A stretch of 64,000 bases of DNA from Rhodanobacteraceae bacterium (lineage in GTDB: Bacteria > Pseudomonadota > Gammaproteobacteria > Xanthomonadales > Rhodanobacteraceae), in the NCBI GenBank assembly GCA_004299705.1, contig SCQS01000014.1, positions 1 to 64,000 of the forward strand, given 5' to 3'. Of the stretch, positions 1-64,000 are shown piece after piece (positions within the stretch are counted from its first letter, which is position 1; every line of letters begins with the position of its first letter). The translations under genes were made by a program, and so were the position numbers. The notes under the pieces are model-generated. The model ran no database searches, was not told the DNA's origin, and saw only the letters and a program-made list of their open reading frames with translations.

Positions 1-120
<120 letters not shown>

Positions 121-125
121 CTAGG

Positions 126-195
126 GTTATTGCTGACGCGGCTGCGCCGCGCAGCAATAACTCCCGCTGTTCATGCGACCAGAAGCGGGTCGCAT
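126..195 (+). promoter_or_regulatory. Two strong hairpins in the tuf-rpsJ gap
   Basis: The 138-base gap holds two nearly perfect stems. The first (126-161) pairs GTTATTGCTG with CAGCAATAAC around an inner CGCGGC/GCCGCG stem, with one bulged base. The second (173-195) pairs ATGCGACC with GGTCGCAT. Neither is followed by a U-run, so they do not look like simple intrinsic terminators. They could be the leader of the S10 operon (attenuation or L4-type control, known in E. coli) or a processing site between tuf and rpsJ. The role is inferred. Confidence 0.5.
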
Positions 196-258
196 AACAC
201 CGGGAAAGCAGAAAAGCGAAAAGCTGAAAGCAAAACGTTCTTTAGCGAGTAAACAGAC

Positions 259-570
259 ATGGCAACCCAGAACATCCGCATCCGGCTGAAGGCTTACGAC
301 CATCGCCTGATCGACAAGTCGGCCAGCGAGATCGTGGAAACGGCCAAGCGCACGGGCGCGCAGGTGCGCGGCCCGATTCCGCTGCCGACCAAGATCGAGC
401 GTTACACCATCCTGGTGTCGCCGCACGTGGACAAGGATGCGCGCGATCAGTACGAAACCCGCACCCACAAGCGCGTGCTGGATATCGTCGATCCCAACGA
501 CAAGACCGTGGATGCACTGATGAAGCTCGACCTCGCCGCCGGCGTGGACGTGCAGATCAAGCTGGGTTGA
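259..570 (+). CDS. rpsJ: 30S ribosomal protein S10
   Basis: This 103-residue protein has the normal length for S10. It is a component of the 30S head and also acts in NusB/NusE antitermination. The N-terminus ([14 protein letters not shown]) and the central [12 protein letters not shown] segment are family hallmarks. It is the first gene of the S10 operon here, 138 bases after tuf, and is followed closely by rplC. Identification is secure from sequence and gene order. Confidence 0.98.
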
Positions 571-584
571 GAGCGAGATTCGAC

Positions 585-1226
585 ATGAGCATCGGATTGA
601 TTGGAAAAAAATGCGGCATGAGCCGGCTCTTCACCGAAGACGGCCGCTCGGTGCCGGTGACCTTGATCGAGGCGACGCCGAACCGCGTCACCCAGGTCAA
701 GTCCGCCGACAGCGACGGTTACGTCGCGGTGCAGGTCACCGCGGGCGCCAAGCGCGCTTCGCTTTTGACCAAGCCGGCCAAGGGCCATTTCGCCAAGGCG
801 AAGGTGGAACCGGGCCGCGGTCTGTGGGAGTTCCGCCTTGATGACAAGGACGCCGACAAGTACGCGGTGGGCGCCGAGATCAAGGTGAACGACGTGTTCA
901 AGGTCGGCCAGATCGTCGACGTCGCCGGCGTGTCCAAGGGCAAGGGCTTCCAGGGCACGATCAAGCGCCACCACTTCACGATGGGTGACGCGACGCACGG
1001 CAACTCGCTGTCGCATCGCGCGCCAGGTTCGATCGGCCAGCGCCAGACGCCAGGCCGCGTGTTCCCGGGCAAGAAGATGGCTGGCCAGATGGGCAACGTC
1101 AATCGCTCGGCAATGAATCTCGAAGTGGTCAGCGTGGACGCCGAGCGCCACCTGATCGCAGTCAAGGGCGCGGTGCCCGGTGCCACCGGCGGCGACGTGG
1201 TCGTGCGCCCGGCGGCCAAGGCTTGA
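585..1226 (+). CDS. rplC: 50S ribosomal protein L3
   Basis: The protein has 213 residues. L3 is a primary assembly protein near the peptidyl transferase centre. It begins with [16 protein letters not shown], the conserved L3 start, so the ATG at 585 is chosen over an upstream in-frame codon. The [11 protein letters not shown] stretch and the following basic loop ([10 protein letters not shown]) are typical and include the region whose Gln is methylated by PrmB in E. coli. It lies 14 bases after rpsJ and 10 before rplD. Confidence 0.98.
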
Positions 1227-1236
1227 GGACCTGACC

Positions 1237-1842
1237 ATGGAACTGAATGTGATTGGGGCCAAGCCCGTACAGGTTTCCGAAGCGATCTTCGGCGCCGCCT
1301 TCCGCGAGGATCTCGTGCACCAGGTGGTCACGGCGTACCGCAACGCGGGACGCGCCGGGACCAAGGCGCAGTTGAACCACACGCGCATGTCGGGCACCAC
1401 CAAGAAGTTCAAGAAGCAGAAGGGCGGCGGCGCCCGCCACGGCGACTATCGTGCGCCGATCTTCGTCGGTGGCGCGCGCGCGTTCGCGGCGCAGCCGCGC
1501 GATTTCGCGCAGAAGGTCAACCGCAAGATGTATCGTGGCGCGCTGTGCTCGATGCTGGCCGAGCTGATCCGCCAGGATCGCCTGAAGGTGGTTCCCGAAT
1601 TCGCGGTCGATGCACCGAAGACCAAGGCGCTGATCGGCAAACTCGACGCGATCGAGGCCAAGGGCCGCACCCTGATCGTGACGCAGGCGGTGGACGAGAA
1701 ATTGTTCCTGTCGGCGCGCAACAACCCCAACATCATCGATGTCATCGATGTCGACGGCATCAATCCGGTCGCGCTGGCCGCGGCCGACCACGTCGTCATC
1801 ACCGTCGATGCCGTCAAGAAGGTCGAGGAGTGGCTGGCATGA
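1237..1842 (+). CDS. rplD: 50S ribosomal protein L4
   Basis: The protein has 201 residues, the usual L4 size. L4 lines the exit tunnel and in E. coli also represses its own S10 operon; that regulatory role is not visible here. The basic loop around [21 protein letters not shown] is the characteristic tunnel extension. ATG 1237 is chosen because the protein begins MELNVIGA. Its stop overlaps the rplW start (ATGA), indicating coupled translation. Confidence 0.98.
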
Positions 1843-2150
1843 GCGACGAGCAGGCTTTGAATCAGCGCGTGCTGTCGGTGCTCAAGGCGCCGCATGTCTC
1901 TGAAAAGAGCACGCGCTTGTCCGAGCACAACCAGTACGTATTCACGGTGGCGCCCGACGCTACCAAGGCCGACGTCAAGTCCGCGGTCGAAAAGATGTTC
2001 GACGTGAACGTGGTGTCGGTGAACATGGCCAACATCAAGGGCAAGCTGAAGATGTTCCGCTTCCGCCCGGGTCGCAAGGCCAATGTCCGCAAGGCGTATG
2101 TGCGTTTGGCCGAAGGCCAGAGCATCGACGTTGCCGCGGGCCGGGCCTGA
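1839..2150 (+). CDS. rplW: 50S ribosomal protein L23
   Basis: The protein has 103 residues. L23 sits at the tunnel exit and forms the docking site for trigger factor and SRP. The segments APHVSEKST and KFxV-like [11 protein letters not shown], and the basic [11 protein letters not shown] region, match the family. The ATG overlaps the rplD stop by four bases. The open frame extends further upstream, but that part is a shadow of rplD. Confidence 0.97.
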
Positions 2151-2170
2151 TATCCAGAGGTGCAATCCAG

Positions 2171-2998
2171 ATGGCACTGATCACACCCAAACCGACTTCG
2201 CCAGGCCGCCGCGGCATGGTGCGCGTGGCACCGCCGGCCGACCTGCACAAGGGCGACCCGTACGCACCGCTGACGGAAGTCCAGAACAAGACCGGTGGCC
2301 GCAACCACTTCGGGCGCATCACCGTGCGTCATCGCGGTGGCGGGCACAAGCAGCACTACCGCATCATCGACTTCAAGCGCGACAAGGAAGGTGTGGCCTG
2401 CCGGGTCGAGCGCATCGAGTACGATCCCAACCGCACCGCGCACATTGCGCTGCTGTGCTACGTGGATGGCGAGCGCCGCTACATCATCGCGCCCAAGGGC
2501 ATCCAGATCGGCATGCAGCTGATGGCTGGCACCGATGCGCCGATCAAGGACGGCAACACCCTGCCGCTGCGCAACATGCCGATCGGCACCACCGTGCATT
2601 GCGTCGAGATGAAGCCCGGCAAGGGCGCGCAACTTGCACGCAGCGCCGGCTCGTCCGCGCAGTTGGTCGCGCGTGAAACCGGTTATGCGACCCTGCGCCT
2701 GCGTTCAGGCGAGATGCGCAAGGTTCCGGTCGAGTGCCGCGCCACGGTGGGCGAAGTCGGCAACTCCGAGCACAGCCTCAAGAAGCTGGGCAAGGCCGGC
2801 GCGAAACGCTGGCTCGGGATACGCCCGACCGTCCGCGGCGTGGTGATGAATCCGGTCGACCACCCGCACGGCGGCGGTGAAGGCCGCACCTCCGGTGGTC
2901 GCCATCCGGTGAGCCCGTGGGGCACGCCGACCAAGGGTTACAAGACCCGCAACAACAAGCGCACGCAGAACATGATCGTGCGTCGCCGCAGCAAGTAA
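2171..2998 (+). CDS. rplB: 50S ribosomal protein L2
   Basis: The protein has 275 residues, as expected for L2, a primary 23S rRNA binder needed for subunit association and peptidyl transfer. The C-terminal [18 protein letters not shown] motif carries the conserved histidine linked to peptidyl transferase function. The N-terminus [11 protein letters not shown] is also typical. It starts 20 bases after rplW and is followed by rpsS 12 bases later. Confidence 0.98.
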
Positions 2999-3010
2999 GG
3001 GCTCATCGAC

Positions 3011-3307
3011 ATGCCACGTTCACTCAAGAAAGGCCCGTTCATCGACCTGCACCTGCTCAAGAAGGTGGAGTCGGCGAATCAGAGCAACAGCAAGCGTCCG
3101 ATCAAGACCTGGTCGCGTCGCTCGATGATCCTGCCGGAAATGGTGGGTCTGACGATCGCCGTCCACAACGGCCGCCTGCACGTGCCGGTGCTGGTCAACG
3201 AGAACATGGTCGGGCACAAGCTCGGCGAGTTCGCGGTGACCCGTACCTTCAAGGGCCACAGCGGCGACAAGAAGGCCGCGGCTCCGGCTGCGGCGGGCGC
3301 GAAGTAA
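3011..3307 (+). CDS. rpsS: 30S ribosomal protein S19
   Basis: The protein has 98 residues and starts [12 protein letters not shown], the standard S19 start. S19 binds with S13 in the 30S head. After the conserved [11 protein letters not shown] ending it carries a short Ala/Lys-rich tail, making it slightly longer than many homologues. It is followed directly by rplV, whose possible first ATG overlaps the TAA by one base. Confidence 0.97.
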
Positions 3308-3654
3308 TGGGTACCGACATGACTACGACTCAAGCCAAGGCCGTCCTGCGCGGTGCGCGCATCTCGGCACAAAAGGCGCGGCTGGTGGCCGACCTGGTGC
3401 GCGGCATGCCCGTGGGCACCGCCAGCGCGGTGCTGGAACACACCAACAAGAAGGCGGCGCACCTGGTCCGCAAGGTGCTGTTGTCGGCGGTCGCCAATGC
3501 AGAGAACAACGTCGGCGCCGACGTCGATGAATTGAAGGTCGCGCGCATCTACGTGGACGAGGGCGCGGTCATGAAGCGCATGCACGCGCGCGCCAAGGGC
3601 CGCGGTGCCCGCATCCTCAAGCGCACTTCGCACATCACGGTCGAGGTAGGTTGA
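3307..3654 (+). CDS. rplV: 50S ribosomal protein L22
   Basis: L22 lines the exit tunnel and contacts all 23S domains. The core [19 protein letters not shown] and the ending [18 protein letters not shown] are diagnostic. Two starts are possible: ATG 3307, overlapping the rpsS stop, giving 115 residues, or ATG 3319, giving 111 residues starting MTTTQAKAV. Neither has a strong Shine-Dalgarno; the second resembles other L22 N-termini equally well. The frame upstream of 3307 is a shadow of rplB/rpsS. Confidence 0.96.
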
Positions 3655-3656
3655 TC

Positions 3657-4424
3657 ATGGGTCACAAAGTCAATCCAATCGGAATCCGCCTCGGCATCTC
3701 CAAGGACTGGAACTCCAAGTGGTTCGCCGGCAAGCGCCAGTTCGCCGAACACCTGGTGTCCGACCTCAAGGTGCGCGAACTGCTGAAGAAGAAGCTCGCG
3801 CAGGCCGGTGTCTCGAAGATCCAGATCAGCCGTCCGCAGAAGAACGCCGATATCACCATCTTCACCGCGCGTCCGGGCGTCGTGATCGGCAAGAAGGGCG
3901 AGGACATCGAGAAGCTGCGCCGCGAAGTGTCGGCGATCATGGGCGTCGACGCGCACATCAACGTCAGCGAAGTGCGCAAGCCTGAGCTCGACGCGCAGCT
4001 CGTCGCCGAATCGATCGCACAGCAGTTGGAGCGCCGCATCATGTTCCGCCGCGCCATGAAGCGCTCGGTGCAGAACGCGATGCGCCTCGGCGCGCTGGGC
4101 ATCAAGGTCAACGTGGCCGGCCGTCTGAATGGCGCCGAGATCGCGCGCTCCGAGTGGTATCGCGAGGGTCGGGTGCCGCTGCACACGCTGCGCGCCGACG
4201 TCGATTACGGCCTGGCCGAAGCCCACACCACTTATGGCGTCATCGGCGTCAAGGTGTGGATCTACAAGGGCGAAATCTTCGACTTCGCGAGCGTCGGCCA
4301 GGCCAAGGAAGAGGATCGCAACGAGGGCCCGTCGCCGCGGCGCGAACGTGGATCGCGTGACGATGAACCGCGCCGCGAGCGCGCCCCGCGCGGGCGCCGC
4401 GAACGGCAGTCGGCGGAAAATTGA
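3657..4424 (+). CDS. rpsC: 30S ribosomal protein S3
   Basis: The protein has 255 residues and starts [15 protein letters not shown]3 forms part of the mRNA entry channel and has helicase-like activity. The KH-type segment with [14 protein letters not shown] is visible near residues 75-95. The last ~40 residues are an extra basic, Arg/Glu-rich tail ([18 protein letters not shown]) longer than in E. coli. It is followed by an unusual 134-base gap containing a dispersed palindrome before rplP. Confidence 0.98.
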
Positions 4425-4436
4425 GGAGCCACTTTT

Positions 4437-4509
4437 GACACGGATAAAGGCGGATAAAACCAGATTTGAATTTATCGTCTATCCGTATTGATCCGCTTTG
4501 ATCCGTGTC
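4437..4509. repeat. Iterated GACACGGAT palindrome between rpsC and rplP
   Basis: An imperfect inverted repeat begins GACACGGAT and ends ATCCGTGTC. Each arm consists of several degenerate copies of a GCGGATAAA-like unit. The same outer ends and internal units recur at 23,602-23,674. The gap lies inside the S10 operon, where adjacent genes usually overlap or are nearly contiguous, so this looks like an inserted dispersed element that is transcribed with the operon. Function is unknown. Confidence 0.75.
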
Positions 4510-4558
4510 CAAAAGATTTTCGGGCAAGTAACCGAAAAAGCATGCAGGAAAACAGACA

Positions 4559-4972
4559 ATGCTTCAGCCAAAACGCACCAAATTCCGCAAGCAGTTCAAG
4601 GGTCGCAACCGCGGCTTGAGCTTGTCGGGCAACCTCGTTAGCTTCGGCGAGTACGGCCTGAAGGCGACCACCCGCGGCGCGATCACCGCGCGCGAGATCG
4701 AAGCCGCGCGCCGCTGTATCACGCGTTATGTGAAGCGCGGTGGCAAATTGTGGATCCGCGTGTTCCCGGACAAGCCGATCACCAAGAAGCCAATTGAAGT
4801 CCGCATGGGCGCCGGCAAGGGCAACGTCGAGTACTGGGTTGCCCCGATCCAGCCCGGCCGGATGCTGTACGAAATCGAAGGCGTGACCGAAGCCGAGGCG
4901 CGCGAGGCATTCCGCCTGGCTGCGGCCAAGCTGTCGATCCAGACCCAATTCGCGACCAGGGCGCTGCTGTGA
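4559..4972 (+). CDS. rplP: 50S ribosomal protein L16
   Basis: The protein has 137 residues and starts [19 protein letters not shown], the standard L16 start. L16 organises the tRNA-binding site of the 50S subunit. The [15 protein letters not shown] and AxRKLP-like endings are in place. Its stop overlaps the rpmC ATG by one base. Upstream lies the repeat-containing gap that separates it from rpsC. Confidence 0.98.
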
Positions 4973-5187
4973 TGGATACCAACGAGATGCGCGCAAAGTC
5001 TGCGCAGGAACTGACCGACCACATCGCCGACCTGCGCCGCGAGCAGTTTTCCTTGCGCATGCAGAAAGCGCAGGGCCAAGCCACCCAGACCCACCAATTC
5101 GCCAGGGTACGCCGCGAAATCGCGCGCGCCGCCACGATCCTGGGTCAAAAACAGATGGGCCAGAAGCAGACCCACGGAGCCGCGTGA
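4972..5187 (+). CDS. rpmC: 50S ribosomal protein L29
   Basis: The protein has 71 residues, a helical-hairpin L29 near the tunnel exit. The segment [15 protein letters not shown] is typical, followed by the RVRREIARA ending and a short extra tail. ATG 4972 overlaps the rplP stop; a GTG codon immediately upstream is in frame but unnecessary. Its stop in turn overlaps the rpsQ start. Confidence 0.96.
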
Positions 5188-5465
5188 TGAACGACACCAG
5201 CAAGCAGGCCGACAAGGCCAACACGCGCACGCTCGAAGGCCGTGTCGCCAGCAGCAAGAGCGCCAAGACGGTCACCGTGGTGATCGATCGCCAGGAACAG
5301 CACGGCCTGTACGGCAAGCTGTTGCGCCGTTCGACCAAGCTGCATGCGCACGATGAGAAGGGCGAGTGCCACGAGGGCGACCTGGTGCGTATCGCCGAAT
5401 GTCGGCCGCTGTCGAAGACCAAGCACCACCGCGTGGTGGAAATCATCGCGCGCGCGGCGGAATGA
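5187..5465 (+). CDS. rpsQ: 30S ribosomal protein S17
   Basis: The protein has 92 residues. S17 is an OB-fold 16S rRNA binder. [18 protein letters not shown] and the ending [17 protein letters not shown] are the recognisable family motifs. ATG 5187 overlaps the rpmC stop (TGATG). The rplN start follows after 13 bases with a GAGGAG Shine-Dalgarno. Confidence 0.97.
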
Positions 5466-5478
5466 GGAGCGGACGAAC

Positions 5479-5847
5479 ATGATCCAGATGCAATCCAAGC
5501 TGGCCGCGGCGGACAACAGCGGTGCACGCGAACTGATGTGCATCAAGGTGCTGGGCGGTTCCAAGCGCCGCTATGCCAGCGTCGGCGATGTCATCAAGGT
5601 TTCGATCCGCGAAGCGATCCCGCGCAGCAAGGTGAAGAAGGGTGAGGTCTACAACGCCGTCGTGGTGCGCACCGCCAAGGGTGTGCGTCGCCCGGACGGC
5701 TCGCTGATCCGCTTCGACGACAACGCCGCCGTGTTGCTGAACAACAAGCTGGAACCGATCGGCACCCGCATCTTCGGGCCGGTCACCCGTGAACTGCGCA
5801 GTGAGCGTTTCATGAAGATCGTTTCGCTCGCACCGGAAGTGCTGTAA
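5479..5847 (+). CDS. rplN: 50S ribosomal protein L14
   Basis: The protein has 122 residues, exactly the usual length, starting [18 protein letters not shown]14 contributes to intersubunit bridges. The [21 protein letters not shown] core and [19 protein letters not shown] end are canonical. The start is fixed by homology and by a GAGGAGCGG Shine-Dalgarno; the longer open frame is a shadow of rpsQ. It is the first gene of the spc group. Confidence 0.98.
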
Positions 5848-5857
5848 GGAATCCGCC

Positions 5858-6172
5858 ATGAATCGTATTCGCAAAGGCGACACGGTGCTCGTGATCGCGG
5901 GCAAGAACAAGGGCCAGCACGGCGAGGTTACCCGCATCGCGGGCGACCGCGTATTCGTGCAGAACATCAACATGGTCAAGCGCCACACCAAGCCCAACCC
6001 GCAGGCACAGCAGCCGGGCGGCATTGTCGAGCGCGAGGCCCCGATCCACATTTCCAATGTCATGCTGTACGACCTGGCCACCGGCAAGGGCGAACGCGTG
6101 GGCCGCAAGACGCTCGGCGACGGGCGCAAGGTGCGCGTGTTCCGTTCCACCGGCGAAGTGGTCGACGCGTGA
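5858..6172 (+). CDS. rplX: 50S ribosomal protein L24
   Basis: The protein has 104 residues. L24 is an assembly initiator with a KOW motif, visible near residues 5-30 ([19 protein letters not shown]). The [17 protein letters not shown] stretch is also typical. It lies 10 bases after rplN and 10 before rplE, in normal spc order. Confidence 0.98.
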
Positions 6173-6182
6173 GGATGAAGTC

Positions 6183-6722
6183 ATGACCCGCCTCGAAAAA
6201 ATCTACAAAGACGAAGTGCTGCCGACGCTGATGAAGCGCTTCGGCTACCAGAACCCGATGCAGGTTCCGCGCATCAGCAAGATCACGCTGAACATGGGCG
6301 TGGGCGAAGCCGCGGCCAACAAGAAGGTGCTGGAAAACGCGACTGCCGACATGGCCAAGATCGCCGGCCAGAAGCCGGTGGTGACCAAGGCGCGGACTTC
6401 GGTTGCGTCGTTCAAGATCCGCGACGGCTGGCCGATCGGCTGCAAGGTCACCCTGCGCCGTGCCAACATGTGGGAATTCCTCGACCGCCTGATCAACATC
6501 TCGCTGCCGCGCGTGCGCGATTTCCGCGGCGTATCCGGCCGCGCCTTCGACGGTCGTGGCAACTACAACATGGGCGTGAAGGAACAGATCATTTTCCCGG
6601 AAATCGATTTCGACCAGGTCGACGCGATGCGCGGGATGGACATCTGCATCACCACCACCGCGAAAACCGACGCGGAAGCCAAGGCACTGCTGGAAGCCTT
6701 CCACTTTCCATTCAGGAACTAG
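6183..6722 (+). CDS. rplE: 50S ribosomal protein L5
   Basis: The protein has 179 residues, as usual for L5, which binds 5S rRNA and contacts the P-site tRNA. Key segments are [39 protein letters not shown] and the [15 protein letters not shown] ending. ATG 6183 gives the family N-terminus MTRLEKIY. The gene is followed by a REP-type palindrome before rpsN. Confidence 0.98.
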
Positions 6723-6729
6723 GCATCAC

Positions 6730-6780
6730 GTAGGAGCCTGCCTTGCAGGCGACCTGAATCGCGCGCAGGCGCGCTCCTAC
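6730..6780. repeat. GTAGGAGC REP-like palindrome between rplE and rpsN
   Basis: The outer arms GTAGGAGC and GCTCCTAC enclose two smaller stems: CCTGC-ctt-GCAGG and a GCGCGCAGGCGCGC palindrome. A second copy lies at 14,015-14,063. There the first inner stem changes to CGGGC-ctt-GCCCG, so pairing is preserved although the bases differ. This is the layout of extragenic REP palindromes known from Pseudomonas and Xanthomonadales. Confidence 0.8.
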
Positions 6781-6805
6781 ATTCGCATTATTGAGGCTTA
6801 TACCC

Positions 6806-7111
6806 ATGGCAAAGAAATCGATGGTGAACCGCGACCTGAAGCGGGCCAAGCTGATCAAGCGGCACGCCGGCAAGCGCGTCGACCTGAAGAAGATCATCGC
6901 AAGCGCCGATGCGAGCTACGACGAAAAGATGGCTGCCGCGGCCAAGCTGCAGAAGCTGCCGCGCGACTCCAGCCCGTCGCGCCTGCGCACCCGCTGCGCG
7001 CTGACCGGTCGTCCGCGCGCCGTGTACGCGAAGTTCGGCCTGTCCCGCAGCAAGTTGCGCGAAGCAACCATGCGCGGCGACGTGCCGGGCCTGCGCAAGG
7101 CTTCTTGGTAA
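6806..7111 (+). CDS. rpsN: 30S ribosomal protein S14
   Basis: The protein has 101 residues and starts [13 protein letters not shown]. It is the long, zinc-free type of S14: there is no CxxC pair, and it has the full N-terminal extension. The [21 protein letters not shown] core and [22 protein letters not shown] end are canonical. The start at 6806 is preferred to an in-frame upstream codon inside the gap. Confidence 0.98.
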
Positions 7112-7124
7112 CGCAAAAGCAAAA

Positions 7125-7223
7125 TGGATTACAAAGTCCATCCATGGACTTTGCCGCAAGGGCCGGCCTTCGGCCGTTCAAATTCGTTCCAGACGAATTT
7201 GTCCGGCTTTCGCCGGAATGACG
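7125..7223. repeat. Cluster of short perfect palindromes after rpsN
   Basis: Three stems follow one another: CAAAGTCCAT-cc-ATGGACTTTG (7132-7153), an AAATTCGT/ACGAATTT stem (about 7180-7200), and CCGGC-ttt-CGCCGG followed by GGAATGACG. The last phrase recurs in longer intergenic palindromes at 36.3 kb and 52.7 kb. No open frame here is plausible. The cluster occupies part of the 300-base gap between rpsN and rpsH. Confidence 0.6.
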
Positions 7224-7297
7224 TCAAAACGGATATCGATGCCGAATCACTGACTCGAACAAAACGCTTCAAGGTACAAGACGCTTCACCGCTCTTA

Positions 7298-7358
7298 GCC
7301 CCCTTGAGTCAAGGGGGCGGATCGAAACGGAGTTTCGATCAGGGGTTGTGGGGGTATG
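7298..7358. repeat. CCCCCTTGA/TCAAGGGGG element with private hairpin (upstream of rpsH)
   Basis: A 21-base palindrome made of GCCCCCTTGA and TCAAGGGGGC around one base (7298-7318) is followed by the perfect stem GATCGAAAC-gga-GTTTCGATC (7320-7340) and GGGGTTGTGGGGGTATG. The same frame appears inverted at 30,705-30,771 with a wholly different inner stem. See the entries at 21.1, 28.5, 30.7 and 32.9 kb for related copies. Confidence 0.75.
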
Positions 7359-7410
7359 ACCGGTTCCATGGAGCGAGCAAGTTCGGGCTTTTTCACACAG
7401 GAATGTTGCA

Positions 7411-7806
7411 ATGAGCATGACTGATCCCATCGCCGACATGTTTACCCGCATCCGCAACGCCCAGGCCATGGGCAAGCCGACGGTGAGCATGCCGGCTTCC
7501 AAGTTGCGCCAGGCGCTGGCCAACCTTTTGAAGGCCGAAGGCTACGTGCTGGAATCGCGCCGCGCGGAAGACGGCGGCAAGGTGCAGCTTGAAATCAAGC
7601 TGAAGTATTTCGAAGGCAAGCCCGCGATCGAGCGCATCGAGCGCGTCAGTCGCCCGGGCCTGCGCGTGTATCGCGGCAAGGAGTCGTTGCCCAAGGTGCT
7701 GGGTGGCCTTGGCATCTCCATCGTGTCCACTTCGGCCGGCCTGATGACGGACGCGCAGGCGCGCGCCCAAGGCCTCGGCGGCGAAGTGATCGGCCGCGTC
7801 GCGTAA
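7411..7806 (+). CDS. rpsH: 30S ribosomal protein S8
   Basis: The protein has 131 residues. S8 is a primary 16S rRNA binder and in E. coli represses the spc operon. [16 protein letters not shown] and the ending [23 protein letters not shown] are family signatures. The ATG at 7411 follows CAGGAATGTTGCA; a second ATG two codons later is possible. It is separated from rpsN by about 300 bases of repeats, unlike the usual tight spacing. Confidence 0.97.
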
Positions 7807-7824
7807 GAGGACGGAGCTAAAGAC

Positions 7825-8349
7825 ATGTCACGAGTAGCCAAACAACCCATCGCGTTGCCCAAGGGCGTCGAGTGCCATGTGGCCAAGGACGGGATCACCG
7901 TCAAGGGCCCCAAGGGCACCCTCAGGATGCACGCGATTCCCGGCGTCGAGGTCAAGAGCGCGGATGGTCACCTGACCTGCGCCGATGGCAGTGCCGAAAC
8001 CAAGTTCGCGGGTACCACCCGTGCGTTGCTGGCCAACATGGTGCACGGCGTCAGCCAGGGTTACGAGCGCAAACTGGAACTGGTCGGCGTCGGTTTCCGC
8101 GCCGCGTTGCAAGGCAAGAGCCTGAACCTGTCGCTGGGGTTCTCGCACCCGGTGGTGTTCCCGGCGCCGGAAGGCATCACGCTGGAAACCCCGTCGCCGA
8201 CTGAAATCCTGGTCAAGGGCGCCGACAAGCAGCGGGTTGGCGAAGTCGCCGCCAAGATCCGCGCGGTGCGTCCGCCGGAACCCTACAAGGGCAAGGGCGT
8301 GCGTTATGCCGGCGAGCGCATCACGCTGAAAGAAGCGAAGAAGGCCTGA
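7825..8349 (+). CDS. rplF: 50S ribosomal protein L6
   Basis: The protein has 174 residues. L6 has two similar domains and binds near the factor-binding site. The signature ending [16 protein letters not shown] and the [19 protein letters not shown] stretch are clear. It lies 18 bases after rpsH and almost abuts rplR. Confidence 0.98.
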
Positions 8350-8351
8350 AC

Positions 8352-8708
8352 ATGATCTCCAAGAAAGTCTCACGTCTGCGCCGCGCCAAGTCCGCGCGCG
8401 CCAAGATCCGCAAGCTGGCGGTGCCGCGTCTGTCGGTGCATCGCAGCGGGCAGCATCTCTACGCGCAGGTCATCGCGGCCGATGGCGAAACCGTACTCGC
8501 GGCCGCTTCCACCACCCAGAAAGCCGTCAACGACGGCCTGAAAGGCACCAAGAACAAGTCGGCCGCCGCCGCGGTGGGCAAGGCTATCGCCGAGAAGGCG
8601 CGTGCCGCGGGCGTCGAGTCGGTTGCGTTCGATCGCTCGGGCTTCCGTTACCACGGGCGCGTCGCCGCGTTGGCGGATGCCGCGCGCGAGGCAGGTTTGA
8701 AGTTTTAA
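8352..8708 (+). CDS. rplR: 50S ribosomal protein L18
   Basis: The protein has 118 residues. L18 binds 5S rRNA with L5. The pattern [16 protein letters not shown] near residues 27-42 and the ending [24 protein letters not shown] are diagnostic. It starts two bases after rplF. About 80 bases containing two small GC hairpins separate it from rpsE. Confidence 0.98.
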
Positions 8709-8789
8709 GTTTTTATACAACAACTCCAAGCGGCAGAATCTTGATGCCGCAAGCAAATGCCCGCATCTCGCGGGCGCAAGGTGACAAAC

Positions 8790-9308
8790 ATGGCGAACAA
8801 CGATCGCAACGATCGCGAAAATTCCGACGGGATGCTGGAGAAACTCATCGCCGTCAACCGCGTGGCCAAGACGGTCAAGGGCGGTCGGCAGATGAGCTTC
8901 ACCGCGCTGACCGTGGTGGGCGATGGCGCCGGCAAGGTCGGCTTCGGGTACGGCAAGGCACGCGAAGTGCCGGTCGCGATCTCCAAGGCGATGGAGCGCG
9001 CGCGCCGCAACATGGTCACGGTGGGCCTGAACAACGGCACCCTCTGGTATGCGGTCAAGGCCAACCACGGCGCCGCACGCGTGTTCATGCAACCGGCTTC
9101 CGAAGGTACCGGCGTGATCGCCGGCGGCGCGATGCGCGCCGTGCTGGAAGTGGTCGGGGTCAAGGACGTGCTGGCCAAGGCGGTCGGTTCGCGCAACCCG
9201 ATCAACCTGGTGCGTGCCACCATCAAGGGCCTGCAGTCGGTCGCGAGCCCGCAGTACATCGCGGCCAAACGCGGCAAGAAGGTCGAGGAGCTGGGTCATG
9301 GCGGCTAA
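8790..9308 (+). CDS. rpsE: 30S ribosomal protein S5
   Basis: The protein has 172 residues. S5 takes part in decoding fidelity. [19 protein letters not shown] and the [19 protein letters not shown] segment are the conserved core. ATG 8790 yields [19 protein letters not shown]; an in-frame codon 11 residues upstream is less likely. The end overlaps rpmD by 11 bases. Confidence 0.97.
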
Positions 9309-9498
9309 GAAACCAACCACCACCGGCACCGTGAAGGTGCGCCTCGTGGGCGGCCTGCGCGGCGTGCAGGGTCGCCACCGCCTGAGCGTCAAGGCGCTGG
9401 GCCTTAATCGCACCGGGGACGTGCGTGAATTGAAGGACAGCCCGCAGGTGCGCGGCCTGATCCAGACCGTGAACTATCTGGTGCGGGTGGAGGACTAA
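9298..9498 (+). CDS. rpmD: 50S ribosomal protein L30
   Basis: The protein has 66 residues. L30 is a small 50S protein. The segment [20 protein letters not shown] and the LGLNR motif, followed by [17 protein letters not shown], fit the family. The ATG overlaps the 3' end of rpsE, and a GAGGAG Shine-Dalgarno lies inside rpsE. The longer open frame is a shadow of rpsE. Confidence 0.96.
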
Positions 9499-9500
9499 GC

Positions 9501-9932
9501 ATGCGTCTCAACACATTGAAACCCGGCAAGGGCGCCCGCAAGGAACGCCGCCGCGTCGCGCGCGGCATCGGCTCCGGCCTCGGCAAGACCGCGGGTCGCG
9601 GCCACAAGGGCCAGCACGCACGCGCGGGCAACACCCACACCATCGGCTTCGAAGGCGGCCAGATGCCGCTGCAGCGTCGCTTGCCCAAGGTCGGCTTCCG
9701 CTCCAAGAAGCAGGCCGAATCGCAGCAGGTGTTCCTGTATCAGCTCGCCGGTTTGAAGAAGGATGCAATCGACATCACCGTATTGCGCGAAGCCAAGCTG
9801 GTCGACAGCCACGCCAAGCGCGTCAAGATCGTCAAGAAAGGCGAGATCGGGCGCGCGGTGAAGGTGAGCGGCATCCTGGCAACCGCAGGCGCCAAGGCGG
9901 CGATCGAAGCCGCCGGCGGCTCGGTGGAGTAA
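9501..9932 (+). CDS. rplO: 50S ribosomal protein L15
   Basis: The protein has 143 residues. L15 is a late assembly protein. The N-terminus MRLNTLKPGKGARKERRRVA and the GGQMPLQRRLPKVGF segment are canonical. It starts two bases after rpmD and is followed by secY five bases later. Confidence 0.98.
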   Translation: MRLNTLKPGKGARKERRRVARGIGSGLGKTAGRGHKGQHARAGNTHTIGFEGGQMPLQRRLPKVGFRSKKQAESQQVFLYQLAGLKKDAIDITVLREAKLVDSHAKRVKIVKKGEIGRAVKVSGILATAGAKAAIEAAGGSVE

Positions 9933-9937
9933 GCATC

Positions 9938-11269
9938 TTGGCCGCAGGCAAGACATCGTCCAATCCGCTGGCCCAGTTCGGCAAGTTGACCGAACTGCGT
10001 CAGCGCCTGTTGTTCCTGGTCGGCGCGTTGATCGTGTTCCGGCTGGGTTCGTTCATTCCGGTGCCGGGCGTCAACCCGGAAGCCATGACCCGGATGATCG
10101 AGCAGGGCGGTGGCCTGATGAGCATGTTCAACATGTTCTCGGGCGGCGCGTTGGCGCGCTTCTCGCTGTTCGCGTTGGGCGTGATCCCGTATATTTCGGC
10201 ATCCATCGTGGTGCAGATGATGGGTTCGGTGTTGCCGACTTGGCAGGCGTTGAAGAAGGAAGGCCAGTCCGGCCAGCGCATCCTCACCAAGTACACCCGC
10301 TGGGGCACGGTCGGCCTGTCGGCCTTCCAGGCTTTCGGTATCGCCATGGCCTTGCAGAAAGAAGGCATGGCCGGCGGCGTGCCGATCGTGTACGACCCCG
10401 GTTTCGGATTCATCTTCGCCTCGGTGATCGGCCTGACCGCTGGCAGCATGTTCCTGATGTGGCTGGGCGAGCAGATGACCGAGCGCGGCATCGGCAACGG
10501 CATCTCGCTGATCATTTTCGCCGGCATCGTGGCCGGTTTGCCGCAGGCGCTCACCCAGACCTTCACGATGACCAGCAATGGCCAGCTTTCGGCGATCAAG
10601 GCGCTGATCGTGGTGGTGATCGTGCTGGGCGTGACCGCGTTTTGCGTGTTCATGGAAAGCGCGCAGCGCCGCATCACCGTGAATTACGCGCGCCGGCAGG
10701 GCGGGGCCAGCGCCTACCAGAACCAGAGCTCGCACCTGCCGCTGAAGATCAACATGTCGGGCGTGATCCCGCCGATCTTCGCGTCGTCGCTGATCCTGTT
10801 CCCGGCCACCGCATCCACCTGGTTCTCCAACGCCAGCCAGATGCATTGGCTGCAGCGCATGACCACCGCGCTGACGCCGGGCGAGCCGCCGTACATGATC
10901 CTGTACGCGGCGATGATCATCATCTTCGCGTTCTTCTATACCGCGATCGTGTTCAATTCGCAGGAAACCGCGGACAATTTGAAGCGTTCGGGCGCGCTGA
11001 TTCCCGGCATGCGTCCGGGCAAGGCGACGGCCGATTACATCGACGCCGTGCTGACCCGGTTGACGGGCGCGGGCGCGGTGTACCTGGCCGCGGTGTGCCT
11101 GATTCCCACGTTCATGCAGACCGAGTGGCACGTGCCGTTCTATTTCGGCGGCACTTCGCTCCTGATCGTGGTGGTGGTGGCAATGGACTTCCGGGCGCAG
11201 ATTTCCGCGCACCTGGTGTCGCACCAGTACGACAGTTTGTTGAAGAAGGCCAACCTGCGCCGCCGGTGA
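9938..11269 (+). CDS. secY: Preprotein translocase subunit SecY
   Basis: The protein has 443 residues and forms the channel of the Sec translocon in the inner membrane, with ten predicted transmembrane segments. PVPGVNPEAM, GIMPYISASIVVQ-like GVIPYISASIVVQ and the NRGIGNGISL-like ERGIGNGISL motifs are clear. The start is a TTG at 9938 placed after GGAG, the only good start before the conserved N-terminal helix. It is the last gene of the spc group. No rpmJ follows it. Confidence 0.97.
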   Translation: MAAGKTSSNPLAQFGKLTELRQRLLFLVGALIVFRLGSFIPVPGVNPEAMTRMIEQGGGLMSMFNMFSGGALARFSLFALGVIPYISASIVVQMMGSVLPTWQALKKEGQSGQRILTKYTRWGTVGLSAFQAFGIAMALQKEGMAGGVPIVYDPGFGFIFASVIGLTAGSMFLMWLGEQMTERGIGNGISLIIFAGIVAGLPQALTQTFTMTSNGQLSAIKALIVVVIVLGVTAFCVFMESAQRRITVNYARRQGGASAYQNQSSHLPLKINMSGVIPPIFASSLILFPATASTWFSNASQMHWLQRMTTALTPGEPPYMILYAAMIIIFAFFYTAIVFNSQETADNLKRSGALIPGMRPGKATADYIDAVLTRLTGAGAVYLAAVCLIPTFMQTEWHVPFYFGGTSLLIVVVVAMDFRAQISAHLVSHQYDSLLKKANLRRR

Positions 11270-11380
11270 CGGGCGCGCGGCTGGTGGACGGGAGCGGGCG
11301 CGGAGCCGGAAAGGGCGCCGGCAGCCCCGGCAGGGCAACAAGGCTTGGGGGTGAGATTCCCACCAAGGCGAAATTCAGGC

Positions 11381-11386
11381 TATAAT
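11381..11386 (+). promoter_or_regulatory. Candidate -10 box upstream of rpsM
   Basis: A perfect TATAAT occurs in the 163-base gap between secY and rpsM, overlapping a downstream TTGACA (11,386-11,391). No good -35 lies 17 bases upstream of TATAAT, and the TTGACA has only a poor -10 match 17 bases downstream. A promoter for the alpha operon in this gap is plausible but not established by sequence. Confidence 0.35.
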
Positions 11387-11432
11387 TGACAGTTTGCCGA
11401 ACAGGCAACGTATTCGAGGTGGAGCAACCCAC

Positions 11433-11789
11433 ATGGCACGCATCGCGGGCGTCAACCTGCCGGTCAACAAGCATGTTTGGATCGGTTTGCAGAGCATCTA
11501 CGGCATCGGCCGTACCCGGTCGCGCAAGATCTGCGAGTCGGCCGGCGTCGACCCGACCACCCAGATCAAGTCCCTGTCCGAGGGCGAGGTCGAGAACCTG
11601 CGCCGCGAAGTGGCGAAGTTCACCGTGGAAGGTGACCTGCGCCGCGAGGTCGGCATCAGCATCAAGCGCCTGATGGACCTCGGCACCTACCGTGGCCTGC
11701 GCCACCGCCGCGGCCTGCCCGCGCGCGGCCAGCGCACCCGCACCAACGCGCGCACCCGCAAGGGCCCGCGTCGCGCGATCAAGAAATAA
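11433..11789 (+). CDS. rpsM: 30S ribosomal protein S13
   Basis: The protein has 118 residues and starts [20 protein letters not shown]13 sits in the 30S head and contacts the P-site tRNA. The ending [20 protein letters not shown] followed by the basic tail is diagnostic. ATG 11433 is supported by GAGGTGGAGCAACCC upstream. It is the first gene of the alpha group. Confidence 0.98.
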
Positions 11790-11846
11790 TCGCGTCGGGC
11801 CGCCGGCCCGCGCAGTTGCATCGAAACGTTTTCAACCGGACTACCC

Positions 11847-12236
11847 ATGGACAAACCAGCTGCCAAGCCGAAGAAGAAGACCAAGCGCGTCGTCACCGAC
11901 GGCGTCGCCCACGTCCATGCTTCCTTCAACAACACCATCGTCACCATCACCGACCGCCAGGGCAATGCCCTCTCGTGGGCGACCTCGGGCGGCGCGGGTT
12001 TCCGCGGTTCGCGCAAGTCGACCCCGTTCGCCGCGCAGGTCGCGGCCGAGAAGGCCGGTCGCGTGGCGCTGGATTACGGCGTGAAGTCGCTGGAAGTCCG
12101 CATCAAGGGCCCGGGCCCGGGCCGCGAGTCGGCGGTGCGTTCGCTGAACGCGCTGGGCTACAAGGTCACCAACATCATCGACGTCACGCCGATCCCGCAC
12201 AACGGCTGCCGTCCTCCGAAGAAGCGGAGGGTCTGA
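11847..12236 (+). CDS. rpsK: 30S ribosomal protein S11
   Basis: The protein has 129 residues. S11 shapes the 30S platform. The segments [20 protein letters not shown] and [20 protein letters not shown] and the end [15 protein letters not shown] are canonical. It starts 57 bases after rpsM and ends one base before rpsD. Confidence 0.98.
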
Positions 12237-12237
12237 C

Positions 12238-12867
12238 ATGGCTCGTTATCGTGGTCCAACGTGCAAGCTCGCCCGTCGCGAAGGCGCTGACCTGTCGCTG
12301 AAGAGCCCTGCGCGCGCAATCGATTCCAAGTGCAAGTTCGACAACAAGCCCGGCCAGCACGGCGCCGCCGCCAAGCGTTCGCGGCCGTCCGACTACGCCG
12401 TGCAGTTGCGCGAAAAGCAGAAGGTCAAGCGCATCTACGGCGTGCTCGAACGCCAGTTCAGCAACTACTACAAGAAGGCCACGCAGCTCAAGGGCAACAC
12501 CGGTGAAAACCTGTTGCGCCTGCTGGAAGCGCGCCTCGACAACGTCGTCTATCGGATGGGTTTCGCGGTGACCCGCGCCCAGGCGCGCCAGTTGGTGTCG
12601 CACAAGGCGGTGATGGTCAACGGCAAGAAGTGCAACGTGCCGTCGTACGTGATGCGCCCGGGTGACGAGATCAAGCTTACCGACAACGCCCAGAAGCAGT
12701 TGCGCGTGCAGGAAGCCCTGAAGGTTTCCGACAGCATGGATCTGAAGCCGGGCTGGATCGAGGTCGACAGCGGCAAGGCGGCGGGCGTGTTCAAGGCCAT
12801 GCCGGATCGCGGCGATCTGCCCAGCGACATCAACGAAGCGCTGATCGTCGAGTTGTACTCAAAGTAA
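12238..12867 (+). CDS. rpsD: 30S ribosomal protein S4
   Basis: The protein has 209 residues. S4 nucleates 16S assembly and in E. coli autoregulates the alpha operon. [19 protein letters not shown] is the standard start, and the S4 RNA-binding domain ([31 protein letters not shown]) spans about residues 98-160. A 138-base gap with a perfect hairpin separates it from rpoA. Confidence 0.98.
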
Positions 12868-12923
12868 GGCGTCGCAGCCGGCGCGGTTCGGTCGTTCGAT
12901 CGGGCCCGCGCCACCGACGCAAA

Positions 12924-13000
12924 CCGGGCGGCTTGCCGCCCGGCGTGGAATCATCGGAGCTGCGAATCCTTGCGGCTCCACCAGTGACACTCCGGAGTGT
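12924..13000 (+). promoter_or_regulatory. Hairpins in the rpsD-rpoA gap, one covering the rpoA Shine-Dalgarno
   Basis: A perfect stem CCGGGCGGC-tt-GCCGCCCGG lies at 12,924-12,943. A 14-base palindrome ACACTCC/GGAGTGT lies at 12,987-13,000 and contains the only good rpoA Shine-Dalgarno (GGAG, 8 bases before ATG 13,006). If it folds, it would mask the ribosome-binding site. There is no U-run, so neither is an intrinsic terminator. A role in alpha-operon translational control is inference. Confidence 0.4.
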
Positions 13001-13005
13001 AGCCC

Positions 13006-14004
13006 ATGGCAGTTTCTTCCACTCACGTCCTGCGCCCGCGCGGTCTCAAAGTCGAGCCCGTCGGCCCCAACCACGCCCGTGTCGTCGTCGAGCCGCTGGA
13101 ACGCGGCTACGGCCACACGCTCGGCAACGCGCTGCGGCGCGTGCTGCTGTCGTCGATCGCCGGTGCGGCGATCGTCGAGGCCGAAATCGACGGCGTGTTG
13201 CACGAATACACCACGCTGGAAGGTTTGCAGGAAGACGTGATCGAGGTGTTGTTGAATTTGAAGGGCGTTGCGATCCGCCTTAACGGCGTCGACGAAGCCA
13301 ATCTCAGCTTGTCGAAAAAGGGCAAGGGCGTGGTCACGGCCGGCGACATCACCACCGACCACACGGTGGAAATCGTCAACCCCGAACACGTGATTTGCCA
13401 CCTGACGAAAGACGTGGCGCTCAACATGCGCCTCAAGGCCAAGCGCGGCATCGGCTACCAGCCGGCCGTCAACCGTGCCAATCCCGACGAGGAAACCCGC
13501 GCGATCGGCCGCCTGCAGATCGACGCCTCGTTCTGCCCGGTGCGCCGCGTGGCCTATTCGGTCGACGCCGCGCGCGTCGAGCAGCGCACCAACCTCGACA
13601 AACTGGTCCTCGACGTCGAAACCAATGGCACGGTTGCCGTGGACGATGCGGTGCGCCAGGCCGCCGAAACCCTGCACGACCAGCTGTCCGTGTTCGGCGA
13701 TTTCAAGAGTCGCGAAGCGACCGAGTCCGAGAAGGACAAGACCGGCGTCTCGCCGCTGTTGCTGCGTCCGATCGACGACCTGGAACTGACCGTGCGTTCG
13801 GCCAACTGCCTCAAGGCCGAGAGCATCTATTACATCGGCGACCTGGTGCAGAAGACCGAGGTCGAGCTGCTGAAAACCCCGAACCTCGGCAAGAAGTCGC
13901 TCACCGAGATCAAGGACGTGCTCGGCGCCAAGGGCCTGGCCCTCGGCACCAAGCTGGAAAACTGGCCGCCGGCGGGGGTTTCGTCGGGGATGCAGTTGGG
14001 GTGA
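13006..14004 (+). CDS. rpoA: RNA polymerase subunit alpha
   Basis: The protein has 332 residues. The N-terminal domain (about 1-235) dimerises and assembles the polymerase; the C-terminal domain (about 250-320) binds UP elements and activators. The motifs [20 protein letters not shown] and the CTD segment [20 protein letters not shown] are diagnostic. The start is set by homology and by GGAG 8 bases upstream. A REP element follows before rplQ. Confidence 0.98.
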
Positions 14005-14014
14005 TGAAATACAT

Positions 14015-14063
14015 GTAGGAGCGGGCCTTGCCCGCGACCGGTCGCGCGCAGGCGCGCTCCTAC
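14015..14063. repeat. GTAGGAGC REP-like palindrome between rpoA and rplQ
   Basis: This is the second copy of the element at 6,730-6,780. The outer GTAGGAGC/GCTCCTAC arms and the GCGCGCAGGCGCGC core are the same; the first inner stem is CGGGC-ctt-GCCCG instead of CCTGC-ctt-GCAGG. A separate small stem, CCGGCAC-ata-GTGCCGG, lies further downstream at 14,123-14,139. Confidence 0.8.
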
Positions 14064-14170
14064 AAGGAACAGCTCGCTTCGACGAGCATTTTGGTTTTCA
14101 AAAGCGAATATTCGCAGGGCACCGGCACATAGTGCCGGCCTCCCATAACAATTGAAGAGAGATCCTTCCC

Positions 14171-14557
14171 ATGCGCCACCTCAAATCCGGTCGCAAACTC
14201 AATCGGACCAGTTCACACCGCGAAGCCATGTTCAAGAACATGGCCGCCTCGCTGATCAAGCACGAGCTGATCCGCACCACGCTGCCCAAGGCCAAGGATC
14301 TGCGCCGCGTCGCCGAACCGCTGATCACACTAGCCAAGATCGATGGCGTCGCCAACCGCCGCCTTGCCTTCGCACGCCTGCGCGACAAGCAGGCCGTCGG
14401 CAAGCTGTTCGTGGAACTCGGGCCCCGCTACCGCGAGCGCAAGGGCGGCTACCTGCGCATCATCAAGTGCGGATTCCGCGACGGCGACAACGCACCGATG
14501 GCTTATGTGGAACTGGTCGATCGCCCGCAGGCGCAGGCAGAAGCCACCGAGGTTTGA
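14171..14557 (+). CDS. rplQ: 50S ribosomal protein L17
   Basis: The protein has 128 residues and starts [20 protein letters not shown], the standard L17 start. L17 lies near the exit tunnel. The [20 protein letters not shown] segment is typical. It is the last gene of the alpha operon and is followed by a clear terminator. A repeat-containing gap of 166 bases separates it from rpoA. Confidence 0.98.
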
Positions 14558-14584
14558 TCCGCGAGAAAGTGATTGGAACGAAAG

Positions 14585-14608
14585 CCCGGCCCTTGGCCGG
14601 GTTTTTTT
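14585..14608 (+). terminator. Intrinsic terminator after rplQ
   Basis: A perfect seven-base stem, CCCGGCC (14,585-14,591) with loop CTT and GGCCGGG (14,595-14,601), is followed immediately by seven T's. It lies 27 bases after the rplQ stop and should end the ribosomal operon before dsbB. Confidence 0.9.
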
Positions 14609-14677
14609 GTTGCGGCGCATGACACGTGGCAGCGAAAACGCTACTGTTGCACGTCTGTCCACACGCATCACCCCTCC

Positions 14678-15232
14678 ATGAACCCCTTCCGTTGGTCCTT
14701 CCGTACCGCATTCCTGATTGGCTTCGCGATCTGCGTGGCCCTGCTGGGTTATGCGTTGTACGAGGAACTGTATCAAGGCCAGATGCCGTGCTACCTGTGC
14801 GTGATGCAACGGGTCGCGTTCGTGTGGATGGGAGTGTTTTTCCTGATCGGCGGACTGCACGCGCCACGCGCCGGCGGGCGCCGTGCCTACGTGGTGCTGG
14901 TGCTGATCGGGGCTGTGTTCGGCATCGCGATGTCGGTGCGCCAGTTGTGGCTGCAATCGCTGCCGGCCGACCAGGTTCCGGCCTGCGGCGCGAGCTTCGG
15001 CACCCTTGTCGCCATGCTGCAGCAAGGGTCGATGCCGTTCGGCCGGTTCCTGGCGGTGGTGCTGCACGGCGACGGCAACTGCGCGGCGGTCACCTGGAAG
15101 TTCCTCGGCCTGTCGATGGCGGGCTGGGCCCTGATCTGGTATGTGCTTCTGGGTGTCTGGGCGCTGTTGCCACGGCCACGTCGCGGCAATAGATTGAGCC
15201 AGGCGCAGCCGCTGCGTGCGTTGAGGAGTTGA
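14678..15232 (+). CDS. dsbB: Disulfide bond formation protein B
   Basis: The protein has 184 residues with four predicted transmembrane helices. DsbB reoxidises DsbA by passing electrons to quinone. The first periplasmic pair is in QMPCYLCVMQRVAF (CxxC). A second periplasmic Cys lies in VPACGASF, and another in GNCAAVTW, matching the two-pair design. ATG 14678 gives the expected N-terminus before the first helix; the upstream part of the frame overlaps the rplQ terminator. The stop lies just before the DAHP synthase gene. Confidence 0.9.
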   Translation: MNPFRWSFRTAFLIGFAICVALLGYALYEELYQGQMPCYLCVMQRVAFVWMGVFFLIGGLHAPRAGGRRAYVVLVLIGAVFGIAMSVRQLWLQSLPADQVPACGASFGTLVAMLQQGSMPFGRFLAVVLHGDGNCAAVTWKFLGLSMAGWALIWYVLLGVWALLPRPRRGNRLSQAQPLRALRS

Positions 15233-15234
15233 AC

Positions 15235-16623
15235 ATGACGAATCCTGAAATCTCCGCGCGAGCGCCGTTGCGGCCGGTGCGCGAATCGCGTCCGTGGAAG
15301 GCCGACACCTGGCAGGCGATGCCGGCTGCGCAGCTTCCGCATTACGAGGATGCTGCCGAGTTGCAATCGGCCATGCGGCAGCTGGAATCGCTGCCGCCCC
15401 TGGTGACCTCCTGGGAAGTCCTTGCGCTCAAGCAACTGCTGGCCGATGCCCAGGCGGGCAAGCGTTTCCTGTTGCAGGGCGGCGATTGCGCGGAAACCTT
15501 CGCCGACTGCAACAACGAGGTGATCGCCAACCGGTTGAAGGTGCTGCTGCAGATGAGCCTGGTACTGGTGCACGGCCTGCGCATGCCGATCCTGCGGGTC
15601 GGGCGCTTCGCCGGTCAGTATGCCAAGCCGCGTTCGGCCGATACCGAGATCATCGATGGCGTGACCTTGCCTGTGTATCGAGGTGATCTGGTCAACGGCC
15701 CCGAGTTCACCCCCGCGGCGCGGCGGGCCGATCCGAAGCGCATGCTCGAAGGCCACGCGCGTTCGGGCATGACCATGAACTTCGTGCGTGCGCTGATCGA
15801 CGGCGGGTTCGCCGATCTGCACCACCCCGAATACTGGAACCTCGCGTGGGTGGAGCGCTCGCCGCTGGCCGCCGAGTACCGGCACATGGTCGAAGGCATC
15901 TCGGGCGCGATGCACTTCATGGAAACCCTGGCGGGGCCGATCGCAAGTTTCCAGCGCGCCGATTTCTACACCTCGCACGAAGCACTGTTGCTGCCCTACG
16001 AGCAGACCATGACCCGGCAGGTGCCGCGCCAGTGGGGCTGGTTCGACCTGTCCACGCACTTCCCGTGGATCGGCATGCGCACGGCGGCCTTGGACGGCGC
16101 GCACGTGGAATTCTGCCGCGGCATCCGCAACCCGATCGCGGTCAAGGTCGGACCGGCCATGCACACCGATCAATTGCAGCAACTGATCGAGGTGTTGAAT
16201 CCCGACGACGAGCCGGGCCGGCTGACCTTGATCCATCGCATGGGTGCAGGCGGCATCGGCCAGCACCTGCCGCGCCTGATCGAGGCGGTGAAGGCCACCG
16301 GCCGGCGCGTGCTGTGGGTGTGCGATCCGATGCACGGCAACACCGAGAAGGTCGGCAACGGCGTCAAGACACGGCGCTTCGCCAACATCCGCAGCGAGCT
16401 GGAACAGGCGTTCGACATCCACGCTGCGGCGGGGTCACAGCTTGGCGGTGCGCACCTGGAACTGACCGGAGAAGATGTCACCGAGTGCCTGGGCGGCGCG
16501 AGTGGTTTGTCGGAGGCCGACCTTGGTCGTGCCTACAAGTCCACGGTTGATCCGCGCCTCAATTACGAGCAATCGCTGGAATTGGCGATGCTGATCGTGC
16601 GCAAGTCGGGGCAAGCAAAGTAG
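15235..16623 (+). CDS. Class II 3-deoxy-7-phosphoheptulonate (DAHP) synthase
   Basis: The protein has 462 residues and catalyses the first shikimate-pathway step, joining phosphoenolpyruvate and erythrose 4-phosphate. The QGGDCAETFADC motif near residue 85 and the long size are typical of the plant-like class II (AroA-II) enzymes, not the ~350-residue E. coli AroFGH type. WVCDPMHGNT and RTGGVHLE-like QLGGAHLELTGEDVTEC are also family features. The start at ATG 15235 follows GAGGAG inside the dsbB end. Feedback control cannot be judged from sequence. Confidence 0.95.
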   Translation: MTNPEISARAPLRPVRESRPWKADTWQAMPAAQLPHYEDAAELQSAMRQLESLPPLVTSWEVLALKQLLADAQAGKRFLLQGGDCAETFADCNNEVIANRLKVLLQMSLVLVHGLRMPILRVGRFAGQYAKPRSADTEIIDGVTLPVYRGDLVNGPEFTPAARRADPKRMLEGHARSGMTMNFVRALIDGGFADLHHPEYWNLAWVERSPLAAEYRHMVEGISGAMHFMETLAGPIASFQRADFYTSHEALLLPYEQTMTRQVPRQWGWFDLSTHFPWIGMRTAALDGAHVEFCRGIRNPIAVKVGPAMHTDQLQQLIEVLNPDDEPGRLTLIHRMGAGGIGQHLPRLIEAVKATGRRVLWVCDPMHGNTEKVGNGVKTRRFANIRSELEQAFDIHAAAGSQLGGAHLELTGEDVTECLGGASGLSEADLGRAYKSTVDPRLNYEQSLELAMLIVRKSGQAK

Positions 16624-16635
16624 GTTCGGGCAGCC

Positions 16636-17097
16636 TTACAGGCGCTGCGCGTACACCACGAACCCGGAACGCGATGCGACGCTGTCGTACAGCCGCATCG
16701 CGGTTGCGTTGGTTTCCTGCGTCTGCCAGTACACGCGCGAGACGCCTGCCTCGCGCGCCTTGGCATACACGCCTTCGATCAGCGCGCGTCCGACACCTTG
16801 TCCGCGCGCCTCGGGCGCAGTGAACAGGTCCTGCAGATAGCAATTCGGGCCCAGCATCGTGGTGCTGCGGTGGTACAGGTAGTGCGCCAGGCCGAGCAAC
16901 TTGCCGGCGCGCTCCGCGACCAGCGCATGCACGGGTTCGTAGCTGTCGAAAAAACGGATCCATGTCATGCGCGTGACATCATCCGACAGCGACGTTTCCC
17001 CGTAACGACCGTAGAACGCGTTGTAGCCGCTCCACAGTTCCAGCCATTCCGTGAAGTCTTCCGGGCTTGCGCAGCGCACGAGCAGGGTATGCGGCAT
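16636..17097 (-). CDS. GNAT-family N-acetyltransferase
   Basis: The protein has 153 residues with one GNAT domain. The acetyl-CoA binding motif A is visible as LFTAPEARGQGVGRALIEGV (about residues 91-110), followed by the B-motif segment YWQTQETNATAMRLYD. Substrate is unknown. It converges with the DAHP synthase gene with only 12 bases between stops, and lies downstream of the mug-like gene on the same strand. Confidence 0.88.
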   Translation of the reverse strand: MPHTLLVRCASPEDFTEWLELWSGYNAFYGRYGETSLSDDVTRMTWIRFFDSYEPVHALVAERAGKLLGLAHYLYHRSTTMLGPNCYLQDLFTAPEARGQGVGRALIEGVYAKAREAGVSRVYWQTQETNATAMRLYDSVASRSGFVVYAQRL

Positions 17098-17155
17098 CGG
17101 TTACTTCCTTGATGACAGCCGACTGATGATGCCACGGTTGTCCTGCGGTCCTGTT

Positions 17156-17671
17156 TCAGCCAGATAGGGTGCATTCAGCCAGATGTCGCCAGGGCGCGAT
17201 GTCCCAGAATCCACGCGCCTGCCCCGACGGCGAGGGCAGCACGAATACGCGGGATTGCGCAATCATGAAGTCTTGTTCGCCGTAGGAGAGATCGCGCGAT
17301 CCTGTTGCAAGCCCGGCCCGCGCAGCGTTCTTGCTGGTGAAAGCGACGATCCGCGGCTGGTAGCGCGCAAGCTTGCGTTGCAATCCCGTGGCATCGAACG
17401 CAGCGCGCGGCAGGTCCGCATCCGAGCCATAGTGGTGCTTGGCCACGTCGGTCAGCCCGATCCCGAATTCGAGAACGTCGCGGAACGCCAGCGGCGACAA
17501 CCTGCGTGGTGTCAGCCTGATGTCGAACAGAGTCCGCCAGAAATAATTGCCGGGGTGCGCGTAGTAGGCGCCGTCGCGGGCCGAACGCGTGCCCGGCGCA
17601 GTGCCGCAAAACACCACGCGCAAGCCGGGCGCAAGGACATCGGGCAGGACGAAGCGGCGGTTGACGGGCAT
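17156..17671 (-). CDS. mug: Mug-type mismatch-specific DNA glycosylase
   Basis: The protein has 171 residues and resembles E. coli Mug, which removes uracil or ethenocytosine opposite G. The match includes VLAPGLRVVFCG, YAHPGNYFWRTL and the second active-site motif VLPSPSGQAR. In E. coli the first motif is GINPG with catalytic Asn18; here it is GTAPG (residues 23-27), with Ala where Asn is expected. Substrate range and even activity are therefore uncertain. ATG 17671 is chosen because the protein begins MPVNRRFVLPDVLAPG. Confidence 0.85.
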   Translation of the reverse strand: MPVNRRFVLPDVLAPGLRVVFCGTAPGTRSARDGAYYAHPGNYFWRTLFDIRLTPRRLSPLAFRDVLEFGIGLTDVAKHHYGSDADLPRAAFDATGLQRKLARYQPRIVAFTSKNAARAGLATGSRDLSYGEQDFMIAQSRVFVLPSPSGQARGFWDIAPWRHLAECTLSG

Positions 17672-17754
17672 CGCGGGATTTTCGCATGGGCACGCGAGCC
17701 ACGGGTGCCGCACCCGAATGCACAGTAAAATGCCCGGTCGCCGTCTGGATTTGC

Positions 17755-18717
17755 ATGCCCATGCCCCACCCCTTCATCGTCGATATCGACCCCATCGCGT
17801 TCCACATTTTTTCCTTCGGGGTGCGCTGGTACGGGTTGATGTACCTCGGCGGTTTCATCGGCGGCCTGTTGTTGGGCGAATACCGGCGCCGGCGCGGGCG
17901 GTTGGGGGTGGATCGCGATGCGTTCCTCGACCTCGCGTTCTACTGCATGCTCGGCATCATCGTCGGCGGGCGCGTGTGGTACATGCTGACCTACCAGCCG
18001 ATCCGCTGGGTCTGGACCGATCCGCTGCAGTTGTTCCAGGTCTGGGATGGCGGCATGTCCTTCCACGGCGGCCTGCTGGGTGTGCTGGTCGCGAGCCTGT
18101 GGTGGTGGTGGAAGCACCGCGTCGCCGTGAAGCATTATTTCGACGTGGTCGATTTCGTCGCGCCACTGGTGCCGATCGGTTTGGGCCTGGGGCGGCTCGG
18201 CAACTTCATCAACGGCGAACTGTGGGGCAAGCCCAGCCACCTGCCATGGGCGATGATCTATCCGCACGCGCAGGCCGAGGATCATGCCTACGCTTTTGGC
18301 GACATGATTGCGGGCAACAAGCTGCACTTCCCGGCGCACCCTGCGTGGCAAGCCGTCTACGCGCAGTTTGGCGGCCATCTGCCGCGCCAGCCCAGCGAGT
18401 TGTACGAATTCTTTTTGGAAGGAGTGGTGTTGTTCACGGTGCTGTGGGTGTTCTCGATCAAGCCGCGGCATCGCTACGCCGTCTCCGGCCTGTTCGCGTT
18501 GCTGTACGGCATCTTCCGCTTTTCAGTCGAGTTCGTGCGCCTGCCCGATCCGCAACTCGGCTACCTGTTCCACACCGGCTGGGTGACCATGGGCCAGGTG
18601 CAATCAGCGCCGCTGATCGTCGTCGGCCTGGTCCTGCTGTGGATGTCGTGGCGCGCGCCGGTGGTGCAGCCCGTGCCGGTGGAAGCTACAGCCACTTCGC
18701 GCGCTTCAGCACAATGA
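17755..18717 (+). CDS. lgt: Prolipoprotein diacylglyceryl transferase
   Basis: The protein has about 320 residues with seven predicted membrane helices. Lgt transfers diacylglycerol to the lipobox cysteine of prolipoproteins. The family signature GRLGNFINGELWG (near residue 145) and the N-terminal HIFSFGVRWYGLMYLGGF are clear. ATG 17755 or the next ATG at 17761 could be the start; the open frame extends further upstream without support. It is divergent from the mug gene and converges on corA, overlapping its end by about 30 bases. Confidence 0.95.
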   Translation: MPMPHPFIVDIDPIAFHIFSFGVRWYGLMYLGGFIGGLLLGEYRRRRGRLGVDRDAFLDLAFYCMLGIIVGGRVWYMLTYQPIRWVWTDPLQLFQVWDGGMSFHGGLLGVLVASLWWWWKHRVAVKHYFDVVDFVAPLVPIGLGLGRLGNFINGELWGKPSHLPWAMIYPHAQAEDHAYAFGDMIAGNKLHFPAHPAWQAVYAQFGGHLPRQPSELYEFFLEGVVLFTVLWVFSIKPRHRYAVSGLFALLYGIFRFSVEFVRLPDPQLGYLFHTGWVTMGQVQSAPLIVVGLVLLWMSWRAPVVQPVPVEATATSRASAQ

Positions 18718-19678
18718 ACAGCGTGACGCAGACCACGACAGTGATGCCGACGATCGTCGGATAGGCGTAAGGTTTGGCGAGTTCCGGCATGTCGTGGAAG
18801 TTCATGCCGTACCAGCTCGCCAGCAGCGTCGGCGCGGCCAGTAGCGCGGCCCAGCCGGCGAGGCGTTTGACCACTTCGTTCTGGCGCACGGTGATCAGCG
18901 ACAGGTTCACGTTCATCGCGGCGCCCAGCATTTCGCGCATCGAGTTGATGGCGTCGCTGACGCGGGTGACGTGGTCCTGCACGTCGCGGAAATACGGCCG
19001 CACCTCGTCGCGGATCACTTCGGGGTGCAGGCGCACCAGTTGGCCCAGGATGTCCTGCAACGGCGCCGCCGCCAGTTTCAGTGTCAGCAGTTCGCGTTGC
19101 ATGTCGTACAGGCGCCGGGTGACGTCGCGGTTGGCGGCATCGCTGAACACGTCGTGCTCGAGTTCCTGCAGCTCCTGCTTGAAGTCCTGCACGATCGGCA
19201 TGTAGTTGTCCACGATGAAATCGAGGATCGAATACAGCGCGTAGCTGGGCCCCAGTGCGAGATGCTCGGGCGCCTGTTCGCAGTTGCGGCGTGCCGGCGC
19301 ATAGGTTTGCGAGGCGCCGTGCCGCACCGAAAGCAGGTAGCGCTTGCCAAGGAAGATGTGGGTTTCACCGAACCCGATGTTGCCATCGGTCATCTGCGCG
19401 GTCTGCGCGACGATGAACAGCGAATCGCCGTAGGATTCGATCTTGGGCCGCTGGTGCGCGGTGTGGGCATCCTCGATCGCCAGCTCGTGCAGCCCGAATT
19501 CGCCCTGCAGTTTTTCCAGCAGCGGTTCGTCCGGTTCCACCAGTCCGACCCACACGAAGCCGGCGGGCAGCGCAAGGAAATCGCTGATCTCGTCCAGCGT
19601 GATGTCGCGAAGCTTCCTGCCGTCCGCGCCGTAGGCGGCGCAGTTGGCAACCATGGATTTGCCGGCCGGGGTGTCCAT
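18686..19678 (-). CDS. corA: CorA-family magnesium/cobalt transporter
   Basis: The protein has 330 residues. A large cytoplasmic domain is followed by two C-terminal membrane helices, with the signature YGMNF at the end of the first (GMN at about residues 291-293). CorA forms a pentameric Mg2+ channel. The last ~32 bases overlap the lgt 3' end on the opposite strand. ATG 19678 is one of two close starts (the other at 19,654). Confidence 0.93.
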   Translation of the reverse strand: MDTPAGKSMVANCAAYGADGRKLRDITLDEISDFLALPAGFVWVGLVEPDEPLLEKLQGEFGLHELAIEDAHTAHQRPKIESYGDSLFIVAQTAQMTDGNIGFGETHIFLGKRYLLSVRHGASQTYAPARRNCEQAPEHLALGPSYALYSILDFIVDNYMPIVQDFKQELQELEHDVFSDAANRDVTRRLYDMQRELLTLKLAAAPLQDILGQLVRLHPEVIRDEVRPYFRDVQDHVTRVSDAINSMREMLGAAMNVNLSLITVRQNEVVKRLAGWAALLAAPTLLASWYGMNFHDMPELAKPYAYPTIVGITVVVCVTLFIVLKRAKWL

Positions 19679-19726
19679 GCCCCGATTATGCGGGAGACTC
19701 TCGCGTCTGCAAATCGAGAGCAATCA

Positions 19727-19804
19727 GTCCGCAAATGAACGCAAAGAACGCAAATAAAACCCTGCTTTGCTCCTATTCGCGTTCATTTGCGTTCATTTGC
19801 GGAC
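19727..19804. repeat. Iterated GTCCGCAAATGAACGCAAA palindrome
   Basis: The arms are built from degenerate copies of a CGCAAATGAA unit; the outer ends are GTCCGCAAATG and CATTTGCGGAC. The element lies after corA and overlaps the 3' end of the DUF4105 gene, supplying its last codons and stop. The composition resembles the copies at 27.6 kb and, with GGATAAA units, at 4.4 and 23.6 kb. Function is unknown. Confidence 0.75.
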
Positions 19805-21054
19805 AACCGCTTTTCACGCATCAACCACACCCCACACGCCAGCCCGATCCACGCCGGCAGCGCGAACAGGATCCACGGCAGGTTGTGCTGCGGGAACCAC
19901 GGGCTCAACTTCGAAACCAGTGCGAAGATCGAGAGCAGCACCAGCAATCCCGCGATCGCCAGCGTGAAGCGCGACGCGGTCGCGCCGGGCCGGCGCAGGT
20001 GCAGCAGCGCGGGCAGGAGCAGCCACGCGATGGGATTGAACAGCCACAAGTTCTCGTTGGCCCACGCCGCGCGGTGCGCGGTGGCGAACCACAACACCAG
20101 CATCAACGCGCCGGCGATGCCGACCAGCAGCGTGTACAGCGCACCGACCAGCGCGAACCACCAACGATCGACCTCGTATTGATCGCGCAGCCAGGCGGAA
20201 GCAACGAAGGCGACGCCGAGGATCAGCCCGATGATCAGCAGCGGCCAACGCATGTCCGGTGGTGAGGTGGGCGGCGAGGGCAGCCGTTGCGGCGACAGCA
20301 CGATTTCCGATTGCACCAGCGGCGCACCGTCGGTGCCATGCACGCTGCGCAACTCCTGCATCAGGCGCGCGGGAATGAAGGCTCCGGTCCAGCGGCTGAG
20401 CGGCTGGTCGGCGTAAGGGCCGAGTCCAAGGTCCAGCAGGTACATCAGCCACGGTTGCCCCGACATCAGGCGATCGGTTTCGCTGCGATAGGTTTCACCG
20501 TGCGCGGCGGGGCCGGTGAGTTGTCGTTGCAGCGCGCCGTCCATCACCTTGTCCAGCGCATCGCGCACGCGGGTGGTGCAGTTGTCGCGAAAGTAGCGAT
20601 AGCGGTAGCGCGAGTTCGCCGGTTGCACGTTCCAGACCAGAAAGTCGCGCAGTTTCGCGCGCTGCGCCGGCGTCAGGTTCAGGCGCTGGTCGGTGATCGA
20701 ACGGCCTTCGCCCGAATATTCCTGGATGTCGTCCGCGGACGGCCACGCGGCGGCGCGGTAGATCATGATCCCGCGCGCGAAGTTGATGTAGAAATCCTTC
20801 TGGTTGAAATCGAACATGCCGTAATTGAAGGCATAGGCCTGGCCGCTGGCGACATCGGTGATCACCAGCGCGTCGTGTCCGAAGCGCTCCCAGTACACCG
20901 TGCCGGGGCCGTAGGTGTAGAGGTCCACGCGCAGGTTGGCGCCAGGGGCGTCGACGATGCCGGCGTAGGCCGACAAGCTTGCGAACAAGGCGCAGAGCAA
21001 CAGGAGGAACAGCGCACTCGTGCGAAGGGCGGGGCGATTTCGAGGGTCGCGCAT
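19783..21054 (-). CDS. DUF4105-domain membrane protein
   Basis: The protein has about 423 residues. An N-terminal signal/anchor is followed by a large periplasmic domain with the DUF4105 pattern: YGPGTVYWERFGHDALVI, FNYGMFDFNQKDF, and YRYFRDNCTTRVRDAL with a conserved Cys. The C-terminal third has about four hydrophobic helices. Function is unknown; the domain has a papain-like NlpC/P60-related look. It is the last gene of the miaB-phoH-ybeY-corC row, where many gammaproteobacteria carry lnt. The final residues (SANERK) are encoded by a dispersed repeat. Confidence 0.85.
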   Translation of the reverse strand: MRDPRNRPALRTSALFLLLLCALFASLSAYAGIVDAPGANLRVDLYTYGPGTVYWERFGHDALVITDVASGQAYAFNYGMFDFNQKDFYINFARGIMIYRAAAWPSADDIQEYSGEGRSITDQRLNLTPAQRAKLRDFLVWNVQPANSRYRYRYFRDNCTTRVRDALDKVMDGALQRQLTGPAAHGETYRSETDRLMSGQPWLMYLLDLGLGPYADQPLSRWTGAFIPARLMQELRSVHGTDGAPLVQSEIVLSPQRLPSPPTSPPDMRWPLLIIGLILGVAFVASAWLRDQYEVDRWWFALVGALYTLLVGIAGALMLVLWFATAHRAAWANENLWLFNPIAWLLLPALLHLRRPGATASRFTLAIAGLLVLLSIFALVSKLSPWFPQHNLPWILFALPAWIGLACGVWLMREKRLSANERK

Positions 21055-21099
21055 GACTTGGGCTGAAAAGTTTAGACTGCGCATGATAAGGCGTGCGGC

Positions 21100-21190
21100 G
21101 CATCCCCCCGATGCTTCGCATCGACCCCCTTCCTGCGGAAGGGGGTGTTTTTCTTCCCCCTTCCGCAGGAAGGGGGATCGAGGGGGATGC
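21100..21190. repeat. CCCCCTTCC double-hairpin element with private stem (near 21.1 kb)
   Basis: In order it holds GCATCCCCCC, a private stem GATGC-ttc-GCATC (21,110-21,122), the palindrome ACCCCCTTCC...GGAAGGGGGT, a T-rich spacer, a second palindrome TCCCCCTTCC...GGAAGGGGGA, and AGGGGGATGC. The ends are mutually inverted. The same plan recurs at 28,467 and, inverted, at 32,918, each with a different private stem. Confidence 0.8.
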
Positions 21191-21212
21191 GCTTTTTGAC
21201 GAAGGTTGCGCG

Positions 21213-22058
21213 TTATTCCGCAGAAGCCTTGCGCACCCGGAACTGCAACACTCGGCGGTCATCCGCCCGCGTCACGTCGAACGAATAATCACCCAGCGTC
21301 GCGGATTCACCGGGATCAGGCAGGTGGCCGACCGCGGCGGTCACGAGCCCGCCGACGGTGTCGTATTCCTCGTCGGAGAACGTGGTGCCGAATTGTTCGT
21401 TGAAATCCTCGATCGGCGTCAGCGCATCGACCAGCCAGCTGCCATCGGCCTGTGCGACGATCAGCTTCGGTGGTGTCGCATCGTCGTGCTCGTCGTCGAT
21501 TTCGCCGACGATCTCTTCCAGCACGTCCTCGATGGTGACGAGCCCGGCCACGCCGCCGTATTCGTCCACCACCACCGCCATGTGGTTGCGTGAACGCCGG
21601 AACTCGGCCAGCAGCACGTTGAGGCGCATGGACTCGGGAATCATCACGGCGTGCCGCAGCAGCGCGTGCAAATCCGGCGTGCCGTTCGCGCCGCGTCGCA
21701 GCAGATCCTTGGCCAGCAGGATGCCAAGGATTTCGTCCTTGTCCTCGCCGTGCACCGGGAAGCGCGAGTGGCCGGATTCGACCACGGTGTCGAGGATGGT
21801 CGCGAGGTCGTCGTCGATGTCGAGCATGACCATCTGGGCGCGCGGCACCATCACGTCGCCGACCACCATCTCGGTGACCCGGATGGCGCCTTCGATCATC
21901 GCGTAGGTTTCACCGGTCAACAGGCCGTTGGTCTGCGCGTCGCGGAGTTCCGCGAGCAGTTCCTCGGGATTGCGGGGTTCGCCTGACAGCATGTGGCCCA
22001 GTCGATCCCACAACGAGCGGTGGGCGGGGCCGGTGGTACTTGGGGGTTCTGCGGACAT
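21213..22058 (-). CDS. corC: CorC/YbeX-like CBS-domain protein
   Basis: The protein has 281 residues. Two CBS domains (about 65-190) contain GDVMVPRAQMVMLD and HMAVVVDEYGGVAGLVTIED. A C-terminal CorC/HlyC domain (about 205-280) follows. It has no membrane segment, as in YbeX of E. coli, which is linked to magnesium/cobalt efflux and ribosome metabolism. It lies in the conserved row with ybeY and phoH on the same strand. Confidence 0.93.
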   Translation of the reverse strand: MSAEPPSTTGPAHRSLWDRLGHMLSGEPRNPEELLAELRDAQTNGLLTGETYAMIEGAIRVTEMVVGDVMVPRAQMVMLDIDDDLATILDTVVESGHSRFPVHGEDKDEILGILLAKDLLRRGANGTPDLHALLRHAVMIPESMRLNVLLAEFRRSRNHMAVVVDEYGGVAGLVTIEDVLEEIVGEIDDEHDDATPPKLIVAQADGSWLVDALTPIEDFNEQFGTTFSDEEYDTVGGLVTAAVGHLPDPGESATLGDYSFDVTRADDRRVLQFRVRKASAE

Positions 22059-22139
22059 GGGTGTGGAGCACGTCCCCGGAGGGGCGGACCTTCAATTCTA
22101 GCGGATATCGGATGTCGGCGTTTTCGTGCCGGAATGGCC

Positions 22140-22607
22140 TCAGCCGGCATAGGGGTCGGCGATATCGAGCCCGGCCAATATCCGCGTTTCCAGCGCTTCC
22201 ATCCGCGTCGCGTCACGTTCGTTCTGGTGATCGAACCCGAGCAGGTGCAGGACACCGTGCACCGTGAGGTGGGCGTAATGATCGCGCACCGCCTTGTGTT
22301 GTTCGCGTGCCTCGCGTGCCACCACCGGCGTGCAGATCACCATGTCGCCAAGCAGCGGTGAAACGACGCCGCGCGGCAGTTCGACCGGGAAAGAAAGCAC
22401 GTTGGTGGCGCAATCCTTGCCGCGATACTGGCGATTCAGCACGCGGCCCTCGCGCGCGCCAACGATGCGGATGGAAAGTTCAACGGGCTTGCGATGTTGC
22501 GCGCCATGCAATGCGGCTTCGGCCCAGCGCCGGAAACTGACCGACGCCGGCACACCGCGCCTTGGCGCGGCGTACGACACGCCGACCTCAAGGCGCGGCG
22601 TCGCCAT
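22140..22607 (-). CDS. ybeY: Endoribonuclease YbeY
   Basis: The protein has 155 residues. YbeY is a zinc-dependent RNase involved in 16S 3'-end maturation and ribosome quality control. The metal motif HGVLHLLGFDH (His117, His121, His127) is intact. ATG 22607 starts MATPRLEV; the longer frame upstream is a shadow of phoH. Its start overlaps the phoH 3' end by about 20 bases, indicating coupling. Confidence 0.95.
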   Translation of the reverse strand: MATPRLEVGVSYAAPRRGVPASVSFRRWAEAALHGAQHRKPVELSIRIVGAREGRVLNRQYRGKDCATNVLSFPVELPRGVVSPLLGDMVICTPVVAREAREQHKAVRDHYAHLTVHGVLHLLGFDHQNERDATRMEALETRILAGLDIADPYAG

Positions 22608-23574
22608 TGCGTTCCTCGGCGGCTTCGTAGGCGCGCACGATCTTCGCCACCAGCGGGTGCCGCACCACGTCGCGCGCGGTGAAAAAAGTGAAACTGATCC
22701 CGTCCACGCCACGCAGGACCTCGATCACGTCGCGCAAGCCCGAACGGGTGCTGCGCGGCAAGTCCACCTGCGTCACGTCGCCCGTCACCACGGTGGTGGT
22801 GCCGAAGCCGATGCGGGTGAGGAACATCTTCATCTGCTCGACGGTGCTGTTCTGGGCTTCGTCGAGGATCACGAACGAATCGTTAAGCGTGCGCCCGCGC
22901 ATGTAGGCGAGCGGCGCGATCTCGATCACGTTGCGCTCGATCAGTCGCGCGACCTTGTCGAAGCCGAGCATCTCGTACAGCGCGTCGTACAGGGGGCGCA
23001 GATACGGATCGACCTTCTGCGCGAGATCACCCGGCAGGAAACCGAGTTTCTCGCCGGCCTCGACCGCGGGCCTTACCAGGATCAGGCGCTGCACGCGCGC
23101 GGTTTCCAGTGCCTCCACCGCGCTCGCGACCGCGAGGTAGGTCTTGCCGGTGCCGGCCGGGCCGATCCCGAAATTGATGTCGTGGGTCGCGATCGCGTGC
23201 AGGTAGCGCACCTGATTGGGGCCACGGCCACGGATGCTGCCGCGTTTCACCTTGATCGCGATTTCCTGCGCACCCTCGGCCTGTTTCTCGGCCAACGCGT
23301 CGACACCAGCCTCGGACAGGCGCAGGTTCAGCACGCGGCCGTTCAGGGTTTCGTGCTCGGTGGCGTCGTACAGCGAACGCAACACGCGTTCGCCGGACTG
23401 CACCGCGTCACCTTCACCGATCACGCGGAACACGTTGCCGCGATTGTTGATCTCGACCCCGAGGCGCAGTTCGATCTGGCGCAGATGCTCGTCGAACGGC
23501 CCGCACAGGTTGGCGAGCCTTTGCGTGTCGTCGGGTTCGAGGGTGAAGTCGTGCTGGGTCAGTGGTTCGGTCAT
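22588..23574 (-). CDS. ybeZ: PhoH-family ATPase (YbeZ)
   Basis: The protein has 328 residues. The PhoH-like P-loop domain contains Walker A GPAGTGKT (138-145) and the DEAQN box in [19 protein letters not shown]. An N-terminal KH-like segment (about 15-80) is typical of YbeZ. It partners YbeY in RNA metabolism. ATG 23574 ([10 protein letters not shown]) is preferred to a codon inside the upstream repeat. It lies between miaB and ybeY in the standard order. Confidence 0.94.
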
Positions 23575-23601
23575 GCGACAAATTTGAGAGCAAAAGCATT
23601 T

Positions 23602-23674
23602 GACACGGATTTGCACGGATCAATACGGATAAAGCACGCGCTTTGATCGGCATTTATCCGCTTTGATCCGTGTC
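23602..23674. repeat. Iterated GACACGGAT palindrome between phoH and miaB
   Basis: The outer ends GACACGGAT and ATCCGTGTC enclose degenerate GCACGGATCAA / GCGGATAAA units. It is the same family as 4,437-4,509. It lies in the only large gap of the miaB-phoH-ybeY-corC row. Confidence 0.75.
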
Positions 23675-23697
23675 GAGTGTGCTTTGTCCTCATTTGA

Positions 23698-25110
23698 TCA
23701 TGCGATGACGGTGCGCCCGCGCAACGAATTAGTCAGCGCCGCGGTGATCACGACGTCCACGAATTGCCCGACCAGCCGTGTACCGCCCGCGAAATTCACC
23801 TGCCGCATGTTCTCGGTCTTGCCGGTGAGTTCGTTCGGATTCTTCTTGGACGGACCGGTGACGAGGATGCGCTGGGTGCTGCCGACCATCGCCTCGCTGA
23901 TTTTCGCCGCGTGGAAGTTGATCATCTCCTGCAGGCGCGCGAGGCGCTCGTGCTTGACCGCATCCGGCGTCGGATCGAACAGATTGGCCGCGGGTGTGCC
24001 CGGGCGTTTCGAGTAAATGAAGGAGAACGACTGGTCGAAGCCGACGTCTTCGATTAGTTGCAGGGTCTTGGCGAAATCGGCATCGGTTTCGCCCGGAAAA
24101 CCGACGATGAAATCCGACGAGATGCAGATGTCGGGACGCACCGCGCGCAGCTTGCGGATTTTAGACTTGTATTCCAGCGCGGTGTAGCCGCGCTTCATCA
24201 TCGCGAGGATGCGGTCGGAGCCCGATTGCACCGGCAGGTGCAGGAAGTTCGCGAGCTTGGGCACGTCGCGATAGGCGGCGATCAGTGAATCGGAAAATTC
24301 CAGCGGATGCGAGGTGGTGAAACGGATGCGGCCGATGCCGTCGATCTCCGCGATCGCGCGGATCAGCAACGCCAGATCCGCCGTGCCGCCATCGAACATC
24401 GGCCCGCGGTAGGCGTTGACGTTCTGGCCAAGAAGATTCACTTCCTTCACGCCCTGTTCGGCCAGCGACGCTATTTCCGCCAGCACGTCGTCGAACGGGC
24501 GCGAGATTTCCTCGCCGCGCGTGTAGGGCACCACGCAGAACGAGCAGTATTTGCTGCAACCTTCCATGATCGACACGAATGCGCTCGGGCCGTCCGCGCG
24601 CGGCTCGGGCAGGCGGTCAAACTTCTCGATCTCGGGGAAGGAAATGTCGACCTGTGGCTTGCCGGTTGCGCGGCGCGCATCGATCAGGTCGGGCAGGCGG
24701 TGCAGGGTCTGCGGGCCGAACACGAGGTCCACATACGGTGCGCGCTCGACGATCGCGGCACCTTCCTGTGAGGCCACACAACCGCCGACGCCGATCAGCA
24801 CGTCCGGATTCGCCTGCTTGAACTCTTTCCAGCGGCCGAGCTGCGAGAACACCTTCTCCTGCGCCTTCTCGCGGATCGAGCAAGTGTTCACAAGGATCAC
24901 GTCGGCTTGCGATACGTCGTCGGTGCGTACCATGCCGCGCTCTGCCGCGAGCACTTCCTCCATCTTGCGGGAGTCGTACTCGTTCATCTGGCAGCCGTGG
25001 GTCTGGATGAAAAGTCTTCCAGGAGCAGGCCTTCCAAGAGCAGGCTTTCCAGAATCGGGTTTGCCCACCGGTTGGGAGGGCGTGTAGGCGAGGGCGGGGG
25101 TATCGGCCAT
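23698..25110 (-). CDS. miaB: tRNA-2-methylthio-N6-dimethylallyladenosine synthase
   Basis: The protein has 470 residues. MiaB adds the methylthio group to i6A37 of tRNA using radical SAM chemistry. The N-terminal cluster cysteines are Cys40, Cys77 and Cys111; the radical SAM motif CSKYCSFC spans Cys185, Cys189 and Cys192. A C-terminal TRAM domain is present. ATG 25110 ([10 protein letters not shown]) is favoured; the first ~30 residues are Pro/Ala/Gly-rich. It heads the row with phoH, ybeY and corC. Confidence 0.96.
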
Positions 25111-25237
25111 CGGGGCAAGGCGAAATGCGTTCAAACCCGCATTGTAGCGGGGCGAGCGACTCGGTTCGGGCCGGGGCAGCCGCAACTGTGAACGGCGTGC
25201 TTGGCATCCGCAGCCGACAGGGGCACACTGCGGCCCC

Positions 25238-26440
25238 ATGAACGCCACGTTCCGCCAGGGGGGCGGTGGCCGGCGCGCCGTTGCCCCATCGAAGTCAGTT
25301 CGCGCATCGCGAATGCTGGCGGCTTGCCTGTTGCTGCTGGTTGCCGCATGGGCGGGGCCGGCGGCCGCCAGCGTGCTCTATCGTTGCGTCGGTTCGGGCG
25401 GCGAAGTGGCATACGTCAGCCATACCACCGGCTTCCGGCATTGCACCAAGATCGGCCAATGGCACACGCGAACCGCGCATGTGGATACGGTTGCGTATCG
25501 GCCGAAATCGTCTCGCGACAAGCCGCCGCCGCCAGCCAGGGTGACACCCGGCACGCCGCCGCGACCGGTCAAGGCCAACCCTGCGGTGTTGAAGGTCACC
25601 CCTCTGGGTGAAGACGAATCCTCACGGGTCGCGCCGCCGCAGGCCCATCGGGCATGGCAGCCGGTGCCGGTCGTGGCGTTGGATACCTTGGGTAGCTGGG
25701 TGCTGCCGCGTGTGCTCGGGGTCGAGTTGGCTCCGGAGCGCACCCCTGCGCCGACTTCCAGCGCCGGCGCGCCCGCATCGGCGGCGACCGCCGCGATTCC
25801 CTTGAAGTTGAATGCCGATGCGCCGAAACCGCCCAAGCGCGGCGCCGTGTACCGGGTGGTCGAGAAGAACGGCACGGTGCTGTACACCAACGTCGCGTCG
25901 CTGGCGAAAGGGCACGATGCCAGGATGCTGTTCACCTACATCGTCGAGTGCTATGCCTGCAACGTGCATTCCCGGATCAACTGGGAAACCGTGCCGCTGC
26001 ACCTGGCCGCCTACCACGACGACATCGGTGCGGCGGCGAAGTTGACGGGTGTGAATCCGGCGCTGCTGCGCGCGGTGATCCATGCCGAGTCGGGCTTCAA
26101 TCCGCGCGCGCTTTCGTACAAGGGCGCGCAGGGCCTGATGCAGTTGATGCCGGGCACCGCGTTCGAGCTGGGCGTCGGCAATGCCTTCGATCCGGCCCAG
26201 AACATCTCGGGTGGCGCACGTTATCTCGCAATGTTGTTGCGCGCCTATCACGGCGACGTGAAGCTGGCTGCGGCGGCCTACAACGCGGGTGCCGGTGCCG
26301 TGACGAAATACGGTGGTATTCCACCTTATGCCGAAACGCAGGTATACGTGAAGCGCGTGGCGCTGCTGTACCAGCGCTACCGCAAGGCGTTGGCCGAGCG
26401 TGTCGCGCCGACGCTGGCGACGCTCAAGGCCGGTGGTTGA
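25238..26440 (+). CDS. Lytic transglycosylase (SLT domain) with DUF4124-like segments
   Basis: The protein has 400 residues. A signal-like hydrophobic stretch (about 26-44) is followed by two short DUF4124-like segments ([16 protein letters not shown] near 46 and [17 protein letters not shown] near 203), linked by a Pro/Ala-rich region. The SLT domain (about 265-390) contains the catalytic [11 protein letters not shown] with Glu284 and the AYNAGAGAV motif. It cleaves peptidoglycan glycan strands in the periplasm. It is divergent from miaB. Confidence 0.93.
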
Positions 26441-26469
26441 CCGAGCGCGGGTCTGCCCGAGAGAAAACC

Positions 26470-26618
26470 GTTCGTGTTGAGCGAAGCGAAGCTTCGCGAA
26501 GTCGAAACACCAATGATTTCGCCCTTGCCAGGCACTTCGGCTTCCTCGCTCCTCAAATCGCGATCATCCATGGCCGCTCCCCGCATCGCGCCTTCGGCGC
26601 TACGCTCGGCGCGAACGG
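26470..26618. repeat. GTTCGTG...GCGCGAAC intergenic repeat (lytic transglycosylase-suhB gap)
   Basis: The segment runs from GTTCGTGTTGAGCGAAGCG through a GAAGCTTCGCGAAGTC stretch to GCTACGCTCGGCGCGAAC. The ends are partly inverted. A related segment occurs at 40,909-41,023, with CTACGCTCAGCGCGAACGG. It has no plausible coding content. The core resembles dispersed sequences common in this bacterial group. Confidence 0.6.
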
Positions 26619-26641
26619 CTTCATGGACAAGCTTCAAGTCG

Positions 26642-27448
26642 TCAGCGCTTCAATTCCGAAGTCAACATCGGCGCGATCGTCTCGACGATCTGCCCGGCCA
26701 GCACGTGGTTGGCGGCAACCAGGTTGCCGGAGTCGGGCAGCCCATCGACGCCGGCCATGTTGCAGTAGCGTCCGCCGGCTTCGCGCACCAGCAGGCAGCC
26801 GGCCGCCATGTCCCAGACCTTGAGGCCGGTTTCGAAATAACCGTCCAGACGTCCGGCCGCCGTCCACGCCAGGTCCAGCGCGGCCGAGCCGGCGCGGCGG
26901 ATGTCCTCGGCGCGCTTCAGCAGCTCGCGGGTCATGCCGAGCTGGGCGTCGAGGTGGCGGCGTTCGCGGTAGGGGAACCCGGTTGCCAACATCGCGCCGT
27001 CCAGCGACTCGCGCTTGCCGACGCGGATGCGGCGGTCGTTGAGGAACGCGCCGTCGCCCTTGCTGGCGGTATAGATCTCGTTGCGCAGCGGATCGAGGAT
27101 TACCGCGTGCACCGGTTCGCCGTGGTCGAGCTGCGCGATCGACACCGCGAAATGCGGGATGCTGCGCAGGTAGTTGTGGGTGCCGTCCAGCGGATCGACC
27201 GCCCAGGTGAAGCGTGCACCGGCCTTGCCGGAGGCGCCGGTTTCCTCGCCCAGGATCGCGTGGTCGGGATACGCGCGGCGCAGCTCGCGGACGATCATGG
27301 CCTCGGCTTCGCGGTCGACCTGGGAAACGAAATCGAGATGGTGTTTCTCGATCACGGCCACGCTGTCGAGGCGGTTCATGTAACGCAGGATCACGTTGCC
27401 CGCGGCGCGCGCGGCACGGATCGCGACGGTGACGGCAGGTCGGGCCAT
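26642..27448 (-). CDS. suhB: Inositol-1-monophosphatase (SuhB-like)
   Basis: The protein has 268 residues. The metal-binding motif VDPLDGTHNYLRSI and GEETG, with the second motif VWDMAAGCLLVREAGG, are the inositol monophosphatase signature. Beyond phosphatase activity, SuhB in E. coli also acts with Nus factors in rRNA transcription. ATG 27448 (MARPAVTVAIRAAR) is chosen; the upstream open frame crosses a repeat and is not supported. It is divergent from trmJ. Confidence 0.93.
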   Translation of the reverse strand: MARPAVTVAIRAARAAGNVILRYMNRLDSVAVIEKHHLDFVSQVDREAEAMIVRELRRAYPDHAILGEETGASGKAGARFTWAVDPLDGTHNYLRSIPHFAVSIAQLDHGEPVHAVILDPLRNEIYTASKGDGAFLNDRRIRVGKRESLDGAMLATGFPYRERRHLDAQLGMTRELLKRAEDIRRAGSAALDLAWTAAGRLDGYFETGLKVWDMAAGCLLVREAGGRYCNMAGVDGLPDSGNLVAANHVLAGQIVETIAPMLTSELKR

Positions 27449-27565
27449 GGCGAAGGGTTCGGTCGGATTGGAAAAAGAACGCGCCGCACAGAGCGGCGCT
27501 CCGCATATTCTAACAGCCCGACGTTCGGCAAGCTGCCTCCCGTCGATTTGCGGCGAGGAGCTGAT

Positions 27566-27648
27566 CGTCCGCAAAGGACGCGAAAGCCGCGAAGAAGGTC
27601 GTTGACCCGGCTGTCGACCTTTGCGCCCTTCGCGCTCTTGGCGGATAA
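27566..27648. repeat. Iterated GTCCGCAAAGGACGCG palindrome (suhB-trmJ gap)
   Basis: The left arm CGTCCGCAAAGGACGCGAAAG and right arm ending CGCGCTCTTGGCGGAT pair imperfectly around a GTCG...CGAC centre. The units are degenerate versions of CGCAAA(T/G)GAA, as at 19,727-19,804. Only fragments are given because both arms are iterated. The gap between the suhB and trmJ starts holds little else. Confidence 0.65.
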
Positions 27649-27704
27649 ACGCTGTCTGCAATTTCCCGGGCAGAGAGCCGGCGTCGATCCGCTACCCTTG
27701 CGTG

Positions 27705-28514
27705 ATGAACCAATCCACCGCATCCATCCCGCCCGCGCCGCAGACCGTCCGCTTCGTGCTGGCGCGCACCCAGCATCCCGGCAACATCGGCGCGGCCGCG
27801 CGCGCGATCCGCACCATGGGCTTCTGGCGCCTGACCCTGGTCGCGCCGCACCATTATCCCGATCTGCAGGTCAACGCGATGGCGGCGGGCGCGGACGACG
27901 TGCTGGCGAATCTGGTCGTGGCCGACAACGTGCCGGCGGCCGTCGCCGATTGCACCCGCGTGTACGGTTTGTCGGCAAGGCGGCGTGGGGTCAGCCTGCC
28001 CGAACTCGACCCGCGTGCCGCGATGGCCGAAATCGCGCCGTTGCTCCGGCAGGGCGCCGAAGTGGCGCTGCTGTTCGGCAACGAACGTTCCGGACTCGAC
28101 AACGACGAGCTTTCCGTTTGCCACGCGATGGTGCGGATTCCGAGCGCCGAGGATTTTTCCTCGCTCAACCTCGCGCAGGCGGTGCAGGTGATGGCGTGGG
28201 AACTGCGCATGGCGACGCTGGGCAAGCTGCCCGAAGCACCGCCGGACCACGACGCGCCGCCCGCCTCGGCCGACGAGATGGAACGCTTCTTCGAGCACCT
28301 GTTCGCGACCCTGCACGCGATCGATTTCCACAAGGGCCGCTCCGCGCAGACCATCGAACTGCGCCTGCGCCGCCTGTTCCACCGCGCGCTGCCGGATGCG
28401 CGCGAACTGCGCATCCTGCACGGCGTGCTGGCTGACGCCGAGCGCATGGCGCGGTTGGCGAAGGATCATCCCCCCGCCGCTGCGCGGCGACCCCCTTCCT
28501 CAGGAAGGGGGTAA
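27705..28514 (+). CDS. trmJ: tRNA (cytidine/uridine-2'-O-)-methyltransferase TrmJ
   Basis: The protein has 269 residues. The SPOUT methyltransferase domain shows NIGAAARAIRTMGFWRL, LLFGNERSGL and IPSAEDFSSLNLAQAVQVM. It methylates position 32 of tRNAs. A C-terminal extension (about 180-255) is normal for TrmJ. The last ~15 residues (PPAAARRPPSSGRG) come from the dispersed element at 28,467, which also provides the stop. ATG 27705 is preferred to an upstream codon. It is divergent from suhB. Confidence 0.93.
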   Translation: MNQSTASIPPAPQTVRFVLARTQHPGNIGAAARAIRTMGFWRLTLVAPHHYPDLQVNAMAAGADDVLANLVVADNVPAAVADCTRVYGLSARRRGVSLPELDPRAAMAEIAPLLRQGAEVALLFGNERSGLDNDELSVCHAMVRIPSAEDFSSLNLAQAVQVMAWELRMATLGKLPEAPPDHDAPPASADEMERFFEHLFATLHAIDFHKGRSAQTIELRLRRLFHRALPDARELRILHGVLADAERMARLAKDHPPAAARRPPSSGRG

Positions 28515-28572
28515 GAGCGGATGGCTGATGCTTGTCTTCCCCCTTCCGCAGGAAGGGGGGGCGAGGGGGATG
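28467..28572. repeat. CCCCCTTCC double-hairpin element with private stem (trmJ 3' end)
   Basis: It has the plan of the 21.1-kb copy: CATCCCCCC, a private stem GCCGC-tgc-GCGGC (28,476-28,488), a CCCCCTTCC/GGAAGGGGG palindrome, a spacer of about 26 bases, a second CCCCCTTCCGC/GGAAGGGGG palindrome, and GAGGGGGATG. It overlaps the trmJ 3' end and lies between convergent genes. Confidence 0.8.
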
Positions 28573-28590
28573 GCTTTGTGTTCGCCTTCA

Positions 28591-29940
28591 TCAGCCGGAA
28601 TCGTCCGCGTTTACGATGGTGGTAACGGGCGTGACCAGCACCTTGTCGATGCGCGCGCCGTCGCGATCGACGACCTCGAACTTGAGGCCGTGCCAGGTGG
28701 TGCTTTCGCCTTCGACGGGGATGTGTCCGAGCAGTTCGATCAGCATGCCGGCGAGGGTGTAGTAATCGCCGTCGTGTTCGTTGGGCAGTTCGTCCAGTTT
28801 CAGCAGTTCGCGCAGGTCGTCGGTCGCGAGCGAGCCCGACACCAGCCAGCTTCCATCCGCACGACGCTGCGCGGCGGTGTCGCCCGCATTGTTGCCGTCG
28901 CCGGCGCTGTTCGGGTGGCCGACCACCGCGGTCAGCACGTCGTTCAAGGTCACCAGGCCCTCGATGTCGCCGTATTCGTCGACCACCAACGCGAACGGCG
29001 ATTCAGCGTCGCGGAACTCGTCCAGCAGATCCAGCGCGCGGGTGGTGGCGGGCACGAACAGCGGCTTGGCGAGCTTGCGGAACAGGTCCAGTCGTGCGGG
29101 CGAGCTTCCCGCGCCAGGTTCCTGCGCCAGCGTCTGCAACAGCCGCTTCACTTCGAGCACGCCGAGCACCTCGTCTTCGCTTTCGCGATACACCGGGTAG
29201 CGCGAGTACGGCGTCGCGCGCATCACCGCGAGGTTTTCCTGCAGCGGCGCGGCCGCGTCCAGCCACGCGATGCGCGGGCGCGGCGTCATCACGCTGTCCA
29301 CGCTGCGGTCGCCGAGGCGCAGCACGCGGTTGACCATGTTGCGCTCGTCGGAATCCAGCACGCCCTGTTCGGCGCCTTCGGCGACCAGCAGGCGGATTTC
29401 CTCCTCGCTGATCTTGTCGCGGCTGGAACGATGCAGCCTGAGCAACCACAGCAGCGCGTTGGTGATGATGTCCAGAAACCACACGAACGGCGTCATCAGC
29501 CACGACAGCACCTGCATCGGGATTGCCACGGCCTGCGCGATGCGTTCGGGTGCAACCAGGGCCGCGCGCTTGGGCACCAGTTCGCCGACGGTGATGTTGA
29601 TGATGGTGACCAGGACGAAGCCCAGTACCAGTCCGATCACCAGCGAGGCATGCGCCGCCGCGGGCATGCCGAGATCGGTGAGCCAGACCTGGATGGTGTC
29701 GCTGATTGAGGTGCCGGTGGCGGCACCGGTGATCAGGGTGATCAGGGTGATGCCGACTTGCACCGTGGACAGGAACCGGTCGGGCCGCTGCGCCAGCCGC
29801 AGGGCCACCTGCGCGCGGGTGCTGGTGCGCGCCAGGTAACGCAGCCGGCTCTTGCGCGCGGCGATCAGAGCGATCTCGGCCAGCGCGAAAAAGGCATTGC
29901 CCAGCGCCAGCAGCAACACCAGGCCAAGTTCGGTCAGCAT
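28591..29940 (-). CDS. DUF21/CBS/CorC-domain transporter-like protein
   Basis: The protein has 449 residues. An N-terminal DUF21 domain (about 1-185) has three to four membrane helices. Two CBS domains (about 205-335) contain DSVMTPRPRIAWLD and ALVVDEYGDIEGLVTLND. A CorC/HlyC domain closes the protein (about 355-440). Such CNNM/CorB-like proteins are linked to Mg2+/Co2+ transport. ATG 29940 (MLTELGLVLLLALGNA) is chosen; the longer frame is a shadow. It resembles CorC at 21.2 kb in its soluble part. Confidence 0.92.
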   Translation of the reverse strand: MLTELGLVLLLALGNAFFALAEIALIAARKSRLRYLARTSTRAQVALRLAQRPDRFLSTVQVGITLITLITGAATGTSISDTIQVWLTDLGMPAAAHASLVIGLVLGFVLVTIINITVGELVPKRAALVAPERIAQAVAIPMQVLSWLMTPFVWFLDIITNALLWLLRLHRSSRDKISEEEIRLLVAEGAEQGVLDSDERNMVNRVLRLGDRSVDSVMTPRPRIAWLDAAAPLQENLAVMRATPYSRYPVYRESEDEVLGVLEVKRLLQTLAQEPGAGSSPARLDLFRKLAKPLFVPATTRALDLLDEFRDAESPFALVVDEYGDIEGLVTLNDVLTAVVGHPNSAGDGNNAGDTAAQRRADGSWLVSGSLATDDLRELLKLDELPNEHDGDYYTLAGMLIELLGHIPVEGESTTWHGLKFEVVDRDGARIDKVLVTPVTTIVNADDSG

Positions 29941-30048
29941 CGGGGATACGCGGCGGGAGGCATGCCCGGAGTGTAGCAAGCGCAAACGCTTCGGGCCGGC
30001 GCCGCGCTCGTGTACCATTTGCGCGTTCGATTGCCCGGATGGATCGCC

Positions 30049-30678
30049 ATGTTTTCGCTGCAGACGATGTTTGGCAAAGGGGATCGCTTCTACACCCTGC
30101 TGGAGTCCAGCGCCGGTGCCGCCCGGGACAGCGCCAAGGCCCTGCAGGCGTTGCTGGAAGCACACGGCGAGCCGATGCTGCTGGACAGCTTCCGCGCGGC
30201 GCGGCGACGCGAGAAGGAGCTGGCCGGACAGATCAGCGAGGCCTTGATCAACACCTTCGTCACCGCGCTGGATCGCGAGGACATCGAGGCGATGTCCTCC
30301 GCGCTGTACCGCATTCCCAAGACCATCGAGAAGTTCGCCGAACGCTACGTGATCGTGGCGAAACGAGTAGAAGGCATCGACTTCGCCTCCCGCGCCGGCC
30401 TGCTGATGAGCGCGACCGAAGGCGTGGCCGAGATGGTCAGCGAACTGCGCAACGGCATGAGCATCGGGCGCATGCGCAAGCTGCAGGATCGCCTGCAGGC
30501 CACCGAGTCGGAAGCCGACCGCCTGCTGCTGGAACCGTACCGCGACCTGTATCTTGGCAGCAACGATCCGATCCGGATGATGTTGGCCAAGGATCTGTTC
30601 GAGTTGCTGGAAAAGGCCATCGACCGCTGCCGCGACGTGGGCAACGTCATCTATTCAATTGTTCTCAAGAATTCGTGA
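30049..30678 (+). CDS. DUF47/PhoU-like protein (PiT partner)
   Basis: The protein has 209 residues and is helical, like the TIGR00153/DUF47 family. These proteins are encoded just before PiT phosphate transporters and are thought to regulate them. The FGKGDRFYTLLE start and the DPIRMMLAKDLFELLEKAIDRCRDVGNVI end are typical. ATG 30049 is used. It is followed by a repeat and the PiT gene, which fits this role. Confidence 0.92.
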   Translation: MFSLQTMFGKGDRFYTLLESSAGAARDSAKALQALLEAHGEPMLLDSFRAARRREKELAGQISEALINTFVTALDREDIEAMSSALYRIPKTIEKFAERYVIVAKRVEGIDFASRAGLLMSATEGVAEMVSELRNGMSIGRMRKLQDRLQATESEADRLLLEPYRDLYLGSNDPIRMMLAKDLFELLEKAIDRCRDVGNVIYSIVLKNS

Positions 30679-30704
30679 AAGATCCCCACTTCGTGTGGTC
30701 TTGG

Positions 30705-30771
30705 CATACCCCCACAAGCCCCACCCGCGCCGAGAAGCGTGGCGCGGGTCGCCCCCTTGACTCAAGGGGGC
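30705..30771. repeat. CCCCCTTGA/TCAAGGGGG element with private hairpin (DUF47-pit gap)
   Basis: This is the inverted counterpart of 7,298-7,358. CATACCCCCACAAGCCC is followed by the private stem ACCCGCGCC/GGCGCGGGT (30,723-30,749) and the palindrome GCCCCCTTGA/TCAAGGGGGC (30,751-30,771). The outer parts match the other copy closely, while the inner stem is unrelated but perfectly paired. It lies between two same-strand genes. Confidence 0.75.
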
Positions 30772-30793
30772 CGGAAGTCATGGATCGCTGCGC

Positions 30794-31918
30794 ATGAGCC
30801 TCGGCCTTCTTGCCACCGTCATCGTGATCGCGTTGGTGTTCACCTACATCAACGGTTTCCACGACACCGCCAATTCCATCGCGACGGTGGTTGCGACCAA
30901 GGTGTTGTCGCCGGGGCAGGCGGTGCTGCTGGCGGCGGCCACCAACCTGGCCGGCGCGCTGTTGGGTTCCGCGGTGGCGCTCACGATTGCCACGGGCTTG
31001 ATCGACGCCGGGGTGTTGCAGGTAGGCGCCGAAGTGCTGGCCTGTGCGTTGCTTGGCGCCATCATCTGGGACCTGATCACCTGGTGGGTGGGGTTGCCGA
31101 CGTCCTCCACGCATGCACTGGTCGGCGGCTTGTGCGGGGCCGCATTCGCTGCTTCCGACGGCAACTTCCACGCGATCATCTGGGCCACCAACCCCAACCA
31201 TTGGTGGCGCGGTGATGGCGTGATTCCCAAGGTGATCGTGCCGATGGTGGCCTCGCCGATCGCGGGTTTCGTGCTGGGCATAGCGGTGATGGGCGGGTTG
31301 TTCGCGCTGTTCGCATGGTTCGGCAACCGCACGGGCTTTCTGCACCGCTTTGGGCGCACGCCGTTCGTCAACCTGTTTTTCGGCAAGGCGCAGATCTTCT
31401 CGGCGACCGCGATGGGCGTGTCGCATGGCATGAACGACGCGCAGAAGACCATGGGCATCATCGCGTTGGCGCTTGCGACCGCAACCACTACGCACAGCTT
31501 CGATCACCTGCCGGAGTGGTTGCAGTTTCTGCGCGTGTCCGACGTCGGCGGGCATTTCCCGATTCCGGTCTGGGTGAAGGTGGTGTGCGCGCTGGTGATG
31601 GCGGCCGGCACCGCGGGCGGCGGCTGGCGCATCATCAAGACGCTCGGACACAAGATGGTCAAGCTGCACCCGATCAACGGCTTCGCGGCCGAAACCAGTT
31701 CGGCCGCGGTCATCATCGTCGCTTCGATCTTCGGCCTGCCGGTTTCGACCACCCATGTGGTGTCGTCCGCGATCATGGGCGTCGGTGCCTCCAAACGCTT
31801 CAACGCGGTGCGCTGGACCGTGGTCGAGCGCATGGTGTGGTCGTGGATACTGACCCTGCCGATCAGCGCGTTCATTGCGTGGGTGTTGGTCGAGTTGTCG
31901 CGGCCGCTTTGGGGTTGA
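30794..31918 (+). CDS. PiT-family inorganic phosphate transporter
   Basis: The protein has 374 residues with about ten membrane helices. The N-terminal signature FTYINGFHDTANSIATVVAT and the repeated C-terminal motif GLPVSTTHVVSSAIMGVG define the family. It moves phosphate (as metal-phosphate) using the proton gradient. The DUF47 gene upstream is the usual partner. Substrate preference cannot be read from sequence. Confidence 0.94.
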   Translation: MSLGLLATVIVIALVFTYINGFHDTANSIATVVATKVLSPGQAVLLAAATNLAGALLGSAVALTIATGLIDAGVLQVGAEVLACALLGAIIWDLITWWVGLPTSSTHALVGGLCGAAFAASDGNFHAIIWATNPNHWWRGDGVIPKVIVPMVASPIAGFVLGIAVMGGLFALFAWFGNRTGFLHRFGRTPFVNLFFGKAQIFSATAMGVSHGMNDAQKTMGIIALALATATTTHSFDHLPEWLQFLRVSDVGGHFPIPVWVKVVCALVMAAGTAGGGWRIIKTLGHKMVKLHPINGFAAETSSAAVIIVASIFGLPVSTTHVVSSAIMGVGASKRFNAVRWTVVERMVWSWILTLPISAFIAWVLVELSRPLWG

Positions 31919-31939
31919 TTGGCGCGATAAACTGCCCGT

Positions 31940-32869
31940 GTGCCAGATACCACGATCCAACGCCATGACAGTGTGCCCGCCGACAAACTGGTCGTCGCGA
32001 TTTCCTCGCGCGCGTTGTTCGACCTGACCGAATCGCACGCATTGTTCGAGCGCGAGGGGCTGGAGGCGTATCGCGCCTACCAGATCGCGCACGAAAACGA
32101 CGTGCTGCAGCCGGGCGTGGCGTTTCCGGTGGTGAAGAAGCTGCTGGCGTTGAACCGCCCTGCGCCGGACGTGCCCTACGTGGAAGTGGTGTTGTTGTCG
32201 CGCAATTCCGGTGACACTGGCCTGCGCATCTTCAATTCCATCCAGCACCACGGGCTTGCGATCACGCGCGCGGCGTTCACCTCGGGCGAAGCTACCAGTG
32301 AATACATTGCGCCGTTCGGGGTCGATTTGTTCCTGTCGGCCAACGCCGAGAACGTGGCGCGTGCGCTGAACTCTGGCGTGGCCGCGGCGACAATTCTGCC
32401 TTCACAGGTGCACGACACGCATCCCGGCCAACTACGCATTGCGTTCGACGGTGACGCGGTGATCTTCGGCGACGAGTCCGAGCGTCTGTCGCAGGAACAA
32501 GGTCTGGATGCCTTTCACCGCAACGAAACCGAACACTGGAACGAGCCGCTCTCTGGCGGCCCGTTCCGCAATTTCCTGGCCGCGCTGCACCGTCTGCAGG
32601 CGGCATTCCCGCCCGAGGATTCGCCGATCCGCACCGCGCTGGTCACCGCGCGCTCGGCGCCCGCGCACAAGCGCGTGATCCTGACCCTGCGCCAGTGGGG
32701 CGTGCGCATCGACGAGGCATTGTTTTTGGGCGGCCGCGACAAGGGGCCGTTCCTCGAAGCCTTCGGCGCCGACCTGTTCTTCGACGATTCGCCCGTCAAC
32801 GTGGAGTCGGCACGGCGGCACGTTGCGACGGGGCATGTGCCGCATGGGGTTTCCAACAGCCGGAAATAG
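31940..32869 (+). CDS. 5'-nucleotidase, cN-I-like
   Basis: The protein has 309 residues and starts with GTG at 31,940. It matches the PF06189 5'-nucleotidase family, related to cytosolic 5'-nucleotidase I. Features include LVVAISSRALFDLTESH with the nucleophile region near residue 20, FGVDLFLSANAENV, and the ending FGADLFFDDSPVNVESA. It probably releases phosphate from nucleoside monophosphates in the cytoplasm. It lies 21 bases after the PiT gene, suggesting joint function in phosphate handling. Confidence 0.87.
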   Translation: MPDTTIQRHDSVPADKLVVAISSRALFDLTESHALFEREGLEAYRAYQIAHENDVLQPGVAFPVVKKLLALNRPAPDVPYVEVVLLSRNSGDTGLRIFNSIQHHGLAITRAAFTSGEATSEYIAPFGVDLFLSANAENVARALNSGVAAATILPSQVHDTHPGQLRIAFDGDAVIFGDESERLSQEQGLDAFHRNETEHWNEPLSGGPFRNFLAALHRLQAAFPPEDSPIRTALVTARSAPAHKRVILTLRQWGVRIDEALFLGGRDKGPFLEAFGADLFFDDSPVNVESARRHVATGHVPHGVSNSRK

Positions 32870-32917
32870 GGGACTGGAGACGGATGCGCGAGCCGCTTGC
32901 GAACGTACCCGGAAAGC

Positions 32918-33012
32918 CATCCCCCTCGTTCCCCCTTCCTTCGGAAGGTGGAAGAAACGCCCACCCCCTTCCGAAGGAAGGGGGTCGCGCACCGTCAGGT
33001 GCGCGGGGGATG
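32918..33012. repeat. CCCCCTTCC double-hairpin element with private stem (32.9 kb, inverted)
   Basis: This copy is inverted relative to those at 21.1 and 28.5 kb. CATCCCCCTCG is followed by a degenerate CCCCCTTCC/GGAAGGTGG stem, a spacer, the palindrome ACCCCCTTCC/GGAAGGGGGT, the private stem GCGCACC-gtca-GGTGCGC (32,987-33,004) and GGGGGATG. It lies between the convergent nucleotidase and ABC-transporter genes. Confidence 0.8.
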
Positions 33013-33033
33013 TGCACGCCGCGGGGGAATGTC

Positions 33034-34812
33034 CTACGCCGCCACGTGCAACGGCACCGGCGCCGATTCCTTGCGTGTGCGGCGGTCGTCGGCGAATTCG
33101 TCCTGGCGCGCCAACCTCGCGAACAGGCCATTGTGCCGCAGCAGTTCTTCGTAACGGCCCTGTTCGACGATGCGCCCATGGTCGAGCACCAGGATGATGT
33201 CGGCGTTGCGCACGGTGGACAGCCGGTGCGCGATGATGAAAGTGGTGCGGCCCTGGCACACCGCATCCATCGCGCGCTTGATGCGCGCCTCGGTGGCGTT
33301 GTCGAGCGCGCTGGTGGCCTCGTCCAGGATCAGGATCGGCGCGTCCTTCAGCATCGCGCGCGCGATCGCGAGGCGCTGGCGTTCGCCGCCCGACAGCGAG
33401 CGTCCGCGTTCGCTGACGGCGGTGGCGTAACCTTCCGGCTTCTCGGCGATGAAGGCGTGCGCCTGCGCCGCACGCGCTGCGGCTTCCATGTCGTCCGCGT
33501 CCGCATCCGGATTGCCGATGCGCAGGTTCTCCGCGATGCTGCGGCTGAGCAGCCCCGGTTCCTGGAACACCACCCCGACATTGCGGCGCAGCGAGTCCAG
33601 CGTGGCGTTGCGGATGTCCAGGCCGTCCACCGTGATGCGTCCGTGCGCCGGATCGGCCGCGCGGTACAGCAGGCTGAGCGCAGTGGTCTTGCCGGCGCCG
33701 GTCGGCCCCACCACCGCGACCTTGCTGCCGGCCGGGATGCGGAAGCTGAGGTCGCGCAAGGCGTCGCGGCCCGGCTCGTAGGCGAAGTCCACGTGCTCGA
33801 ACGCGACCTCGCCGCGCACGCGCGGCAACTCGATCGCGTCGGGCGCTTCGGTGACCGCGGCGGGCGTGTCCATGACCTCGAAGAAGTCACGCAGCGAGTT
33901 CGAATGGAAGAACAGGTTGGAAATGAACTGCGCGAATTGCTCCAGCCGGCCGATCAACATCAGCGCGAAGCCGACGAAGCTGACGATGCCGCCGATGCTG
34001 ATTTGGCCACGCGCGTGCAACGCCGCGCCCAGCGCGAAGATCGCTACCACCGACAAGGTGCTGGCGCCGCGCGAGAACACCGACAACGTCGCCCAACCGT
34101 TCAAAACCGGGTATTGCGCGGCCAATGCCTGCGCCATCAGTTTTTTCAGCCCGCGAACTTCCTCGTGGGTGCGCGTGAAGCTCTGCACCACCGTGACGTT
34201 GCCCAGCACGTCGCCGACGCGCGTGGAAATCCGGTGGTGGTAATCCTGCACCTGGTCCTGGGCGCGGCGGGTACGCCGGATCGTGATCGTGTTGAAGACC
34301 ACGAAACACACCAGCAGCCCGATCATCAGCAGGCCCAACTGCCAGTTCTTGGACAGCGCCAGCGGGATCATCACCAGGATCGCCAGCAGCGTGGTCAGGT
34401 GTTCGCGGAAGAAACCCAGCCACAGCGCGGACAGGTTGTCCGAACCGATGTGCATGATGCGCAGCAACTTGCCGGTGTGCTGCTTGCTGTGGAAGGACAG
34501 CGGCAACTCGATCGCGTGCTCGAAGTAGCCGCGCACCGCGGCCAGCCTGCGCCGATGTGCCATGCGGTCGGCGTGCAGCGACACCAGCGCACCGACGATG
34601 ACGCCGACGAAGCCGACCAGCGCCCAGGCGCCGATCAGCAGCCCGGCGTGCCCGTGCGGTTTGCTCAGGGCGTCGATAACCTTGCCGAACAGTTCGGGTT
34701 CCATGAACAGCACGCCGGCCAGTGCCAGGTTGGCCACCGCCAGCAAGCTCGCGAGCACGCGTTCGGGCGCAAGCAACCCCAACACGCGAAAATAGATGCG
34801 CAGGATGGACAT
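33034..34812 (-). CDS. ABC exporter, NdvA/ChvA-like (glucan export)
   Basis: The protein has about 592 residues. A six-helix exporter domain (about 1-315) is fused to an ATPase domain (about 335-570). Walker A is GPTGAGKT, the ABC signature LSGGERQRLAIARAM, and Walker B LILDEATSALD. The N-terminus (RIYFRVLGLLAPER...EPELFGKVIDAL) resembles ChvA/NdvA exporters of cyclic beta-glucans, so glucan export is the best guess. A different substrate is possible because no glucan synthase is nearby. ATG 34812 is preferred to 34,839. Confidence 0.9.
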   Translation of the reverse strand: MSILRIYFRVLGLLAPERVLASLLAVANLALAGVLFMEPELFGKVIDALSKPHGHAGLLIGAWALVGFVGVIVGALVSLHADRMAHRRRLAAVRGYFEHAIELPLSFHSKQHTGKLLRIMHIGSDNLSALWLGFFREHLTTLLAILVMIPLALSKNWQLGLLMIGLLVCFVVFNTITIRRTRRAQDQVQDYHHRISTRVGDVLGNVTVVQSFTRTHEEVRGLKKLMAQALAAQYPVLNGWATLSVFSRGASTLSVVAIFALGAALHARGQISIGGIVSFVGFALMLIGRLEQFAQFISNLFFHSNSLRDFFEVMDTPAAVTEAPDAIELPRVRGEVAFEHVDFAYEPGRDALRDLSFRIPAGSKVAVVGPTGAGKTTALSLLYRAADPAHGRITVDGLDIRNATLDSLRRNVGVVFQEPGLLSRSIAENLRIGNPDADADDMEAAARAAQAHAFIAEKPEGYATAVSERGRSLSGGERQRLAIARAMLKDAPILILDEATSALDNATEARIKRAMDAVCQGRTTFIIAHRLSTVRNADIILVLDHGRIVEQGRYEELLRHNGLFARLARQDEFADDRRTRKESAPVPLHVAA

Positions 34813-35064
34813 CGGATTTTTGCCGTGGATTGAAACCACGCGCAGTTCACCACTTGCATGCTTGCACTGCGCTGAATGCGTCCGGGGCGGATTCAGGCGG
34901 GGTTTGGATGCCGCGCATTGCTGTCAAAAATCCGTTAGCCGTTCGCCCCGGTTCGACGAGCATGGGCAGGGCGAATTCACGGGGTTACCGTCATTTGCTG
35001 CCTCGGCGGGCGCGTGGCGATAACGCTACAATAACGGGCTTCGCCAATTGCACGAGACGCCCGC

Positions 35065-36234
35065 ATGGCCGCCCGCCTCAACCCCCTCGACCTGTACGAC
35101 GTCCGCGCGCTGCTTTCCGACGAAGAGCGCATGGTGCAGGATTCGGTCGCGCGCTTCGTCGACGACAAGGTGCTGCCGATCATCGGCGATTGCTTCGATC
35201 AGGCGCGCTTCCCGGCCGAGCTGATTCCGGAAATCGCATCGCTGGGCCTGCTCGGCGCCACGATTCCCGAGGAATACGGCGGCGCCGGCATGAACCAGGT
35301 CAGCTACGGCCTGATCTGCCAGGAACTCGAGCGCGGCGATTCCGGCCTGCGCAGCTTCGCGTCAGTGCAATCGTCGCTGGTGATGTACCCGATCTTCGCG
35401 TTCGGCAGCGAGGAACAGAAGCGCGAGTACCTGCCGAAGATGGCGGCCGGCGAAATCATCGGCTGCTTCGGCCTGACCGAACCACACGGTGGCTCCGACC
35501 CGGCCAACATGAAGACGGTTGCCCGGCAGGACGGCGGCGACTGGGTGCTCAACGGCGCCAAGATGTGGATCACCAACGGCAACCTCGCGCAGGTGGCGCT
35601 GGTGTGGGCCAAGACCGACGACGGCATCCGCGGTTTCCTGGTACCGACGCAAACCAAGGGCTTCGCCGCGCAGGAAGTGCACAAGAAGATGAGCCTGCGT
35701 GCGTCGGTGACATCTGCGCTGTTCCTCGACGACGTGCGCGTGCCGGCCAGCGCGATGCTGCCGAATGTGAAAGGCCTGCGCGGTCCCCTGAGTTGCCTCG
35801 ATTCGGCGCGCTTCGGCATCAGCTGGGGTCCGATCGGTGCGGCGCAGGCGTGCCTGAAAGAGGTGCTGGATTACACCCAGGAGCGCGTGCTGTTCGAGCG
35901 CAAGCTCGCGGCGAACCAGGGCATCCAGTTGAAGCTGTCCGACATCGCGCGCCGCATCACCACCGCGCAGTTGCTGGCGCTGCGGCTGGGGCGTTTGAAG
36001 GACGCCGGGCAGTTGCATCCGACCCAGATTTCGCTGGCCAAGTGGAACAACGTGCGCATGGCGCTGGACATCGCTCGCGAATGCCGCGACATCCTGGGCG
36101 GCGCCGGCATCACCACCGAGCACGTCGCGATCCGCCACGCGCTGAACCTGGAATCGGTGGTGACCTACGAAGGCACCCAGACGGTGCACCAGTTGGTGGT
36201 AGGAAGGGAACTCACGGGTATCAGTGCTTTCTAG
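35065..36234 (+). CDS. Glutaryl-CoA dehydrogenase-like acyl-CoA dehydrogenase
   Basis: The protein has 389 residues and the FAD-dependent acyl-CoA dehydrogenase fold. The flavin-binding segment GCFGLTEPHGGSDPANMKT, the MWITNG motif and the C-terminal VVTYEGTQTVHQLVVGRELTG, with the catalytic Glu, match glutaryl-CoA dehydrogenases. These oxidise and decarboxylate glutaryl-CoA to crotonyl-CoA in lysine and tryptophan breakdown. An AmaB-like dehydrogenase lies at 52.9-54.4 kb but is not adjacent. It is divergent from the exporter gene. Confidence 0.92.
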   Translation: MAARLNPLDLYDVRALLSDEERMVQDSVARFVDDKVLPIIGDCFDQARFPAELIPEIASLGLLGATIPEEYGGAGMNQVSYGLICQELERGDSGLRSFASVQSSLVMYPIFAFGSEEQKREYLPKMAAGEIIGCFGLTEPHGGSDPANMKTVARQDGGDWVLNGAKMWITNGNLAQVALVWAKTDDGIRGFLVPTQTKGFAAQEVHKKMSLRASVTSALFLDDVRVPASAMLPNVKGLRGPLSCLDSARFGISWGPIGAAQACLKEVLDYTQERVLFERKLAANQGIQLKLSDIARRITTAQLLALRLGRLKDAGQLHPTQISLAKWNNVRMALDIARECRDILGGAGITTEHVAIRHALNLESVVTYEGTQTVHQLVVGRELTGISAF

Positions 36235-36237
36235 AAG

Positions 36238-36413
36238 CCGTCATTCCCGCGCAAGCGGGACTGCGAAGGCAGGGATGCCGTAGCGAACATCGGCGCAGCC
36301 GATGGCCCGAAGGGCGAGCCGCGGATGCGGCGAGTAATCCAGTGTCTCTGCTTTTTGAATGAAGCGAAAGAGACTGGGTCCCGGATTGTCGCTGCGCGAC
36401 GTCCGGAATGACG
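36238..36413. repeat. CATTCC...GGAATGACG intergenic palindrome (36.3 kb)
   Basis: The segment begins GTCATTCCCGCGCAAGCGGG and ends GTCCGGAATGACG. It contains smaller stems such as CCCGC-gcaa-GCGGG. The outer CATTCC/GGAATG arrangement recurs at 52,686-52,848 and in part at 7.2 kb. It fills the gap between the acyl-CoA dehydrogenase and the secreted pilin-like gene. Confidence 0.65.
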
Positions 36414-36439
36414 CAGAAGACAATTCTTCGGAGTCGCTC

Positions 36440-36877
36440 ATGAAAACTCGCAACAAGTGGATTGCCGCTTTTGCAATCGGCGCAATGCTGGCATCCGGCA
36501 GTACTTTCGCCGCGATCAACTCCAATGAAGTGCACCTGGCGTTGACCTCACTGAGGCTGGCGCTGGTCAAGATGGGTGTCGCCAATGCGATGCTCTCCAA
36601 TCCGACACCCCCGTCCAGCAACGCCGAGGCACACGTCGCGGCACCTGGCCAGTTGGGCAGCAACGAGATCAACTCGATCCTGGTCGGCAAGGGCGGCGTG
36701 ATCAACGTGTACCTGTCGCCCGCGGTTGGCGTTGCCAACGGCATCCTGCAACTGGTGCCGAAGGTCGTTACCGACAAGCAGGGCAAGAAGGGCGTGCAGT
36801 ACACCTGCTACAGCCCGAACATTCCCGACATCGCGACCGCGGCGCCGGAGTGCACGTATCACGCGGCGAGCAAGTGA
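36440..36877 (+). CDS. Secreted pilin-domain-like protein
   Basis: The protein has 145 residues. A conventional signal peptide (about 1-25, ending TFA-A) is followed by a globular part whose C-terminus (GKGGVINVYLSP, ILQLVPKVV, YTCYSPNIPD, APECTY) resembles the C-terminal domain of type IV major pilins, including a Cys pair (C123, C138). It lacks the prepilin peptidase motif and the N-terminal pilin helix. Function is unknown; a minor-pilin-like or periplasmic role is only a guess. It stands alone between a repeat and GNAT genes. Confidence 0.7.
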   Translation: MKTRNKWIAAFAIGAMLASGSTFAAINSNEVHLALTSLRLALVKMGVANAMLSNPTPPSSNAEAHVAAPGQLGSNEINSILVGKGGVINVYLSPAVGVANGILQLVPKVVTDKQGKKGVQYTCYSPNIPDIATAAPECTYHAASK

Positions 36878-36884
36878 GCGATCG

Positions 36885-37478
36885 ATGCCGAGCGCCGTGC
36901 CATCGCCCGAACCCGTGCTGGAAACCGAACGCCTGATCCTGCGCCTCCCGCAACGCGGGGATTTCGAGCGTTACGCGGAAGCGAAGACGGATCCGGATGG
37001 CACGCGCTACACCAGTGGCGTGCTTTCACGCCCCGAGGCGTGGCGCAAGTTCCTGGAGTATCCCGGGGCGTGGATGCTGCAGGGGTTCGCGATGTTTTCG
37101 GTGGTCGAAAAGTCGAGCGGGCTTTGGATCGGCATCATCGGCCCCTGGCAGCCTGAGGGCTGGCAGGGCACGGAAGTGGGCTGGTCGCTGCACCGGTCCG
37201 CCTGGGGCAAGGGCTACGCTTACGAGGCCGCGGAAGCCGCGATCGATTGGAGCTTCGATGTGCTCGGGTGGCAGGAAGTCATCCACTCGATCAATCCCGA
37301 CAACGTTCGCTCGCAAGCGTTGGCGCAACGATTGGGCTCGCGCAAGCGCGGGTCGTGCAGCTTGCCGCCACCACGCGAAAACGTGACCGTGGATATCTGG
37401 GGCCAGACGCGCGAGGAGTGGTTGGCGCGCCGCGCCCGACAGCAATCATCCGATCACCAGGCAACTCGCGCTCCATGA
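36885..37478 (+). CDS. RimJ/RimL-type GNAT acetyltransferase (first of two)
   Basis: The protein has 197 residues. ETERLILRLPQRGDFERY at the N-terminus and GTEVGWSLHRSAWGKGYAYEAAEAAI (acetyl-CoA motif) mark the RimJ/RimL-like GNAT family. The target is unknown. ATG 36885 is preferred; the longer frame is a shadow of the gene before. Its stop overlaps the start of a paralogue with the same layout. Confidence 0.88.
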   Translation: MPSAVPSPEPVLETERLILRLPQRGDFERYAEAKTDPDGTRYTSGVLSRPEAWRKFLEYPGAWMLQGFAMFSVVEKSSGLWIGIIGPWQPEGWQGTEVGWSLHRSAWGKGYAYEAAEAAIDWSFDVLGWQEVIHSINPDNVRSQALAQRLGSRKRGSCSLPPPRENVTVDIWGQTREEWLARRARQQSSDHQATRAP

Positions 37479-38029
37479 TCGACACCGGACTCACGCTGGA
37501 AACAGGAAGGCTGATCCTGCGCGTGCCGCAGCGCGCGGACTTCGAGGGCTGGGCCAGGCTCGGCAGGGATGCAGAGGCCATGCGGCACCTCGGCGGCACG
37601 AAATCGGCATTCGAAGCCTGGCGGCATTTCCTGGCGAACGTCGGTTCCTGGCGCATCCTTGGCTTCGGGCCGTTCTCGGTGATCCGCAAAGCCGACGGTC
37701 AGTGGATCGGCAGGATCGGCCCGCTGCACCCGGAAGGCTGGCCCGGAGACGAGATCGGCTGGACGCTGGCGCGCGAGGCGTGGGGCTGCGGCTACGCGAC
37801 CGAAGCCGCGACGGCCGCCATCGACTGGGCCTTCGCCAGCCTCGGCTGGACGAGCATCATCCATTGCATCGCGCCGGACAACACCGCTTCGCAAGCCGTC
37901 GCCAAGCGCCTGGGCTCGACCCTGCAGGGTGTGGGTCGCCTGCCTGTGCCGCATGACCAGGATCCCATCGAAATCTGGGGCCAGACGCGCGAGGAATGGT
38001 TCGCGCGCCGTGCAGCCCGCACAGTCTGA
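37475..38029 (+). CDS. RimJ/RimL-type GNAT acetyltransferase (second of two)
   Basis: The protein has 184 residues and is clearly paralogous to the preceding one: ETGRLILRVPQRADFEGW, GDEIGWTLAREAWGCGYATEA, and the identical ending IWGQTREEWFARRA. The ATG overlaps the upstream stop (ATGA). The pair probably arose by tandem duplication and is co-translated. The E1 gene follows after 11 bases, so all three may form one operon. Confidence 0.88.
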   Translation: MIDTGLTLETGRLILRVPQRADFEGWARLGRDAEAMRHLGGTKSAFEAWRHFLANVGSWRILGFGPFSVIRKADGQWIGRIGPLHPEGWPGDEIGWTLAREAWGCGYATEAATAAIDWAFASLGWTSIIHCIAPDNTASQAVAKRLGSTLQGVGRLPVPHDQDPIEIWGQTREEWFARRAARTV

Positions 38030-38040
38030 AACCCATCGCC

Positions 38041-40320
38041 ATGAACGCCATCAAGACTCCCGTTCCCGCCCGGCACAAGGGCTTCAATCGCGCCGAAATC
38101 GTCGATCAGAACTTCACCGAGTTCGTGCGCGGATGGCGGGGCGATGCGCGCCGTGCGCCACGCGATGACAACCCGGTGTTGCCGGGTAGCGCGTGCACGG
38201 CGGCCGATTTTCGCGCGCTGCTGGAATCGCAGTTGATCTCGCGGCACCTGGATTTGATGGCGCGCGTGCTGCGCGTGCAGAACAAGGTGTTCTACACCAT
38301 CGGCTCGTCGGGCCACGAAGGCAATGCGATGGTGGCGCGGCTGACGCGCCACACCGACCCCGCGTTCCTGCACTATCGCTCGGGCGCGTTCATGGCCGAG
38401 CGTTTCCGCAAGTTGCCGGGCATGGACCCGGTGATGGATTCGGCGCTGTCGTTCGCGGCCAGCAGCGAGGACCCGGCGTCCGGCGGGCGCCACAAGGTTT
38501 GGGGTTCGAAGCCACTGTGGGTGTTGCCGCAGACTTCCACGATCGCATCACACTTGCCCAAGGCGCTGGGTACCGCGATCGCGATCGAACAGGCGCAACG
38601 CATCCGCCACGCGCTGCCGGTGCCGAACGATTCCATCGCGATCTGCTCGTTCGGCGATGCGTCCAGCAACCACGCCACCGCGCAGACCGCTTTCAATGCG
38701 GCCGGCTGGACGGCCTACCAGCGCCTGCCCGCGCCGGTACTGTTCGTGTGCGAGGACAACGGCATCGGCATTTCGGTGAAGACACCCTCGGGCTGGATCG
38801 CCAACAACTTCGCCGATCGCAAGGATCTCGATTACTTCTTCGCCGACGGCCTCGACCTCGCCGAAGGCTACGCCGAGGTACAACGCGCGATCGAGCATTG
38901 CCGCAGCACGCGCCGCCCGACCTTCCTGCATTTGCGCACCACGCGCCTGACCGGCCACGCCGGCACCGACTTCGAGATCGAGTGGCGCAGCTTCGAGGAA
39001 TTGATGGCGCTGGAAGCCACCGATCCGCTGCTGCGCTCGGCGGCGATCGCGCTGGAGTCGGGCTTGTACACGCAGGATGCCCTGCTGGAACTTTACGAGT
39101 CCACCCGCAAACGCTGTTTCGCGGCGGCCGAAGAAGCCGACCATCGCCCGAAACTGGAAACACTCGCCGAGGTGATGCAACCGCTGGCGCCGTACACGCC
39201 GCAAGCCGTCAAGGCCGAAGCCGAACGCACCGACTACGCCGACCGGCGCGCGGTGGCGTTTGGCGGCGCCGACAAGCTGCCGGAGAAGTTGCCACCGCGG
39301 CACCTCGCTTTGCAGATCAACGCCGCGCTGCACGACCTGCTGGCGAAGTATCCCGAGTCGCTGCTGTTCGGCGAGGACGTCGCCCAGAAGGGCGGGGTGT
39401 ATACCGTCACCAAGGGGCTGTACAAGGCGTTCAAGGGCGCGCGTGTGTTCAACACGCTGCTGGACGAAACCACAATCCTGGGCCTGGCGCAGGGTTATGC
39501 CAACATGGGCATGCTGCCCATTCCGGAAATCCAGTACCTCGCGTATCTGCACAACGCGGCGGATCAGATTCGCGGCGAAGCGGCATCGCTGCAGTTCTTC
39601 TCCAACGACCAGTATCGCAATCCGATGCTGGTACGGATCGCGTCGCTCGGCTATCAGAAGGGTTTCGGCGGGCACTTCCACAACGACAACTCGGTCGCCG
39701 CCTTGCGCGACATTCCGGGGCTCATTGTCGGTTGTCCCTCGCGTGGCGACGATGCCGCGACGATGCTGCGCACGCTGGCCGCGCTGGCGAAAGTGGATGG
39801 CCGCGTGTGCGCGTTCCTGGAACCGATCGCGCTGTACATGACGAAAGACCTGTACGAACACGGTGACGGCCAATGGCAGTTCGGCTACCCCGCGCCGGGC
39901 GAGGCGATGCCGCTGGGCGAGGGCCGCGTCTACAACGAAAAGGCCAGGGACCTGGTGGTTTTCACCTTCGGTAACGGCGTGCCAATGGCGCTGCGCGCCG
40001 CGCGCGAAATCGAAAAGCAACACAAGTGGAAGGTGCGCGTGGTCGACCTGCGCTGGCTGGTGCCGCTCAACGAGAAGTTCATCGTCGCGCAGGCGAAAAC
40101 CGCGAGGCGCATCATCGTGCTGGACGAGGGTCGCCACAGCGCTGGCGTGGGCGAGGGCATCATCACCGCGATCGTCGAAGGCGGCCTGGGTGCCACGCCG
40201 ATCGAGCGTGTGGTCGGCGCCGATACCTACACGCCGCTCGCGGGCGCTGCGTTGCTGGTGTTGCCGGGCGACGCCGACGTGGTGGCAGCCGCCGACAAAC
40301 TCTCCAGAACCTTGGAGTGA
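38041..40320 (+). CDS. Fused alpha/beta 2-oxoacid dehydrogenase E1 component
   Basis: The protein has 759 residues. The N-terminal half (about 1-370) is an E1-alpha domain with the thiamine diphosphate segment CSFGDASSNHATAQTAFN. The C-terminal half (about 420-750) is an E1-beta transketolase-like domain: LLFGEDVAQKGGVYTVTKGL and FLEPIALYMTKDLYEHGDG. The two parts are normally separate subunits in branched-chain-type E1 enzymes; here they are one chain. No E2/E3 genes are adjacent, so partners and substrate are uncertain. Branched-chain 2-oxoacids are the best guess. Confidence 0.9.
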   Translation: MNAIKTPVPARHKGFNRAEIVDQNFTEFVRGWRGDARRAPRDDNPVLPGSACTAADFRALLESQLISRHLDLMARVLRVQNKVFYTIGSSGHEGNAMVARLTRHTDPAFLHYRSGAFMAERFRKLPGMDPVMDSALSFAASSEDPASGGRHKVWGSKPLWVLPQTSTIASHLPKALGTAIAIEQAQRIRHALPVPNDSIAICSFGDASSNHATAQTAFNAAGWTAYQRLPAPVLFVCEDNGIGISVKTPSGWIANNFADRKDLDYFFADGLDLAEGYAEVQRAIEHCRSTRRPTFLHLRTTRLTGHAGTDFEIEWRSFEELMALEATDPLLRSAAIALESGLYTQDALLELYESTRKRCFAAAEEADHRPKLETLAEVMQPLAPYTPQAVKAEAERTDYADRRAVAFGGADKLPEKLPPRHLALQINAALHDLLAKYPESLLFGEDVAQKGGVYTVTKGLYKAFKGARVFNTLLDETTILGLAQGYANMGMLPIPEIQYLAYLHNAADQIRGEAASLQFFSNDQYRNPMLVRIASLGYQKGFGGHFHNDNSVAALRDIPGLIVGCPSRGDDAATMLRTLAALAKVDGRVCAFLEPIALYMTKDLYEHGDGQWQFGYPAPGEAMPLGEGRVYNEKARDLVVFTFGNGVPMALRAAREIEKQHKWKVRVVDLRWLVPLNEKFIVAQAKTARRIIVLDEGRHSAGVGEGIITAIVEGGLGATPIERVVGADTYTPLAGAALLVLPGDADVVAAADKLSRTLE

Positions 40321-40322
40321 CC

Positions 40323-40871
40323 ATGAACATCCTTGCGAAACTTGCCGTGGTTGGGTTGTCTGGCTTGGCCTGCGCCGCTTGTTCCAGCAATCGGGGCGCA
40401 CCGCCGCCGCTTGCTTCCGCACCCGTCGCATCCAGCCCGGCTGCACCCGCTGCGTCGGCGATCCCTATGCAGGCGCCGGCATCGGGTGCATTGTCCGCCG
40501 CACCCATCGCGCCGCCGAGCAACGGGCCGGCGCTCAGCGTCATCCTGCAGCGGCCGAGTTTCGCCAAGGCTTTCGCGGCCATGGACGGCGCGTCTTCGCT
40601 GCCGGCGTGGGCGAAATCCGGCAATACCGCCGCGCCCACGTCGAAGGTGCAGGTGGACGGTCAAGAGATGTGGCTGGCGCATGGATGCGAGACGACGAGT
40701 TGCCAGACGGGCCAATTGTTCCTGCTGGTCGAGCCCGCGACGCACACGATGCAGGGTCTGTTGGTGGAAACCACGGGCAGTGCGGGGGCGTCCGTGCAAA
40801 AGTTCACCTGGCTCGGCAAGCCGGATGCCGCGACCCAGACTTTCCTCAAGGGCCAGCTCGCGCACGATTGA
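40323..40871 (+). CDS. Ivy-like lysozyme inhibitor (probable lipoprotein)
   Basis: The protein has 182 residues. The N-terminus has a signal with a lipobox-like Cys (LACAACSS; Cys17 or Cys20), then a Pro/Ala/Ser-rich linker. The rest follows the Ivy pattern: PSFAKAF..., LPAWAKSG, then GCETTSC (Cys122-Cys127), where the lysozyme-plugging loop of Ivy reads CKPHDC, then FLLVEPATHTMQGLL and FTWLGKP. Ivy proteins protect the periplasm from lysozyme and may control autolysins. The loop here lacks the His. It starts two bases after the E1 stop. Confidence 0.78.
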   Translation: MNILAKLAVVGLSGLACAACSSNRGAPPPLASAPVASSPAAPAASAIPMQAPASGALSAAPIAPPSNGPALSVILQRPSFAKAFAAMDGASSLPAWAKSGNTAAPTSKVQVDGQEMWLAHGCETTSCQTGQLFLLVEPATHTMQGLLVETTGSAGASVQKFTWLGKPDAATQTFLKGQLAHD

Positions 40872-40908
40872 AACCGTGTGATACCTCAGTTTGAAATTTT
40901 CGTTCGTC

Positions 40909-41023
40909 CCCGGATCGAGTCCGGGGCAGGCTCTGAGCGTAGGTGTGCAGCGCCGAAGTCGAAGGATGACGGCACGGCGCTTCGACTTCTCGGCCTGCAG
41001 GCCGCTACGCTCAGCGCGAACGG
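40909..41023. repeat. GTTCGTC...GCGCGAACGG intergenic repeat (40.9 kb)
   Basis: The segment holds CCCCGGATCGAGTCCGGGG (a 19-base palindrome-like stem), GCGCCGAAGTCGAAGGATGAC, and GCTACGCTCAGCGCGAACGG. The last phrase matches the end of the repeat at 26.5-26.6 kb. It fills part of the 300-base gap between the Ivy-like gene and the MFS gene. Confidence 0.6.
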
Positions 41024-41171
41024 ATATTCAGGATTTCACACTGAGGCATTGCCCAATGCATAGCTGCTCGCGCCGATGGCGCGCTCTGCGATAATGGGCG
41101 GGTACGGCGTGCGCGCGGTTGCCAGCGTGCCGCCGGTTGCACTGGAACGCAGCCATCCCGCGAGTGACGAC

Positions 41172-42452
41172 ATGAGCTTGAACCCAGCAACGCCCGACCA
41201 GCGGGTCGAAGCGGCGCGCGGGCACGTCGTGTCCGGCACGTCGCAGGTTGCAACGCACAGTCCGACACGCTTCAGCGTGATCGGCGGCGTCAGCTTCGTG
41301 CATGTCTTGAACGACATGATGCAATCGGTGATCGTCGCGATCTATCCGATGCTGAAGGGCGAGTTCCACCTCGACTTTTTCCAGATCGGCGCGATCACGC
41401 TGACCTTCCAGTTGACCGCTTCGCTGCTGCAGCCGATCGTCGGCATGGTCACCGACAAGCATCCGTTGCCGTTCTCGCTGCCGGTCGGCATGTGCTTCAC
41501 CTTGAGCGGCCTGTTGCTGCTTTCCGTCGCACCGACCTACCCGATCCTGCTGCTGGCGGTGGCGCTGATCGGTTGCGGGTCTTCCATTTTTCACCCCGAA
41601 TCCGCGCGGGTCGCGCGCATGGCCTCGGGCGGACGCTACAGCCTTGCGCAGTCGCTGTTCCAGATCGGCGGCAACACCGGTCAGGCATTGGGCCCGGTGC
41701 TGGTGGCGGCGATCGTGCTGCAGCACACGCGCACCGAAGTGCACTGGTTCGGACTGCTGGCGCTGCTCGGGATCGTGGTGCTGTTGCAGGTCAGCCGCTG
41801 GTACCACAAACACATCGAAGAACGCGTGGCCAAACGTCAGGCAGGCGACAAACCGCTGTTCCCCGCCGCGCTGGTGCGCCGCACGGTCGGTGTGCTGTTC
41901 GTGCTGATGTTCTCCAAGTTCTTTTACCTCGCCAGCATCAGCAGTTATTACGAGTTCTACCTGATCCACCGATTCCATTTGTCGGCGCATGTGGCCGCCT
42001 ACCTGCTGGGCGTGTTCCTGTTCGCGGTCGCGGGCGGCACCCTGATCGGCGGGTTCCTGGGCGACCGCATCGGCCGCAAGAAGGTGATCTGGTTTTCCAT
42101 CCTCGGCTGCGCGCCTTTCACGCTGGCGCTGCCGTATGTCGGATTGACCGCGACCGTGGCCTTGAGCATCGTGATCGGGCTGATCCTGTCGTCGGCGTTC
42201 CCTGCGATCATCGTGTACGCGCAGGACATGCTGACGCACCGGATCGGCATGGTGTCCGGCTTGTTCTACGGATTCAGTTTCGGCCTTGGCGGCATCGGCG
42301 CCGCGGTGCTGGGCGTGGTCGCGGATCACTTCGGCATCGTGTTCGTGTACCAGGTGTGCGCGTTCCTGCCGCTGCTTGGGTTGCTGGCGATGTTCCTGCC
42401 CGATGTGCGGCCGCCGGGGCATGCGTCGGTCGCCGCGAAATCGGCGGCGTAG
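41172..42452 (+). CDS. fsr: MFS transporter, fosmidomycin-resistance (Fsr) type
   Basis: The protein has 426 residues with twelve predicted membrane helices. The N-terminus of helix 1 (GGVSFVHVLNDMMQSVIVAIYP) and SSIFHPESARVARMASGGR after helix 4 are typical of Fsr proteins. These are drug-proton antiporters of the major facilitator family. ATG 41172 is preferred; an upstream frame continues but has no homology. Substrate in this organism is unknown. Confidence 0.88.
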   Translation: MSLNPATPDQRVEAARGHVVSGTSQVATHSPTRFSVIGGVSFVHVLNDMMQSVIVAIYPMLKGEFHLDFFQIGAITLTFQLTASLLQPIVGMVTDKHPLPFSLPVGMCFTLSGLLLLSVAPTYPILLLAVALIGCGSSIFHPESARVARMASGGRYSLAQSLFQIGGNTGQALGPVLVAAIVLQHTRTEVHWFGLLALLGIVVLLQVSRWYHKHIEERVAKRQAGDKPLFPAALVRRTVGVLFVLMFSKFFYLASISSYYEFYLIHRFHLSAHVAAYLLGVFLFAVAGGTLIGGFLGDRIGRKKVIWFSILGCAPFTLALPYVGLTATVALSIVIGLILSSAFPAIIVYAQDMLTHRIGMVSGLFYGFSFGLGGIGAAVLGVVADHFGIVFVYQVCAFLPLLGLLAMFLPDVRPPGHASVAAKSAA

Positions 42453-42544
42453 TCGGGGTTCGCCATCATCGGACGCCCATGCGGCCCACTTGCGAAACCG
42501 CGTACCATTGCCGGTTCGTGTGGTGACTTGTGCCCCGGCAGCCG

Positions 42545-43462
42545 ATGACCAACGATCGCACCCAACCGTCTGATCCGGATTCGAGGCGCCTGATCGTCCG
42601 CAGGTATGCGATTGTCGCGGCGATCCTGATTGCGATCGCACTGAGCAACGCCTTCAGCGAGCACACGGATTTGGCCAGTTTCGGCGATGCGCTGCCGCTG
42701 TGGAAACCGCTGGTGTGGGAGTTTTCCAGCGTGATCCTCGTGGGCGCGTTGATTCCTGTGCTGGCCTGGTTCAATCGACGGTTCCCCATCGCCGTCCGCC
42801 GCTGGTACCGCGCGGCGCCGATCCACCTGCTCGCGACGCTCCCGTTCTCGATCGTGCACGTGGCCGGCATGGTGGGCCTGCGCTCGCTGGCTTACGCCAT
42901 CGTCGGAGAGACGTACCACTTCGGGCCGGTGTTGCCGAACTGGCTGTACGAATACCGCAAGGATTTCGTGACGTATTGGGTGATCCTGGCTTTTTTGTGC
43001 CTGTCCGAAGCGTGGCGGTATTGGCGTGCGATGCAGATGGCGCGGTCCACCCCGGCGCCGGCGACGCCAGCGCAGGTGCGGGAAAGTATGCCGGTGCGCC
43101 CGGACAAACTGGTGGTGCGCAAGCTCAACCGCGAGTTCATCCTCGATACCGCCGACATCGTGCGCGTGGAATCCGACGGCAATTACGTGACCGTCCATGC
43201 GAACGGCGCGACTTACCAGTTGCGCGGAACGCTTGCCGGCCTGTCGAAACGGCTGGACGATCGCCGTTTCGTGCAGGTCCATCGCAGCCAGGTGGTCAAC
43301 ATCGACCACATCCGCGAGATCCAGCCTTGGGACCATGGTGACTACCGTGTGCTGCTGAAGGATGGCAACGTGGTCAATTTCAGTCGCCGCTACCGTGCGC
43401 GGCTGCAGCAACTGTTCGAGCCGCCCGCCGAAGCCCGCCCGGAGAGCGCCGCTCGTCACTGA
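42545..43462 (+). CDS. Membrane-bound LytTR-family transcription regulator
   Basis: The protein has about 305 residues. Four predicted transmembrane helices occupy the first ~170 residues. A C-terminal LytTR DNA-binding domain (about 190-292) has the pattern IVRVESDGNYVTVHANG, RFVQVHRSQVVNIDHI, and VNFSRRYRARLQQLF. ATG 42545 or a GTG five codons upstream could be the start. Targets are unknown; neighbouring transport and flavoprotein genes are candidates. Confidence 0.88.
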   Translation: MTNDRTQPSDPDSRRLIVRRYAIVAAILIAIALSNAFSEHTDLASFGDALPLWKPLVWEFSSVILVGALIPVLAWFNRRFPIAVRRWYRAAPIHLLATLPFSIVHVAGMVGLRSLAYAIVGETYHFGPVLPNWLYEYRKDFVTYWVILAFLCLSEAWRYWRAMQMARSTPAPATPAQVRESMPVRPDKLVVRKLNREFILDTADIVRVESDGNYVTVHANGATYQLRGTLAGLSKRLDDRRFVQVHRSQVVNIDHIREIQPWDHGDYRVLLKDGNVVNFSRRYRARLQQLFEPPAEARPESAARH

Positions 43463-43550
43463 ATGACTCCGTTGGTCACCTTTGGGGTTGCGGCCCATCT
43501 GCCCGGCGCTATCGTCGCGGGCTGTCGCCTGGCGGTTGAAAGGGAAGGCC

Positions 43551-45377
43551 ATGAAAAGACGTGAACTGCTGAAATGGATGGGGGTGGCGCCCTTGCTCGG
43601 GGCGCTTGCCGTGGGCTTCCCGGAGGTCTTGCGAGCGGGTACCACCGCAATTGCGCGAACCCTGCGGCGGGTGCGTCCCGGCGAGGCCGGCTGGCCATCG
43701 GCGGCCGAATGGGAAGCCTTGAACAGGCAGGTTGGCGGGCGGCTGATGAAGTTGGCCGACCCGCTGGCGGCCTGCCGTGCCGATCCCGCCGGGCAAGCCT
43801 GCGGCGATTTTTTTCAGGCGATCCGCAATCCGTATTACATCCTCGACCACGCCAACCTGACCCAGACGTCGGGCTGGGTCGATGCCTGGACTTCGAAACC
43901 GAGCGCCTATGCGGTCGCGGCGGAAAGCGCGGCCGACGTCGCGGCTGCCGTGAACTTCGCGCGCGAGCACAAGCTGCGGCTGGTGGTGAAGGGCGCGGGC
44001 CACAGCTACCAGGGCACATCGGATGCGCCGGATTCACTGCTGGTCTGGACGCATCCCATGCAGGACATCGTGATGCACGACGCATTCGTGCCGCAAGGTT
44101 GTGCGGGCAAGGTAAAACCGCAGCCGGCGGTCAGCGTGGGCGCCGGACAAATCTGGGGACATACCTACGAAGCGGTGACGCCCAAGGGTGGTCGCTACGT
44201 GCAGGGCGGCGGCTGCCTGACGGTGGGCGTCGCCGGACTGGTCAGCAGCGGCGGCTTCGGCAGTTGGTCGAAGCGCTACGGCACCGCCGCGTCGAGCCTG
44301 CTGGAAGCCGAGGTCGTCACCGCCGACGGCAAGATCCGTACCGTCAACGCCTGCAACGACCCCGACCTGTTCTGGGCCCTGAAGGGCGGCGGTGGCGGCA
44401 GTTTCGGAGTGATCACGCGGCTGACCTTGCGCACGCATGAATTGCCGAAATTCTTTGGCGTGGTCAATGCCACCATCGAGTCGAATACAGACGACGCCTA
44501 TCGACGCCTGATTGCGCGCTTCGTCGACTTCTATCGCGAGCACCTGTTCAACGCGCACTGGGGCGAGACGGTTCATTTCACCGCGAAGAACCACTTCCGC
44601 GTCAGCATGGCGTTTCAGGGATTGGACAAGACGCAGGCCGAAGCCGCGTGGAAGCCATTCTTCGATTTCGTGAAGGCGTCGCCCAAGGACTACAAAATCA
44701 CGGCGCCGATGATGGTGGCCGCAGCGCCCGCGCGCGCGATGTGGAACCCGGAGGTTCTACGCAAAATACCCGGCGTGGTCGTTGCGGATTCACGTCCGAA
44801 TGCGCCGCTCGACAACATCGTGTGGGCCGGTGATGCGGAGCAATCAGGCATGGTGCTCACCAGTTACGCCTCGGCTTGGTTGCCGCAATCGTTGTTGCAA
44901 CCGGCTCGCCAGAAGGACCTGGTCGATGCGTTGTTCGCATTCACGCGGGAATTTTGGGTAGAGCTGCATTGCAACAAGGGCTTGGCTGGCGGACAGCCGG
45001 GTGCCGTCGCGGCGGCGCGCGACACCGCGACCAACCCGCAAGTCATGGATGCCTTCGCGCTGGCGATCGCGGGCAGCATTGCAGATCCGGCGTTTCCCGG
45101 TATCCCCGGCCACGAACCGGATGTCGTCGCCGCACGCAAGGACGCCAAGGCCTGCACCAAGGCGATGCAGGATTTGTACAAGATCGCACCCGATGCGGGC
45201 TCCTACGTCTCCGAAAGCGATTTTTTCCTCAAGGACTGGCAGCGCGCGTTCTGGGGTTCCAACTATCCGCGGCTGCTGGCGGTGAAAACGCGCTACGATC
45301 CGGACGGTTTGTTCACCGTGCACCACGGCGTCGGGTCGGAAGACTGGAGCGCGGACGGGTTCACGCGAGTGGCTTGA
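43551..45377 (+). CDS. Tat-exported FAD-dependent oxidase, berberine-bridge type
   Basis: The protein has 608 residues. MKRRELLKWMGVAPLLGAL is a twin-arginine signal. The FAD-binding domain of the VAO/PCMH family has VKGAGHSYQG with His151 and GGGCLTVGVAG with Cys222, the residues that bind FAD covalently in bicovalent enzymes. The C-terminal BBE segment NYPRLLAVKTRYDPDGLFTVHHGVG is present. It probably oxidises a sugar or a small alcohol in the periplasm; the substrate is unknown. Long inserts around 330-500 exceed ordinary family length. Confidence 0.87.
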   Translation: MKRRELLKWMGVAPLLGALAVGFPEVLRAGTTAIARTLRRVRPGEAGWPSAAEWEALNRQVGGRLMKLADPLAACRADPAGQACGDFFQAIRNPYYILDHANLTQTSGWVDAWTSKPSAYAVAAESAADVAAAVNFAREHKLRLVVKGAGHSYQGTSDAPDSLLVWTHPMQDIVMHDAFVPQGCAGKVKPQPAVSVGAGQIWGHTYEAVTPKGGRYVQGGGCLTVGVAGLVSSGGFGSWSKRYGTAASSLLEAEVVTADGKIRTVNACNDPDLFWALKGGGGGSFGVITRLTLRTHELPKFFGVVNATIESNTDDAYRRLIARFVDFYREHLFNAHWGETVHFTAKNHFRVSMAFQGLDKTQAEAAWKPFFDFVKASPKDYKITAPMMVAAAPARAMWNPEVLRKIPGVVVADSRPNAPLDNIVWAGDAEQSGMVLTSYASAWLPQSLLQPARQKDLVDALFAFTREFWVELHCNKGLAGGQPGAVAAARDTATNPQVMDAFALAIAGSIADPAFPGIPGHEPDVVAARKDAKACTKAMQDLYKIAPDAGSYVSESDFFLKDWQRAFWGSNYPRLLAVKTRYDPDGLFTVHHGVGSEDWSADGFTRVA

Positions 45378-45505
45378 AATCCGGGTTCGCGGGAACCACA
45401 AAACATGGGTAATGGTCTGTTTCTGGCGGCTTTGCTGCGCCTCCATTACAGTGGCGCAGTGCCGGCTGCGGCCGGCCGCGTTTCCCCGTTCGAGTGAGAA
45501 TTCCC

Positions 45506-46300
45506 ATGCCCCTGCGTTCCGACAACTCCACGCTGCGCTCGCGCAACCCTGTCCTCAGCGGCAGGATTTTCCAGAATCTCCCGGCCGTCGCCGCCGGCGA
45601 GGGGATGACCATCAATGGCACGATCGCGCGTGCCGGCCTGTTGCTGGTGCTGATGCTGATCACCGGCTGGTGGACCTGGAACCGCTTCATGGCCGTCGCG
45701 GTCGCGAGCCACAGCCTGGCTGCCGGCATGAGTGCGGTTGGACCGTTCCTGTGGGGCGGCCTGATCGTCGGCCTGATATTGGCACTGGTCTGCTCGTTCA
45801 AGCCGAACTGGTCGCCGGTGGCCGCGCCGTTGTACGCCATCGCCGAAGGGACATTCCTGGGCGCGGTGTCGGCGATGTTCGAGGTGCAATACCACGGCAT
45901 CGTTTTGCAGGCGGTGCTCGCCTCGGTGGGCGTGCTGGTGGTGATGCTGGCGCTGTACCGCACCGGCGTGATCAAGGTCACCCAGAAGTTCCGGATGGGC
46001 GTGGTTGCGGCGACCGGCGGCATCCTGCTGCTGTATCTGGCTGCATGGGCCCTCGGCGCATTCACGCACGTCAATATGTCGTTCGTCTACGGCGGAGGCG
46101 GGACGTTCGGAATCCTGTTCAGCGTGTTCGTCGTCTGCATCGCGGCGCTGAACCTGGTGCTGGATTTCGACCTGATTGACCGTGCCAGTGAACAGGGCGT
46201 GCCGAAGTACATGGAGTGGTACTGCGCGTTCGCGCTGATGGTGACGCTGGTGTGGCTGTACATCCAGTTGCTGCAATTGCTGGCCAGTTCGCGGCGGTGA
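45506..46300 (+). CDS. Bax inhibitor-1/YccA-like membrane protein (PF12811-type)
   Basis: The protein has 264 residues with seven predicted membrane helices after a ~45-residue soluble N-terminus. SRNPVLSGRIFQNL, GTFLGAVSAMFE, TGVIKVTQKFRMG and the acidic LDFDLIDRASEQGVPKYMEWYCAF agree with the Bax1-I-like group of bacteria. Function is not established. ATG 45506 is preferred to a GTG four codons upstream. Confidence 0.87.
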   Translation: MPLRSDNSTLRSRNPVLSGRIFQNLPAVAAGEGMTINGTIARAGLLLVLMLITGWWTWNRFMAVAVASHSLAAGMSAVGPFLWGGLIVGLILALVCSFKPNWSPVAAPLYAIAEGTFLGAVSAMFEVQYHGIVLQAVLASVGVLVVMLALYRTGVIKVTQKFRMGVVAATGGILLLYLAAWALGAFTHVNMSFVYGGGGTFGILFSVFVVCIAALNLVLDFDLIDRASEQGVPKYMEWYCAFALMVTLVWLYIQLLQLLASSRR

Positions 46301-46436
46301 TTTGCGATCATCCCTGATCGCCGTTTCTTTGAAACTCGATGGCGCCCGGACGGCAAAGTGGTTAGCTGCACCAGAACGGCCATCCATGGCCTGACTCTGA
46401 CAACAGCCGCTTCGAATCCAGCGGCGGAGCGCTTCA

Positions 46437-46757
46437 ATGATCATCGTCACCAGTGAATACGTAGCCGGCTACAAGATCACCGAAACCAAGGGCCAGGTGT
46501 TCGGCCTGGTGGTACGCAGCCGCGGCATCGGCGGCAACGTGATGGCGGGCCTGCGTTCCATCGTCGGCGGCGAGATCAACGAGTACACCCAGATGCTGGA
46601 AGAGGCACGCCGCCACGCCACCGATCGCATGGTGCAGAACGCGCAGGCGATGGGCGCCAACGCGGTGGTGATGATGCGCTTCGACTCGTCCGAGATCGGC
46701 CAGACCATGAGCGAGATCGTGGCGTATGGCACCGCAGTGGTGATCGAGAAGGCATAG
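46437..46757 (+). CDS. ybjQ: YbjQ/UPF0145 family protein
   Basis: The protein has 106 residues, the usual length. YVAGYKITETKGQVFGLVVRS, GGEINEYTQMLEEAR and ANAVVMMRFDSSEIGQTMSEIVAYGTAV are the family pattern. These small proteins form oligomers of unknown role. The next gene starts four bases after its stop, so the two are likely co-transcribed. Confidence 0.93.
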   Translation: MIIVTSEYVAGYKITETKGQVFGLVVRSRGIGGNVMAGLRSIVGGEINEYTQMLEEARRHATDRMVQNAQAMGANAVVMMRFDSSEIGQTMSEIVAYGTAVVIEKA

Positions 46758-46761
46758 CGTC

Positions 46762-47070
46762 GTGTTGTCGGTCGCGCTCTACGTGATCGGCGCCTTGTTG
46801 CTGCTGATCGCGGCGATTGCCTTGCTGGTGGGTGGTGCGCTGGCGCTGTTCCTGCCGCAACTCGTCATCGGCGGCGCGTTCCTGATCATCGCGCTGGCGA
46901 TCGAGCGTTGGCGCTACAAGCCGGTGCGTGGTGATCGTCCCGATCCACACTGGACCGATACCGGCGAACGCTTCGTGGATCCCGAAACCGGGGCGCTGAC
47001 GGCGGTGTATTTCGACCCTGCGAAGGGCGAGCGGCACTATCTCGCCGCGCCGCGTTCCGGTACGGGTTGA
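46762..47070 (+). CDS. Small membrane protein downstream of ybjQ
   Basis: The protein has 102 residues, starting with GTG. Two predicted transmembrane helices occupy the first ~50 residues; a soluble tail with GERFVDPETGALTAVYFDPAKGERHY follows. I do not recognise a named family. Its close spacing to ybjQ suggests a shared transcript. The 3' end converges with copD. Confidence 0.75.
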   Translation: MLSVALYVIGALLLLIAAIALLVGGALALFLPQLVIGGAFLIIALAIERWRYKPVRGDRPDPHWTDTGERFVDPETGALTAVYFDPAKGERHYLAAPRSGTG

Positions 47071-47117
47071 TGACCTGATTGGAGCGAACAGCATCTCGCC
47101 GCGCCAACAACCCACGG

Positions 47118-48113
47118 TCACGATGGCAAGGTCGGGGACGCCATCGTTTTGCCGCCGGCGTGATCAGCTACCGAAGACATCGCATGCGGCGTGCGCGCAT
47201 CAGCCGGCGGCATCGCGTGGATCAACGCAGCGGTGGCGCCGATCACGGCAAGTCCGAGCAGGCTTTCGGCGAGCACCGCACGCGCGCAGGCGCGGATCAC
47301 ACGCGATCCCGAATCGCCAGCGGCGCCACCGGCGGCGGCGCGCAACCGCGGCAGCTTGATGTAACGGTTGTGCGCACCGATCGCGATCATCACCAGCACG
47401 ATCGCGAGTTTGACGTCCAGCGTGATGCCGTAGCGCGTAGTCCACAGGCCCGCGAAGCCGCCGAGTTGGGTGACCGCGTTGTAGAGCCCGCACGCCACCA
47501 ACACGGCCAGTGCGATGCCTGACAACGTGGACAGCCGCTGGAAAATGCGCAAGCCTGGCACGACGGCGGTGTGGCCCATGCGCAGCAGTTTCGGAAACAC
47601 CGCCAGCGACATCCCGAACAGGCTGCCGACCCAGGCACCTGCCGCAAGGATGTGCAGCCAATCCACCCACACCGCCAGGGTGAAATCGCCGTGGTCGCCG
47701 GGATGCCCGGTTTCGCTGCGGGTAAGCGCGATCGCGGCGAGCGCCGGCAGCATGATCCACAACGACCGCCGTCCGCCGCGCCGTGAAGCCCAGAGCCACG
47801 CGGCCCAAGCCACCGCCAGTGCCGGCGCGCGCCACCACCAGATGTGTCCGAAGTGCGTTACCGCCAGTGCAATACGCATGTCGGTGAACAGCGTCGTCCA
47901 CACGCCGCCGTTCAACTCCAGCGTGCGCGACAACAGGATGCCGAAGCTCGCCAGCGTCATCAGGACGAGCGTCCCGCCCAGTACACGCGAGGTGCCGCGG
48001 CGCAAGTCGGCATCGGCATCGCGCGGCAATACCAGCAGTGCGCACGCCAGCACGCCGATCACGGCGAGCAGCGAAACAATGTCGAACGCGCTGAGGGCAA
48101 TCGAGAGGGGCAT
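47118..48113 (-). CDS. copD: Copper resistance protein CopD
   Basis: The protein has 331 residues with about eight predicted helices. HIWWWRAPALAVAWAAWLW and WLHILAAGAWVGSLFGMSLAV (a conserved His in the HILAA motif) are typical of CopD. It is thought to take up copper delivered by CopC. It follows copC on the same strand with 22 bases between them. Confidence 0.92.
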   Translation of the reverse strand: MPLSIALSAFDIVSLLAVIGVLACALLVLPRDADADLRRGTSRVLGGTLVLMTLASFGILLSRTLELNGGVWTTLFTDMRIALAVTHFGHIWWWRAPALAVAWAAWLWASRRGGRRSLWIMLPALAAIALTRSETGHPGDHGDFTLAVWVDWLHILAAGAWVGSLFGMSLAVFPKLLRMGHTAVVPGLRIFQRLSTLSGIALAVLVACGLYNAVTQLGGFAGLWTTRYGITLDVKLAIVLVMIAIGAHNRYIKLPRLRAAAGGAAGDSGSRVIRACARAVLAESLLGLAVIGATAALIHAMPPADARTPHAMSSVADHAGGKTMASPTLPS

Positions 48114-48135
48114 CGCGTGGTCGTGCGCCGGTCGC

Positions 48136-48495
48136 TTATTTCACGGTAAACGCGAAGTGCCCTTCGGTATGGTGGCCGTCGTGGGCGATCACGCTCCAGT
48201 ACACCGCGTACTTGCCGGGTGGAAGGTTGGCCGGCAACGCGGTTTCCAGCAGTGCGTGGTCGTGCTTGTCCACTTCACCCTTGCCGGCGCTGACTTGTTT
48301 ACCCGCAGCGTTCTTCACGAGCAGGGTCGAGAACACCGGTTCGATTTCGCCGTCGAACCATATCTTCACCTGTTTGGGCGCCGTCGCCACAGTGGCGCCG
48401 ACGTGTGGCGAGGAATTGTCGGGAAACGCGTGGGCGAAGGCTGCGGGCGCGGCGACGAGCGCGAGAAGCAGGGCGGCAAGCAAGGGAATGCGCAT
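48136..48495 (-). CDS. copC: Copper-binding protein CopC
   Basis: The protein has 119 residues. A signal peptide (about 1-21) ends before HAFPDNSSPHVGA, placing His at the mature N-terminus, as required for the Cu(II) site. The C-terminal VIAHDGHHTEGHFAF supplies the other ligands. The Met-rich Cu(I) loop of some CopC proteins is absent, so it appears to be a Cu(II)-only type. It forms an operon with copD. Confidence 0.93.
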   Translation of the reverse strand: MRIPLLAALLLALVAAPAAFAHAFPDNSSPHVGATVATAPKQVKIWFDGEIEPVFSTLLVKNAAGKQVSAGKGEVDKHDHALLETALPANLPPGKYAVYWSVIAHDGHHTEGHFAFTVK

Positions 48496-48509
48496 GGTGT
48501 TGCCTCAAG

Positions 48510-49391
48510 TCAACGGAAGATGGGAGCGCCAAAACCGTGCGGCGCGAGATCATCGAGATAGAAATCGAAACCGAACATCACGCCGAGCGAATTGCCGGTG
48601 CGGCGGTTGATCGGCGCCAGCAGTTCCACGCCCCACTGCACGTAGCGGCCGATCCAGATCACGCCCGGCGCGACGTAGCCGGTGGTCTGACCGTGGCAGC
48701 CGCGATCCAGGCAGGTCTGCATCGGCAATTCGACGATCGGGATCATGTTGTCGAATGGCGCCTTGATGCCCGCGTACTTCACGAAATCCTGCAGGTAGGG
48801 GATGCTGTATTGCAGCGACAGGCCCCAGTTCAGCATGCGTGGTTCGGTGCGGGTGTTGGGCAGGTCAAGGCCCACGCTGCCGCTCAGTGCGAATGGTCGC
48901 AACCAGTTTGCACTCGCCCTGCCGAAACCCTGGCCGAAGTTGAACGTCGGCGACCACGTCGAAAAATCATCGTGCGTGGCGCGGCTGCCGGTGTGCGCGA
49001 AAGCGCGGCTGAGCGAGAACGAGCCGATCGATTCGGTATCGGCATTGCGATACACCTGCCACACGCCGCCGAATACGGTGTTGCTCCAACCATGCAGCGC
49101 GGGTGCGCCGGGTTGGCTGACTCCGAGATAGTCGGTCGCGGCGATCAAGGAAAAGTTCGGCGTCACGGGTTTGGTGACGGAAATTCCAAAGTCGTTGGTG
49201 GTGATGCCGTCGGCGCGGGTGTGGCTGAACACCAGCGGCAGTTCCGCGCCGATGCCGGGATCGTCGAAGGTCAGGGTCGAAGGGAACAGCCGTTGACCCG
49301 CGATCGCGTGCGCGTGCGCGTTGGTGAACGCGAACGCGCAGCAAATCGCGATGGCGGCAGTTGGCCATCCTTTGTTGAGAATGCATCGCAT
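48510..49391 (-). CDS. Outer-membrane beta-barrel-like protein
   Basis: The protein has 293 residues. A signal peptide ending near AHA (residue 28) is followed by alternating-hydrophobic strands and ends in APIFR with aromatic residues, as in barrels. I do not recognise the family firmly; proteins with similar sequence are sometimes annotated as putative transporters or copper-region proteins. It is upstream of copC on the same strand, 14 bases apart, so a role with CopCD is possible. ATG 49391 is preferred to 49,433. Confidence 0.65.
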   Translation of the reverse strand: MRCILNKGWPTAAIAICCAFAFTNAHAHAIAGQRLFPSTLTFDDPGIGAELPLVFSHTRADGITTNDFGISVTKPVTPNFSLIAATDYLGVSQPGAPALHGWSNTVFGGVWQVYRNADTESIGSFSLSRAFAHTGSRATHDDFSTWSPTFNFGQGFGRASANWLRPFALSGSVGLDLPNTRTEPRMLNWGLSLQYSIPYLQDFVKYAGIKAPFDNMIPIVELPMQTCLDRGCHGQTTGYVAPGVIWIGRYVQWGVELLAPINRRTGNSLGVMFGFDFYLDDLAPHGFGAPIFR

Positions 49392-49436
49392 TCGCGTAGT
49401 GTAGCATCCGCGCGCGGGATCGCGACATGACACGTG

Positions 49437-50492
49437 TCAGAAGCCGCCGATCACGCGCGGTTCGGGTTCGAGCGTGACCCCGAAGCGTTCGCGCACGCCT
49501 TCGCGCACGCGTTGCGCGAAGGCCCACAGCTGCGCGCCACTGGCGTGGCCGTGGTTGACCAGCACCAGCGCGTGGCGATTGGAAATGCCGGCGTCGCCTT
49601 CGCGCGCGCCCTTGAATCCGCACGCCTCGATCAGCCACGCCGCGGACAGTTTCGCGTTGCCGTCGGCGGTCGGCCAGCAGGGCAGGTGGGGATTGTCTGC
49701 AAGCAGGGTTTCTGCCTGCGCCGCGGGAATCAGCGGATTCTTGAAAAAACTTCCGGCGTTGCCGATCACCTTGGGGTCGGGCAGCTTGCGGGTGCGCAGG
49801 TTCACCACCGCGTCGGCGACATGGATCGGCGCAGGATGCTCGATCCCCAAGCGTTGCAGTTCGTCACGCACACCAGCGTATTCGATGCGCGGCGCATGCT
49901 CGCGCGGCAGGCGCAAAGTGATCGCGGTGATGAGCCAGCGATCCGGGTTGCGCTTGAACACGGAATCGCGATAACCGAATTGGCATTGCGCGTTGGCGAA
50001 TGCAACCGGCCGGCGTTCGCGCAGGTCGAACGCTTCCACCGATTCGATGAACTCGCCGGCCTCGACGCCGTAAGCGCCGATGTTTTGCATCGGTGCGGCG
50101 CCGACACTGCCGGGAATCAGGATCAGGTTCTCCAGACCGGCATGGCCTTGTGCTAGCGTCCAGCGCACGAAGTCGTCCCAGTGCTCGCCCGCGGCAACCC
50201 GGATGCGTGTCGCCGCGGCGTCGCCGTCCAGTTCCTCGACGCCACGGGTTTTCATGCCCAGGATCACGCCGTCGAAGTCGCCCGTGAACAGCACGTTCGA
50301 GCCTTCGCCCAACAGCATGGTCGGCTGGCCGCGCAGGGCAGGGTGATCCAGCAGATCGGGGATCGCACCGTCGTCGTGGATTTCCGCGAACACCGCGGCA
50401 TGCGCGTCCACGCGCAACGTGTTGCGCTCGCGCAGCGAGGCGTTTTCGGTCAGCGTGAATCCTTCGGGCTGGGCCACGTCACGAGCGCTCAC
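49437..50492 (-). CDS. murB: UDP-N-acetylenolpyruvoylglucosamine reductase
   Basis: The protein has 351 residues. MurB reduces UDP-GlcNAc-enolpyruvate to UDP-MurNAc with FAD and NADPH. LLGEGSNVLF (FAD binding), NIGAYGVEAGEF and the catalytic-Ser region IGNAGSFFKNP are present, as in E. coli-type I MurB. The start is GTG 50492, overlapping the pyrD stop (GTGA). The frame upstream is a shadow of pyrD. Confidence 0.95.
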   Translation of the reverse strand: MSARDVAQPEGFTLTENASLRERNTLRVDAHAAVFAEIHDDGAIPDLLDHPALRGQPTMLLGEGSNVLFTGDFDGVILGMKTRGVEELDGDAAATRIRVAAGEHWDDFVRWTLAQGHAGLENLILIPGSVGAAPMQNIGAYGVEAGEFIESVEAFDLRERRPVAFANAQCQFGYRDSVFKRNPDRWLITAITLRLPREHAPRIEYAGVRDELQRLGIEHPAPIHVADAVVNLRTRKLPDPKVIGNAGSFFKNPLIPAAQAETLLADNPHLPCWPTADGNAKLSAAWLIEACGFKGAREGDAGISNRHALVLVNHGHASGAQLWAFAQRVREGVRERFGVTLEPEPRVIGGF

Positions 50493-51532
50493 GCTGAAAC
50501 TCCAGGATGGGGATGCTGCCTGCGAATTTCTTCCACGCACTCCGTCAACAGCCACGGTCCGCGGTAAATCAGGCCGGAGTAGATTTGCACCAGCGTGGCC
50601 CCGGCGGAAAGCTTGTCGGCGGCATCGCTGCCGCTCGCGACACCACCCACGCCGATCAACGGGATTGCGTCGCCCACGCGTCGCGCCATGCCTTGCAATG
50701 TCGCGGTGGATCGCTCGAACAGCGGCCTGCCCGAAAGCCCGCCCTGCTGGTCGGCGTGCAGCTCGCCCGCAACGCCTGCGTGGTCGATGGTGGTGTTGGT
50801 GCAGATCAGCCCGTCGATGCCGGAGCCGGATAGCGTCGCCGCGATCGCATCCATCTGTGCCTCGTCGAGATCCGGCGCGATCTTCAGCAGGATCGGTTTG
50901 CGCGCGCCATGTTGCGCGGCGAGTTTCTCGCGCGCTTCCATCAGCGCCGCGATCAGACGCTGCAGCGAGTCGCCCTGCTGCAGCTCGCGCAGGCCCGGCG
51001 TGTTGGGCGAGGACACGTTGACGGTGACGTAGCTCGCCAGCGGGTACACGTGTTCGAGGCAGGTGAGGTAATCCTCGGCGGCGCGCTCGTTGGGCGTGTC
51101 CTTGTTCCTGCCGATGTTGATGCCCAGCACGCCGCGCCAGTGCGACTGCTGGACGTTGCGCACCAGCGCGTCCACGCCGGCGTTGTTGAAACCCATGCGG
51201 TTGATCAGCGCTTCGTGCTGTGGCAGCCGGAACAGGCGCGGCTTGGGATTGCCCGGCTGCGGGCGCGGCGTGACCGTGCCGATTTCGATGAAGCCGAAAC
51301 CCAGCGCGCCCAGCGCGTCGAGGTGTTCGCCGTTCTTGTCCAGCCCAGCCGCGAGCCCGACCGGATTGGGGAAATCGATTCCGAACGCGCGCACCGGAAG
51401 TTCTGCGGGTGGCGGGTGCGCGACGAAACGCATCAGGTTGCTGCGCTGGGCGACGCCGAGCGCGTACAGCGTCACACCGTGCGCGGCTTCGGCTTCCAGC
51501 GAGAACAGCAGTGGGCGGAGTGTCTGGTACAC
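50489..51532 (-). CDS. pyrD: Dihydroorotate dehydrogenase (quinone), class 2
   Basis: The protein has 347 residues. It oxidises dihydroorotate to orotate in pyrimidine synthesis and is membrane-associated through its N-terminal helices. NVSSPNTPGLRELQ contains the class 2 catalytic Ser, and GLDKNGEHLDALGALGFGFIEIGT is also typical. The start is probably GTG 51532, two bases after the stop of the upstream gene; no clear Shine-Dalgarno is present, consistent with coupling. The upstream frame is not coding. Confidence 0.94.
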   Translation of the reverse strand: MYQTLRPLLFSLEAEAAHGVTLYALGVAQRSNLMRFVAHPPPAELPVRAFGIDFPNPVGLAAGLDKNGEHLDALGALGFGFIEIGTVTPRPQPGNPKPRLFRLPQHEALINRMGFNNAGVDALVRNVQQSHWRGVLGINIGRNKDTPNERAAEDYLTCLEHVYPLASYVTVNVSSPNTPGLRELQQGDSLQRLIAALMEAREKLAAQHGARKPILLKIAPDLDEAQMDAIAATLSGSGIDGLICTNTTIDHAGVAGELHADQQGGLSGRPLFERSTATLQGMARRVGDAIPLIGVGGVASGSDAADKLSAGATLVQIYSGLIYRGPWLLTECVEEIRRQHPHPGVSA

Positions 51533-51534
51533 GA

Positions 51535-51828
51535 TCAGTGATAGAACCCGTGAAAGGCAACCAATCCCGCCAGCGCGAGGATGAAGAACGCGACCACGAG
51601 AACGGCAATTCCGATCTGGATCCAGCCCAGTATCAGGCCGGCCAGCGCAAGGCCGTCGCCGTCGATGCTGCCGGGCGGCGCACGCCGGATTTCCGAACGC
51701 GCTGCGTGGCCGCAGATCACCGCCACCAGCGCGCCGATGAAGGGCAGCACCGGCGGAATCCACGCGAGGATGCCGAAGATGAGGCTGACCACCGCCAGCG
51801 AACTGGTGCGCGGATACGCGGTATTCAT
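51535..51828 (-). CDS. DUF4190-like small membrane protein
   Basis: The protein has 97 residues with two or three predicted helices. SSLAVVSLIFGILAWIPPVLPFIGALVAVICGHAAR followed by GLALAGLILGWIQIGIAVLV fits DUF4190-like proteins. The role is unknown. It is encoded immediately before pyrD, and its stop lies just before the pyrD GTG, so the two are probably co-translated. Confidence 0.82.
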   Translation of the reverse strand: MNTAYPRTSSLAVVSLIFGILAWIPPVLPFIGALVAVICGHAARSEIRRAPPGSIDGDGLALAGLILGWIQIGIAVLVVAFFILALAGLVAFHGFYH

Positions 51829-51904
51829 GTCGAGCGACCCCTTGCCGGAACCGCATTATGTTCGCACGGCGCGCACGACCGCGCAGCGGTGCCGGAAGGC
51901 TGCA

Positions 51905-52666
51905 TCAAAACCGCAGGGATTGCCCGCCGTCCACCGCCATGATCTGGCCGGTGATCCAGCCAGCCAGCGGCGAGGCGAGGAACAACGCAAGGTGCGCGAC
52001 TTCTTCGGGCCTGCCGTAGCGGCCGAAGGGGATCGTCGCCAGCACCTGCGCGTACTGCTCGGGCTTTTGGTGTTTGGCACGATCCCAAACCCCGCCTTCG
52101 AACTCGATGGAACCAGGCGCGATCGCGTTGACACGGATGCGGTGGTCGGCCAGCGCGAGGGCCTGCGTGCGCGTGTAGTGATTCAGCGCCGCCTTGATCG
52201 CGGCGTAGGGCGGGCCCAGCGTGCGCGGTCGGAACGAGCCGATCGAACTGGTGTGCAGGATGCTTGCGTGTTTCGATTGTTTCAGATGCGGCACGGCGAA
52301 ACGCGAAGCGCGCACCGCGGCCATCAGATCGACGTTGAAATCGGTCAGCCAGGATTCGTCGTCTTCGCGGAAACCGTAACCCGTAGCATTGTTGACCAGC
52401 ACGTCCATGCCGCCGAGCGCTTGCGCGGCATCCGCGACCCAGCGTTCGATTTGATCTGGTTGTGCAAGGTCGCAGGGACGAGTACACAGCTTGTCCGCGC
52501 GAATGCCCGCGTCATTGCGCAGTGCATCCAGCCCATCCTGACCGCGCGCACACACCGCGACGGTGGCGCCAGCTTCAAGGAACTCCAGCGCGATGGCGCG
52601 CCCGATGCCCTTGCTGCCGCCGGCGATGGCGATGCGGTAGCCTGAGAAATCGAAAGGTGCCGTCAT
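51905..52666 (-). CDS. SDR-family oxidoreductase
   Basis: The protein has 253 residues. The NAD(P) loop IAGGSKGIGRAIAL (about 13-26), NNATGYG and catalytic Ser/Tyr/Lys (SSIGSF, PYAAIKAAL) are intact, so it is a classical short-chain dehydrogenase/reductase. The C-terminal AGWITGQIMAVDGGQSLRF is typical. The substrate is unknown. A long palindrome lies upstream of its start. Confidence 0.9.
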   Translation of the reverse strand: MTAPFDFSGYRIAIAGGSKGIGRAIALEFLEAGATVAVCARGQDGLDALRNDAGIRADKLCTRPCDLAQPDQIERWVADAAQALGGMDVLVNNATGYGFREDDESWLTDFNVDLMAAVRASRFAVPHLKQSKHASILHTSSIGSFRPRTLGPPYAAIKAALNHYTRTQALALADHRIRVNAIAPGSIEFEGGVWDRAKHQKPEQYAQVLATIPFGRYGRPEEVAHLALFLASPLAGWITGQIMAVDGGQSLRF

Positions 52667-52685
52667 CGCAGATCATCTCCACTGC

Positions 52686-52848
52686 CGTCGTTCCGGCGCT
52701 GCGTAGCGAGGGATCCTCTGACGACGTCATTCCGGGGCCGCGCGCAGCGCGGAACCCGGAATCCATGTTGATGTGGCTTGTCAGTAAAGATAAAAATGGA
52801 TTCCGGGTTCCATCGCCGATGAAGCCGGCGATGGCCCCGGAATGACGG
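52686..52848. repeat. GTCGTTCCGG...GGAATGACGG intergenic palindrome (52.7 kb)
   Basis: The segment holds CATTCCGGGGCC, AACCCGGAATCCAT, ATGGATTCCGGGTT and GGCCCCGGAATGACG in order, so it is a nested inverted repeat of about 160 bases around an AT-rich centre. The GGAATGACG ends match those at 36.3 kb. It lies between the SDR start and the ALDH 3' end. Confidence 0.75.
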
Positions 52849-52877
52849 CTTGCTTGTTACGCTTTTCCCGAGTCCCG

Positions 52878-54410
52878 TCACAAATCGAACTTGATGCCCT
52901 GCGCCAGCGGCAGCGCGTCCGACCAGTTGATGGTGTTGGTCTGGCGGCGCATGTAGGCCTTCCAGGCGTCGGAACCGGATTCGCGCCCGCCGCCGGTTTC
53001 CTTCTCGCCGCCGAACGCGCCGCCGATCTCGGCGCCCGAGGTGCCGATGTTGACGTTGGCGATGCCGCAATCGCTGCCCATGGCCGACAGGTATTGTTCG
53101 GCGGCCTTCAGGTTCTGGGTGAAGATCGCGGACGACAGGCCCTGCGGCACGTCGTTCTGCATGCGGATCGCGTCGTCCAGCGTCTTGAACGGCATCACGT
53201 ACAGGATCGGCGCGAAGGTTTCGGTCTGCACGATCTCGTCGGAGTTCTGCACGCCGGCGACGATGGTCGGCTGCACGAAATTGCCCTTGCCGTTCAGCAC
53301 CGAGCCGCCGCTGACGATGCGCGCGCCGCTGCTCTTGGCGGTCTTCACCGCCGCCGCGAATTGTTCGACCGCGGCCTTGCTGTTGAGCGGGCCCATCAGC
53401 GTTTCGGGCTGGGTCGGATCGCCGATCTTCTTCTCGACCTGTTGGTAGGCATGGCGCAACTTGCCCAGCACGTCGTCGATGATCGATTCGTGCACGAACA
53501 GCCGGCGCGTGCTGGTGCAGCGCTGGCCGGCGGTGCCGACCGCGCCGAACACGATCGCGGGGATCGCGAGGCCGAGGTCGGCGGAACGATCCAGGATGAT
53601 CGCGTTGTTGCCGCCAAGCTCCAGCAACGAGCGGCCCATGCGCGCCGCCACGCGCTCGCCGACGCTGCGGCCAACCTTGGTGGAACCCGTGAAGCTGATC
53701 AGCGGAATGCGCTTGTCATCCACGAACTTCTGCGCGAGCTCGCTGCCGGCATCGTTGAACAGATAGAAAATCTCCGGGAAACCACCGGCTTTCAGCGCCG
53801 CGTTGCAGATGCGGATGGTCGCGATCGCCGACAGCGGCGCCTTGGGCGAAGGCTTCCAGATGCAGACGTTGCCGCAGGCAGCGGCGAGGAACGCGTTCCA
53901 ACTCCATACGGCCACCGGGAAATTGAATGCGCTGATGATGCCGACCAGGCCCAGCGGGTGCCATTGCTCGTACATCCGGTGGCCGGGGCGCTCGGAATGC
54001 ATCGCGAGGCCGTACAGCATGCGCGACTGGCCGACCGCGAAGTCGGCGATGTCGATCATCTCCTGCACTTCGCCGTCGCCTTCCGGCTTGATCTTGCCCA
54101 TCTCCAGCGCCACCAGCGAACCCAGCGCGTCCTTGTGTTCGCGCAATGCCTGCGCGCACAGGCGCACCGCTTCGCCGCGCTTGGGCGCCGGAATGTTGCG
54201 CCACTCCTGCCAGGCCTTCTGCGCGTTGCGCACCATGGTTTCGTAATCGGCATCGCTGGTCGCGTACACCTTGGCCAGCGGCTCGTTGGTCGCCGGGTTC
54301 AAGGGTTCCAGCACGCCCGCGTCGGTGGTCTTCGACCACTCGCCGTTGCCGAGGAAGGTGCCGGAATTGGTCTCGGCGAGGCCGAGTGCGGAGAGGATGG
54401 AATGTGACAT
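52878..54410 (-). CDS. amaB: Aldehyde dehydrogenase, AmaB/ALDH7-like
   Basis: The protein has 510 residues. [33 protein letters not shown] with the general-base Glu, and [12 protein letters not shown] with the catalytic Cys define an NAD-dependent aldehyde dehydrogenase. Overall it resembles the ALDH7 family, whose bacterial member AmaB oxidises 2-aminoadipate 6-semialdehyde in lysine breakdown. ATG 54410 ([11 protein letters not shown]) is used; an upstream frame is not supported. It is the last core gene before the island edge. Confidence 0.9.
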
Positions 54411-54548
54411 GCAAGCTCCTGTGTCCGCCGCGAGCGCAGCGTGTGTAATCAACCGGCAATTGTAGCAGCGCCCGTACGGTGGCTCAGGCTGCGGTGGTGG
54501 CCGATGACGCGTGAGGACACGGTCAACATGGCGGCGCACGGATGCAAA

Positions 54549-54600
54549 TGGCGACCCCGGCCCGATTCGAACGGGCGACCTTCCCCTTAGGAGGGGAAAG
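54549..54600 (-). tRNA. tRNA-Arg(CCT) 3' fragment (attachment-site repeat)
   Basis: Read on the minus strand, the sequence contains an anticodon stem-loop TTCCC-CTCCTAA-GGGGA (anticodon CCT), a T arm GCCCG-TTCGAAT-CGGGC, an acceptor half CGGGGTC, a discriminator G and CCA. The D arm and 5' acceptor are missing: upstream (above 54,600) the sequence is unrelated and AT-richer. It is therefore only the 3' part, as left when an integrase uses a tRNA 3' end as attB and the intact gene is rebuilt at the other end of the island. Confidence 0.8.
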
Positions 54601-54831
54601 ATAGATTGTAAGTTGCTGTTTTATATAACATCATAGTCGACGAAATTGGCCTCAATTCTGATGTCATTGTCCTTATAACGTCCCTGCATTTCTAGACATT
54701 TCTGGCTCCGGTCTCTGCGTTACGCCGACAGTGTCCCTGGTTTGCCCCTCCCTCTTTCACCCGCCTGCAACGCGTCTGCACAGCGGTGAGATGCAAGACA
54801 TCGTCTCGATAGATCGTTCCTTGACACGCGA

Positions 54832-56931
54832 CTATGGCATCAATGCGAGCAAGGCGGCATAGGCAGTGCGAAGTTTGGCCACGAGTTGGTTACGTTCCTG
54901 CGCTTTCAAGTGCTGCGTCCGAGCCGCTGTCTTTTGCTCGTAAGGATGCGATACGGGCAGACGGTTCCGGCGTGCGTTCATCTGTCGGAAGCAGTTTCCG
55001 ATCGATGGGCACTGCGTCGAGAATGGTCCATGTGGGTCGAGCGTCACCCCGAACTTCAGCAACTGCCCCTTCTTATCAGTGGTGCTGCATGCACTAGGGT
55101 GTCCAATTGCAGCGAGATGTCGCTGCAGCGCGAGGTACACCGTTTGGTTAAATGAGTTTTGGCATGCCAGCCAAAACGAGCGGCCGCTGTCGAAGGTTGC
55201 CTCTGCTTGCTTCAGAAGGCCGAGGCCGTGAACGTACTCCGAACTCAAAAGCGTGTGCCATGACTTGTTGCGAAGTATGCCGTAGCGGCGTTCGAGGATT
55301 TCGCCGATTGGGTCGAGCCGCGACCGCCGTCCGCGCACCACCCCTAGCTCCCGTAACGTGCTTGCAACTTGCGAGGGTAGCTGGTCGACCGTCAGCCCGA
55401 GCGAGGACGGTAGGAGCCCACGCGCTTGTAGCGTGGAACAGACCGAAAGCCCGGGTTCGGGCGCATGTCGCCGAAGGAACGCCTCGGCGGCTTCCCCGCC
55501 GGCGTAAGCAGTATCAGGAAGAACGGGTGCCAGAACGGACTGGACCAGTGGCGGCTGGTGTTTCACCCAGCGACTCAGATGCTGTCCGGTCACATCTTCC
55601 GAAATACACAGAAAATGGCAGGCGCCCCATCGTTCGACGAAATTGTCACGTGTCTTGTCCTTCGCAATCGTAACTGCAAGCTCAGTTAGCGTTCGCGCCG
55701 CGGCTGTGGTGCCTGACTTGGCGCTACGGCGGTACTTTGCCAAAATGTGCCATGCTTCACCACGAACGTATGCGTATGGATTGCGGCGCACCAGATCCAG
55801 GCAAACACGCTCTATCGGTTTGCGGTAGGCGAATCGAGAAATGTAAGTGAAGAACACGTCCGTGTGTTCGGGGTGGTGTGGGATCAGCCGGAGCACGAGG
55901 CTCAGGAGCTTCGAGTCAGGCTCAGCCCTGTAAAGAACGAATCGCAGTCTCGTTTTGTCTATCACGCGATAAGGCTTGCCGCCGATTGCGTGCGCAATCG
56001 CAAAATAGGCGCGTGGCCCGCCCATCTTTTCGGTGTCGGTGCCTTCGTGATGCGGCTCGGTGATACTGGGAAGTCTGCCCAACGCCTCGCGTACACTTTG
56101 AGCACGTTTGATCGCAAATTTTCCAGCCTGGGGAATGAGCCCTCGCTCTCTACAGTGGCGCTCCAGTTCGATGAGATGCGCACGAACCTCATCGGCAGTG
56201 GCGCCGAATAACCGCACATCGTCGACGTACCGGGTGTAGCCACGACGTCTTCGCATCGCAAGGTCAATCGGGAGGAGGAAGCATTCGGCCAAGTAATCCG
56301 AAGCAAGTGGGCCCTGTGGCAGGCCGTGACCGTGACCCGATGCCGCGTGATGAGAGCTCCATGTTTTCAAGCAAGACCTGATCAGGTCAAGAGCTGGGCT
56401 GGCCGCACGCGGATAAATTGTTCTGATCAGAAGTTCGTGCGAGATCGTGTCGTAGAACGCAGCAAGGTCGAAATCACCAACCCATCGCATTCCGCCCACG
56501 TAGTGCTTCTCGATCCTTCGTTGGAACGCTGTGTAGGTGGTTTGCCACCGCCTGAAAAAGAAGATGTTGTCCGATTCTTGGAGTAAATTGCTGAAGATGA
56601 TTTTGGACTGCAAAGGCGCGCGCTTTCTTTGTAATCGTTGCGCGGCAAGATTTGCGAATGCCTGCAGGACCACCTGATCTTCAATGCCAAGGAGCGCGAG
56701 CGGGCGGTGCAGGCCAGAGGGTTTCGGTACATAGATGCGCTCTGGGTGTCGTGGCGTGAAGGTACCGGCAAGCAATCGTTGCCGCAGGTCCCTCAAGTTT
56801 TGATCGAGCGCGACTTCGTACGCGTAATAGACATCCCGGTACAGTCGCTTGTACTGGTAGTTGCCCCCTGTCGTGATCCGCCGCCATGCCAATTCGAGGT
56901 TCTGCTTGCTGCCAAGCCGACCGATCTTCAT
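54832..56931 (-). CDS. Reverse transcriptase with C-terminal HEPN-like segment (AbiA-like defence candidate)
   Basis: The protein has 699 residues. The RT domain (about 30-300) has motif A GDFDLAAFYDTI (Asp155), motif B GHGLPQGPLASDYLAE (about 202-216) and motif C RYVDDVRLFG with YVDD at 235-238, so the catalytic residues are intact. A long helical middle (about 330-600) looks repeat-like. Near the end, RRNRLPVSHPYE (Arg655-Asn656 to His662) fits the HEPN RNase pattern Rx4-6H. RT plus helical region plus HEPN is the layout described for AbiA-type abortive-infection proteins. It stands alone at the edge of the island; no retron-type RNA was identified. Confidence 0.82.
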   Translation of the reverse strand: MKIGRLGSKQNLELAWRRITTGGNYQYKRLYRDVYYAYEVALDQNLRDLRQRLLAGTFTPRHPERIYVPKPSGLHRPLALLGIEDQVVLQAFANLAAQRLQRKRAPLQSKIIFSNLLQESDNIFFFRRWQTTYTAFQRRIEKHYVGGMRWVGDFDLAAFYDTISHELLIRTIYPRAASPALDLIRSCLKTWSSHHAASGHGHGLPQGPLASDYLAECFLLPIDLAMRRRRGYTRYVDDVRLFGATADEVRAHLIELERHCRERGLIPQAGKFAIKRAQSVREALGRLPSITEPHHEGTDTEKMGGPRAYFAIAHAIGGKPYRVIDKTRLRFVLYRAEPDSKLLSLVLRLIPHHPEHTDVFFTYISRFAYRKPIERVCLDLVRRNPYAYVRGEAWHILAKYRRSAKSGTTAAARTLTELAVTIAKDKTRDNFVERWGACHFLCISEDVTGQHLSRWVKHQPPLVQSVLAPVLPDTAYAGGEAAEAFLRRHAPEPGLSVCSTLQARGLLPSSLGLTVDQLPSQVASTLRELGVVRGRRSRLDPIGEILERRYGILRNKSWHTLLSSEYVHGLGLLKQAEATFDSGRSFWLACQNSFNQTVYLALQRHLAAIGHPSACSTTDKKGQLLKFGVTLDPHGPFSTQCPSIGNCFRQMNARRNRLPVSHPYEQKTAARTQHLKAQERNQLVAKLRTAYAALLALMP

Positions 56932-57338
56932 TGTTCACCCCCCCCGCTGCGCCGCGCCCGTGCCTGCAGACTCCCCGCGCGCAATTTACCGGTTTGCGCA
57001 TTGCGTCGGCCCCTGCAAAGGTAACATTCTTGGACGAGCGATGTTCTCATGCCAAGAGGCCGAACCAAGTCTGCGATCACCCGAAGCGGATATCTCGTGC
57101 ATGAATCAGGCCCCGCTGCATGGTGCCTGCATCTTCAGGGAAGGAAGGCCGATGACACGGAGCGAGGGCTGAGCGTGTGCTGCACAGCGAAACGTCGACG
57201 GCAACCTATTCAGCCAATGAACCGAGTTGCGCGGTCACTGCCGATGGCTTCGCGTCGATACCCATGATTTCTCGTGCCCACTCGAAGATCAGGCGCAATT
57301 GGATGCTCGTCCAATTTATTCAGTGAGGCATGCCCGGC
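56932..57338. other. Gap of about 400 bases between divergent RT and HNH-pair genes
   Basis: There is no plausible gene. It must contain the divergent promoters for the RT and the HNH pair. The only structure I can point to is a stem AATTGGA-tgctcg-TCCAATT (57,297-57,316) about 22 bases before the downstream start. A small non-coding RNA, as seen with some defence RTs, cannot be excluded by eye. Confidence 0.4.
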
Positions 57339-58505
57339 ATGAGTGATCCACGCACTGAGACGTATCATCTGGATTTCGAGACCGAACCGCTCACGCAGAT
57401 CGACGATCTGGCCTCGCTCGCGGCACAGACCTACAACCTGGGTGACCATGGCCGCTGGTTCTTGTGCTTCCGGCAAGGGTGCCAAGGCTTCCATGTACGC
57501 CTGTTTGCAGTCGAAACGCATTATGCGCAATTGCACGCGTGGCAATTGCGGCGCCGGTGGCATCTGGAGCCGGAGTATCACTTGGCGTCGATTGTGTTTG
57601 GGATGGATTCGGCATTGGAGTGCCTGCTCTATGCGATGAACGCGCTCGGGTACGGTGTTTGCCCGGAGGAGTTCGTCGACATCACTACGGATAAGGGGCT
57701 GCGCTCGATCTCGCCATGGCTGATCCTCGGAAGTTCCAATCGCCACCCCGACCCCGCGTTCGAGAGGCACTATCCCAACGTCGTTGCCGTTTGGCGACGG
57801 CATAGGGGCGTCATTGAAGAGATCCAGCGTCAGCACGACGTTTCCAAGCATCGATCATCGACTTACCGGGGTGGACGTTCCCGCAACGATCCACCCCCTG
57901 GTTTTTACGCCGCACTTGGAGTGTCCGACGATGACCCCAGTCGATCTGACTTCTCGCCGATGGCCGAGATCATTCTCGACCCCGATCTCAAGCGGCCGAT
58001 GTCGGCACCACGGGCCAACGTGAAGTACGAAGACCTGCGGACGCTAGAAGGCGTGTGTCGCGAATTCGTCATGTTGGTCGAACAGGCCTGCGTGGCGTGG
58101 TTGAGCGACGCGCGGCAAATGGTCAAGTTGAACCACGGCGTGCCACTCGCGCGCTACGTAGTGGTGGGACGCGCAGGGGTAACGCTGTTCCAGGACGCTG
58201 AATGCCAGCAACCCATCGCGGACATCCAAGGGATCCGTATGGACTGGGGACATGTTGGTTACCCGCCTGAGCCAGGTCGGATCGTCGCGGCCTGTGCGAC
58301 GATTACATACCGCATAGGAGACGCACTACCGTTATCGGGAACATACGATTATGCGCGGCGCATCGGCCCAGCTTGGTATCGGGATCCGGACGATGGCCAA
58401 ATCGTGCAGGCTTGGTCGAGCTCCGCCGTCCTTGTCTCACCCTCGATGAGCCCAGTGCGGGATAAGCCGGAATGCATGTCGGGTCCAGCTAGGGGAAAGA
58501 TGTGA
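57339..58505 (+). CDS. Hypothetical protein coupled to an HNH nuclease
   Basis: The protein has 388 residues; no signal or membrane segment is evident. I do not recognise a named family. Striking segments are FGMDSALECLLYAMNALGYG (about 85-105) and the motif IQRQHDVSKHRSSTYRGG (about 165-180), which resembles the R/H-rich ends of some HEPN-like helical domains; this link is weak. The last part is beta-rich. ATG 57339 has GAGG upstream; an earlier ATG at 57,330 is possible. Its stop overlaps the GTG of the HNH gene (GTGA). Confidence 0.75.
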   Translation: MSDPRTETYHLDFETEPLTQIDDLASLAAQTYNLGDHGRWFLCFRQGCQGFHVRLFAVETHYAQLHAWQLRRRWHLEPEYHLASIVFGMDSALECLLYAMNALGYGVCPEEFVDITTDKGLRSISPWLILGSSNRHPDPAFERHYPNVVAVWRRHRGVIEEIQRQHDVSKHRSSTYRGGRSRNDPPPGFYAALGVSDDDPSRSDFSPMAEIILDPDLKRPMSAPRANVKYEDLRTLEGVCREFVMLVEQACVAWLSDARQMVKLNHGVPLARYVVVGRAGVTLFQDAECQQPIADIQGIRMDWGHVGYPPEPGRIVAACATITYRIGDALPLSGTYDYARRIGPAWYRDPDDGQIVQAWSSSAVLVSPSMSPVRDKPECMSGPARGKM

Positions 58506-59680
58506 CCGATACGTTCGCGTGCTTGTACTGCGGCTATCCGTACCCCACTGAGCAATCCACGCTAGAACATGCCATCCCTCAATCGCTGGGTGGTGCACTC
58601 GCGCCTGATCGATTCAAGCTCCACAACGTTTGTAAGAAGTGCAACAACGATCTGGGAGCGTACGTGGACGCCTCTTTCGCCAAAAGCTGGTTCGTCACCA
58701 ACGGATTAGCAACGGCGGCCCACAAGCTCTATGCCAGCGTGGACGACGCTCCGCTGCCCTTGACCTGTATGGGGCCAATCGACTTTGCCGACCTTGCCGT
58801 GCCAGAGGGTTGCCTTGCCGAGCTCTGGCTTGGTCCTTCGGGCGAAAGCATGTTCTGGCTTCGCCCCAAGGACGAAATGCTTTACTGGTATTCAGGCGGC
58901 AATCCACGCCATCGTGCAGAGCCGTCAACGGTGTACTGGTTTCCGACCTCCGCGGACCCAACACGGCTGAAGATCGGATCGGACAGCCTCTTTTCCGCTT
59001 TCAAGAAGCGAAAGAATGCACGCAAGGTGATGGGCGTTGCCTGTCATGGATTTCCAGGAAATGGGTATCCACCTGGATTTGATGTACCGGACGGAACGGA
59101 TATGGCCAACGTTGTCGCTATCCAGGCGCAAATGGAAGGCTTCCATTGTCGGGTACCGTTTAATCTTCAATTTGACACCCGATTTATTTGCAAACTGGCG
59201 CTCGGTGTGGGCTATAGCTTGTTTGGCGACGCGTTCGCATCCACGGAGAATGCAAAGGAACTTAGGAAAGGATGTTGGCCGAAGAACCAGACACAGATTG
59301 GAGTGCGAGGCGTTCCGATGTTCGGCAGCAAGGATCCTGTGCTGGAACGATTTATGGGCTATCCAGGTGCAGTGGTCCTGGTGGTTACGTCGACCATAGA
59401 CGGTTTTGTGCTGATGATGACCATTGATGAGGGCAAGCCATTCATTGTGGGACTTGCGCCTGCGTCGCTCTGCAGTTCAGCAGTTACCCCAGAAGGCTAT
59501 GCACTGCTTCTCTTCCCCTCGATCCGGCGGTGTGTCGAGATGACGTTTGTTGAATTAGTTGGGCACCACGATCGCTCTTGGCCGCACCGTTCCTTGGCTG
59601 AAATCGACGTGCAGCTAGCTCGTTCCGCCAAATTCTGGTCAACGCTTGCGAGGTTGCCGACGCGTTCGTCGGAATCGTAA
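58502..59680 (+). CDS. HNH-endonuclease-domain protein
   Basis: The protein has 392 residues. The N-terminal HNH/zinc domain shows CLYCGYPYP (Cys7, Cys10), LEHAIPQSLGG (His23) and HNVCKKCNNDLG (Asn42, Cys44, Cys47, Asn48), an intact metal-finger nuclease motif of the HNH_5 kind. The remaining ~340 residues are unrecognised and may recognise the target. Translation starts with GTG in an overlap with the upstream gene, after AGGGGA. The pair looks like one two-gene unit; a role in defence is inferred from its neighbours. Confidence 0.85.
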   Translation: MTDTFACLYCGYPYPTEQSTLEHAIPQSLGGALAPDRFKLHNVCKKCNNDLGAYVDASFAKSWFVTNGLATAAHKLYASVDDAPLPLTCMGPIDFADLAVPEGCLAELWLGPSGESMFWLRPKDEMLYWYSGGNPRHRAEPSTVYWFPTSADPTRLKIGSDSLFSAFKKRKNARKVMGVACHGFPGNGYPPGFDVPDGTDMANVVAIQAQMEGFHCRVPFNLQFDTRFICKLALGVGYSLFGDAFASTENAKELRKGCWPKNQTQIGVRGVPMFGSKDPVLERFMGYPGAVVLVVTSTIDGFVLMMTIDEGKPFIVGLAPASLCSSAVTPEGYALLLFPSIRRCVEMTFVELVGHHDRSWPHRSLAEIDVQLARSAKFWSTLARLPTRSSES

Positions 59681-59757
59681 GCTTCCCTCTGCAGGCCGAA
59701 GATCTGGCGATGGGCCGCCCGTCGAGCGGCCTGCCGCCATTGGAAAGTCCCTGCGTG

Positions 59758-60204
59758 CTACTGGTCGCGTGTTTCGATCGGCAGTGGAACGACTGGCATG
59801 CGTTTCAACTTCAGGTCGAAGCAGGTGTCGATCCACTCGCGCAGAATCAACGCGACATTTTCTGCCATTTGATAAGGCGTCTGGTATGGCGCGTAGAGTC
59901 GCCGCGCCTGCATATCGAAAAACGAATCGAGTCGCGCGCCAGGGTCGGCGTTGTACTCGATGGACTCATCCGGACCAGCCTCGACGATGCGCAGATACGC
60001 GCCGAGCAGATCGTGCAGGCATTTGTCGCAGAGGTCGCCCTCGATTTTGTTGCCGTCCCCGAACAGGCTTGCGTAACCGGCACGGAACCTGATCTGCGTG
60101 CGGTTGTTGTAGCCCTCGTACGGTAGGTCGTCGCTCATCCGCTTGCCGCAGCGGTCACAGATCACTACTTTGGCCTCGTGCTGGTGGGATTCGATCTTGT
60201 ACAT
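59758..60204 (-). CDS. Cys4 (zinc-ribbon-like) island protein, copy 2
   Basis: The protein has 148 residues. CDRCGKRM and CDKCLHDLL form two CxxC pairs enclosing YNNRTQIRFRAGYASLFGDGN. The C-terminal part has the pattern ...MAENVALILREWIDTCFD. It is a clear paralogue of the next gene upstream. The start at ATG 60204 follows GGAG. The stop lies 77 bases from the convergent HNH gene. Function is unknown. Confidence 0.82.
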   Translation of the reverse strand: MYKIESHQHEAKVVICDRCGKRMSDDLPYEGYNNRTQIRFRAGYASLFGDGNKIEGDLCDKCLHDLLGAYLRIVEAGPDESIEYNADPGARLDSFFDMQARRLYAPYQTPYQMAENVALILREWIDTCFDLKLKRMPVVPLPIETRDQ

Positions 60205-60256
60205 AGAAGTCTCCTGAGTGGTTTGGCACTGGCGTGCGCCTGATGACTTGGAGCTA

Positions 60257-60721
60257 CTAGTCGGCATCTGGTTTGGATCCCGATGCGTCGGTAGGCTCGT
60301 TGGTAACAGGCTCGATCAGAGGCCGCCGGATGAACTTCGGATCGAAGCAACCCTTGATCCACTCCCCCAGCGTCATCAACACACCTTCGGCCATCGCACC
60401 GGCGATCTGGTGTTCCAGAAACAACCGTCGCGGCGTGTGGATCCGGAAAAAGTCGTCGGAGTCTGGAAGCCTGCTGTCATCGATCACCCGCGCGTAAGGT
60501 GCCAGCAGCGCGTACAAGCAGGCGTCGCAAAAGTCGCCTTCGACGTGGCGGCCTTCTCCGAACTTGCTTTCGCGGCCTGCCTGGAATCTCACTAGCGCTA
60601 AGTTGTTGTAGCCGCTTGTATGGTCGGCTTCGTCCATCTCGTGGCCACAGCGGTCACAAACGGCGTATCCGAACGAACACTCGTGGCTCGTCGTGATGGT
60701 CTTGGTTTCGGTCTTGAACAT
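60257..60721 (-). CDS. Cys4 (zinc-ribbon-like) island protein, copy 1
   Basis: The protein has 154 residues. CDRCGHEM and CDACLYALL are the CxxC pairs, with YNNLALVRFQAGRESKFGEG between them. The pattern and the C-terminal MTLGEWIKGCFD match the neighbouring paralogue. ATG 60721 follows GAGGAG with 6 bases of spacing and is preferred to an upstream codon. Tandem duplication within one operon is likely. Function is unknown; a regulatory or nucleic-acid-binding role is possible. Confidence 0.82.
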   Translation of the reverse strand: MFKTETKTITTSHECSFGYAVCDRCGHEMDEADHTSGYNNLALVRFQAGRESKFGEGRHVEGDFCDACLYALLAPYARVIDDSRLPDSDDFFRIHTPRRLFLEHQIAGAMAEGVLMTLGEWIKGCFDPKFIRRPLIEPVTNEPTDASGSKPDAD

Positions 60722-60938
60722 GTGCATCTCCTCAATGCAGACAAAATCACCCGTCGTCCGATGGAAGTCGGGTGAGCAGAGGAGACGCACGCTGCCGGTC
60801 GAATGCGGCAGCTGCGGGCCGATTGAGGCCAGTGCTTACGTTATCACGACGGCGTCATTCGCGTCGCGCGAATCGGCGTGATCAATGTGGTGCTCCACCC
60901 GTTCGGGTCCGCTGACGAAAGGGACTCCCGTTGAATTC

Positions 60939-61499
60939 TCATGCAAGGATCCGTGGGACTGCGCCTGCGATGACACCCAACAGCGCGATGAAAGCCACCA
61001 TCAGCCCGGCTCCCAGCCATCGGTCCAAATTGTCACGGCTCAGGCCATGGCCAACGAAGTCGAACGCTCCCGCCGCTTGCGGGGTGGCAGTCAGTTCCCC
61101 CGCCCACTGGCCCGCGAGCGGCAAGCAAGTTTCCAGATCACCCACGGCACAGAGGTGCAGCCCCGTCTTGTTCAACTCCTCGACGGCCAAGGCACGTCCC
61201 CGAGGCGCGGAAAATGTCCCCTGTACAACCACGCTGCCTAGGGTGGTCTGCACGTTGGTCAATGGCGTCGACAAGAATCCGCCTTGGCTGGCCGTGGCCG
61301 AAACAAACGCGCCGGCACTGCCGCTGCGCACCGCAGCCGTCGTTGCTGCTGATTGCCAAATCAGCAACGCGATCGGCGCGGCGACTCCCAAGACAAGCAC
61401 CAGCACGAACACCACACTGAATATCTCCCAATACTTCGACGCCTTGTGCGTCGGCGCCGCCGCGATGGCATCTGGCATTTGTTCCGGGCTGGCCGTCAT
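60939..61499 (-). CDS. Two-TM island membrane protein, copy 2
   Basis: The protein has 186 residues. A predicted helix (about 25-50), a periplasmic domain with SGSAGAFVSATASQGG, GSVVVQGTFSAPRGRALAVEE, LHLCAVGDLETCLPL, and a second helix near the C-terminus. It shares this order with the gene at 61,730-62,266, so the two are diverged paralogues. The start overlaps the stop of the gene before it (ATGA). Two Cys in the periplasmic part could form a disulfide. Function is unknown. Confidence 0.78.
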   Translation of the reverse strand: MTASPEQMPDAIAAAPTHKASKYWEIFSVVFVLVLVLGVAAPIALLIWQSAATTAAVRSGSAGAFVSATASQGGFLSTPLTNVQTTLGSVVVQGTFSAPRGRALAVEELNKTGLHLCAVGDLETCLPLAGQWAGELTATPQAAGAFDFVGHGLSRDNLDRWLGAGLMVAFIALLGVIAGAVPRILA

Positions 61500-61717
61500 G
61501 GCGTTCGGTTCCGACGCCGCGCGAACCAGCGCTTGCACGCGGGTGTCCACAGCCAGAAGATGGCAATCACCGCGCCCACGAGGGAAACGGCACGCATTGG
61601 CGGCACCCAGTGCGGCAACCACGCGAATATCACAGCGGTCACCACGACAGATGCCAGGACGGGAAGCCACAAAACCAGGCGACTCTTGTCATGCATGATC
61701 CACCGGAGAGTGTGCAT
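61496..61717 (-). CDS. Small two-helix membrane protein
   Basis: The protein has 73 residues with two predicted helices and a basic C-terminal tail (KRWFARRRNRTP). I do not recognise it. The end overlaps the next gene by four bases, and it lies 12 bases after the upstream paralogue, so it is part of the same transcript. A second start 21 bases downstream (61,696) is possible. Confidence 0.7.
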   Translation of the reverse strand: MHTLRWIMHDKSRLVLWLPVLASVVVTAVIFAWLPHWVPPMRAVSLVGAVIAIFWLWTPACKRWFARRRNRTP

Positions 61718-61729
61718 CGCGGCCAGTCG

Positions 61730-62266
61730 TCATCCGCGTTTGAGCTCAGGGTGGTTGTTGACGATTTCTAGGGAGGCCGCCATCAGCGTGCCAAGCGTCA
61801 CGAGAAATCCGAGCATTCTCCACAGTGTCAGGATGCTTGAAGAAATTCCGTGCGCGAAAAAATTCGTTGCATGCTCAGCGCCTGGGACAACTTGCATCGG
61901 CCCCGACCATGGACTCGAAAGAGCCACACACGATTGTTGGTTGCCTGCTACGCAAAGTTCGGTTCCGGTCTTCGTCGAAGTCTGCACGACGAGCTCGCTG
62001 CCACGCAGCGCAGACAGCGTTCCGTCGATCGCGACCGTCCCCTTCGTCGTTTCGACGTTCGTGGCGCCGTTGCCCTTGCTCGCCGACACGAACCGACCGA
62101 GATCAGCGGTTGACAACACAACATTGGGCGCAAAGTGAAACCAGAACCAGATGCCCCAAGGGACAAGAAATCCACCGAACAGCATGACGACGAACATCGC
62201 TTCCGCGATATAGACCTTGCGGGGAGGACGACGGACTCCTGTTGACGACACCTGAGTTGCGCTCAT
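61730..62266 (-). CDS. Two-TM island membrane protein, copy 1
   Basis: The protein has 178 residues. A helix (about 20-45), a periplasmic domain with ADLGRFVSASKGNG, GTVAIDGTLSALRGSELVVQ, TELCVAGNQQSCVAL, and a second helix (FLVTLGTLMAAS) near the end. It is related to the protein at 60,939-61,499 in order and motifs. The ATG at 62,266 is preferred to a TTG upstream. Function is unknown. Confidence 0.78.
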   Translation of the reverse strand: MSATQVSSTGVRRPPRKVYIAEAMFVVMLFGGFLVPWGIWFWFHFAPNVVLSTADLGRFVSASKGNGATNVETTKGTVAIDGTLSALRGSELVVQTSTKTGTELCVAGNQQSCVALSSPWSGPMQVVPGAEHATNFFAHGISSSILTLWRMLGFLVTLGTLMAASLEIVNNHPELKRG

Positions 62267-62354
62267 CTTTTCAGAATACGCCAAAGCGCGATTTTCGCGC
62301 TGAGCGGTCCTTGGGTTCGGCTCGCCTATTCGAAGTAGGCGAGCCGAACGTCCG

Positions 62355-62675
62355 CTATTCGGCGGGTTCGGGCTCCCCCGCCTCCGAATCTTTCCCGGTG
62401 TCCCCGATGCGCTTGGACTTGGGCGTCAGGATCGCGCCGAGTTCGACGAAGCGATCCTGCGGGATTTTGCCTTGCAGCACTTGGACGAGGAACGCCAGAT
62501 GCAACGCAAATTCCAGCGCTTGCCGCTGCGTCAGGTTCATCGAATCGCGAACGTCGCGAAAGATTTCCCACGTGGCGTTGTCGACGATCGTGTCAATCCG
62601 CTTCATCTGTGGCCCCTCGGGGTCTTTCATGATTCGGTAAATGCGATTTGCTTGGCGAGATGGTTTCACGCCCAT
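62355..62675 (-). CDS. Small helical island protein of unknown family
   Basis: The protein has 106 residues, mostly helical, with an acidic tail (DTGKDSEAGEPEPAE). MKRIDTIVDNATWEIFRDV and SMNLTQRQALEFALHLAFLVQVLQG form the core. I do not recognise the family; a ribbon-helix-helix-like or other small DNA-binding fold is conceivable but not shown. ATG 62675 has GGAG eight bases upstream. It is the first minus-strand gene beside the divergent XRE regulator. Confidence 0.75.
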   Translation of the reverse strand: MGVKPSRQANRIYRIMKDPEGPQMKRIDTIVDNATWEIFRDVRDSMNLTQRQALEFALHLAFLVQVLQGKIPQDRFVELGAILTPKSKRIGDTGKDSEAGEPEPAE

Positions 62676-62753
62676 GGGATTTTCTCCGTATTTTCAGTGC
62701 GGTACCGAACGATCAATGCAGCTCGTTCGACCGTGATGGGTGCCCACCAGTTC

Positions 62754-62775
62754 ATTATACTACGTGTGGCGTAGT
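62754..62775 (-). promoter_or_regulatory. Divergent promoter with palindromic operator candidate
   Basis: On the minus strand TATAAT (62,754-62,759) is a perfect -10 box about 80 bases before the minus-strand gene at 62,675. Immediately upstream of it lies the inverted repeat ACTACG-tgtgg-CGTAGT (62,759-62,775), in the -10 to -35 spacer. This position suits a repressor, and the adjacent XRE gene is the obvious candidate. No convincing -35 is present. Confidence 0.5.
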
Positions 62776-62834
62776 TTGCGCAGCGAGGCGAAACCACGAC
62801 CCTTTAGGCGTGCCGATACTTTCCGGGTTACGCC

Positions 62835-63164
62835 ATGCCTCGCCCTTCAACACCGGGTTCCGTTTTCGGCCGAAGACTCAAAGAGGCGCGTGCGATCACG
62901 GGGATCTCGCAAAAGACTCTGGGTATGAAAGCCGGTCTGGATGAGTTCGTCGCCAGCACCCGTATCAACCGATATGAACGGGGTGTGCATCCACCAGACC
63001 CGACGACCGCCGCGATGCTGGCCAAGACCTTGGGTGTGCCGCGCGCCTACCTCTATGCCGAGAGCGACCGAATGGCCCGCATGATCCTGGCTTTTGACGC
63101 GTTGAACGCCGCTGATCAGGAAAAAGTCTTGAAGATCATGCAGGCTGGCCGCTCCGCTTTTTGA
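62835..63164 (+). CDS. XRE-family transcription regulator
   Basis: The protein has 109 residues. The helix-turn-helix domain (about 10-65) reads FGRRLKEARAITGISQKTLG then RINRYERGVHPPDPTTAAML, then LAKTLGVPRAYLYAESD. This is the XRE/Cro type. It is divergent from the minus-strand island genes and probably represses them and itself through the palindrome between them. No protease or dimerisation domain beyond a short helical tail is visible. Confidence 0.88.
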   Translation: MPRPSTPGSVFGRRLKEARAITGISQKTLGMKAGLDEFVASTRINRYERGVHPPDPTTAAMLAKTLGVPRAYLYAESDRMARMILAFDALNAADQEKVLKIMQAGRSAF

Positions 63165-63273
63165 CGCGCCGCTCTGCCACTCTTGTGGCTACCAACGACG
63201 CATTCTTTTCTTTGCAAAGTGTTCCTCATTTGGTTACGTTGCTAGAACTCGTTGCTGTAGCGGGGCTAACGAA

Positions 63274-64000
63274 GTGTCGCGTTCAGCCTGGACGTACCAG
63301 ACCCGAGAAAAATGGTCATGGCTGTTTGAGCTCGCTAGAACGTTCTTGCACGAAGCTTACGCGCTTTCGGCGCGTGTAACGCTCGACCAGCGAGACGCCG
63401 AACGTTCCATTTGCGTACTGCTATTTGGCCGAGCCGTCTCCGGTACGGAGGCACTTGTGACTCTGGCTGCGTCCGGCTTCCTCATAGAAGCGGATATCGT
63501 ATTTCGCTCAAACCTTGAAGCGTTGTTTCGGCTCGCGGCGCTGGTTGAAGAACCAAAGCTGCTTTCGCGTTACCTGGGTGAAGACTATCCGCGGCGTCGG
63601 AGGGCGATGGGCGACCTGCGCGAGCTTCTGAGTGGCATCGATCCGAGGCCGCCCGGTGCACCGTCCGACTGCGACATAGACAACGCGATTCGGGAGATCG
63701 AACAAGAAGCTAAGGAATTTCAGGATACCCATGATGTGGCGAAGCTTCGCGAGGTAAAGACATGGGACTGGGTAGTAGCCGGTGGCCAATTCGACTTCTT
63801 CTTCGGAAAGTACCTGATGCATTCGAATGTGGTTCACCATGCGGCAAGGGATCTAGAAAGAAGAATCGATGTGCGCGAGGATGGACAGGGACTCAAAGCT
63901 ATCTACATGGGTATTGAGCAAGAATCACCCGTCGAGATCGTGCTGGACGGCCTGTTGCTCTTGGCTCGTTGCATTGATAAGTTCGCTAAAGCTGTCGACG
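63274..64000 (+). CDS. DUF5677-like protein, 3' end beyond window
   Basis: An open frame runs off the right edge (242 codons seen). It contains ADIVFRSNLEALFRLAALVEE, LLSRYLGEDYPRRRRAM and GKYLMHSNVVHHAA, the helical pattern of DUF5677-type proteins. The start is uncertain; GTG 63274 is the first reasonable start codon in a frame that is also open further left. Function is unknown. The sequence is clearly coding, with no stop for over 700 bases. Confidence 0.65.
   Translation, partial: MSRSAWTYQTREKWSWLFELARTFLHEAYALSARVTLDQRDAERSICVLLFGRAVSGTEALVTLAASGFLIEADIVFRSNLEALFRLAALVEEPKLLSRYLGEDYPRRRRAMGDLRELLSGIDPRPPGAPSDCDIDNAIREIEQEAKEFQDTHDVAKLREVKTWDWVVAGGQFDFFFGKYLMHSNVVHHAARDLERRIDVREDGQGLKAIYMGIEQESPVEIVLDGLLLLARCIDKFAKAVD

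Follow-up and report, generated by a model that had tools for sequence, protein, structure and literature searches.

The reverse transcriptase gene and its conservation

This study analyzed a reverse transcriptase (RT) gene at positions 54832..56931 on the reverse strand of a 64-kb stretch of DNA, hereafter referred to as the window. The open reading frame (ORF) runs from an ATG, which a purine-rich stretch precedes, to a stop codon without an internal stop, and its 699-aa translation indicates a UG19-type defence-associated RT (PADLOC RT_UG19, E=3.9e-153). Searching Pfam identified RVT_1 (E=4.7e-14, residues 119-275) as the sole family at E<=0.1. On the basis of this match and the residues invariant in UG19, the RT fingers and palm were assigned to residues 1-285, a boundary that is approximate (56077..56931, reverse strand).

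A position scan located DFD from residue 153, which places Asp155 of motif A at 56467..56469 in agreement with the UG19 alignment, as well as QGPL at 206, the YVDD of motif C at 235-238 (56218..56229), and RNRLPVSH, an R-x6-H motif, at 655-662 (54946..54969), all on the reverse strand. The sequence RYVDD was invariant in all seven UG19 rows covering the site. The scan thus confirmed both the intact RT motifs A and C and the terminal RN...H motif described in the initial annotation. We then modelled the full-length protein with AlphaFold2 from 14 rows, several of which were fragments (mean pLDDT 77.9, pTM 0.80). The model comprised the RT domain, a run of helices at approximately residues 304-555, and terminal helices at 558-578, 584-608, 642-655, and 677-697; the pLDDT was below 50 at residues 661-671. 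The middle portion, predicted to be an alpha-helical, solenoid-like region (55267..56022, reverse strand; boundary approximate), agrees with the long helical region noted earlier, and residues 556-699 (54835..55266, reverse strand) constitute the putative HEPN-like domain.

To assess selection on the gene, we compared it with its Nitrospirales relative. The identity was 65% across residues 1-557 and 71% across residues 559-699, and dN was 0.20 in the RT part, 0.39 in the helical part, and 0.21 in the C-terminal part; dS was saturated and therefore not computable. These values reveal that the RT gene is a conserved gene rather than a chance ORF and show that it is under purifying selection. Because the dN of the tail is close to that of the RT, the C-terminal tail appears to be constrained about as much as the RT core.

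The island, its tRNA junction, and the gene neighborhood

The end of the RT ORF is separated by 235 bases from a piece of tRNA-Arg(CCT) at 54549..54596 on the reverse strand. This piece, which forms the left junction of an island, comprises the 3' part of the tRNA (nt 30-77), and its 48 nt are identical to the tRNA of the same-genus genome G1418, where tRNA-Arg(CCT) is intact and adjoins the same aldehyde dehydrogenase gene. ARAGORN detected no tRNA in the 64-kb window. The 5' 41 nt were found at 7096-7137 of another contig of the window's genome, C57, with 95% identity, where the adjoining sequence is collinear with that of G1418. The 3' and 5' pieces have 12 nt in common, at the anticodon loop. 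Contig C57 (7096-8356) also carries a different intact tRNA-Arg(CCT), which lies approximately 1.1 kb inward of the far junction and apparently replaces the split host tRNA. These findings place the RT gene at the border of an integrative island that split the host tRNA-Arg(CCT), which bears out the suggestion of a tRNA island edge. The G+C content per kb changes at 54 kb, from 0.61-0.69 on the left to 0.55-0.62 on the right. Beyond the window, the contig carries Tn7-like TnsA/TnsB/TniB(TnsC)/TniQ genes to the right of the RT (L004:13116-17624, contig approximately 67.1-71.6 kb) and a 207-aa phage-integrase-family ORF. The RT might conceivably be cargo of such a Tn7-like element.

The nearest genes form a two-gene unit at 57330-59680, in which the gene of a 391-aa protein without a Pfam family overlaps by 4 nt that of a 392-aa HNH_5 protein with a weak PADLOC match to PDC-M01B (8.6e-6). 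Except for this HNH gene, two genes on, Pfam and PADLOC revealed no recognised defence gene next to the RT. When 13 stretches carrying UG19 genes were searched by tblastn, nine neighboring proteins had no match at E<=0.01, and the RT itself, serving as the control, was found. None of the nine is therefore common to these loci and the window, in keeping with the proposal of the initial annotation that the RT needs no visible partner gene. Elsewhere, the UG19 RT of genome G1158 (L014) resides in a type I restriction-modification (RM) operon (L025:7423-13988) in the order HsdM, a 161-aa ORF, HsdS, RT, Fic, and HsdR, with the RT and HsdS genes overlapping by 8 nt. At another UG19 locus, the gene just upstream of the RT (L039:3164-4621) contains a TnsA-like nuclease stretch (E=8.6e-5, below the cut-off) and ends in RNNYVAH, a further HEPN-like motif of its own.

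We also considered whether the RT acts on a neighboring non-coding RNA template, as do class 2 DRT2, DRT9, and DRT10. The interval of approximately 400 nt between the RT start and the divergent gene at 57330 would leave room for such an RNA. However, the 300 nt upstream of the RT folded no better than shuffled sequences (z=0.60), no Rfam family reached its gathering score across contig positions 54000-72000, and the flanks shared no DNA similarity with the 13 UG19 stretches except for one 17-base match (E=0.56). The fusion of the RT to a long helical region is, moreover, the class 1 layout, according to the excerpt available of a published description (PMC12489045). An RNA-templated system of this type is thus quite unlikely.

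Group assignment and distribution

The PADLOC profile RT_UG19 matched the window RT with 509.5 bits (E=3.9e-153), aligning residues 5-696 with profile positions 5-559 of 562; the runner-up was UG21, with 167 bits (E=2e-49). Five relatives, scanned in full or in part and not including L041, likewise had UG19 as their best group. The UG/Abi classes themselves were reportedly defined by Mestre et al. in 2022. In a tree of 15 RT domains, the window RT and its Nitrospirales relative (L002) formed a pair with support of 100/99, which joined L017 and L039 with support of 90/95. The fork holding all UG19 rows (88/87) also includes the long-branch row L013, which we retained in the tree but did not count as UG19.

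The initial annotation had read the protein as AbiA-like, and membership in AbiA itself was not supported. The NCBIfam model abortive_AbiA (TIGR04499), with a cut-off of 250, scored 11.5 bits (E=0.09) and covered residues 69-227 only. The Pfam model of the AbiA C-terminal domain, HEPN_AbiA_CTD (PF18732), was silent on six UG19 C-termini at E<=10 and, at the same threshold, matched none of seven UG19-bearing genomes, the window's genome included. Its one match in 219 genomes (G116, E=9e-4, below the cut-off) lay in a frame that reads as chemotaxis-receptor-like and was dropped. Searches for an AbiA protein usable in a profile-to-profile comparison did not find one in the genomes covered, and one of them returned no match at all.

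The other NCBIfam models also remained below their cut-offs, namely group II maturase (group_II_RT_mat, 93.9 bits against 300), Drt3a (41.7 against 200), Drt4 (26.9 against 450), retron_St85_RT (18.3 against 235, a result that concerns the St85 type only), and Drt2 (12.8 against 390). Neither a group II intron RT nor a retron St85 RT was therefore indicated, and the protein groups with the UG19 rows in the tree. When a profile of 14 UG19 and UG21 rows was searched against the PDB, the best matches, confined to the RT domain, were to structures of group II intron RTs (5hhl, E=2.8e-28), as expected of an RT core. Because the UG19 match spans the full length and the AbiA score falls far below its cut-off, we consider the protein a UG19 defence-RT candidate and not an AbiA protein. 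On its sequence, the window RT is a member of UG19, a group already catalogued in PADLOC (RT_UG19, PDLC03756), which upholds the defence-type RT of the initial annotation. The literature search found no report testing a UG19 member, for phage defence or otherwise, and the term RT_UG19 was absent from the literature searched; in the portion available of the myRT paper, UG19 is mentioned once, in a table (PMC8934634).

UG19 is rare among the sampled genomes. The UG19 profile matched 1 of 398 genomes in the phylum sample at E<=1e-60 and 1 of 398 in the order sample at E<=1e-50. The single match was each time the window's own genome, and the two samples have some genomes in common. In the sample from Nitrospirota, the phylum of the Nitrospirales relative, 10 of 245 genomes matched at E<=1e-40. 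Five of these are UG19 (G786, by its 508.7 bits in this search, and G1158, G1188, G1305, and G1161, by PADLOC) and five are UG21 by PADLOC (L019-L023). Four of the UG21 RTs (L019, L020, L021, and L022) adjoin or overlap genes whose sequences suggest HsdS or N6-methylase. An order search matched 6 of 176 genomes, comprising four already known, G1388 (UG19 by PADLOC), and G1384 (left unclassified). Six exact peptide patterns, scanned against genome contigs, retrieved one relative in a Nitrospirales MAG and another in a Labilithrix MAG, and 1 of 282 genomes matched in the phylum sample of the latter (the long-branch L013). The window RT is 65-71% identical to the nearest UG19 found and 23-33% identical to three other unbroken UG19 proteins.

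The mobile elements yielded no comparable copy. In tblastn searches with the window RT, none of 4288 matched plasmid records and none of nine matched phage records had a single site that covered 80% of the query, and the same applied to 4685 plasmid records matched by the UG19 protein L039. Many among the 40 plasmid records listed for the window RT were annotated as group II intron RTs. The viral contigs contained no relative of four UG19 queries and no match to two motif patterns.

Several UG19 copies are broken. The Nitrospirales copy (L002:6342-8435) has a single in-frame TGA at the position of the window's Trp558, another copy has nine internal stops, and a third is internally deleted and truncated. 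Such copies, together with a negative Foldseek search on the isolated tail (described below), would fit an RT without a defence role, either decaying or domesticated by its host, with an unrelated helical tail in which the conservation of Arg and His is structural. We regard this explanation as very unlikely, given that the window copy is intact, that dS is saturated and dN low against a relative in another phylum, and that the patchy cross-phylum spread and the island and RM contexts are those expected of defence genes.

The C-terminal tail and the proposed mechanism

Matches to R-x(4-6)-H begin at nine positions within the window RT, and the motif alone therefore proves nothing. We consequently relied on an alignment of seven UG19 tails, namely those of the window RT (P0001), L002b, L014, L015, L024, L039, and L017b. 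Four of the 144 columns were invariant (G628, L631, R655, and H662), so that the Arg and His of the R-x6-H motif were retained in all seven C-termini. The 21 pairwise identities were 16-37%, apart from two closely related pairs (59% and 71%), and the five divergent tails were 16-28% identical to that of the window RT. The divergent motifs keep little besides Arg and His (e.g., RLESDLSH and RLLSITAH). The window RT thus shares both the RT motifs and the R-x6-H tail with the other UG19 RTs. The UG21 RTs, the next-best group, differ in this respect; five UG21 proteins have no R-x4-6-H at one common C-terminal place, and in their last 140 residues the motif occurred at scattered places in three and was absent in two.

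Modelled alone from six rows, the tail reached a pLDDT of 82.6 and a pTM of 0.79, with a beta-hairpin at 612-631. Foldseek returned no match for the isolated tail at E<=0.001 in either the PDB or BFVD (142 PDB and 245 viral matches at E<=10), and no HEPN protein appeared among the 50 PDB names listed. Pfam and NCBIfam searches of six UG19 C-termini and PDB sequence searches with the UG19 tail did not find HEPN either. For the HEPN fold that the initial annotation proposed to look for at the C-terminus, the models thus gave terminal helices but the searches gave no fold or family match. Because the defence RT ends in a domain that is mostly helical and contains an invariant R-x6-H motif, HEPN is the best reading, and the tail is likely a HEPN domain, as judged from alignment and model.

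In the layout of an RT followed by a helical domain and a C-terminal R-x6-H domain, UG19 resembles AbiA of Lactococcus (PDB 8oz7), with which it also shares RYVDD. According to the parts available of the AbiA study (PMC11077055), AbiA carries RNSNPVSH at 581-588, identical to the window motif at 6 of 8 positions; since divergent UG19 proteins keep little beyond Arg and His, this closeness may be partly due to chance. In Foldseek, the full-length model had 75 PDB matches at E<=0.001, headed by a group II-like RT (G2L4), the GsI-IIC RT, and DRT6; DRT4 ranked sixth. AbiA (8oz7_B) ranked 50th (2.5e-5, TM 0.34-0.39, rmsd 22.9), below AbiK, Abi-P2, DRT4, DRT6, and DRT9; the same excerpt states that AbiK and Abi-P2 lack a HEPN domain (PMC11077055).

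AbiA is described in that excerpt as synthesizing untemplated, protein-primed DNA from Tyr298 or Tyr303, in a loop at 290-310 linking the RT and helical domains (PMC11077055). Its HEPN domain mediates dimerisation, and deleting the domain abolishes polymerase activity (PMC11077055). In UG19, the linker that contains these priming tyrosines in AbiA lacks a conserved Tyr. Residues 289 and 291 are Ser or Thr in all seven UG19 rows covering the linker, and Tyr27 and Tyr38 are invariant N-terminal tyrosines. By analogy with the linker priming of AbiA, these residues lead us to expect protein-primed synthesis in UG19.

We therefore favor, with somewhat better than even confidence, a single-gene UG19 DRT at the island edge that combines the RT with a helical solenoid and an HEPN-like domain and works like AbiA through protein-primed DNA synthesis. 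The RT would oligomerise, probably as a dimer through its HEPN-like domain as in AbiA. On phage infection, it would make DNA without an external primer, with one of the protein's own hydroxyl groups as the covalent primer, for which S289/T291 in the RT-helical linker or Tyr27/Tyr38 are candidates. The DNA product or the activated complex may then block phage growth, with the HEPN-like tail serving as a dimeriser, an RNase, or both. In support of this DRT reading we counted the profile, the tree, R655/H662, the resemblance of the motif to that of AbiA, S289/T291, the low dN of the tail, the relative in an RM operon, and the split-tRNA junction. Against it we counted the lack of a HEPN match in Foldseek, Pfam, NCBIfam, and the PDB, the group II RTs at the top of the PDB matches, the broken copies, the lack of recognised defence neighbors apart from the HNH gene, and the absence of a tested UG19 from the literature searched.

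Whether the tail acts as a nuclease deserves separate consideration. It may be an active RNase that DNA synthesis or the sensing of a phage switches on; the protein would then be a sensor fused to a suicide effector, in a two-step abortive infection system. Arg655 and His662 are retained without exception even in the five divergent rows, whose tails are 16-28% identical to that of the window RT, and R-x4-6-H correlates with the nuclease activity of HEPN proteins, as noted in the available text of the AbiA study (PMC11077055). The accessible part of a HEPN review lists AbiA-CTD as a HEPN domain fused to an RT and proposes RNase-mediated suicide for AbiA (PMC3710099). However, AbiA with its similar motif displayed no RNase activity in the excerpted results, and its R581A/H588A variants still defend (PMC11077055); the two residues could instead serve folding or dimer packing. 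Because the AbiA HEPN is inactive and its Arg and His are dispensable, RNase action of the UG19 tail must not be assumed, and we hold this possibility tentatively, as one with a modest chance of being correct. Of the HEPN RNase motif in the initial annotation, the R-x6-H itself stands, in 7 of 7 UG19 tails, but the RNase inference is weak. More specifically, UG19 might represent a second RT lineage, apart from AbiA, with a HEPN-like tail, priming from the Ser/Thr pair rather than from Tyr, and an active HEPN RNase controlled by DNA synthesis, a combination that we consider unlikely.

In the literature searched, AbiA alone among RT-HEPN proteins had been studied experimentally, and its HEPN motif is dispensable according to the excerpt available (PMC11077055). 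The present analysis gives UG19 a defined architecture and candidates for the priming residue. UG19 provides a second group with the AbiA layout, in which the Arg and His are nearly the sole residues kept in the tail, and would thereby offer a comparative test of HEPN as a nuclease versus a dimeriser.
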